DNA of 36,514 nucleotides from Bacilli bacterium. Its GTDB lineage: Bacteria > Bacillota_I > Bacilli_A > RF39 > UBA660. The position numbers were made by a program, and so were the translations under genes. The notes under the pieces are model-generated. The model worked only from the letters and a program-made list of their open reading frames with translations, had not been told where the DNA came from and searched no databases. The stretch covers positions 1 to 36,514 of the forward strand of contig JAQVNR010000003.1 of assembly GCA_028703035.1 (NCBI GenBank), written 5' to 3'. Shown piece by piece: positions 1 through 36,514 of this stretch; within the stretch, counting starts at the first letter, position 1; the number at the start of each line of letters is the position of its first letter.

Positions 1-115
1 TATGCAATCATTAGAAGCTGTGCTTCCACATATTCTAAAAATGACATTAATTTATTTGATGCTTTTAAGAATGCTTTAAATAATAATCCTATTATTATTT
101 GATTTGATTACCTAA

Positions 116-463
116 ACTGTAACTAAAAAAGAAGCTATTTCTAATTTAGTGATTATTGATGAAAAAATAGCTGTTACTTATCTGTCTTTTACAGATATAA
201 CAAGTCATCCATATGATGTCCCTAATGATTTTGTAAATCTTGGAAGAAATATTAAAAACATTGAAATAAGTGTAATCTTTATTGAAGAAAAACCAAATAC
301 TTATAAGGTTAGTCTAAGATCAAAAGAATACTTTGATGTTGCAAATGTAGCTAAGAAATTTGGTGGTGGTGGCCATAAATTTACTTCTGGGATTAGATTT
401 AAAAATAATTATGAGAAAACAAGAAGAGCTATCATAAATGAAATAAAAAGAAATTTAGAATAA
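116..463 (+). pseudogene. C-terminal DHHA1 fragment of an NrnA-like DHH phosphoesterase
   Basis: The readable part carries the DHHA1 substrate-binding domain of NrnA/RecJ-like phosphoesterases (nanoRNase or pAp phosphatase), with the hallmark KKFGGGGHK followed by TSG and the preceding VSLRSK strand. The frame is open from about 116 to 463, but a TAA lies at 113-115 and the catalytic DHH domain that should precede it is not recognisable in bases 1-115 in any frame. A GTG at 149 could start a 104-residue product, but there is no convincing ribosome binding site. Family members are about 310-330 residues, so this is about a third of the protein. I read it as the remnant of a truncated gene. The alternative is a frameshifted gene whose 5' part lies left of the window. 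Confidence 0.6.
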
Positions 464-473
464 CTTTACTTTT

Positions 474-502
474 TTGAGTTAATGTTATAGAATATATATA
501 GA
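474..502 (+). promoter_or_regulatory. Sigma-A-type promoter for the XRE/IrrE-like gene
   Basis: TTGAGT at 474-479 and TATAGA at 497-502 are spaced by 17 bases, 21 bases before the ATG at 524. The ribosome binding site AGGTGA follows at about 512-517. Confidence 0.55.
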
Positions 503-523
503 TGAAAATTAACAGGTGATTAT

Positions 524-1477
524 ATGAAAAAAACCGTTGGTGATAATTTAAAACTATATAGAATGAGATCAAATCTTTCAATGTCAGCAGCTGGGAAAAT
601 ACTTAATATGTCGGCTCCGGCAATTTTAAAATATGAAAGAAATCAAATTATTGCCTCTTTAAAAAGGCTTGAAGATTTTGCTTTGGCTTACAATACTACT
701 ATAGAAGATCTTCTTGATGTTGAAGATACTATTGAACTTAAATTCACTAATTTTAAATGCAAACCAAATACATCTGAAATAAAAAAATTAAAGATTAAAG
801 ATTTAATTATCTCAAAAGTAGATGCTTATTTTAACTTACTTAAATTATCAGAGATAACTTTTCAAAATAAATTTGGGGTTCATATGGTTGGTACTTTAAA
901 AGAAGCTGAAAGCCTTGCCACTAAATTAAGAATATTTTTTACTGTTCCAATTAAAGATCCAATATCTAATCTTGTTTACTTACTTGAGAATAACAACATG
1001 ATGATTATTACAATTCCTAGAAATGATGTTGCAAGTGATTTTATTGGTTTTTACGAAACAGTCAATAATGTTCCTGTTATAGCCGTGCCTGAGGCAGAAG
1101 ACAGTTATGAACAGCGATTTAGCATTGCTAAATACTTAGGAGAATTATTAATTATTAATGATTATAATAAAGATGCTTTAACTACTCAGTTTGCTTTATC
1201 ACTACTTATCCCTAGAGAATCAATAATTGAAGAATTTGATGAAAAAAGAATTAGAATAAGTTTTAGAGAAATTGAAATTTTTAGTAATAATTTTAGAGTA
1301 AGTTATAAACATATTATTAGAAGATTAAAGGAAATCGGAATTATTACTTCTAGCAATGCCAAATATTTAAATATTCATATTAATAAAAATAATATTAAAG
1401 AAAATGAGTACTATGAAGTTCCTTATTTCTATGAAAAATTAAAAGCCAAATTAACAGCAAGAGGAATTATTAAATAA
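524..1477 (+). CDS. XRE-family regulator with a degenerate ImmA/IrrE metallopeptidase domain
   Basis: This 317-residue protein has an N-terminal helix-turn-helix (about residues 7-62, XRE type) joined to a domain laid out like the ImmA/IrrE zinc peptidases that cleave repressors in phage and conjugative-element switches. The family's HExxH helix, normally inside a phrase like RFTLAHELGH, is here RFSIAKYLGE (residues 198-207), so both zinc-binding histidines and the catalytic glutamate are absent. The downstream FALSLLIP segment (about 223-230) still matches the FAxxLLMP part of the family. The reading frame is intact, with AGGTGA five to six bases before the ATG. I infer a DNA-binding regulator whose former protease domain now acts as a sensor or dimer module. 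A cognate target is not evident nearby. Confidence 0.75.
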   Translation: MKKTVGDNLKLYRMRSNLSMSAAGKILNMSAPAILKYERNQIIASLKRLEDFALAYNTTIEDLLDVEDTIELKFTNFKCKPNTSEIKKLKIKDLIISKVDAYFNLLKLSEITFQNKFGVHMVGTLKEAESLATKLRIFFTVPIKDPISNLVYLLENNNMMIITIPRNDVASDFIGFYETVNNVPVIAVPEAEDSYEQRFSIAKYLGELLIINDYNKDALTTQFALSLLIPRESIIEEFDEKRIRISFREIEIFSNNFRVSYKHIIRRLKEIGIITSSNAKYLNIHINKNNIKENEYYEVPYFYEKLKAKLTARGIIK

Positions 1478-1627
1478 TGTAATATATTATTATTATTTCT
1501 TAAACGTTAGGTTTATTTGTTGTATTATTTTTTTGCATATCAGAAAGAAAATATTGAAAAAAAGTAGATGCTTATTTAGAATCCAAGAAATGTGCGACTC
1601 AAGTAATAAAACAAACTTTTTTTAATA

Positions 1628-2272
1628 TTGGCAGGTTGTGGAAGTAATAACGCTAACTATGATTATAGTAATACTGGAAGCGGAAAAAATACTAATTCTA
1701 ATGAAAACAGTTCTAAAATTAGTGATTTAGAAGATAATATTATTATTAGTGGAGAAATTACAGAACGAGGTAAATTAGTCATTTTAGCAAAAAATACTAA
1801 TAATGCCGTCGTAGATATGGATTTTGAAGTAGAGTTTTACGATGTTAACGGAACAATTGGTGGTAGTGACAGTGACAGTTTACAAGCTGTTGGAGCCAAT
1901 ACTGAGGTAGCTGTAGAAATATATTCAACACCAGATAATTTTGATAATTATAAAATATATATTGATGTAGAACCGTCGGATGTAATTTCATATTTTGACA
2001 AAGTTGAATTAACACACAATAATACTGGAAAAGAAATAGCTGTTCAAGTTAAAAACAATTCACAAGATATGATTGAATATATTACTGTTTCCATTGTTTT
2101 CTATAAAAACAACAAGGTTGTAGGTATCGAAGAGGATATTGAGTCAGACATCAAATCTAGTCGTTCTGCAAATTTTGTTTTAAACTATCCATATAAAAAA
2201 ATCGGTTATGATAAAGTCGATTTTGATTCCTATAAAGTTTTTATAACTGAAGCTTATTCATATAATTGGTAG
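1628..2272 (+). CDS. Lipoprotein-like protein with two FxLYD-like beta domains; N-terminus damaged
   Basis: The reading frame opens just before a lipobox (Leu-Ala-Gly-Cys), followed by a Gly/Ser/Asn-rich linker and two similar beta-sandwich segments (about residues 35-120 and 125-210). Each holds an 'xVxNNxxxxxxxVxVxFYxxxxxVx' pattern typical of FxLYD-type domains of Gram-positive surface proteins. The expected N-terminal part of the signal peptide is missing: reading upstream in frame gives only NKLFLI before a TAA at 1607-1609. The only in-frame start is TTG at 1628, with no ribosome binding site. A T7 run at 1617-1623 is a likely slippage site that could have disconnected the signal sequence. 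The protein was probably membrane-anchored at the outer face; whether it is still made is doubtful. No function is assigned. Confidence 0.55.
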   Translation: MAGCGSNNANYDYSNTGSGKNTNSNENSSKISDLEDNIIISGEITERGKLVILAKNTNNAVVDMDFEVEFYDVNGTIGGSDSDSLQAVGANTEVAVEIYSTPDNFDNYKIYIDVEPSDVISYFDKVELTHNNTGKEIAVQVKNNSQDMIEYITVSIVFYKNNKVVGIEEDIESDIKSSRSANFVLNYPYKKIGYDKVDFDSYKVFITEAYSYNW

Positions 2273-2290
2273 ATTATAAAACTTGCCTGA

Positions 2291-2313
2291 AAGCGAATTT
2301 ATCGCTTTTTTTA
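2291..2313 (+). terminator. Rho-independent terminator after the lipoprotein-like gene
   Basis: AAGCGA (2291-2296), loop ATTTA, then TCGCTT (2302-2307) running into a T-tract. Confidence 0.75.
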
Positions 2314-2687
2314 TTGCTTTCAATAAGACCTTAGCTCATCTCAATACCACGGCTCATTTTCTTCTTTTAAAATATGATTCATATGATAAGATTAGGTAAG
2401 TTTTTATACCACATCCATGTATATGCCATTATACAAAGTATTAAACTTTGAGACGGATAGTAAAAATTACTTTGCACTTATATTAATAGGCTAACCTATT
2501 TTAAACTCAATATTAAATAGGAATGTTCACGAATCAATCAGACAAAGAATAACTAAAACATTATTAACAAAAGCTCAGCTGTTGCTTATAAAAAGTAAAA
2601 GAAGTAATCGATAGTGATATAGTAGATGCATTAATCAATTATAGGTTAATTTAAAGTTTTAGTAAAATAGAACAATAAATTTATTTC
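2314..2687. other. Gene-poor stretch with decayed coding traces
   Basis: No intact gene is visible. AATAGG-CTAA-CCTATT at 2485-2500 is a small hairpin. Short stop-broken stretches around 2520-2655 (for example a piece ending DIVDALINYRLI before TAA) look like protein remnants spread over two frames, but I cannot name a family. Confidence 0.35.
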
Positions 2688-2746
2688 TGAAAAGTGTATA
2701 TTAAAACTCTTGAAAAGTGTATATTAAAACTCTTAAAAAGTGTATA
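2688..2746 (+). repeat. Tandem 23-bp repeats ending in a TATAAT box
   Basis: Two exact 23-bp copies (2688-2710 and 2711-2733) begin TGAAAAGTGTATATTAAA. A third, partial copy (2734-2746) diverges so that GTGTATA becomes GTGTATAAT, giving TATAAT at 2743-2748. The array sits 35 bases before the start codon of the DUF4143-type ATPase gene. The repeats could be tandem operator sites or promoter-strength elements. Confidence 0.75.
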
Positions 2747-2782
2747 ATGATATGGTATTATGTAAGAAAAGGAGATGAAAAA

Positions 2783-4066
2783 ATGAGTTAAAAAAAAGAA
2801 GGTTACAGTCCTCGTCTTATTGATGAAAAAATATTCAAATACTTAAATATATTTGGGGCTTTATCAATTACTGGACCAAAATGGTGTGGTAAAACTTGGA
2901 CTAGCTTAAACCATGCTAAAAGCGTAACATATTTAACTGAAAAAAGTTCAAGGGATTTAGCTAAAATAGATCCGCAATATATATTTACTGAATCTAGACC
3001 CCAGCTAATTGATGAGTGGCAACTAGTGCCTAGTATTTGGGATTCAGTGAGACACGAATGTGATAGTGATAAAAAAAAAGGGAAATTTATATTAACTGGA
3101 TCAACTTCGCTTGAAAAAGAAGACAATGAAGAAGAAGTCTTCCACTCCGGAACAGGGAGAATTGCTAATTTGAAAATGTATCCAATGAGTTTATATGAGT
3201 CTGGTGACTCTACAGGAGAAGTTTCTATTACAGATATGTTAAAAAAAGAGGTTATTCCTAAGTATATTGGAAAAGTTGGGTTAGATGAAATTGCGAACTT
3301 AATAATTTGTGGAGGTTGGCCTGAGGCAATCAATATGAATTCATCTGAAATAGGAATAATTCCCAAAATATACTTGGAGAGTGTAATTAATAATGGTATA
3401 AATGAAAGAAAGTCGGTAAAAAGAGATAGTAATAAAATGAGAATGTTTATTAGATCATTATCTCGAAATGAATCTTCTGTTGCTGGTGTAAATACAATAT
3501 TAAAAGATATAGCTGAGTTTGAAATAGAAGAGAAATTATTACAAAGTAGAGTTACAGTTGCTGAGTATACCAATGTTCTAGATAATTTACATCTAATTAA
3601 TAATCAAGAAGCGTTTTCTATAAATTATCGCTCTTCTAAAAGGGTTGGTAAATCACCAAAAAGACATTTAGTAGACCCGTCGCTTGCGTGTGCTAGTTTA
3701 GATTTATCGGTAGATAAATTATTATATGATTTAAATACTTTTGGAATTATGTTTGAGTCTCTTGTTGTAAGAGACTTAACTATTTATATGGATTATCTAG
3801 ATGGTCGTATATTTTATTTTAGAGATAATACATCTGGTGATGAGGTTGATGCAATACTTGAGTTTAGTGATGGAAGTTATGCGGCAGTCGAAGTTAAACT
3901 TAGCTCATATTCAATTGAAGAAGCTAAAATCAGTCTTCAAAAATTTTATAATAATGTTTCAAAAAAACCAAAATTTATGTGTATTATAGTTGGGCATTAT
4001 GAAGCTGTGGTTTATGATAAAGAAAATAATATATATATTATTCCTATTACTTCATTAAAACCTTAA
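2783..4066 (+). pseudogene. DUF4143-type AAA ATPase with a stop at codon 3
   Basis: A strong ribosome binding site (AAAGGAGATG, 2768-2777) precedes ATG AGT TAA at 2783-2791. After this stop the frame stays open to 4066 and encodes a full ATPase: Walker A GPKWCGKT, Walker B LIDEW, the Tyr-Pro-Met-Ser (YPMS) segment after the TGR motif, and a C-terminal DUF4143 / PD-(D/E)XK-like part ending in DEVDAILEF...AVEVK. The family is widespread and accessory, with poorly defined roles. The first usable in-frame start after the stop is GTG at 3026, which would lose Walker A and B, so a truncated product could not bind ATP normally. The lesion is one base from a sense codon, so it is recent or a sequencing error. 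Without the stop the protein would be 427 residues. Confidence 0.8.
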
Positions 4067-4078
4067 AATATAGGTTAT

Positions 4079-4097
4079 AAAGGCGATATGCCTTTTT
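4079..4097 (+). terminator. Rho-independent terminator
   Basis: AAAGGC (4079-4084), loop GATAT, then GCCTTT (4090-4095) continuing into T's. It separates the ATPase pseudogene from pcrA. Confidence 0.8.
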
Positions 4098-4115
4098 ATT
4101 ATGCCAAAATAATGA

Positions 4116-4121
4116 TATAAT
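4116..4121 (+). promoter_or_regulatory. Probable -10 box for pcrA
   Basis: TATAAT 22 bases before the pcrA ATG; no good -35 is visible. Confidence 0.4.
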
Positions 4122-4142
4122 GTAAGCAGAGAAAGTAGGAAC

Positions 4143-6221
4143 ATGATGGAATATTTAGACAAATTAAATAAAGAACAAAAAGAGGCGGTTACCCATAAAG
4201 ATGGCCCAGTTTTAGTTATGGCTGGAGCTGGCTCTGGTAAAACAAAAGTATTAACTACGAGAATAGTTTATTTAATTAATGAGGGAGTTCCTGATTATAA
4301 TATTTTAGCTATTACTTTTACTAATAAAGCTGCTGCTGAAATGCGGAGCAGAGTATATAACATGATTGGCCCAGTTTCTTCATTTATTGGAACATTTCAT
4401 TCCTTTGGATTAAGAATCATTAGAGAGAATTATAAGGAATTAAATTTATCTAGTAATTTTACAATTATTGATAGTGATGATGTATTATTTATAATAAAAA
4501 GAATTTTAAAAGAAAAGGATTTAGATTCTAAACAATACAGCCCTTTTTATATAAGAAATAGAATAAGTTTTATTAAAAATCAAATGTTAAGTGATCGTGA
4601 ACTTGATACTTTATTTAATACGGAGTTAGATAAAGTAATAGTTGATATATATAATGTTTATAAACAAAAATTAATTAATAATTCTAGTGTTGATTTTGAT
4701 GATTTATTACTTATGCCCGTTCAATTATTTTTAAAAAATAAAGAAATACTAGCCCACTACCAAGAGAAGTATAAATATATTTTAATAGATGAGTATCAAG
4801 ATACTAATCCTGTTCAATATAAATTATCAGTGTTGTTATCAAATAAGCATAAAAATATATTTGTTGTTGGGGATATGAATCAAAGTATTTATGCTTTTAG
4901 ACAAGCTGATTATCGTAATATTATTAATTTTGAAACAGATTTTAAAGATTGCACAGTTATTAAACTTGAACAAAACTATCGCAGTACTAATACGATATTA
5001 GATGCCGCTAATGAAGTAATTAAGCATAATAAAGAAAGAAAAGATTTAAGACTATATTCAGAAAAAGGTGGAGGTCTTAAAATTAAATATTTAAGAAGTT
5101 ATGATGAAAAACACGAGATATCTTTAGTAATAGATGAAATTAAAGACTTATATAATCAAGGTACTGAATATAGTGAAATGGCTGTTTTATATCGCACTAA
5201 TGCTCAAGCTAGAGTTATCGAAGAAGTTTTTTTAGGAAAAGGTATTCCTTGTAAAGTGTTTGGTAGTTATTTCTTTATTGATCGAAAAGAAATCAAGGAT
5301 TTAATTGCTTATTTAAGACTTATTTATAATGAGAATGATGAGGTTAGTTTAAGAAGAGTTATCAATGTTCCTAAAAGAGGTATTGGTGAAGTTGCAATTA
5401 AGACACTTGAGGCGACCGCTTTAAATAATAGCCAATCTATGTTTGATTCTCTTACAACTAGAAAAGAATTAGAATTTAAAGATATTATTCTAAAACTTAA
5501 AAAAGTGAGTGAAAATTCCAGTTTAACTGAGCTTATTGATTCAGTTATTAAAATTTCAGGCATGAAAAAAGCTTTAGAAGAATCTAAAAATTTAGAAGAT
5601 GAATTAAGAATTGATAACTTAGAGGAATTTAAAAGTATTAGTACTTCTTATGAAGAAAGAACTGGTTCAGTTCATTTAGGAGATTTCTTAGAAGAAATAA
5701 CTTTAATGAGTGATGTTTCCAATCATAAGAGCGATGGTAATGAAGTAACACTTATGACCCTTCATAGTGCGAAAGGTTTAGAATTTAAAATAGTTTTCTT
5801 AGTTGGAATGGAAGAAGGATTATTTCCTCATGATATGTCATTAAGAGAAGGTAATCTTGAAGAAGAAAGAAGACTTTGTTATGTTGGTATTACTAGAGCA
5901 AAAGAAAGATTATATTTAACTAATGCTAAAAGAAGACTTTTATACGGTAGAATTCAGCAAAATATGCCATCAAGATTTATATCAGAAATAAATGCTAAAC
6001 ATATAGAAACTAATGAGGTATTTAACGAAGTTAAACCTTTGACTATCGAAGAAATGTATACTGAAGATAATGATGATATAAAAGTAGGAACAGCTGTAAA
6101 ACATGATTTCCATGGTTTAGGTGTTGTTGTAAAAGAAGATGGAAATTTAATTGATATAGCATTTAAAAGTGAGACTAAAAAATTTATGAAAAACCATAAA
6201 AGTATTAAAAAAGTTATATAA
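4143..6221 (+). CDS. pcrA: ATP-dependent DNA helicase PcrA (UvrD/Rep family)
   Basis: This 3'-5' superfamily 1A helicase, used in nucleotide excision repair, clearing of transcription-replication conflicts and rolling-circle replication, acts in the cytoplasm. Visible motifs are the Q-motif region LNKEQKEAV, Walker A GAGSGKT (residues 28-34), motif Ia TFTNKAA, GTFHSFG, Walker B LIDEYQD, motif III VVGDMNQSIYAFR, motif IV QNYRS, motif V TLHSAKGLEF and motif VI VGITRAKERL. The C-terminus holds a short beta domain, VGTAVKHDFHGLGVV, the RNA-polymerase-contacting tail typical of PcrA. At 692 residues it is slightly shorter than the roughly 740 of Bacillus. Two tandem ATGs (4143, 4146) are both possible starts. 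Order pcrA then ligA is classic for Firmicutes; here a broken fic gene sits between them. Confidence 0.97.
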   Translation: MMEYLDKLNKEQKEAVTHKDGPVLVMAGAGSGKTKVLTTRIVYLINEGVPDYNILAITFTNKAAAEMRSRVYNMIGPVSSFIGTFHSFGLRIIRENYKELNLSSNFTIIDSDDVLFIIKRILKEKDLDSKQYSPFYIRNRISFIKNQMLSDRELDTLFNTELDKVIVDIYNVYKQKLINNSSVDFDDLLLMPVQLFLKNKEILAHYQEKYKYILIDEYQDTNPVQYKLSVLLSNKHKNIFVVGDMNQSIYAFRQADYRNIINFETDFKDCTVIKLEQNYRSTNTILDAANEVIKHNKERKDLRLYSEKGGGLKIKYLRSYDEKHEISLVIDEIKDLYNQGTEYSEMAVLYRTNAQARVIEEVFLGKGIPCKVFGSYFFIDRKEIKDLIAYLRLIYNENDEVSLRRVINVPKRGIGEVAIKTLEATALNNSQSMFDSLTTRKELEFKDIILKLKKVSENSSLTELIDSVIKISGMKKALEESKNLEDELRIDNLEEFKSISTSYEERTGSVHLGDFLEEITLMSDVSNHKSDGNEVTLMTLHSAKGLEFKIVFLVGMEEGLFPHDMSLREGNLEEERRLCYVGITRAKERLYLTNAKRRLLYGRIQQNMPSRFISEINAKHIETNEVFNEVKPLTIEEMYTEDNDDIKVGTAVKHDFHGLGVVVKEDGNLIDIAFKSETKKFMKNHKSIKKVI

Positions 6222-6255
6222 TTAGGTTATAATAAAATTAGAAAGGCTTTTAAGT

Positions 6256-8781
<2,526 letters not shown>

Positions 8782-8807
8782 AAAACAAAAAAAATATTAG
8801 AACATGA

Positions 8808-8855
8808 TATAATGTCTAGAAATTTACGGCACATTTTAAGCAAGCTTAAAATGTG
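8808..8855 (+). other. TATAAT followed by a perfect 12-bp inverted repeat
   Basis: After TATAAT at 8808-8813 comes CACATTTTAAGC (8830-8841), AA, then GCTTAAAATGTG (8844-8855). There is no T-tract directly after it. It could be an operator or the 5' hairpin of a transcript ending at the T-rich stretch 8899-8910. I do not recognise a known RNA family. Confidence 0.4.
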
Positions 8856-8930
8856 TTATAAATTTATTGTACCTAATTGCGGATATAGGGGAAAGTATCT
8901 TTTTTATTTTCTTCTTTTTATAAAAATGTG

Positions 8931-9006
8931 TATAATATAAATAACACATGAGCGAAAGTTTTGTTTCGTTTGATAGTTACATATACTACCGCTCATGTGT
9001 TTTTTT
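8931..9006 (+). ncRNA. Candidate small RNA, about 63 nt, closed by its own terminator stem
   Basis: TATAAT at 8931-8936 is followed within 8 bases by ACACATGAGCG (8944-8954), which pairs perfectly with CGCTCATGTGT (8990-9000) and runs into seven T's. The 35-base interior can form two small hairpins: CGAAA/TTTCG (8953-8957 with 8964-8968, competing with the base of the outer stem) and TAGT/ACTA (8974-8977 with 8985-8988). Promoter box, compact branched structure and T-tract fit a short independent RNA or an attenuator. No -35 of quality is seen, and I recognise no Rfam-type consensus. Confidence 0.45.
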
Positions 9007-9034
9007 GTGAAGTGTTTAAATCAATTTTATTAAA

Positions 9035-9061
9035 AATCAGTAAAAATTTTTTTTACTGATT
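9035..9061. terminator. Bidirectional terminator-like hairpin
   Basis: AATCAGTAAAAA (9035-9046) and TTTTTACTGATT (9050-9061) form a 12-bp perfect stem with a 3-base loop, A-tract on one side and T-tract on the other. Confidence 0.5.
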
Positions 9062-9136
9062 ATAGATTTTGCGTCAGCGATTTGGTATAATGTTTTCAAA
9101 CGGAAGCCGTTATGTGTGAAAAGGAGGAATTATTTT

Positions 9137-9745
9137 ATGAATGAACATATTCAGATTGCGCTGTTTTTCCCAGAAAGAATTATTTATGACCCAACAAGAG
9201 TCGCAAATGCTTTTTTGGAAAAACTGCCGGAGTTAAAACAACCAATTATATTACCGTTTGATATAGGGCCAAACCAAGAGGGGAGCGGAATTCCTGTTGT
9301 GGTTTTCGATCAATCTTCGGATATTAAATTAACGTTAACTTTTAACAATTTTGTTTTGACTTTATTTAACGATAAAAGAAAAGAAAAAAAAGAAATAATA
9401 AAGAAAATTTTTAATGTAATTAATGTTTTTCAGTTAAATTTTTCTAGAATTGGCTATGTTAACAACACACTTATGCCTGAATCAGATGTTTTAAAATTTA
9501 AAAGTGATAAGTTTAAAGACCCAGAAATTATAAAGGCTGAAGAGTTTCAACTTGGTTGGTATAACAAAATCACGATTGATGAATTAACAGTAAATTTTTG
9601 GCAAAGGTTTAATACTAACAAGTCAATATCAAATAATGTATTTGTTAGTTATGATTTAAATACCTTAATTGAAAACATACATGAAGTTGATTATAAATTT
9701 GCAATTAACTTTATTAATAATGTAGACAATTGGTTAAGTAAATAA
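9137..9745 (+). CDS. Unknown 202-residue protein (cassette gene 1)
   Basis: I chose the ATG at 9137, seven to eight bases after AAGGAGG, rather than an upstream GTG at 9116. TATAAT lies at 9086-9091. The protein is soluble, with no signal or membrane segments. Its N-terminus (IQIALFFPERIIYDPTRVANAFLEKLPEL) and central beta-rich part (LTLTFNNFVLTLFND, ISRIGYV-like FSRIGYVNN) resemble the strand pattern of the TIGR04255 group of sporadically distributed proteins, but this is a loose impression only. A second unknown gene follows after 28 bases with its own GGAGGTGAT, so the two are very likely co-transcribed. Function unknown. Confidence 0.75.
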   Translation: MNEHIQIALFFPERIIYDPTRVANAFLEKLPELKQPIILPFDIGPNQEGSGIPVVVFDQSSDIKLTLTFNNFVLTLFNDKRKEKKEIIKKIFNVINVFQLNFSRIGYVNNTLMPESDVLKFKSDKFKDPEIIKAEEFQLGWYNKITIDELTVNFWQRFNTNKSISNNVFVSYDLNTLIENIHEVDYKFAINFINNVDNWLSK

Positions 9746-9773
9746 TAATTCAAAAAATATTGGAGGTGATGGT

Positions 9774-10268
9774 ATGTTTGAATTATGTTACAATCCAACT
9801 TATACTACCGATAGCGTTACCGAATTTGACCAAATAAATAATCAAATTACTATCTGTAATGCTCCTAAATACAAAAGTTTAGAGGTAATATCTTTGAGTA
9901 TTTATAGAATGACTAAAAGACAAAATACTGAATATAATATAAAAGAAGTATTGACTAAGACCGAAGGGAATTTAGAAAATATGAAAAATGAATATTATAC
10001 TAGCTATAAATCAATTATTATAGATGGTAAACCAGTATTTTTATTAAAAGATACAATTTTTCTTGTAGAACAAACAAACGATGGATATTATTTCACTAAT
10101 AAAGATTTAAATATTATTTCTAGTGGTAAAAAATTTGAAGATGCTGAACAAAATATGTATGAAGAATTTTTAATTCAATGGGAGTTATATGCTGTTGAAA
10201 AAGATGAAAATTTAACAAAAAGAGCTCAAATTATTAAAAAACACCTCCTAGAAAGTGTGAAATTATAG
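9774..10268 (+). CDS. Unknown 164-residue protein (cassette gene 2)
   Basis: GGAGGTGAT precedes the ATG at 9774. The protein is soluble and acidic, with many Asn, Lys, Tyr and Glu. A beta-rich middle (IIIDGKPVFLLKDTIFLVEQTNDGYYF) is followed by a helix, SGKKFEDAEQNMYEEFLIQWELYA, reminiscent of small host-acquired modules in which a short sheet precedes a DAxxxFxEEF helix. No catalytic motif is seen. The stop TAG overlaps a GTG (TAGTG at 10266-10270) that could start the next small frame. Its constant company with the preceding unknown gene suggests a two- or three-gene unit, possibly a toxin-antitoxin or phage-derived pair; this is inference. Confidence 0.7.
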   Translation: MFELCYNPTYTTDSVTEFDQINNQITICNAPKYKSLEVISLSIYRMTKRQNTEYNIKEVLTKTEGNLENMKNEYYTSYKSIIIDGKPVFLLKDTIFLVEQTNDGYYFTNKDLNIISSGKKFEDAEQNMYEEFLIQWELYAVEKDENLTKRAQIIKKHLLESVKL

Positions 10269-10295
10269 TGGCAATAAAAACACAAAAAATATTTA

Positions 10296-10484
10296 TTGAT
10301 TATAAATGGAAAAAAGACAGGAATTGATACTCATACAAGCCACGGACATAAAGAAACGGATGATATAATGTTAAATACAATGGCAAAACAAATGAAGATT
10401 ACTCGGTCTGAGTTTAATCTTTTTATAAAATGTACATTAAGTGAAGAAGATTATAAAAAACTGTTGATTGAAAGAATTGATTAG
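10296..10484 (+). CDS. Small ORF, probably the frameshifted third gene of the cassette
   Basis: The open frame from TTG 10296 codes for 62 residues (GIDTHTSHGHKETDDIM..., ending LLIERID) but has no ribosome binding site. A better coupled start is the GTG at 10268 overlapping the stop of the previous gene. It reads 19 codons (AIKTQKIFIDYKWKKDRN) and ends in TGA at 10325-10327, but would fuse in frame to the 62-residue product if one A were removed from the A6 run at 10310-10315. I therefore suspect one small gene of about 70 codons split by slippage. The His-rich start and helix ITRSEFNLFIKCTLSEEDYKKLL have no family I can name. Confidence 0.4.
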   Translation: MIINGKKTGIDTHTSHGHKETDDIMLNTMAKQMKITRSEFNLFIKCTLSEEDYKKLLIERID

Positions 10485-10487
10485 TTT

Positions 10488-10521
10488 AAAGATAAATATA
10501 AAAAAATTGTTTATCTTTTTT
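10488..10521 (+). terminator. Rho-independent terminator
   Basis: AAAGATAAA (10488-10496) pairs with TTTATCTTT (10510-10518), followed by T's. It ends the unknown cassette. Confidence 0.7.
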
Positions 10522-10542
10522 ATTTTTGGGAAAAATTCTAAA

Positions 10543-10571
10543 TTGAATTATAAATCTTAATATAGTATAAT
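10543..10571 (+). promoter_or_regulatory. Promoter of the membrane-protein/GGDEF/YihY operon
   Basis: TTGAAT (10543-10548), 17-base spacer, TATAAT (10566-10571). The AAGGGAG ribosome binding site and ATG at 10597 follow. This is one of the best -35/-10 pairs in the window. Confidence 0.75.
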
Positions 10572-10596
10572 AAAATTACTTAAGGGAGCTAAATAT

Positions 10597-11070
10597 ATGA
10601 AAAAATTCAAAAAGTTTTATAAAAACAATCGAATCTTTGTAATTCTTATGGGAGTAGCAATATTTTGTATTGCTGTAATTGGAGTAGTTTTTGGTTATAT
10701 TATTTTAACCCAAAATCAAGGTGATTTATATGGTAATAGATTAAATGGGATTGAGACTGTTAAAATAGAAAAAACGCGTCTTACTGAACTAGAAGATACT
10801 ATTAAAGAAGATGAGAAAGTTGAAAAAGTAACAAGTAGAATTAAAGGTAAATTAATATATATCAATATTTATTTAATTGATGGTAAGCTTGATGATGCTA
10901 AAAACATAGCAATTAAAAGTTTAGAATTCTTTACCGAAGATGAAAAAGCTTTTTATGATATTTCTTATTCTATAAATAAAACAGGTAGTGAAGAAGAAGT
11001 ACCGTTTACAGTAATGGGTTATAAAAAAAGTGATAATACTATTATCTCTTGGACAAACTATAGTGAGTAG
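10597..11070 (+). CDS. Single-pass membrane protein, unknown function
   Basis: The 157-residue protein has a short basic N-terminus, one transmembrane helix (about residues 13-37) and an outside domain of about 115 residues. The pattern is alpha/beta: an ETVKIEKTRLTELEDTIKEDEKVEKV helix, LIYINIYLIDG strand, DAKNIAIKSLEFF helix, then FYDISYSINKTG and FTVMGYKKSDNTIISWT strands. Similar small single-pass proteins occur in Firmicutes next to membrane sensors. It lies six bases upstream of the PBP-GGDEF gene and shares its promoter, so it may assist or feed signals to that receptor. No catalytic residues were recognised. Confidence 0.8.
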   Translation: MKKFKKFYKNNRIFVILMGVAIFCIAVIGVVFGYIILTQNQGDLYGNRLNGIETVKIEKTRLTELEDTIKEDEKVEKVTSRIKGKLIYINIYLIDGKLDDAKNIAIKSLEFFTEDEKAFYDISYSINKTGSEEEVPFTVMGYKKSDNTIISWTNYSE

Positions 11071-11076
11071 GAGACT

Positions 11077-13119
11077 ATGATGAAAAAGAAGAAAAGCAAA
11101 ATAATTGCTATTATAATAATTTTAATCTTAATAATAATATCTCTAACTATCTTCTATAAGTTTTATTATGATGTTAATAAATTAAATATTCAAGAAAAAC
11201 AGTGGCTTGATAATAATAAATCAACTGTTATTAATATTAATGTCCCTAATGATTTAAATGTATTTGGATATAAAGGGGTTGGAGTTTTTTTTGATTTTTT
11301 AGAAGATTTTGAAAAAAAACATTTGGTTTCTTTTAATGAAGTTCCAATAGATACATTAAATGATTCACTTGAACTTGGCTTTGTTGCTTCAAAAGATATT
11401 ACTAGTAGTGATCTTCCAATTTACAAAGATCATTATATTTTAATTGGTAAGAATGAAGAAGTAATTACTGATTACAGTGATATTGCCGGAAGTACGATTG
11501 GAGTATCGGCTACTATTTTGACAAGAATTTCAAATATTTATTCAGATTCAATGGTTTATACAACTTATGAGACAAGAGAAGAATTAATAGAAGGTTTAAA
11601 CAGTGATGCTGTAAAGTATTCAATTGTTCCTAAAACAGAGTATTTAGATGTAATTCTTGCCAATAATTATAAGATAATTTATCACTTTAGTGATTTAAAT
11701 TTAAATTATTATTTAAGATTGGGTAGTGATGAAGTTTTAAATTCTATTTTGACTAAATACTATAATTTTTGGATTGAAAATGATTATGAAGAAATATATT
11801 ACGATTATTTATATAATTTATATGTTGAAAAATTAGGATTAACTCAAGCCGAAACCGATACACTCACTAATAAAAATTATATTTATGGATTTGTTCCAAG
11901 TAGTCCTTATCAAACTCTAGCAAGTTCTAACTATGGAGGCATAGCGATGGCTTATTTAAATGACTTTAGTAAGTTTAGCGGAGTAGAGTTTACTTATAAT
12001 AAATATAAAACACCAGAAAAGTTAGTAAAAGGCTTTAATGATAATAAACTAGATTTAATGTTTGTTGATACAAATATAGAAATAGGTAAAAATAATATAT
12101 ATACTAATTTGAATAATATATATTATATCATTAGCCCACTTGAAAAAGAATTATATTTAGCTGATATTAAAGAAGCCAGCTTTGAAAAAATAACTGTACT
12201 TGAAAACAGTAAACTATATAGTTATTTAAATACAATTCCTGAGGCTAACCTTGAAGTAGTTGCTAGTGAAAAAGAATTATTTAAAGCCGTAAAAAATAAA
12301 AAAACAATTGCAATAGATGCAAATACTTATAATTATTATGTTAATCAAGAAATAAAAGATTATAGCATAGTATATACCGGATTTACTAGTCAAAATTATA
12401 GCTTTGAGTATATTAATAATACTGATGCTTTCTATAAACTATTTAGTACATATGTTACAAGCTTAGATCAAAAAAGTTTAATAAATCAAGGATTAATTAG
12501 TTATAAATCAGCTGACTATAGTGGTAATATTATTGCTAATATTGCTAAATATACACTACTTGTAATTGGATTAGGAACAATTATTTTAACAACAATTCAT
12601 TACACTAAAAATAAAATAATTTTAAACACGAAGATTAAAAAAGATGAGAAATTAAAGTTTGTAGATCTTCTTACTTCTTTAAAGAATCGTAATTATTTAA
12701 ATGAAAAGAAAAATGTTTGGAATCAAAATACTATTTATCCACAAGGAATTATTGTAATTGATTTAAATAAAGTTAAGTTTTTAAATGATACTTATGGGCC
12801 TGATGAGGGCGATAAGCAAATTAAAGCCGCAGCTAATATATTAATTAAGACTCAACTTGATAATTCTGAAATAATGAGGACTGACGGTAATGAGTTTATG
12901 ATTTACTTAGTTGGTTACAGTGAAAAACAAGTTTTAAATTATATGAAAAAACTAGTAAGAGAGTTTAAACATTTACCACATGAACATGGTGCTGCATTTG
13001 GTTTTAGCATGATTGTGGATGATTTAAAGTTAATTGATGATGCTCTTGCTGAGGCAACAATTCAAATGCGTGAAAACAAAGAAAACCTTGGGGTTAAAAA
13101 TGAAGCAAAAGAAAAATAA
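11077..13119 (+). CDS. Membrane sensor: two periplasmic-binding-type domains plus degenerate GGDEF domain
   Basis: This 680-residue protein has a transmembrane helix near residues 7-28, then about 450 residues outside holding two tandem SBP_bac_3-like ligand-binding modules (QWLDNNKSTVININ start; second copy from about 265, IYGFVPSSPYQTLASSNYGGIAMAYLNDFSKFSG). A second transmembrane helix lies near 487-505, followed by a cytosolic GGDEF-fold domain (about 525-675) with DLLTSLKNRN and IDLNKVKFLNDTYG. The active-site loop reads DGNEF (603-607) instead of GGDEF/GGEEF, and the usual His of the NDxYGH phrase is Pro. The metal-binding acidic residue is therefore Asn, and cyclase activity is unlikely. 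The protein may bind a nucleotide or act by dimer contact. AGGAG precedes the tandem ATGs 11077/11080. Its end overlaps the YihY gene by 20 bases. Confidence 0.85.
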   Translation: MMKKKKSKIIAIIIILILIIISLTIFYKFYYDVNKLNIQEKQWLDNNKSTVININVPNDLNVFGYKGVGVFFDFLEDFEKKHLVSFNEVPIDTLNDSLELGFVASKDITSSDLPIYKDHYILIGKNEEVITDYSDIAGSTIGVSATILTRISNIYSDSMVYTTYETREELIEGLNSDAVKYSIVPKTEYLDVILANNYKIIYHFSDLNLNYYLRLGSDEVLNSILTKYYNFWIENDYEEIYYDYLYNLYVEKLGLTQAETDTLTNKNYIYGFVPSSPYQTLASSNYGGIAMAYLNDFSKFSGVEFTYNKYKTPEKLVKGFNDNKLDLMFVDTNIEIGKNNIYTNLNNIYYIISPLEKELYLADIKEASFEKITVLENSKLYSYLNTIPEANLEVVASEKELFKAVKNKKTIAIDANTYNYYVNQEIKDYSIVYTGFTSQNYSFEYINNTDAFYKLFSTYVTSLDQKSLINQGLISYKSADYSGNIIANIAKYTLLVIGLGTIILTTIHYTKNKIILNTKIKKDEKLKFVDLLTSLKNRNYLNEKKNVWNQNTIYPQGIIVIDLNKVKFLNDTYGPDEGDKQIKAAANILIKTQLDNSEIMRTDGNEFMIYLVGYSEKQVLNYMKKLVREFKHLPHEHGAAFGFSMIVDDLKLIDDALAEATIQMRENKENLGVKNEAKEK

Positions 13120-13945
13120 AGCCTATTTAAAAAGTAAAAAATTCTTTTTAAATGTCTGGAATATCATGGGGAAACCAGAAATGGCTGTTTTACCTGGTCA
13201 ACTAGCATTCTTTGTTATTCTTTCACTTGTGCCAATTATTACTTTAATTGGTTATGGAGCAAGCTTCTTTAATATATCGGTGGATTCAGTAATGAATTTA
13301 TTAGAAGCAAATTTTAATAAAAGTATTATTGAGTTAATCGAGCCGATAATTAGTGGTAATCCAATTGATTTAAAATTATTAATAATGTTTGGAGTTATGT
13401 TTTATGTAGCATCTAATGGGGCAGATTCAATTATTGTAGCTAGTAATGAAATTTATAATATTAAACAAACCTCTTGGATAAGAAGAAGATTTAAAGCCGT
13501 TTTACTTACTTTTGTAATCGTTATTTTAATCCTATTTGTGATGTTATTTCCAGCTTTTGGTTCTAAAATTATGGATGCAATTGACTATTTTAATATTAAG
13601 TCTACAATTGCAAGTGTTTTAGAAGTTGTGCAAGGACCAATATCATGGTTGATAATTTTTACGTTTTTAAAAATTATTTATACCATATCACCAGATAAAC
13701 CAGTTCCTACTTCTGGAGTAAATATTGGGGCAATATTTTCAACATTTGGCTGGGTAATTGCCACATATGTCTATAGTTACTGGATAAACAACTTTGCTAG
13801 TTATGATATCTTCTATGCAGGATTGTCTAATATAGCTGTTTTAATGTTATGGATATATATATTAAGCTATATATTTGTAGTTGGCATGAGTTTAAATCAT
13901 ATAGCTTTAGAATCAGAAATGGAAATAACAGGTAGCTTAAATTAA
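13100..13945 (+). CDS. YihY/BrkB-family inner membrane protein
   Basis: This is an integral membrane protein of the YihY/virulence factor BrkB family (PF03631), recognised by the N-terminal PGQLAFFVILSLVPIITLIGYG, the central WIRRRFKAVLLTF, and the C-terminal VNIGAIFSTFGWVIATYVYSYWINNFASYDIFYAGLSNI-type signature, with about six transmembrane segments. The longest frame begins at 13034, but the ATG at 13100 (GGGG eight bases upstream) fits the family's start and gives 281 residues, overlapping the GGDEF gene by 20 bases. It is not an RNase despite old annotations; its transport role is unproven. Confidence 0.92.
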   Translation: MKQKKNKAYLKSKKFFLNVWNIMGKPEMAVLPGQLAFFVILSLVPIITLIGYGASFFNISVDSVMNLLEANFNKSIIELIEPIISGNPIDLKLLIMFGVMFYVASNGADSIIVASNEIYNIKQTSWIRRRFKAVLLTFVIVILILFVMLFPAFGSKIMDAIDYFNIKSTIASVLEVVQGPISWLIIFTFLKIIYTISPDKPVPTSGVNIGAIFSTFGWVIATYVYSYWINNFASYDIFYAGLSNIAVLMLWIYILSYIFVVGMSLNHIALESEMEITGSLN

Positions 13946-14058
13946 TAAAAATGACACAGTATAAAAATATGCACACGAGTATTACTTAGTGCATGATTAC
14001 TGTTTTCGATACAATCCTACTTTAATATAATATAGGACTATTGAGAAGTAATATTTCG

Positions 14059-14088
14059 GCTCTCCAATTTTAGTGGAGAGCTTTTTTT
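14059..14088 (+). terminator. Rho-independent terminator after the YihY gene
   Basis: GCTCTCCA (14059-14066), loop ATTTTAG, TGGAGAGC (14074-14081), then T7. The 110 bases before it (from 13946) hold no gene; a GCAC/GTGC pair near 13971 hints at extra structure in the transcript. Confidence 0.85.
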
Positions 14089-14194
14089 ACTTAATACCAA
14101 CTTCCATAAAGTTAATTTTAGGATTATATTGATAAGTATTTAAAAATGATATATTATATGTAATTGAAAGGATTTTAAAAGGAGTTTATAAAAA

Positions 14195-14833
14195 ATGAAG
14201 AAAAAAGTACTTATTGGTAATTGTTTTATTTGTGGTAAAACTTTTACTAAAACAACAATGAAAAACCATATTTATAAAGAACATAATTCAGGTGATGAAA
14301 AATGTTATTTAATAAAAGCAGAAGGTTATTATAATAAAAGTTATTGGTTATATTCTAGTATATCAATACATGCTAATTTAACAGAAGTGGATGATTTTCT
14401 AAGAGACATTTGGTGTGAATGTTGCCAGCATTTAAGTGCATTTACAATAAATAATCAAGAAATTAGTAAAAAAACTAAAATTGTTATGTTTTCTCTTGGT
14501 GAAAAGGTAGAATATCATTATGATTTTGGCTCGACAACAAAAATAATTCTTACAGTAATTGATGAAATATTTAGACTAAGACAAAGGGAAAAGATATGTT
14601 TAATTGGGCGAAATGTGCCAGAAGAATTTTTATGTAATCATTGTGGTAAACCAGCTGTCTATTGTGATTGCTTTGGAGATGCATTTTTTTGTGAAGAGTG
14701 CAAGATTAAGTGTAATGATGAAGTATATCTATTACCAATTACTAATTCACCACGATGTGGTGTTTGTGGATACTCTGGTGATTATGATAAATGGGATTTT
14801 AAACAAAAGTCATTTAATAGCAAAGAATTATAG
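14195..14833 (+). CDS. Zinc-rich pRiA4b ORF-3-like (IS1096 TnpR-like) protein
   Basis: This 212-residue protein has three parts. The first is an N-terminal C2H2-like zinc finger (CFICGKTFTK...HIYKEH, residues 10-30). The second is a central domain with YWLYSSISIHANLTEVDDFLRDIWCECCQHLSAFTI and YHYDFGSTTKIILTV, matching the pattern of the plasmid pRiA4b ORF-3 / IS1096 passenger family (PF07929: L..LH..I...MGW...HL..F and YDFGD.W.H). The third is a C-terminal cluster of cysteines (CNHCGK, CDC, CEECKIKC, CGVCGYSG) able to form two zinc ribbons. The family is scattered and often carried with mobile DNA; its job is unknown. AAAGGAG lies 11 bases before the ATG. It stands alone between two terminators and so is its own transcription unit. 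Confidence 0.75.
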   Translation: MKKKVLIGNCFICGKTFTKTTMKNHIYKEHNSGDEKCYLIKAEGYYNKSYWLYSSISIHANLTEVDDFLRDIWCECCQHLSAFTINNQEISKKTKIVMFSLGEKVEYHYDFGSTTKIILTVIDEIFRLRQREKICLIGRNVPEEFLCNHCGKPAVYCDCFGDAFFCEECKIKCNDEVYLLPITNSPRCGVCGYSGDYDKWDFKQKSFNSKEL

Positions 14834-14840
14834 TTTTTTT

Positions 14841-14866
14841 AAGAAGCAATTTTATTGCTTCTTTTT
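14841..14866 (+). terminator. Rho-independent terminator
   Basis: AAGAAGCAAT (14841-14850), loop TTT, ATTGCTTCTT (14854-14863), T-tract. An upstream A-tract on the other strand makes it potentially bidirectional. Confidence 0.8.
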
Positions 14867-14903
14867 AACTCTTGTGATAAAATACTTGCTAGGTGGTTAA
14901 AAG

Positions 14904-15401
14904 ATGAAAAAGATGAAAAACAAAAAATTAAAAAGCCGTGCAAGCGAGGATACTAAAGAAATAAAAACTTTAATTATAATTACTTTAATTATAATTGTGG
15001 TTTCACTTGGATTATATTTTTTATCTGATTCGCTAAATAATAAGAAAAATAAAGATGATATAACCGAGGCTGTCATTAATTATAAAGAAATAACAATCGG
15101 AACAATATTTACTAGACCATATAAGGAATATTATATTTTTGCTTATAAAAACGATGATGATAATGCTTATACGTTTGATAATCTTTTAGCAACATACGAA
15201 GCAAAAGAAAATCATCAAAAGATTTATTATGTTGACTTAGCAAAAAAGTTTAATAACTTCGTATTAAGTGAAGAAGCAAATAAAAAACCAACTAAATCAT
15301 CAGAAGTAAAGATTAAAGATTATGCTTTAATATTAATTAAAGATGGTAAAGTATCTAAATATTATGAAAAAATAAGTGAAATTGAAAAGGTGTTAAGTTA
15401 A
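14904..15401 (+). CDS. Membrane-anchored protein, possibly a cysteine-less thioredoxin-like fold
   Basis: The 165-residue protein has a basic N-terminus, one transmembrane helix (about residues 22-44) and an outside domain. The order of elements (YYIFAYKNDDDNAY strand, TFDNLLATYEAKENHQKIYYVDLAK, then YALILIKDGKVSKYYE near the end) looks like the beta-alpha-beta...TLI-x-DGKV of thioredoxin-fold proteins, but it contains no cysteine at all, so no redox role is possible. The DNA end of this gene carries the left copy of the 22-bp repeat that borders the neighbouring ATPase module. A GTGG ribosome binding site and an upstream TTGCTT...TAAAAT (about 14856-14882) may act as promoter. Confidence 0.7.
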   Translation: MKKMKNKKLKSRASEDTKEIKTLIIITLIIIVVSLGLYFLSDSLNNKKNKDDITEAVINYKEITIGTIFTRPYKEYYIFAYKNDDDNAYTFDNLLATYEAKENHQKIYYVDLAKKFNNFVLSEEANKKPTKSSEVKIKDYALILIKDGKVSKYYEKISEIEKVLS

Positions 15402-15411
15402 TGCCTTTTTT
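15385..15411. terminator. Terminator shared by convergent genes, overlapping the left direct repeat
   Basis: AAAAGG (15385-15390) pairs with CCTTTT (15404-15409), extended inward by G-U pairs, and is followed by T's. It overlaps the stop codons of both convergent genes. Confidence 0.65.
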
Positions 15412-15412
15412 C
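15391..15412. repeat. Left copy of 22-bp direct repeat flanking the ATPase/TOPRIM module
   Basis: It begins TGTTAAGTTAATGCC and ends with TTTTTTC. It is identical over 22 bases to 17479-17500; identity stops at both ends. It contains the stop codon of the upstream plus-strand gene and, on the minus strand, the last codons (NEKRH) and stop of the TOPRIM gene remnant. Confidence 0.85.
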
Positions 15413-15967
15413 ATTCAAATCTAAACAAAATTTTATAAATTCATCTAAATTGGTATCATGACATAGTATTAGTTTATTCATGAAATTTTCTAAATCAATA
15501 TGATTATAATGTTTATATTTTTCATCACTGGGGAATATTTTTACATAATCTTTTTTCTTTTCACATTTAATCCCTGCACTTTCTAAAACAGGTTCTAGTT
15601 TTGGCGAATTGGCATATATATTCATATGCCCAGTGATTTAAAAACATCGTTTTATTTAAATAAGATTCTTTTTATTCTAGAGTGCAGTCATCTGTATCCA
15701 TAATAATAAATATTTTAAAACTGTTAACGATTTTCATTTATCAATTTCTACATCCGGATATTTTTGTAAAAAACTTTTTTGATTTTTAAATACAGCGTTA
15801 TTTAAGATGTTCATAACACTTGTAATTTGAATGCTGCATTCACCTTTCTTTTTACTAACAACATCGATTTTTAGTCTTAATCTTGATCTAATAAAGTTAA
15901 ATATTTGAAGTTCTGATTTTCCGTGAACAAAAACAATAGCTTTTAAATAATTTAATTTAATTCTCAT
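15398..15967 (-). pseudogene. TOPRIM-domain partner (nuclease-like) of the AAA ATPase, broken
   Basis: Read on the minus strand, three pieces of one protein follow each other. Residues 1-77 (15967-15734) open the TOPRIM fold with IVFVHGKSEL, then KKGECSIQITSVMNIL. A second piece in another frame (about 15738-15676) gives KIVNSFKIFIIMDTDDCTLE, the TOPRIM DxD strand, up to a TAA. The same frame continues as KESYLNKTMFLNHWAYEYI after that stop. The last piece (15625-15398) in a third frame gives IYANSPKLEPVLESAGI...DTNLDEFIKFCL. So at least two frameshifts and one nonsense codon separate segments that would otherwise be collinear. The usual first TOPRIM Glu (VEGKSE) is His here. It starts 12 bases after the ATPase gene, as in two-gene OLD/RloB/PARIS-like defence operons. 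Confidence 0.75.
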
Positions 15968-15979
15968 AAAACCTCTATT

Positions 15980-17311
15980 CTAATCTAAACTGTCTATTAG
16001 TTCATTAAAATCTATATTGCTTGCAAAAGGAATACCTCCATACATTCCCTTTAAATATTGATTTCTGACATTTAAATTATTTTGAATTCTTCCTTTAAAA
16101 TCAGTGATTGGCAGTAATAATTTATTACCCAAGTTATCAATATTAAAAACATAGATAGAATTTTTAGGAATATCTGTTTCTAAAAGTAAAGTGTTATGAG
16201 TAGTAATAATTAATTGCCCTTTAATACAATTTTTAATGCTATTTAAAATCTGTTCTACCAAGATATCGTGAATGCCAAAATCTAGTTCATCAATAATAAC
16301 AGTTTGCCCTGCACATGCAACAAGTAAACAAGGAAAAATTTTTAAAATGTTTTGAGTACCGGTTGATTCCAATTCAAAATTAATATCAATTAAATTATCA
16401 TAAATTAATTTTTTAAAATATAATTTATATTTTATTTTATTTTCTTCATACTCTCTTTGATAATATACTCCTTTAATATCTGAGTATAAATTTGTGAAAA
16501 ATTCATTTAATAGTGATTCGGCTTGGTTAAGATCTTTTTCTTGTTTAATAGTGATTTCCCCTTCTTCAAGGTTAGTAAGATATTTTAAACCAGTTGTTTC
16601 AAACCTTTTTTTATTTCCAATTTTGGCGATTGTACATATTTCCTGAATATAAGTTAAAAAATTAAATAAAGATTCTGAAGTTCTTTCTTTAACATAATCT
16701 TTTTTCTTATCTTCTATTTCAAAAGATAGTATTGAAAGAAAAGAATGTTTTCCCCAATATTTTTCTAAAATAAGATAAAATTCTGAAAAGAAATTCTTGT
16801 CAGTAAATAAATTATCATTAATTGTTATTTTATTACCTTTAGATAGTTTAAAACAAAAAGTTTTATTTGTATTAATGGCATAGTCTAAACTTTCATTTAC
16901 TATTTCATTATCGTTCATTTCAATTTTATAAACGGCATCTTTATTATTAATTTTAAAGCCAAATTCTAAGACCATATTTTCTTTTGAATCAATAGTCTTA
17001 TAATTAGCTATAATTTCTTCTATGCCCTTATAGCTTTCTTTTAGGTATTTAAAATAATCGTTTATATGCTTTGAAATATGATTATCATCAGAATTATTAA
17101 ATTGTTTCATTATATCTTTTAGCATTTCACTAGATGACATTGTGCGAGTTGTTTCGTAAAGCGTATAAAATGCAGTAGCAAAATTAGATTTTCCAGCTCC
17201 GTTTTCACCATAGATTAATATTAAATCTTTAGGACGGTTTCTTGTTCTCATAAAATCTACTTCTAAATTAGTTAGTGATTTATAATTTTTTAATTTTATA
17301 TATTTAATCAT
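15980..17311 (-). CDS. AAA (SMC/OLD-like) ATPase of a defence-type two-gene operon
   Basis: This 443-residue, complete, ABC/SMC-type ATPase has an N-terminal strand IKYIKLKNYKSLTNLEVDF, Walker A GENGAGKSN (about residues 34-42), a signature region ESTGTQNILKIFPCLL, Walker B TVIIDELDFGIH with catalytic Glu, and switch His ITTHNTLLLE. Such AAA_15/AAA_21 ATPases pair with TOPRIM proteins (OLD, PARIS, RloB-type) in phage defence, where the ATPase senses infection and the TOPRIM subunit is the effector. Here the downstream partner is disrupted, so the system should be silent. TATACT (complement of 17335-17340) and AGGGAAGAGG give a minus-strand promoter and ribosome binding site just upstream. The module lies between exact 22-bp repeats and is the only minus-strand unit among plus-strand genes for more than 30 kb. 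Confidence 0.85.
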   Translation of the reverse strand: MIKYIKLKNYKSLTNLEVDFMRTRNRPKDLILIYGENGAGKSNFATAFYTLYETTRTMSSSEMLKDIMKQFNNSDDNHISKHINDYFKYLKESYKGIEEIIANYKTIDSKENMVLEFGFKINNKDAVYKIEMNDNEIVNESLDYAINTNKTFCFKLSKGNKITINDNLFTDKNFFSEFYLILEKYWGKHSFLSILSFEIEDKKKDYVKERTSESLFNFLTYIQEICTIAKIGNKKRFETTGLKYLTNLEEGEITIKQEKDLNQAESLLNEFFTNLYSDIKGVYYQREYEENKIKYKLYFKKLIYDNLIDINFELESTGTQNILKIFPCLLVACAGQTVIIDELDFGIHDILVEQILNSIKNCIKGQLIITTHNTLLLETDIPKNSIYVFNIDNLGNKLLLPITDFKGRIQNNLNVRNQYLKGMYGGIPFASNIDFNELIDSLD

Positions 17312-17478
17312 AAAATAACCTCTTCCCTACTTATAGTATATCACTTTTTAATAAAATGTATACATATTTATAGATATATTTATCAAAACCGTTACGTTTT
17401 GTAACATTTTTCAAAGAAATAAGTTTAGACAGAAAGCTGAGACTTTGTTAAATTGCCTATGTAATGTGTTTGGTATTC

Positions 17479-17500
17479 TGTTAAGTTAATGCCTTTTTTC
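17479..17500. repeat. Right copy of 22-bp direct repeat
   Basis: Exact repeat of 15391-15412, lying about 170 bases upstream of the minus-strand ATPase start. The AAAAGG arm that completes the terminator hairpin at the left copy is absent here, so this looks like the displaced downstream half of the original terminator. Confidence 0.85.
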
Positions 17501-17547
17501 TATTTGTTATATTTTAATTTTTCAAAATATGATATTATTAGATAGAG

Positions 17548-18753
17548 ATGATAAAAATGAAGAAAACAAAGCCAACATTTGAATTGTGGGAAGTTATTAT
17601 AATTGCATTAATAACTTCAGTAGTGATGAGTGCAACAACTGGGTATGCTCTTTTTACAAATAATAAAGTTAAATCTTGTTCAGCAGTTACTAATAACGAA
17701 AACTTAGGAGAGTTTATTAGTACATATAATTCTATAATTACTGAATATTACAAAGAAGTAGACGAAAAAGGTTTAGTAAATGCGGCAATTAATGGAATGG
17801 TTAATTATTTAGATGATCCTTATACAACATATTTAGACGAAAATAGTAAAGATTTACTTTTAGAATCTTTAAAGGGTGAATATGAAGGTATTGGTGTAGA
17901 GATAACCAAAAGAGAAAATGGAAACATTGAAGTTGTTTCAGTTTTTGAAGATACTCCAGCCTTTGAAGCTGGCTTAATGGTTGGCGATATTATCAAGAGT
18001 ATAAATAATGTTGATGTCACAGAAAAAACTGCAGAAGAAGCAGTTGCAATTATTAAAGATAATAAAAACGTAACCGTTGTAGTCTTGCGAGGAGAAATTG
18101 AGTTATCTTTTAATCTTGAAAAAAAGACATTATATATTCCGGTAATAACTGCTAATATTTATGAAAAAAATGAGCAAAAAGTTGGCTATATTAGAATAAC
18201 CAGATTCTCTGATACAGTTGGAAAGCAGTTTGCTCTAAAACTAAAGCATCTTGAAGAAGATGGTATAACTAGTTTAATAATTGATGTTCGTAATAATACT
18301 GGTGGATATTTAAAAGGAAGCACTGATATTGCCTCAATCTTTTTAGAAGAGGGTAAAGTAATTTACTCACTTCAAAGTAATTTAGATACTAAAAATTATA
18401 AAGATGAAACTAAAGAACAAAAAGATTATAAAGTAGGAATTTTAATTAATAAATCATCAGCATCTGCATCAGAAGTACTAGCTGCAGCTTTAAAATATAG
18501 CTATGGAGCAACCCTAATAGGTACGACTACTTATGGTAAAGGATTAGTTCAACAAACTTCAAATATTAATGATAAATCAATGATTAAATATACAACTGCA
18601 AAATGGCTAACCCCAGCTGGAGATTGTATTGATGGAGTAGGACTAGCTCCTGATATTAATGTAGAGCTTACTTTAGAAGAAGGCGAAATATTGACTGATG
18701 AAAATGATATTCAGTTAGAAAGAGCTATAGAAAATATAACGCAAGTAAATTAA
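17548..18753 (+). CDS. ctpA: Carboxy-terminal processing protease CtpA (peptidase S41)
   Basis: This membrane-anchored serine protease acts outside the cell membrane. The N-terminal transmembrane helix (about residues 12-35) is followed by the helical CtpA lead-in ending YLDDPYTTYLDEN, a PDZ domain (about 100-185: GEYEGIGVEITKRENGNIEVVSVFEDTPAFEAGLMVGDIIKSI), and the S41 catalytic domain. Ser306 in KSSASASE and Lys331 in TYGKGLVQ form the expected Ser-Lys dyad, 25 residues apart as in E. coli Tsp. The C-terminus ends soon after the GVGLAPDI strand, with a short tail and no peptidoglycan-binding domain. ATGs at 17548 and 17557 are both possible starts. No strong terminator separates it from the next cassette. 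Confidence 0.93.
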   Translation: MIKMKKTKPTFELWEVIIIALITSVVMSATTGYALFTNNKVKSCSAVTNNENLGEFISTYNSIITEYYKEVDEKGLVNAAINGMVNYLDDPYTTYLDENSKDLLLESLKGEYEGIGVEITKRENGNIEVVSVFEDTPAFEAGLMVGDIIKSINNVDVTEKTAEEAVAIIKDNKNVTVVVLRGEIELSFNLEKKTLYIPVITANIYEKNEQKVGYIRITRFSDTVGKQFALKLKHLEEDGITSLIIDVRNNTGGYLKGSTDIASIFLEEGKVIYSLQSNLDTKNYKDETKEQKDYKVGILINKSSASASEVLAAALKYSYGATLIGTTTYGKGLVQQTSNINDKSMIKYTTAKWLTPAGDCIDGVGLAPDINVELTLEEGEILTDENDIQLERAIENITQVN

Positions 18754-18790
18754 AAATGGTTATTCCAACCAAAAAAAGGAAAATAAATTT

Positions 18791-18833
18791 AATGTATTAA
18801 TTATCCAAAATATGTTATTATAATTAATACATT
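18791..18833. promoter_or_regulatory. Inverted-repeat operator overlapping the promoter of the Panacea/kinase cassette
   Basis: AATGTATTAATTA (18791-18803) and TAATTAATACATT (18821-18833) are perfect 13-bp arms 17 bases apart. TATAAT (18819-18824) lies across the start of the right arm, and the GGGGTG ribosome binding site follows at once. The position is ideal for autoregulation by an antitoxin complex. Confidence 0.7.
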
Positions 18834-18845
18834 GGGGTGATAAGA

Positions 18846-19343
18846 ATGAATTTAGAAGCAATTTTTAAAGATATTATTGAAAAGTCTAATATAGATACTA
18901 TCAAAATAGCTAATCTTGTTATTGATTATTGTAATAATAATAAAATAGATATAACTAATTTAAAATTACTTAAATTACTTTACTTTATTAATATCGAAAA
19001 TTTAAATAAAACAAATGGTAAACCTATTTTTAAAGAGGAATTTTTAGCATGGCGTCATGGGCCTGTACTTTTATCTGTATATGATTATTTTAAATTTGGT
19101 ATTATTTATCCAAATATAAATGAAGTGGAAAAGATAAAACTAAGTTTTAATCAACAAATATTATCGACGATTGATGAGGTATTAAAAAAACTTGCTAAAG
19201 TAGAAGTTTGGAAATTAGTTGAAAAATCACATGAAGATAATAGTCCTTGGTATAAAGTATATCACGCAAATAAAGATGAACATGGAATATGCGAGGCTCC
19301 TATAAGTCATAGTGACATTTTTAATTATTATAAAGATATATGA
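18846..19343 (+). CDS. Panacea-domain (SocA-like, DUF4065) antitoxin-type protein
   Basis: This 165-residue protein has the Panacea/SocA/GepA signature: IANLVIDYCNNN, then ITNLKLLKLLYFINIENL, then a FLAWRHGPVLLSVYDYFK segment. The Trp-Arg-His-Gly-Pro core is the clearest mark of the family. Panacea proteins are promiscuous antitoxins that neutralise unrelated toxins, or proteolytic adaptors such as SocA. The ATG at 18846 (GGGGTG seven bases upstream) is preferred over GTG 18837. Its stop overlaps the kinase gene start by four bases (ATGA), so the two are translationally coupled. By position it should be the antitoxin or autorepressor of the cassette, although no separate HTH domain is seen. 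Confidence 0.85.
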   Translation: MNLEAIFKDIIEKSNIDTIKIANLVIDYCNNNKIDITNLKLLKLLYFINIENLNKTNGKPIFKEEFLAWRHGPVLLSVYDYFKFGIIYPNINEVEKIKLSFNQQILSTIDEVLKKLAKVEVWKLVEKSHEDNSPWYKVYHANKDEHGICEAPISHSDIFNYYKDI

Positions 19344-20254
19344 AAAAATATCCAATTATAAATATGGATCCAAAAGGTGATTTACCAGAAAATTTAGGGA
19401 CTAAGAAAAAATCTTTTGAAAATGTAAATGGCAAGAGAGCGCTTGTTAAAATGAATGTTTACAAAGAAATGCCAGATGGAAGTTTTAATGTAGAAGATGA
19501 AAGAAATTCGCATAATGTTTCCGAAAAATTTTTTTCTGAAATAGCTTTATTTCTTGGATTTAATTGTGTACACATAGACTTTGTGATAGATTCGAATTCC
19601 TTTAACTGGCTATCAAGTTATGATTTTAACAAAGCAGGAGTAAATACGTTCTCTGGTAAAGCGTTGTATACGATTCACAAACCTGAGATTATAAAAAGAG
19701 ATTCAAAACACGGTATTGATAATGATTATCATTATGAAGATATCTTAAATATTCTTTATCATTATAGTTCCAATAGTTATAAATTAATTAGAAATTTTAA
19801 TAAAATGATGATTATGGATGCTCTAACAGGAGAAAGTGATCGACATTATGAAAATTGGGGTATTGCTAAAGAAAACAACGAGTATTTATTATTACCGATG
19901 TATGATAATTCAGCATGTTTATTACATTCTGCTCGGAATGAACAATCTCTACAAAACATAAAACGAAAAGATTTTGAAAATTATTGTAGAAAATCTATTT
20001 CTAAAATAATGATAAATAATAAAAAAACGACTCATTTTGACTTTTTAAGATTATTATTAAGTAGTTTTGAAAGTCAAGAAAGACAATATTTAATTAGTGA
20101 TATAACGCATTTAACTAAATTAACTAATGAAGTAATTCATGATATAGTAAATAAAGTTCCTGATATTTTTTGTACTAAAGAGCATAAAAAAAATATAATA
20201 AAATATATAATAATAAGAAGAGATTATATATTAAATATTGTGGAGGAAATATGA
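19340..20254 (+). CDS. HipA/CtkA-like Ser/Thr kinase, probable toxin
   Basis: This 304-residue protein carries the HipA-C kinase fold. Visible are the nucleotide-binding Lys strand KRALVKM (Lys37), the helix HNVSEKFFSEIALFLG (Glu near 67), the catalytic loop GESDRHYENWGI (Asp167, Asn172) and the metal-binding MYDNSACLL (Asp189). It lacks the roughly 100-residue N-terminal subdomain 1 of full HipA, as do HipT and CtkA. The missing subdomain appears to be encoded by the next gene. HipA-type toxins phosphorylate aminoacyl-tRNA synthetases; the target here is unknown. It overlaps its upstream Panacea partner and its downstream partner by four bases each, so the three are tightly coupled. The reading frame and catalytic residues are intact. 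Confidence 0.82.
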   Translation: MKKYPIINMDPKGDLPENLGTKKKSFENVNGKRALVKMNVYKEMPDGSFNVEDERNSHNVSEKFFSEIALFLGFNCVHIDFVIDSNSFNWLSSYDFNKAGVNTFSGKALYTIHKPEIIKRDSKHGIDNDYHYEDILNILYHYSSNSYKLIRNFNKMMIMDALTGESDRHYENWGIAKENNEYLLLPMYDNSACLLHSARNEQSLQNIKRKDFENYCRKSISKIMINNKKTTHFDFLRLLLSSFESQERQYLISDITHLTKLTNEVIHDIVNKVPDIFCTKEHKKNIIKYIIIRRDYILNIVEEI

Positions 20255-20631
20255 ATAAATTGATTTTAATATGGCATAATGAAGGTTCTAATACAAACGT
20301 AATTGGAGAGTTAATAAAAGAACAAGATTATTATACTTTTAAATATACTAATTTCGAACTAAATGATTTACAACTTTTTTCAGAAAAAGGATTGTTTCCT
20401 GGCTTTTTTGATATTAATACTTTTTATAAAAGTAAATTTCTTTTTCAGAATATAAAAGATAGACTACCTCAGGAAAATAGAGTTGATTATTATAATTTAT
20501 TAGAGCAATATAATATAAAAAATCCAAAAGATGAATTTGAAGTTTTAACAAAAACTGAAGGTAAAATAAATTCTGATAACTTCAAGTTTGTAACTCAAGA
20601 AAAACTATTTGAGTTACAAAAAAATCAATAA
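20251..20631 (+). CDS. HipS-like protein (separate HipA N-terminal subdomain)
   Basis: This 126-residue protein has a start ATG that overlaps the kinase stop by four bases, with GGAGG just upstream. The pattern (LILIWHNEGSNTNVIGELIKEQDYYTFKYT, GLFPGF, YKSKFLFQNIKDRLPQENRVDYYNLLEQYNI, EVLTKTEGKINSDNFKFV) parallels the HipA N-terminal subdomain, in which VGxL, the LFP...xRLPxxxRxD helix and LxxTGGxxxxD recur. In HipBST systems this subdomain is a separate protein, HipS, that inhibits the HipT kinase. Here it comes after the kinase and the DNA-binding HipB is replaced by a Panacea protein. Related proteins often carry a fused HIRAN domain; none is seen here. The function as inhibitor or substrate adaptor is inference. 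Confidence 0.7.
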   Translation: MNKLILIWHNEGSNTNVIGELIKEQDYYTFKYTNFELNDLQLFSEKGLFPGFFDINTFYKSKFLFQNIKDRLPQENRVDYYNLLEQYNIKNPKDEFEVLTKTEGKINSDNFKFVTQEKLFELQKNQ

Positions 20632-20667
20632 AGTATAAACTTTATAACTAAAACTGATAAAATTATT

Positions 20668-20694
20668 GTCTTTTCACTAGTGAAAAGACTTTTT
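20668..20694 (+). terminator. Rho-independent terminator closing the cassette
   Basis: GTCTTTTCA (20668-20676), loop CTAG, TGAAAAGAC (20681-20689), T5. Confidence 0.85.
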
Positions 20695-20726
20695 AAGTGT
20701 TAGAATATAATTATGAGAGGTATATT

Positions 20727-21104
20727 ATGATTAAGGAATTTAAAGAATTTATTTCTAAGGGAAATGTTTTAGATTTAGCAGTTGGTGTTATTATTGGGGC
20801 TGCGTTTAGTAAAATTGTTTCATCTCTTGTTGCTGATATAATAATGCCGTTCTTTGGAGTTATAACAGGTGGAATCGACTTTACTAGTTATTCTATTACT
20901 TGGAAAGAAGCTAATATAAATTATGGGATGTTTCTTCAAAATATAATAGATTTCTTAATTGTTGCATTCTGTATTTTTATGTTTATAAAAATAATTAATA
21001 AATTTCGTAAAACTGAAGAAGATATAAAAGAAGAAGTTAAGTCTGAAGAAGTTATTCTTTTAACAGAAATAAGAGATAGTCTAAAAAAAATTAATAAAAA
21101 ATAA
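20727..21104 (+). CDS. mscL: Large-conductance mechanosensitive channel MscL
   Basis: This homopentameric membrane channel releases solutes during hypo-osmotic shock. The N-terminal [39 protein letters not shown] is the family signature (gating helix plus TM1), followed by a loop, TM2 (about residues 71-92) and a charged cytosolic C-terminal helix bundle (TEIRDSLKK). It starts at ATG 20727 after GAGAGG (a longer frame from 20697 includes leader sequence only). TATAAT lies at 20706-20711. At 125 residues it is a normal length. Confidence 0.95.
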
Positions 21105-21121
21105 TATAGTTTGGGGGAATT

Positions 21122-21868
21122 ATGGAAATATTAGAGTTTAAACATTTGAAATTAAAAATAAGATTAGAACCATTTATTAATATTATTGGGAGTGTTTCAT
21201 CTGGAAAGACAACTCTTTTAAAAATGATGATTAATAAAATTCCAAGTACTAGTGTCTATATAGATAATAAACCATTATCTTCTTATACTAATGATTTTAA
21301 AAAGAAAAACTTAACTGCTTGCTTAAATGATCTAAAATTTAATACTGAATATGTAAATGAAGAACTTTTATTTTATCAAAAAATCTTAAATGTTGAAGTG
21401 AGTACTGCTTATGATAACATTAAAGCTTTTGATATTTTTTTTAAATTAAGTGAGATTCTTGAGACAAAGATAGAATATTTAACAATAAGTGAAAAAGCAT
21501 TAATAAAAATATTATCGTTACTTATCTTAAATCCGCGGATTTTAGGTATAGATACACTACTTTCATATTTACCATTAGAGATGAAGTTAAAAATTATAAA
21601 ATACGCTAAAAACAATAATATCAGCATTATAAATATAACCTCAACGTCTGAAGAATTATTATTAGGTAGTGATATAATAGTTTTAGATGATTATCAAGTT
21701 AAAGAATATGATACTACTAAGAAAATATTGGAAAAAGAAAAACTTTTATTAGAAATAGGTTTTGAACTTCCTTTTGTAATTTCTCTTAGTAGTGGTTTAA
21801 ATTATTATAATTTATTAAATAAAAAATATTATAGTAATAAAACCTTAGTGAGGGCTATATGGAAGTAA
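21122..21868 (+). CDS. Degenerate EcfA-type ABC ATPase (EcfA1 position)
   Basis: This 248-residue protein has the length and layout of an ECF-transporter ATPase and Walker A intact (GSVSSGKTTL, about residues 23-32), but other motifs are ruined. The Q-loop reads ACLNDL, the LSGGQ signature is LTISEKA, the Walker B end is GIDTLL (catalytic Glu replaced by Thr) and the switch His is lost (NITSTSEE). It can perhaps bind but not hydrolyse ATP. GGGGGA precedes the ATG. It overlaps the next, also degenerate, ATPase by about ten bases, and truA follows, the usual ecfA-ecfA-ecfT-truA neighbourhood of Firmicutes but with ecfT gone. The frame is intact, so some constraint may persist. Confidence 0.75.
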   Translation: MEILEFKHLKLKIRLEPFINIIGSVSSGKTTLLKMMINKIPSTSVYIDNKPLSSYTNDFKKKNLTACLNDLKFNTEYVNEELLFYQKILNVEVSTAYDNIKAFDIFFKLSEILETKIEYLTISEKALIKILSLLILNPRILGIDTLLSYLPLEMKLKIIKYAKNNNISIINITSTSEELLLGSDIIVLDDYQVKEYDTTKKILEKEKLLLEIGFELPFVISLSSGLNYYNLLNKKYYSNKTLVRAIWK

Positions 21869-22476
21869 TGTTTGTTAGAAAAATAGAAAATAATTATTTT
21901 AAAAATAAAAATATAATTGGGCTTATAGGTGAATATTCTGATTTATTATCATTGGTAAACAAACCAGATAAAATAAACACAAATTTTAACCAAACAGTTA
22001 AAAAGTGTCTAGGTAAAGAAACATATTTAATTGAAAACTTTTCTTTAAATAAAGATATAGTAAATAAAAAAATTAAAAATTTATCTCAAACAGAGTTAAA
22101 AATATTAACTTTAATAAAAACAATTGAGATAAATCCTGAATTAATTATTTTAAAAAATTTTGAAATAGGTATTAATGAAAAATATTTAAATACAATAGTT
22201 AAGTTTTTAAAAAATATTAATATTGAAAGAAAAATTAAAATAGTTGTTTTAAGTAATAATCCACTGTTTTTAAATAAAATAACTAAAACAATAATTATTA
22301 TGAAAAATAATATTATTAAATATCAAGGAGAAATAATACCCGCTATTGCTAGTGGATTATTACCTAAGCCTGAAATTATTAAGTTTATTGATTTAGCTAA
22401 TAAAAAAGGTGCTGGTCTTGATTATACATTAGATGGTAAAGAATTGTTAAAAGATATATATAGGAGTGTTTATTAA
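21859..22476 (+). CDS. Second degenerate EcfA-type ABC ATPase (EcfA2 position)
   Basis: The 205-residue protein is identifiable mainly by position and the C-terminal ABC pattern (LSQTELKILTLIKTIEINPELIILKNFEIGI...KIVVLSNNPLFLNKITKTIIIMKNNIIKYQGE). Walker A has become IGEYSDLLS without the GK[ST] residues, Walker B Asp is Lys (ILKNFE) and the switch His is Asn (VLSNN). ATP binding is improbable. The start is ATG 21859 (or 21868). The stop overlaps the truA ATG (TAATG). It may still pair with the preceding protein as a structural heterodimer; otherwise it is a fossil still translated because it is coupled to truA. Confidence 0.65.
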   Translation: MEVMFVRKIENNYFKNKNIIGLIGEYSDLLSLVNKPDKINTNFNQTVKKCLGKETYLIENFSLNKDIVNKKIKNLSQTELKILTLIKTIEINPELIILKNFEIGINEKYLNTIVKFLKNINIERKIKIVVLSNNPLFLNKITKTIIIMKNNIIKYQGEIIPAIASGLLPKPEIIKFIDLANKKGAGLDYTLDGKELLKDIYRSVY

Positions 22477-23201
22477 TGATGCGGTTTTTAGCTGGTGTAA
22501 GATATGATGGAAGTAAATATTATGGATTTCAAAAATTAAAAGATAAAAAAACAGTTCAAGGAGAACTAGAAAAAGCAATAAGTAAAATTAATAAAAAGCC
22601 AACCTCTATAAAAGGTGCGGGAAGAACTGATCGAGGAGTTCATGCTTATAAACAGATTATTCATTTTGATTTAGATATTGATATTAGTCCTAAATCACTT
22701 ACTAAAGCAATTAATTCTATTATTGATAAAGGAATATTTGTTAATTACTGCCAGGTTGTTAACAATAATTTTCATTCAAGATTTAAAGTTAAAAGAAAAA
22801 CATATGAATATAGATTAAATATTGGCCCATTTGATCCATTAATCGATGATTATATTTATAATTATAATCACTCTCTAAATATTAATAAAATGAAACAGGG
22901 AGCTAAATATTTATTGGGTTATCATTCTTTTGAAGCTTATGTTTGTGGCAAAAGAAATCATTATAATACAGCTTTATTTTCAATAAAAATAAAAAAGAAA
23001 AATAATATTTTAATTATAACTTTTGAAGGACAAAGTTTTTACCAATATATGGTTAGGAATTTAGTTGGAGCCTTAATTATGGTAGGGGAAGAAAAAATAA
23101 AACCAATAGCTTTAAAAGAAATGTTAATTAAAAGAAAGAATATTTATCATTATAGTAATGCTCCAGCACAGGGGTTATATTTAATTGATATAAAGTATTA
23201 A
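22476..23201 (+). CDS. truA: tRNA pseudouridine synthase A
   Basis: The enzyme isomerises U38-U40 of the tRNA anticodon arm. The family signature GAGRTDRGVHA is present with catalytic Asp52, as are VRYDGSKYYGFQ at the start, the QGELEKAI helix and the C-terminal FEGQSFYQYMVRNLVGALIMVG. At 241 residues it has the expected length. Starts at ATG 22476 or the adjacent ATG 22479 follow TAGGAGTG. It is translationally coupled to the degenerate EcfA pair. Confidence 0.95.
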   Translation: MMRFLAGVRYDGSKYYGFQKLKDKKTVQGELEKAISKINKKPTSIKGAGRTDRGVHAYKQIIHFDLDIDISPKSLTKAINSIIDKGIFVNYCQVVNNNFHSRFKVKRKTYEYRLNIGPFDPLIDDYIYNYNHSLNINKMKQGAKYLLGYHSFEAYVCGKRNHYNTALFSIKIKKKNNILIITFEGQSFYQYMVRNLVGALIMVGEEKIKPIALKEMLIKRKNIYHYSNAPAQGLYLIDIKY

Positions 23202-23241
23202 ACCTTTATAATAGACAAAACTTAACATAATTCATATTATA

Positions 23242-23263
23242 TATAATTGAATATTCAATTATA
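23242..23263. promoter_or_regulatory. Perfect 22-bp palindrome on the cysE promoter
   Basis: The palindrome has 11-bp arms beginning TATAATTGAAT, centre at 23252/23253. It overlaps a TATAAT at 23242-23247 and ends just before the GGGGG ribosome binding site of cysE. It fits a repressor operator; no regulator is identified. Confidence 0.55.
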
Positions 23264-23272
23264 GGGGGAGTT

Positions 23273-23788
23273 ATGTTAAAAAAATTAATAGATGATGCTA
23301 AAAATATCCAAATAAAAGATCCTGCGGCTAAAAATATTTTATATGTAATATTTTTATATCCAGGATTTCATATTCTTATTTGGCATAGACTAGCACATTT
23401 TTTTTATAAAATACATTTTTATTTCTTAGCCAGGTTATTATCTCAGTTAGCAAGATTTTTTACTGGAATTGAAATACATCCAGGGGCCAAAATCGGCAAA
23501 AGATTATTTATTGATCATGGAATGGGAATCGTAATAGGAGAAACTGCAGAAGTGGGTGATGACTGCACTATTTATCATAATGTCACTTTAGGTGGTACTG
23601 GTAAAGATAAAGATAAAAGACATCCTACCCTTGGCAATAATGTTATGGTAGGATCTGGTGCTAAAGTACTAGGACCAATACTTATTGGTAATAATGTTAA
23701 AATAGGGGCTAATGCGGTTGTATTAGAAGAAGTAAAAGATAATACTACAGTAGTAGGAGTGCCTGCTAAAGAAGTTATAAGGCATTAA
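23273..23788 (+). CDS. cysE: Serine O-acetyltransferase (CysE/EpsC type)
   Basis: It makes O-acetylserine for cysteine synthesis in the cytosol. A short N-terminal helical part with [19 protein letters not shown] is followed by left-handed beta-helix hexapeptide repeats ([46 protein letters not shown]...). The catalytic His pair region DHGMG and [10 protein letters not shown], and the closing VVGVPAKEV, are all present. At 171 residues it is the short form typical of Firmicutes. No cysK follows. It is monocistronic, with a palindrome on its promoter. Confidence 0.92.
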
Positions 23789-23914
23789 TAAATTGATGTC
23801 TTATTTAGTTGAATTTATAATTATTACTAGATTTTAATTAGCAAAGTAAGCCAAAACAAAATAGTCAATTAAATGTATTGAATTACTTTTTTTATATTTT
23901 TATGGTTTTATGAG

Positions 23915-23920
23915 GTATAA
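23915..23920 (+). promoter_or_regulatory. -10 box of tagO within a small hairpin
   Basis: TATAAT lies inside GGTAT-AATA-ATACC (23913-23926), 23 bases before the ATG. No clear -35 is seen. Confidence 0.45.
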
Positions 23921-23942
23921 TAATACCTAGGGAAGTGATTTC

Positions 23943-24977
23943 ATGGAGTGGACTGTTAATGGTCACCATATTTTACTAATAATTGGAGTTACATTTTTTG
24001 CTAGTTTACTATTAGTACCAATCATAAAAAAAACCGCTCTACATGTAGGAGCAGTCGATGTACCTGATGAAAGAAAGGTTCATAAAAAGCCAATTCCAAG
24101 GCTAGGCGGGCTGGCAATATTTCTTGCTTTTCTAACAGGTTATATATTTTTTGCGGAGCATAATGTTCAAATGTTGTCAATTTTAATAGGAAGTTTTATA
24201 ATTATTTTATTAGGCATATTTGATGATATAAAGCCAATAAAAGCTAGATACAAATTTATTATCCAAATTTTAGCGTCCTCAGTAGTAGTATTATATGGAA
24301 ATATTTCTTTAACAGAAATAAGCGCTTTTGGAATAAATTTAAGTTTTGAAGCTTGGAGCTATCCTTTGACAATAATTTTTATTACCGCTATTATTAATGC
24401 AATTAATTTTATCGATGGCCTAGATGGCCTTGCAGCTGGTGTTAGTACAATTTATTTTGCAACAATTGCAATAATTGCATTTATTTTAAATCGGATCGGC
24501 GGGCTAGATACCATATTATGTTTATTGATGTTAGGATCGACATTAGGTTTTTTAGTTTATAATTTTAATCCAGCCTCAATTTTTATGGGAGATACTGGTA
24601 GTATGTTTTTAGGTTTTATGATTGCAGTTATTGCACTTCTTGGTTATAAAGCTGCAACTGTTACTTCTTTAATAGTACCTATTTTAGTGTTGTTTTTACC
24701 AATAATAGATACCTTTTTCGCTATTTTTAGAAGGATTATTAAAGGAGAAAATATTGGTAAACCAGATAAGGAACATATTCATCATCAATTACTTAAGCTA
24801 AATAAATCAACTAAGAAAACAGTATTCATTATGTATGGAATCAGTTTATTATGTGCTTTAATTTCAATTTTTTATGCTCTGGGTGATAATAATAAGGCGA
24901 TTCTTTTATATATAGGACTATTACTTGTAGTAGCGTTTTTAATATTTAAAACCGATATATTATTTAAACAAAAATAG
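23943..24977 (+). CDS. tagO: Undecaprenyl-phosphate GlcNAc-1-phosphate transferase (TagO/WecA)
   Basis: The polytopic membrane enzyme transfers a sugar-1-phosphate from UDP-sugar to undecaprenyl phosphate, the first step of teichoic acid or wall glycan assembly. Motifs: VDVPDERKVHKKPIPRLGG (39-56), FDDIKPIKARYKF (93-105), INFIDGLDGLAAG (154-166), MGDTGSMFLGF (215-225) and the cytosolic HIHH (278-281) that distinguishes WecA/TagO from MraY. There are ten or eleven predicted membrane helices, and the length of 344 is typical. GGGAAGTGA precedes the ATG. It is followed after about 100 bases by tagA. Confidence 0.93.
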   Translation: MEWTVNGHHILLIIGVTFFASLLLVPIIKKTALHVGAVDVPDERKVHKKPIPRLGGLAIFLAFLTGYIFFAEHNVQMLSILIGSFIIILLGIFDDIKPIKARYKFIIQILASSVVVLYGNISLTEISAFGINLSFEAWSYPLTIIFITAIINAINFIDGLDGLAAGVSTIYFATIAIIAFILNRIGGLDTILCLLMLGSTLGFLVYNFNPASIFMGDTGSMFLGFMIAVIALLGYKAATVTSLIVPILVLFLPIIDTFFAIFRRIIKGENIGKPDKEHIHHQLLKLNKSTKKTVFIMYGISLLCALISIFYALGDNNKAILLYIGLLLVVAFLIFKTDILFKQK

Positions 24978-25080
24978 TAAATTAAAATTATTTTCTTTTT
25001 TGCTTTATAGTTTACAAAAAAAGATAATTATAATGAAAAAGCAATCAAAAAATGATATTATATAGATGGTGAGAAGAATA

Positions 25081-25815
25081 ATGAAAGATAATATTTTGGG
25101 TTTTGACGTTGTTTCATCAAATTATGAATCTTTAATACATAACATATTTATAGATATTAATAATGATGAAAAAATTTTTATAGTAAATATTAATCCTTTT
25201 ATTATTATGAATTATTGTAATAAACCAGATATAATAAAAAAGCTTAATCAAGAGAAGTATCAAATTGCAGATGGTATCGGAATTGTTTGGGCATCAAAAT
25301 TCAATAAAAGACTAATTAAAGAAAGAATTACTGGAATTGACTTCATGATTAAAATGTGTGAGCAAGCAGCAAAAGATTGTAAAAAAATATTTTTATGTGG
25401 GGCTAAGCCTGAGGTTGTTAAGAAAGCCAAAAAAAATTTAGAGATTAAATATAAAAATATAAAAATAGTCGGGACATGTAGTGGATATGTCTCTGAATTA
25501 GAAATGATTAAAGCAATAAATAAAACTAATGCCGACATTGTATTTGTAGCACTTGGTTCTCCAAAGCAAGAAATGTTTATTTTAAATAATAAAGAAAATT
25601 TAAAATATAAAGTTATAATGCCCGTAGGTGGGTCATTTGATGTAATTTCCGGTAATATTAAAAGAGCGCCAAATTTATTTATAAAAACAAATACTGAATG
25701 GTTATATAGAATCATAAAAGAACCAAAAAGAATAATTAGAAACTTTAGTTTAATAAAGTTTGTATTCTTAATTATTTTTAATAAAAAGAAAAAGGAGAAT
25801 AATTATGTTAATTAA
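25081..25815 (+). CDS. tagA: WecB/TagA/CpsF-family glycosyltransferase
   Basis: This GT26 enzyme adds the second sugar (ManNAc in wall teichoic acid) to the lipid carrier made by TagO. Family marks: NPFIIMNY, QIADGIGIVWASKFN (substrate/catalytic Asp region), ITGIDFM, IFLCGAKPEVV, CSGYVSE, ADIVFVALGSPKQEMFI and VGGSFDVISGNIKRAPN. I chose ATG 25081, seven bases after GGTGAG; an in-frame ATG 25066 lies on the probable transcription start right after TATTAT (25056-25061). It overlaps the permease gene by 11 bases. Confidence 0.9.
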   Translation: MKDNILGFDVVSSNYESLIHNIFIDINNDEKIFIVNINPFIIMNYCNKPDIIKKLNQEKYQIADGIGIVWASKFNKRLIKERITGIDFMIKMCEQAAKDCKKIFLCGAKPEVVKKAKKNLEIKYKNIKIVGTCSGYVSELEMIKAINKTNADIVFVALGSPKQEMFILNNKENLKYKVIMPVGGSFDVISGNIKRAPNLFIKTNTEWLYRIIKEPKRIIRNFSLIKFVFLIIFNKKKKENNYVN

Positions 25816-26614
25816 AAATATATATCATAATTTAGTAAAATATAAATTTTTATTAACAGAACTTGTTAAAAGAGATTTTAAAATAAAATATAAAAGAAGT
25901 GTATTAGGAGTATTATGGAGTATTTTATATCCACTTCTTATGATGAGTGTTATGGCTTTAATTTTTTCCCATATGTTTAAATTTAATATGGAAGGAGTTA
26001 ATTTTTTAGTATATTTAATGACTGGTTTAGTAATATTTAATTATTTTTCTGAAGCAACTAATAATTGTTTAACTGCTATAACTGGTAATTTTAGTTTGAT
26101 TAATAAAGTATATATTCCAAAATATATTTTTCCCCTTGCAAAATGCTTATTCGCTGGAATAAATTTCCTTTTCACTTTAATTCCATTATTCCTAATTGTA
26201 TTTGTAACAGGTAATGAAATAGAAGGAACAAAATGTTATTTAAACATATATTATTTGATCATTCCGTTTATATTTTTATGTACTTTAATGTTTACATTAG
26301 GTGTTGGTTATTTTTTATCTACACTAACTGTGTTTGTAAGAGATGTAATTTATATATGGGGAATATTATTAACCATTTTAAATTATTTTACACCAATTTT
26401 TTATCCAATTGTAATTTTACCAAGTTGGCTTCAGGCTATAATAAAATTTAACCCTTTATATTTATATATAAATTCAATGAGAGAAATAATATTATTTTCT
26501 CAAATGCCAACTATTAAAACAATGATTGCAGTTTTCTTATCAGGATTTATTACTATGATAATTGGAATGTTTATATTTAAAAAGAAACAAGATAAGTTTA
26601 TATATTATGCTTAA
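25805..26614 (+). CDS. tagG: ABC-2 permease of a teichoic acid/polysaccharide exporter (TagG-like)
   Basis: The 269-residue integral membrane subunit has six predicted helices, the N-terminal amphipathic LVKRDFKIKYKRSVLGVLWSILYPLLMM signature of the TagG/RfbA/KpsM group, and VFVRDVIYIWGILLTILNYFTPIFYP near the C-terminus. It works with the ATPase encoded 12 bases downstream. It exports lipid-linked glycan across the membrane. Confidence 0.92.
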   Translation: MLIKNIYHNLVKYKFLLTELVKRDFKIKYKRSVLGVLWSILYPLLMMSVMALIFSHMFKFNMEGVNFLVYLMTGLVIFNYFSEATNNCLTAITGNFSLINKVYIPKYIFPLAKCLFAGINFLFTLIPLFLIVFVTGNEIEGTKCYLNIYYLIIPFIFLCTLMFTLGVGYFLSTLTVFVRDVIYIWGILLTILNYFTPIFYPIVILPSWLQAIIKFNPLYLYINSMREIILFSQMPTIKTMIAVFLSGFITMIIGMFIFKKKQDKFIYYA

Positions 26615-26626
26615 AAGAGGTGGATT

Positions 26627-27367
26627 ATGATAAAAATAGAAAATGTATCTATGAAATTTAATTTAGGAGTAGAAACAGATAATTCTTTAAAGATGATATT
26701 TATAAGATTATTTAATCCTAAAAAAAGGAATAAAAAACAATATTTTTGGGCTTTAAAAGATATTGATTTTAATATTCAAAAAGGAGAAGTTGTAGGTATT
26801 GTTGGTGCAAATGGTGCAGGCAAAAGTACAATTTTAAAAGTAGTAAGTGGTGTTATGAAACCTACTAAAGGTATTGTAGAAGCAAATGGGAAAATATCAC
26901 CAATGATTGAATTAGGAGCTGGCTTTGATGGAGAATTAACTGCTAGAGAAAACATTTATTTAAATGGTGCTATATTAGGATATTCAAAAGAAATGTTAGA
27001 TGAAAAATTTGAAGAAATAGTAGAGTTTTCAGAATTAAGAGATTTTTTAGATGTACCCGTTAAGAATTTTTCATCAGGTATGACGGCAAAATTAGCATTT
27101 TCAATATCAACTATTGTAGATCCTGAAATATTAATAGTTGATGAAATATTATCCGTTGGGGATATTAAATTTCAAGAAAAAAGTAAAAATAAAATGATGT
27201 CATTGATTAAAGGTGGTACTACGGTTATATATGTATCACACTCTCTACAGTCGATAAAGGACTTATGCACTAAGGCTATATGGCTTGATAAGGGAGAATT
27301 AGTAATGATGGGAAATGTTAATGAAGTATGTGATGCTTATTATGATAAGCAAATGGAAAAGCAATAA
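26627..27367 (+). CDS. tagH: ABC ATPase of the teichoic acid/polysaccharide exporter (TagH-like)
   Basis: The 246-residue subunit has Walker A GANGAGKST, Q-loop/LGAGFDGELTARENIYLNG (typical of the O-antigen and teichoic-acid exporter ATPases), signature FSSGMTAKLAFS, Walker B LIVDEILSVGD and switch His VSHS. It lacks the C-terminal substrate-recognition extension of B. subtilis TagH and of Wzt, so selectivity probably lies in the permease. AGAGGTGG lies before the ATG. Confidence 0.92.
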   Translation: MIKIENVSMKFNLGVETDNSLKMIFIRLFNPKKRNKKQYFWALKDIDFNIQKGEVVGIVGANGAGKSTILKVVSGVMKPTKGIVEANGKISPMIELGAGFDGELTARENIYLNGAILGYSKEMLDEKFEEIVEFSELRDFLDVPVKNFSSGMTAKLAFSISTIVDPEILIVDEILSVGDIKFQEKSKNKMMSLIKGGTTVIYVSHSLQSIKDLCTKAIWLDKGELVMMGNVNEVCDAYYDKQMEKQ

Positions 27368-27401
27368 CAAATGTGATAAAATTTAAATTAGAGGTGAAAG
27401 T

Positions 27402-28376
27402 ATGGTAATAACTAAAACTCCTTTCAGAGTGAGTTTATGTGGTGGGGGAAGTGACCTACCGGCATTTTATGAAAAGCACGGGGGTTGTGTAATAAGTACA
27501 ACAATTAATAAATATATGTACATTACATCTCATCCAGCATTTAATAAAAATAATACAGTAGTAAAATATTCGAAAACAGAAAGTGTTGAAGATATAAATG
27601 AAATTGAACACTCAATTTTTAGAGAATGTTTAAAACAAGAAGGTTTAGAAGGATTAGAGTTAACCTCTATTGCTGATATACCTCAAGGAACAGGACTAGG
27701 ATCATCTAGCTCATTTACTGTTGGGTTAATTAAAAATCTAAAATGTCACAAAAGAGAATATATATCAGATGAAGAAGTAGCAGAAGCAGCTTGTGATATG
27801 GAAATCAACAAATTAGGAAATCCAATTGGTAAACAAGACCAATATGCGGCTGCATTTGGTGGTTTAAACTATTACCAATTCAATAAAGATGGATCAGTTT
27901 TTGTAGAACCAGTTTTAATGTCTCATGATTCATATAAACAACTAGAAAAAAATTTAATTATGCTTTATGTTGGCGGAGAACATAGTGCTTCAGAAATTTT
28001 AAAAGAACAATCAAAAAATGTAAAAAGTGGAGATAAAGAAGCAGGTCAAAAAAGAATAGTAGAATTAACTCATGAATTAAAATACGAGTTAGAACACGAT
28101 AATATTGATTTTGTAGGAAAAGCTTTACATGAAAATTGGTTGATTAAGAAAACATTAGCTAGCGGGATAAGTAATCCAAAGTTTGATGAATGGTATGATA
28201 AAGCTATAAAAAATGGTGCCACTGGCGGGAAAATTTTAGGGGCTGGCGGTAGTGGATTTTTCTTGTTTTATGTACCAGAAGAAAAACAAGATACATTTAG
28301 AAAAGAAATGAATGAATTACCAGAAATGGAATTTAAATTTGATCATCAAGGAACAACAGCAATATTCGTAAATTAA
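27402..28376 (+). CDS. hddA: D-glycero-D-manno-heptose 7-phosphate kinase (GHMP family)
   Basis: This GHMP kinase phosphorylates heptose 7-phosphate at C1. The start VITKTPFRVSLCGGGSDLPAFYEKHGG matches the HddA/FKP-like subgroup, with the ATP loop IPQGTGLGSSSSFTVGL, GNPIGKQDQYAAAFGGLN, and the C-terminal GGKILGAGGSGFFLF. At 324 residues it is a normal length. The gmhA, hddC and gmhB functions encoded just downstream complete the pathway, which strengthens the assignment beyond the generic family. Confidence 0.87.
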   Translation: MVITKTPFRVSLCGGGSDLPAFYEKHGGCVISTTINKYMYITSHPAFNKNNTVVKYSKTESVEDINEIEHSIFRECLKQEGLEGLELTSIADIPQGTGLGSSSSFTVGLIKNLKCHKREYISDEEVAEAACDMEINKLGNPIGKQDQYAAAFGGLNYYQFNKDGSVFVEPVLMSHDSYKQLEKNLIMLYVGGEHSASEILKEQSKNVKSGDKEAGQKRIVELTHELKYELEHDNIDFVGKALHENWLIKKTLASGISNPKFDEWYDKAIKNGATGGKILGAGGSGFFLFYVPEEKQDTFRKEMNELPEMEFKFDHQGTTAIFVN

Positions 28377-28386
28377 GGAGGAAGAT

Positions 28387-29325
28387 ATGAAAATATTAGT
28401 AACAGGTGGAGCAGGTTTTATTGGAACCCATTTAGTAGAAAGATTATTAAAAGAAAATCATAAAGTTATTTCTGTTGATAATTTCACTTTAGGAAAACAA
28501 GAAAATGTTGATAAATTTAATAACAATAGTAATTTTAAATTTTATAATATTGATATTGATAATACAGAATTATTTTGTGAAACTCTAAAAAGTGAAGAAA
28601 TTGATTATATTTATCATTTAGCAGCAAATTCAGATATACAAAAAGGTGGGAAAAATCCATTAGTAGATTACAATGATACTTTTATGACAACTTTTAGTGT
28701 ACTTGAGTTAATGAGAAGAAAAAATATTAAGAATTTATTCTTTTCTTCTACATCGGCAATATATGGAGATGAAAACGGTGAAAATGTTCATGAGGATCTA
28801 GGTGCTTTATTACCTATTTCTTATTATGGTGGAGCTAAATTTGCTAGTGAAAACTTTATTTCTTCATATGCTTTTATGAATGATTTAAATGTGGTAACAT
28901 TTAGATTTCCAAATGTTATTGGTCCTAATTTAACACATGGAGTAATATTTGATTTTGTTAAAAAATTAAAAAATAATCCTAATGAATTAGAAATATTAGG
29001 AGATGGGACACAAACTAAACCATACATTTATGTACTAGATTTAGTAGATTGTATTATGCAAATGACTGAAAAGATGAAACCTGGTGTTGTTATATATAAT
29101 GTTGGAGTAGAAACAGCTACTACTGTAACTGAAATTGCGGATATTGTATGCGAAGTATTAGGTTACAAAAATGTTAAATATAACTATACTGGTGGATCTG
29201 GTGGTTGGAAAGGTGATGTTCCTAAATTTCAATATGATTTAACTAAAATTCATAATGCAGGGTGGAGAGCAAAATATACATCAAATGAAGCAGTTAGAAA
29301 AACTGCTGAATTAATAGAGGATTAA
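28387..29325 (+). CDS. NAD-dependent sugar-nucleotide epimerase/dehydratase (extended SDR)
   Basis: The 312-residue extended SDR has the Rossmann GGAGFIGTHLVE, the HLAANSD motif, and the catalytic YYGGAK (Tyr-x-x-x-Lys). Substrate is inferred: lying between heptose genes, it may act on GDP-heptose (epimerase or dehydratase giving a modified or 6-deoxyheptose), but UDP-glucose-type epimerases look alike. AGGAGGAAG before the ATG; three bases separate it from the next gene. Confidence 0.85.
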   Translation: MKILVTGGAGFIGTHLVERLLKENHKVISVDNFTLGKQENVDKFNNNSNFKFYNIDIDNTELFCETLKSEEIDYIYHLAANSDIQKGGKNPLVDYNDTFMTTFSVLELMRRKNIKNLFFSSTSAIYGDENGENVHEDLGALLPISYYGGAKFASENFISSYAFMNDLNVVTFRFPNVIGPNLTHGVIFDFVKKLKNNPNELEILGDGTQTKPYIYVLDLVDCIMQMTEKMKPGVVIYNVGVETATTVTEIADIVCEVLGYKNVKYNYTGGSGGWKGDVPKFQYDLTKIHNAGWRAKYTSNEAVRKTAELIED

Positions 29326-29327
29326 TA

Positions 29328-30662
29328 ATGAAGGCAGTTATTCAAGCTGGTGGAAAAGGTACCAGAATTAGTTCAATTACTGGTGATACAATTCCTAAAC
29401 CAATGTTGGAAATTTCTGGTTTCCCTATTTTATATCATCAAATTATCAATTTAAAAAGATCAGGTATTACCGACATCCATTTAATTATTGGTCATTTAGG
29501 TGAAGTAATAAAAGATTATTTTAAAGATGGCAAACAATTAGGAATTAATATTACTTATTTTGAAGAAAATCCAGAAAAACCATTAGGAACAGCTGGAGCT
29601 TTGTATCATATGAAAGAAGATCTAAAAGAAGACTTTATATTTTTATTAGCTGATGTATTTATTGATATTGATTTCAAGAAAATGATTCAATTTCATCAAG
29701 ATAAAAAATCTTCAGCCACTTTACTAACTCATCCAAATTCACATCCTTTTGATAGTGATTTAGTTGTAGCTGATGAAAAAAACAAGGTAAATAAATTTGA
29801 TTATAAAACTAATGACCGTACCACTTATGATTATACTAATCTAGTAAATGCTGGAATTATGATATTTTCATCAGAAGCTTTAGATACATTAACTGAAAAT
29901 AAAAAATATAGTTATGAAAAAGACATAATTGTCCCATTAATAAGCCAAGGAAAAGTATTTTCTTATAAATCAACAGAATATGCTAAAGATATGGGAACGC
30001 CAGAAAGATATGAAGGAGTACAAAAAGATTATGATAGAAATGTTGTAAACGGAAGGAATTTACAAAACAAGCAAAAATGTATCTTTTTAGATAGAGACGG
30101 TACTATAAATAAACATATTCCATTTCTTTCAAATAAAAACGAATTTGAATTAATTCCAGGATCAGCTGAAGCGATTCGTAAAATAAATAATTCAGAATAT
30201 TTATGTATAGTAGTAACTAATCAACCAATTATAGCTCGTGGTGAATCTACTGTTGAAAACTTAGAAGATATCCACAAAAGAATGGATACACTATTAGGAA
30301 AAGATGGAGCATTTATCGATGGATTATATTACTGTCCTCATCATCCTCACAAAGGATATGAAGGCGAAATACCAGAATTAAAAATAGAATGTGAGTGTCG
30401 TAAGCCAAATATAGGCATGATAATAAATGCAGTAAAAGATTATAATATAGATTTAACTGAATCGATATTAATAGGAGACACTACTTTAGATATAGAATGT
30501 GCAAATAGAGCTGGAATAAAATCAATTTTAGTAAAAACTGGTGAAGGTGGTTTAGATGGCAAATTTGATTCACAACCAGATTACATAGCTGATAATTTAT
30601 TAGAAGCTGTAAATATAGTTTTAGAAAAGGAGAAAAAACATGGATTTCAAAAAAGCAATTAA
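29328..30662 (+). CDS. Fused heptose-1-phosphate guanylyltransferase and heptose bisphosphatase (HddC-GmhB)
   Basis: Two enzymes are joined in one 444-residue protein. Residues 1-230 form a nucleotidyltransferase (QAGGKGTRISSITGDTIPKPMLEI; LADVFIDIDF) that should make GDP-heptose. Residues about 245-440 form a HAD phosphatase of the GmhB group (CIFLDRDGTINKHIP, TNQPIIARGE, CPHHPHKGY...CECRKP zinc loop, IGDTTLDIECANRAG), which removes the 7-phosphate. The two steps flank each other in the pathway (kinase, phosphatase, nucleotidyltransferase), so fusion may channel the intermediate. GDP versus ADP specificity is inferred from HddA association. The 3' end overlaps gmhA by 23 bases. Confidence 0.87.
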   Translation: MKAVIQAGGKGTRISSITGDTIPKPMLEISGFPILYHQIINLKRSGITDIHLIIGHLGEVIKDYFKDGKQLGINITYFEENPEKPLGTAGALYHMKEDLKEDFIFLLADVFIDIDFKKMIQFHQDKKSSATLLTHPNSHPFDSDLVVADEKNKVNKFDYKTNDRTTYDYTNLVNAGIMIFSSEALDTLTENKKYSYEKDIIVPLISQGKVFSYKSTEYAKDMGTPERYEGVQKDYDRNVVNGRNLQNKQKCIFLDRDGTINKHIPFLSNKNEFELIPGSAEAIRKINNSEYLCIVVTNQPIIARGESTVENLEDIHKRMDTLLGKDGAFIDGLYYCPHHPHKGYEGEIPELKIECECRKPNIGMIINAVKDYNIDLTESILIGDTTLDIECANRAGIKSILVKTGEGGLDGKFDSQPDYIADNLLEAVNIVLEKEKKHGFQKSN

Positions 30663-31248
30663 GGAATATTATGAAAGAGAAATAAGAGTAATTAATAATC
30701 TAAATTTAGATGAATTAAACGAAGCTATGAACGCTATTTATACAACATATAAAAATAATGGAACAATTTATGTATGCGGTAATGGTGGATCAGCTTCTAC
30801 TGCATCACACATGCAAAATGATTTTAATAAAGGCATAAGTGAATACACTGACTTAAAATTCAATTTTTACTGTCTAAATGATAATGTATCAACTATGATG
30901 GCAGTAGCAAATGATATAGGATATGATGAAGTATTTAGATTTCCTTTATTGAATAAAATAACTGAGAATGATTTATTAATAGGAATATCTGGGTCAGGAA
31001 ATTCTAAAAATGTATTAAATGCTGCAGAATATGCAAAAGAAGTAGGGGCAAAAGTTTTAGGGATGACTGGTTACACAGGCGGCAAATTAAGAGAAATGGC
31101 TGACTATATAATGCATGTAGATGAAATGGATATGCAAATAGCAGAAGATATTCATATGACATTTGATCACATGATGATGAAAATATTTTATAATTTTTTA
31201 ACTAAAGGTGAAATTACAGGGAATAATATTGCAGATGTTCATTGTTAA
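30640..31248 (+). CDS. gmhA: Sedoheptulose 7-phosphate isomerase (SIS family)
   Basis: It converts sedoheptulose 7-phosphate to D-glycero-D-manno-heptose 7-phosphate, the first step of heptose synthesis. Marks are the SIS fold phrase VCGNGGSASTASHMQNDF, ISGSGNSKNVLNAAEYAKEVGAKVLGMTGYTGG and the C-terminal DIHMTFDHMMM helix. The start ATG overlaps the preceding gene by 23 bases, after AAAAGGAG. At 202 residues it is a normal length. Confidence 0.9.
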   Translation: MDFKKAIKEYYEREIRVINNLNLDELNEAMNAIYTTYKNNGTIYVCGNGGSASTASHMQNDFNKGISEYTDLKFNFYCLNDNVSTMMAVANDIGYDEVFRFPLLNKITENDLLIGISGSGNSKNVLNAAEYAKEVGAKVLGMTGYTGGKLREMADYIMHVDEMDMQIAEDIHMTFDHMMMKIFYNFLTKGEITGNNIADVHC

Positions 31249-31260
31249 AAAAAATTTTAT

Positions 31261-31318
31261 AAAAAAAGATATTATATGACTTTAATAAACATGATATGAT
31301 TAATATCTTTTTTTTATT
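31261..31318 (+). terminator. Terminator after the heptose operon
   Basis: AAAAAAAGATATTA (31261-31274) pairs with TAATATCTTTTTTT (31301-31314), followed by further T's; the 26-base loop is long. Confidence 0.6.
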
Positions 31319-31330
31319 TTATAACTAAAC

Positions 31331-31358
31331 ATAACATATAATTAAAATTATATGTTAT
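31331..31358. promoter_or_regulatory. Perfect 28-bp palindrome before the DUF6056 gene
   Basis: ATAACATATAATT (31331-31343), AA, AATTATATGTTAT (31346-31358). It lies between a terminator and the next ATG (31395). It may be an operator or leader hairpin. Confidence 0.5.
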
Positions 31359-31394
31359 TATTAATATAGTGAAATTATTAGTTAGGAAATTTAT

Positions 31395-32966
31395 ATGAAA
31401 AAGAAGTGCAATGTAAAAAAAATAAAACAATTTATAAAGAACAATAAAATATATATAATATTATTTTTGTTTATATATTGTATAAGTTGTTGTTTACCTC
31501 TCACAGGAGATGATTGGGGCAATTATCAAAATATAAGTTTATATGATTCTTTTAGGAGAGCTTATTTAGGTTATATGAGCCATGAAAGTAGATGGGTTAG
31601 TAGAGTTTTAATTACTCAACTTGTCTATCATAAATGGCTATGGAATATTTTAAATGCGTTTTGTTTTACTTCTATTTTTTGGTCAATTATAAAATTATTT
31701 GATTTACAAAATAAATTTTCCAAGATGTTATTTGCAATAAGTATGGTAATCATCCCTTGCGCAATGTTTGCTCAGGTATATGCTTGGGTAGTAGGCAGCA
31801 TCACATATTTGTTCCCGGTAGCCATTATACTTTTATATATGACATATTTATTTAAATTAGGAAAAATTATTACGAGAAAGAATTTATTATTTATAATTTT
31901 AACCAATTTTTTAACTTCATTTTTTGTGGATCACATGGCAGTTGTTCTTTTTTTCATAAATTTGATTTATTTTGTTTTCTTAAAAATTAATAAAGAAAAA
32001 ATTACTGTTTATAATTATATTGTAATTTTGGTGTCAATATTATCTATAACAGGAGTTTTGTTTGCTCCTGGCAATTTAAATAGACTTGCAACCAATTCAG
32101 AATTTGAGTCATTATCAATCATAGGAAAAATCTTATTTAATATTCCAAATTTAATTAATTATACTTTTTATGCAAATTTAGTTTTATTATTTTTAATGAC
32201 TATTCCAATAAATTATTTCTTTATAAATATTTTAAAAAGAAATTATGGAATAAAATATATATTAACGACTGTATTTAATATTATACCTATCTATACAATA
32301 ATAAAGCTAAGTTATCAATATAATATATTTTCTAATTTAGAAAGTGCTATTTCTTTTGATTTTTATTTTGAAGAGGCTAATTTTATATTAAATCACAATA
32401 TAGGATATATATTTTACATAATATTTGCACTTACATATTTTATATCTTTATTATATATAATAAAAGATAAGAAGAAAAAAAATAACTACATAATATTATT
32501 ATTAATAGGGTTATCTGCTAATGGAGCTATGCTTATTAGCCCCATTTGGGGATATAGAACTGCTTTTTTCACAACTATTATATTATATGGTTTAACTATC
32601 GCCATTATAAATCATATAATGAATGAGTTAAAATATTGTGGAAAAGATTTAAATTTAATTTTAAAAGTTATTCTAATATCGTTAATTTTATTTTACTCAG
32701 CCTGTTTTGTCCTTATAGCAAGATTCGATCAAAATAGAATTTCTAATATTAGTTTACAATATAAATCGAAAAATGTCAGTCCTAACAATATCTATCTAAA
32801 AATATTGCCACTGAAAATTGTTCATAATTATAATATGTATTGGGAATTTCATCAAGAAACATATAAAGATTATTTATTTCATGCTGGAATTATAAATGAT
32901 GTGAACATTAATATAAATATATTACCATTACAAAGTATAAAGGGGATTTATATGTATGAAGAATAA
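31395..32966 (+). CDS. DUF6056-type polytopic membrane protein, possible GT-C glycosyltransferase
   Basis: This 523-residue protein has about 12 membrane helices. Immediately after the first helix comes CCLPLTGDDWGNYQNI, an Asp-Asp in the first outside loop, as in GT-C enzymes that use polyprenyl-linked sugars; WVSRVLITQLVYHKW follows. It resembles the DUF6056 family of glycan loci. It is probably involved in decorating the exported polymer. It overlaps the acyltransferase gene by 11 bases. Specific function unknown. Confidence 0.7.
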   Translation: MKKKCNVKKIKQFIKNNKIYIILFLFIYCISCCLPLTGDDWGNYQNISLYDSFRRAYLGYMSHESRWVSRVLITQLVYHKWLWNILNAFCFTSIFWSIIKLFDLQNKFSKMLFAISMVIIPCAMFAQVYAWVVGSITYLFPVAIILLYMTYLFKLGKIITRKNLLFIILTNFLTSFFVDHMAVVLFFINLIYFVFLKINKEKITVYNYIVILVSILSITGVLFAPGNLNRLATNSEFESLSIIGKILFNIPNLINYTFYANLVLLFLMTIPINYFFINILKRNYGIKYILTTVFNIIPIYTIIKLSYQYNIFSNLESAISFDFYFEEANFILNHNIGYIFYIIFALTYFISLLYIIKDKKKKNNYIILLLIGLSANGAMLISPIWGYRTAFFTTIILYGLTIAIINHIMNELKYCGKDLNLILKVILISLILFYSACFVLIARFDQNRISNISLQYKSKNVSPNNIYLKILPLKIVHNYNMYWEFHQETYKDYLFHAGIINDVNININILPLQSIKGIYMYEE

Positions 32967-34002
32967 TAGATTATTATATATAGATATTTTAAAAAGTATA
33001 GCAATATTATTTGTTATCATAATCCATACTACAAGCAACTATATGATGCAAGTATATGGAACTGGTTCATTCAAGATATTTTTAGCATTAAATACTGTTA
33101 TATCTATCGCTGTGCCTTTATTTTTTATGCTTTCTGGTGCTTCTCTTATAAGGAATAATTCTGATATTGACAAAAAAAATACTAAAAGAATAGTGAAAAG
33201 AGTTTATCAATTGTTCTTCTGGACATTTATTTATTTAACTTTTGAAAAATATTATTTTGGTAGCGAGATTAATATATTTAATAATTTAATTAAATCAATA
33301 TTTAAATATCAGGTCTCTCACTTATGGTTTATGTATCCTTTATTAGCCCTTTATATACTTACTCCCATCGTGTCAAAATTATATTATTCATTAAATGAAA
33401 AAAAAATTAATTATCTTCTAATATTTACATTTATAATACCGTTATTTATAAAGTGTTTTATACAATATTTTGATTTTGTTTCTATTCCTATATTTTCGGT
33501 AGGTTTTTCAGAATTCGGATATTTTATATTAGGTAAATATATATATGATAAAAAAGATTATCTTTTACAACGAACACAAAAAAAATTTTGGACTATTTTA
33601 ACCATTATAAGTATATCATTTGTTATAATCTATGCCAAGATTGATCATTACTACTTTGGTTTTTCGGATAAACCTTATTTTGATTATAGCAGATTTCCTG
33701 TAGCTTTATATTGTATATCGTTTTATACTTTATTTATGCTTTTAGAAGATAAATTTAATAAAATTTCTAAAAAAATTTTAAAAGTAGTAACAAATTTAGG
33801 ATCTAACACTGGAGGAATATATTATATCCATATGTTATATATATATATATTATCCAATCTATATGTTTTAGGCATTGGTTTTACCGCTAATAATGGAAAT
33901 ATAATATTTATGCTTTTAGGAGCTTTATTATATTTAGGATTATCATGGGGAACAATAGTTATTTTAAAAAGAATTCCTTATGTAAAAGAATTAATAAATT
34001 AG
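32956..34002 (+). CDS. Acyltransferase 3 family membrane protein (glycan O-acetylase type)
   Basis: The 348-residue protein has about ten membrane helices. The N-terminal LLYIDILKSIAILFVIIIHTTSNY holds the family Arg/His region (His24), with FFMLSGASLI and WFMYPLLALYILTPIV following. The PF01757 family transfers acyl groups from acyl-CoA to sugars (OatA, OafA, WecH). GGGGATT precedes the ATG. It probably O-acetylates the glycan made by this locus. Confidence 0.88.
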   Translation: MKNNRLLYIDILKSIAILFVIIIHTTSNYMMQVYGTGSFKIFLALNTVISIAVPLFFMLSGASLIRNNSDIDKKNTKRIVKRVYQLFFWTFIYLTFEKYYFGSEINIFNNLIKSIFKYQVSHLWFMYPLLALYILTPIVSKLYYSLNEKKINYLLIFTFIIPLFIKCFIQYFDFVSIPIFSVGFSEFGYFILGKYIYDKKDYLLQRTQKKFWTILTIISISFVIIYAKIDHYYFGFSDKPYFDYSRFPVALYCISFYTLFMLLEDKFNKISKKILKVVTNLGSNTGGIYYIHMLYIYILSNLYVLGIGFTANNGNIIFMLLGALLYLGLSWGTIVILKRIPYVKELIN

Positions 34003-34141
34003 AGCAATGGAAAATATTATGTAATTGTGTTAATAAATACTAGATTGATTTAATCAGACTATTAAATATCCTAAATCGTCAAAATAATTAACATTTATTA
34101 AATGAATTCTAATTTATTGTGATGAACTAATATATCAAAGA

Positions 34142-34873
34142 CTATAATTTATATTCATATCTCTTTGATAAGTTACATAAATCGTATAATTTCTTTTTTA
34201 TAATTTTATTCTGATCAAAGAATATCCATTCGTGTGTATAAAACACTATTAATGGATTCTTTTTTTTTAATGCATTTTCTACTTCATAGTTATCTACAAT
34301 ATCAATATTTTCTAATCTAAAATCACTTTTAACAAAATTTATATTTGTATTATTGTCAAAATAGTAATTTAGAGTGTTTAATAAATAACTTTCTTTATTT
34401 GATAGATAGTAATTTTTAGAAATGTTTTTTTCTGATGTTAACAAAATTTTTATTGGATATTTACTTTTTTGTATTTTATTAATGAGGTATAAATCACCAT
34501 AAAAGTTATGAAGACGAATAATTTTAGTTAAATTTTTTTTACTACTTATTCTTTCTAGTTGTTTCGTAGTATTAATATAATCTTCTATAATAATTTTTTT
34601 ACAGTTTCCATCTATTGAATGAAATCCTAATTTTAACCATTTGGAATTTTTTTTAAATTCTTTTTTATATTTATTAGTTAACATACTTAAATTGAAACTA
34701 TTGTCCATATTTTGATAAAAACAATATAAAGAAAAATGAGCATTGAATTTATTATGTAATAATCTTAAAAAATCAATTGTGTCATTTTGGAATATTGATG
34801 TACAATTTTCTTTATATAAATTTTCAAAGATATTAATTGTATCATCTATAGAGATATGAATATTTTTTTTCAT
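34142..34873 (-). CDS. NodB/polysaccharide-deacetylase-like protein
   Basis: The 243-residue protein has no signal peptide. The start IHISIDDT holds the metal Asp pair (Asp10, Asp11) of CE4-type deacetylases, with GFHSIDG (His85), IIRLHNFYG (about 119-126) in place of the RxPY motif, and FYTHEWIF near the C-terminus as the last His motif. It lacks the full HxxxH of canonical CE4 members, so metal binding would be unusual. The ATG overlaps the radical SAM gene stop by four bases (TGA/ATG), so the two are one unit. It is intracellular and may act on a nucleotide-sugar or lipid-linked sugar. Confidence 0.6.
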   Translation of the reverse strand: MKKNIHISIDDTINIFENLYKENCTSIFQNDTIDFLRLLHNKFNAHFSLYCFYQNMDNSFNLSMLTNKYKKEFKKNSKWLKLGFHSIDGNCKKIIIEDYINTTKQLERISSKKNLTKIIRLHNFYGDLYLINKIQKSKYPIKILLTSEKNISKNYYLSNKESYLLNTLNYYFDNNTNINFVKSDFRLENIDIVDNYEVENALKKKNPLIVFYTHEWIFFDQNKIIKKKLYDLCNLSKRYEYKL

Positions 34874-36306
34874 TTAGATATTAACTCCGTAATCAGAATG
34901 GTTTTATCATTAGTTTTCTTTTTTATTAATTCTTTATGTTTTAAATAATCAACATATTCTGTGATCATAATGCTATCCACATGAGGCCAAGTATCGTTCT
35001 TATCCAAGATAATGTCTTTATTTTGTTTTATTTTTTTATATAAATATCTATAGTGGTGTTTAAATTTATTTGTAATACTATCTAATCCATAATTTGAATC
35101 TAATACATACAAATATTTCACTTTAATTTGAGTATTACTTAATAATTCGCATAGCCATTTAGAAAACTTATCATCATTATATATTGCAATAGTTTTAATA
35201 TTTTGTTGCAATAAATTTTCTTCTATTTTTTTACTTAAATTATCACATTCTGAAATATCAAAATCGTTATTTTCTTCGATAGATCTTAATGTATTTATTA
35301 ACAATTTTTTATCATCGCTATATTCTTTATTAGATTCAATTAATTTACTTGAATAAAATTCTTTCATTTCTTTTTGTAACCAATTTTCTCTTTCCCTCAT
35401 ATTTTCATAAGTAGGAGTATTTAGCTCTGGAATTACGCCAAAAGTAAGCAAAAAATGTGCCGCAAAACAATGACCAAAAGGGCAATTATTACCTATAGCA
35501 TATGTATGGATAGGTTCATTAATATCTTCAAAGATATTACCTATTTTTGGACCGCCTCCATTACAAATGGATATATCGCCATTTAATAAATATAGGTTTA
35601 ACACCCAATCTCCGCCATAGCAAAATTCACACCTTTTTTTCATCCATTCCTTTGTTTGAAAATTTATTAAATTTGAATCGAAAGACTGCCAAATTTTTAG
35701 GTGTTCTTTTTCATCTAATTTAGTTAATCTTGGAAAATTATCAACAGTTGTGTTTCTAGATTCAATCACATGCGGTAAAAAATTTAAGTTTTCTAATGAA
35801 TCTTTTTTTATATCATCTATAAATGGAATACTTTCATCGTTAACAGTGAGCTCAACTGTGAAAGAAATATTAGAATTTTGAATTTTTTTAATATTATCAA
35901 AAAAATTTTTAGTTAAATTCAATTTTTTTAATTCTAAAAAATGATAAGAAAATTTAATAAATAATTTACTTTTTTGTTTAATTGTAAACTTACATAATTC
36001 TTCAATCTTATTAGTTATTAAACCATTTGTCACAATAGCGACATAGTGGCCATTATTTAACAATCTCTTGACTAAATCAATTAGATAAGGCGCTAATAAA
36101 GTTTCGCCTTCTGCGCATAAATTTATTAAACATGTGCCTCCTAAGCGTTCTTTTGTTAACGCTTTTTGTATATGAGCGTTATCATATTTTAATTTTTCAA
36201 TTTTTCCATTAAAAACATTATTTTGACCTACATAGCAATAATGACATTTAAAGTTACATACTTTTACAGGAACCACACAATTAATAACACGTTTTATTTT
36301 ATCCAT
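34870..36306 (-). CDS. Radical SAM protein with extra C-terminal cysteine cluster
   Basis: This 478-residue protein has the 4Fe-4S/SAM motif CNFKCHYC (Cys17, 21, 24), the CAEGETLL strand (63-71) for SAM binding and IVTNGLIT. A downstream set of cysteines (226, 229, 248, 275, 280: KRCEFCYGGD, ISICNGGG, CPFGHC) resembles a SPASM/twitch auxiliary cluster domain. Residues 330-478 add a Rossmann-like part (KTIAIYNDDKFSKWLCELL...KYLYVLDS...DSIMITEYV). It is partnered with a NodB-like deacetylase. A radical reaction on a sugar or small molecule is plausible, since glycan and heptose genes adjoin, but the substrate is unknown. Confidence 0.8.
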   Translation of the reverse strand: MDKIKRVINCVVPVKVCNFKCHYCYVGQNNVFNGKIEKLKYDNAHIQKALTKERLGGTCLINLCAEGETLLAPYLIDLVKRLLNNGHYVAIVTNGLITNKIEELCKFTIKQKSKLFIKFSYHFLELKKLNLTKNFFDNIKKIQNSNISFTVELTVNDESIPFIDDIKKDSLENLNFLPHVIESRNTTVDNFPRLTKLDEKEHLKIWQSFDSNLINFQTKEWMKKRCEFCYGGDWVLNLYLLNGDISICNGGGPKIGNIFEDINEPIHTYAIGNNCPFGHCFAAHFLLTFGVIPELNTPTYENMRERENWLQKEMKEFYSSKLIESNKEYSDDKKLLINTLRSIEENNDFDISECDNLSKKIEENLLQQNIKTIAIYNDDKFSKWLCELLSNTQIKVKYLYVLDSNYGLDSITNKFKHHYRYLYKKIKQNKDIILDKNDTWPHVDSIMITEYVDYLKHKELIKKKTNDKTILITELISK

Positions 36307-36373
36307 TAATATTACCTCTAATATAAGTTTAACACAAATTTTTAATATGTTTTTAAATTTTTCATTTTTGTTG

Positions 36374-36514
36374 TATAATCAATATAAAGAGAGACCAACT
36401 ATAATGTGTCAAGATAAAATTGAAAAAAAATTCAAACACAAATTAGGCACACAAAAAGCTGAGAAGTGGTCTTTAAAAATTTTTCTCAGTAAAATAAAGT
36501 TCTTCGCCTTGCAG
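36374..36514 (+). other. Promoter and structured leader or partial ORF at the window edge
   Basis: TATAAT at 36374-36379 starts a plus-strand unit that leaves the window. AGACCA (36392-36397) could pair with TGGTCT (36467-36472), or CTGAGAA (36459-36465) with TTCTCAG (36483-36489), two competing stems. An open frame from ATG 36404 (MCQDKIEKKFKHKL...) runs off the end without a good ribosome binding site. It could be a leader RNA or an unknown partial gene. Confidence 0.35.

Follow-up and report, generated by a model that had tools for sequence, protein, structure and literature searches.

We analysed a window of 36,514 nucleotides from a Bacilli bacterium. Positions 2684–4066 of its plus strand hold a solitary candidate gene of the PDC-S01 kind, preceded by three 23-bp repeats. 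The gene copy appears to be recently inactivated (less likely mis-sequenced), and the repeats appear to be a self-specific operator that is read by the gene's own product. From the sequence comparisons below, we put the probability of this reading at about 0.72.

The start codon ATG (2783–2785) lies behind an AGGAG ribosome binding site (2770–2774). The next codon is AGT and the third is the stop TAA (2789–2791). The sequence and the ORF translation thus bear out the preliminary description, which had reported ATG AGT TAA preceded by a good ribosome binding site. After the stop, the open frame (2792–4066) runs uninterrupted for 424 codons to 4063 and ends with a TAA at 4064–4066; the long frame noticed earlier is real, and its length of 425 codons is corrected to 424 plus the stop. 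The frame would encode an AAA+ ATPase, a winged helix and a PD-(D/E)XK-like DUF4143 domain, the arrangement of PADLOC PDC-S01. The first in-frame ATG, GTG or TTG past the stop is a GTG at 3026. This codon lies downstream of Walker A, which leaves the protein without an ordinary rescuing start. The window copy is therefore not an intact coding sequence with a start codon, having TAA at codon 3 and no usable alternative start.

Pfam scored AAA_14 at 55.6 bits and DUF4143 at 98.4 bits, both above the cut-off. The P-loop ATPase domain (2858–3199) carries a conserved Walker A, GPKWCGKT, and Walker B, LIDEWQ, in agreement with the earlier reading of a DUF4143 ATPase with Walker motifs. The PADLOC PDC-S01 profile matched over its full length (E 5.5e-58), and no Rep-type domain was found in the Pfam scan. 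The AlphaFold2 model has a pLDDT of 89.6 and a pTM of 0.91. It predicts a central winged helix-turn-helix (3428–3661) made of helices 213–225, 233–241 and 250–265 followed by strands, and the order of helices and strands was the same when this domain was modelled alone. Foldseek matched the isolated domain mostly to winged-helix proteins (MarR, Fur, PadR, ORC and linker histone), each with E > 0.2 and none significant. In DUF4143, residues E322, D353 and E367-x-K369 (3755–3898) fall in invariant or near-invariant columns and resemble a PD-(D/E)XK-type signature. We read them as a putative active site, which suggests a nuclease-type effector.

Three other genes of the window deserve mention. 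Positions 524–1477 encode an HTH protein with a weak M78 (ImmA/IrrE-like) domain, which matched PADLOC RmrA and, weakly, an spr1629 antitoxin model. A 133-aa ORF between pcrA and ligA (6256–6657) is a weak match to the PADLOC candidate PDC-S04 (E 3.2e-8). An AAA_21/AbiEii-like ATPase is encoded at 15980–17311 on the minus strand, among genes that are mostly on the plus strand.

With each species represented by a single genome, 80 closest orthologs (53–75% identity) were identified. None carries TAA at the stop position. All 80 have a sense codon there, most commonly leucine in a start of the form MSL-(K/T)KE-Y, which substantiates the claim that codon 3 is nonsense while the remainder is preserved. 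To estimate the age of the stop, we used the adjoining gene pcrA, in which 38% of fourfold sites differ between the window and a sister species (G003). Neutral evolution along the entire window branch should have left about 16 stop-creating changes among the 424 codons of the gene, yet none is observed past codon 3. Neutrality over more than one quarter of the branch has a probability below 0.02. The change is therefore either young or an error, and the earlier wording of a "very recent" inactivation fits the roughly 16 stops expected since the split from G003 and the zero present.

The sister species has lost nearly all of the gene. Upstream of its pcrA (L273:1210–1290), three 23-bp units directly abut what is left of it, the final ~36 codons. 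By its sequence this is a deletion relic, in which the array outlives the gene. DNA comparison with five further genomes (G002, G004, G005, G007 and G001) recovered pcrA but nothing that matched the gene itself, in G002 specifically upstream of pcrA. The source genome has 15 DUF4143 hits; several are fragments or contain stops, and PF13635 fragments are frequent. The dead locus in the sister species and these common fragments make a real inactivation plausible a priori. The window copy thus has the features of a pseudogene: its disabling change is absent from the orthologs, and the sister species shows decay at this locus too. Genes of the PDC-S01 kind are often broken, and an early stop is the ordinary part of this locus beside its repeats.

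An error of sequencing or assembly at a T/A homopolymer boundary, with the gene in fact intact, is a possible but rather unlikely source of the stop. The genome is a draft of 105 contigs, a T-run meets an A-run at the changed site, and the total length equals that of an ortholog (L041), as a boundary miscall would give. The promoter, ribosome binding site and frame are otherwise intact. Against this, the scanned ORFs of the window include no other obviously split gene, and the dead sister locus and common PF13635 fragments speak for genuine decay. On the sequence evidence, a recently inactivated copy is most likely and a mis-sequenced intact copy is less likely.

Low-level production of full-length protein by readthrough, frameshift, slippage or a non-AUG start is very improbable. 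An A8 tract immediately follows the stop and could favour it. Weak starts may also exist within the subfamily. An in-frame ATG, GTG or TTG precedes the conserved tyrosine in 182 of 186 members, and the four exceptions are the window copy, L250, L154 and L158. L250 and L158 instead have ATT at start distance after a Shine-Dalgarno-like sequence, which could be a rare AUU start. The window copy lacks this arrangement. Its ATT and ATA codons past the stop lie beyond the invariant residues Y5 and R8, and an alternative start there was rejected as these residues would be lost. Rescue by slippage or frameshift was also rejected: the TAA precedes the slippable portion of the A8 tract, so any gain or loss of A still leaves ATG AGT TAA. 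For the same reason, and with no invertible element noticed, the switchable state suggested in the preliminary description is not upheld. The absence of the stop from all 80 closest orthologs likewise speaks against a recoded gene with a programmed stop, and against readthrough or an alternative genetic code.

The repeats at the promoter were placed in the register of the family profile. Unit 1 (2684–2706) has TGA at positions 4–6 and GTGTAT at positions 10–15, which we call the address. Unit 2 (2707–2729) has the same address. Unit 3 (2730–2752) keeps the core (TAAAAAGTGTATAATGATA) and overlaps the likely −35 box TTAAAA (2733–2738). The likely −10 box TATTAT (2756–2761), extended by TGG (2753–2755), lies 17 bp past the −35 candidate. 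These promoter elements were read by eye, and a −10-like box is present at the corresponding place in the orthologs. Positions 2688–2746 form the highest-scoring tandem array in the window (period 23, 97% match, score 111; the next array scores 60). The tandem promoter repeats seen earlier are therefore real, and the last unit runs into the promoter; their role as the conserved, gene-specific part of the locus had been missed. Two exact units occur in the 1.29-Mb genome, only at this promoter. Since there is no further exact unit and matches with three mismatches are near background, a genome-wide regulon was rejected.

The 23-bp period is a property of the whole subfamily. We collected 185 distinct homologs with a Walker A like GPKWCGKT and determined the best upstream self-match among lags of 12–44. 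The best lag was exactly 23 bp in 179 of 185 members, compared with 0 of 29 sister-type GPRQVGKT genes. A first set, scanned over lags of 15–30, had given 98 of 101. After thinning by protein identity, lag 23 was the best in 54/54 (<60%), 25/25 (<50%) and 10/10 (<40%). The window has the same arrangement: within ~175 bp upstream, its direct repeats follow one another in tandem with a period of exactly 23 bp. Arrays have 2–6 units, mostly 3–4, and adjoin or cover the −35 box. Downstream of the genes, the best lag was 23 in only 10 of 161 cases; with no comparable array in the 175 bp downstream, ends of a mobile element were rejected.

All 10 loci from records labelled plasmid or phage (Collinsella, Bacteroides, Prosthecochloris, Actinomyces, Mycobacterium, Lentilactobacillus and gut scaffolds) also showed lag 23, as did 8 of 8 held-out viral-contig loci fetched afterwards. 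The exact array of the window was not found in viral contigs. A phage origin was rejected, as PHROGs gave no match, and hits came to 7 of 50,697 phage records and 8 loci in the scan of viral contigs. Among more distant relatives, three GPRQ-type genes on Rhodobacterales plasmids of three genera (L161, L284 and L287) have 22-bp direct repeats upstream (ACTTTCAATTGGTCGG...), and this related family may use a different fixed period. A Rhizobium locus (L286) has lag 23. At seven loci (L044, L046–L049, L053 and L083), the upstream DNA contains an apparent 3′ end of another DUF4143 gene; these look like tandem gene arrays with their own repeats each.

Next to the fixed period, the sequence of the unit has a shared and a private part. 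All arrays were phase-aligned and thinned to <60% identity, with the register fitted on the same data. A7, A8, A16 and a pyrimidine at position 18 are family-wide anchors; A7, for example, has an identity of 0.98 within an array and 0.91 between arrays. At positions 4–6 and 11–15, identity is 0.75–0.93 between copies of one array and 0.24–0.40 between arrays (0.82–0.93 and 0.24–0.34 for positions 11–15). From these comparisons, positions 4–6 and 10–15 are the gene-specific address. Shared anchors around a private core are the pattern to be expected if a binding site combines contacts common to the family with a private specificity. In genomes with several such genes the address differs gene by gene, and paralogs of one genome differ in address no more than equally distant proteins of different genomes.

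We compared the address with the protein. Address similarity climbs with protein similarity (Mantel r 0.63), as descent would predict. When overall similarity was regressed out, residues 246–266 stood out, with a partial Mantel maximum at 252–266 (r 0.24, compared with a permutation maximum of 0.11). This stretch recurred in the 45–85% and 30–50% subsets and was slightly shifted in thinned sets. Residues 250–265 form the third helix of the predicted winged helix, ahead of the strands. Of ~9,700 residue-base pairs, mutual information at 80% thinning ranked two highest, both exceeding the permutation maximum (7.5): residue 254 paired with unit position 15 (z 10.2), and residue 253 paired with position 12 (z 8.2). 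At 60% thinning the 254–15 pair was barely above the 95% level, and at 50% thinning (n=25) nothing was significant. The permutations ignore the tree, so these figures count as support, not proof.

In all 43 representatives with R253, including the distant L216 and L262, position 12 is G. E253 tends to occur with C, and T, S or N253 with A. These pairings fit known side-chain preferences. The window follows the same rule: S252, R253 and V254 (3545–3553) begin helix 3, and position 12 is G in 3 of 3 units. The third-ranked covariation involves residue 347 of the DUF4143 domain (codon 3830–3832) and unit positions 4–5 (z ~6). By this signal, contacts to the remaining half of the address may come from the nuclease-like domain.

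It is quite unlikely that some other host factor binds the 23-bp repeats, which would then merely travel with the gene while the protein is not their reader. In one clade the −35 to −10 pitch is itself 23 bp (6+17), and promoter geometry could contribute to the period. However, the period of 23 persists in units without a −35-like box, for which reason mere −35/−10 geometry was rejected. Units also differ among genes of one genome, the address covaries with residues 253 and 254, and the arrays persist across phyla and gene transfer, none of which favours a host factor.

On the preferred reading, a self-specific operator, each GPKWCGKT protein would bind and autoregulate its own promoter through an iteron-like array. 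To read the address, the gene's own product would use helix 3 of its central winged helix. Several protomers would line up on the regularly spaced sites, probably arranged by the AAA+ domain, and the loaded array would set the transcription of the gene. The effect would most likely be repression, given that the last unit overlaps or adjoins the −35 box. Direct binding, cooperativity, the sign of regulation, ATP dependence, a role in defence and the cause of the inactivation are what we infer here.

Alternatively, the array could, besides being the operator, serve as an identity tag for a selfish or defence nuclease, whose PD-(D/E)XK domain would attack incoming DNA with a matching array, or for which the array would mark self. 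The conserved E322, D353, E367 and K369, the status of PDC-S01 as a defence candidate and the gene-specific address agree with this idea. It is nevertheless improbable, as every array seen was located at the promoter and arrays were rare in other places. A broader form is doubtful too, though worth stating: PDC-S01 may be a self-addressed DNA reader, in which a private array with 23-bp spacing and a residue-base code would give self/non-self identity to an AAA+ nuclease. The nuclease would be silenced or held at its own array and be released or redirected upon invasion or by a second copy with the same address.

The operator reading would give a candidate defence gene a molecular handle, in the form of a private, exactly spaced address that defines a putative binding site, points to candidate residues for specificity and implies a code that can be tested. 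A self-address, if true, would explain how several such genes per genome stay under separate control. According to PMC12988326, PDC-S01 is an ATPase fused to a PD-(D/E)-X-K superfamily domain and a putative defence candidate, and most PDCs await experimental validation. PMC12988326 and PMC13356809 report it as the fourth commonest prokaryotic defence system and as the single locus encountered most often in rumen genomes; their accessible passages make no mention of upstream repeats or a DNA address. The window gene resembles PDC-S01 in its full-length profile match and its ATPase and DUF4143 domains. It differs in that PDC-S01 is defined by the protein alone and the window copy has an early stop. 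The literature searched yielded one paper for DUF4143, which concerns Argonaute, and none for PF13635. A literature search for repeats upstream of such ATPases returned nothing relevant; subscription papers and preprints lay outside its scope, and priority is uncertain.

Among known folds, the Orc1/Cdc6 origin-binding AAA+ proteins also have an AAA+ domain followed by a DNA-touching winged helix, and they rank near the top when the model is compared by Foldseek. However, the TM-scores are only ~0.2–0.34, and the window protein has an extra PD-(D/E)XK-like domain at its C-terminus. The CRISPR ancillary nucleases Card1 and Cdn1 were matched as well, with Card1 ranked first, yet at TM-scores of 0.20–0.25, with no CARF domain found and no CRISPR link seen at the window gene.

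In iteron-autoregulated plasmid Rep genes, direct repeats spanning roughly two helical turns each stand in tandem beside the promoter and are bound by the winged-helix product. The subfamily shares with them repeats by the promoter of a predicted winged-helix gene and a repeat sequence that is gene-specific. In contrast to them, it has no replication initiator domain, no origin was seen, and it is mostly chromosomal; it carries AAA+ and nuclease-like domains, and its period is fixed at 23 bp while the core changes. The iteron-controlled rep gene thus serves as the closest working analogy for this locus, not as a family to which it would belong.
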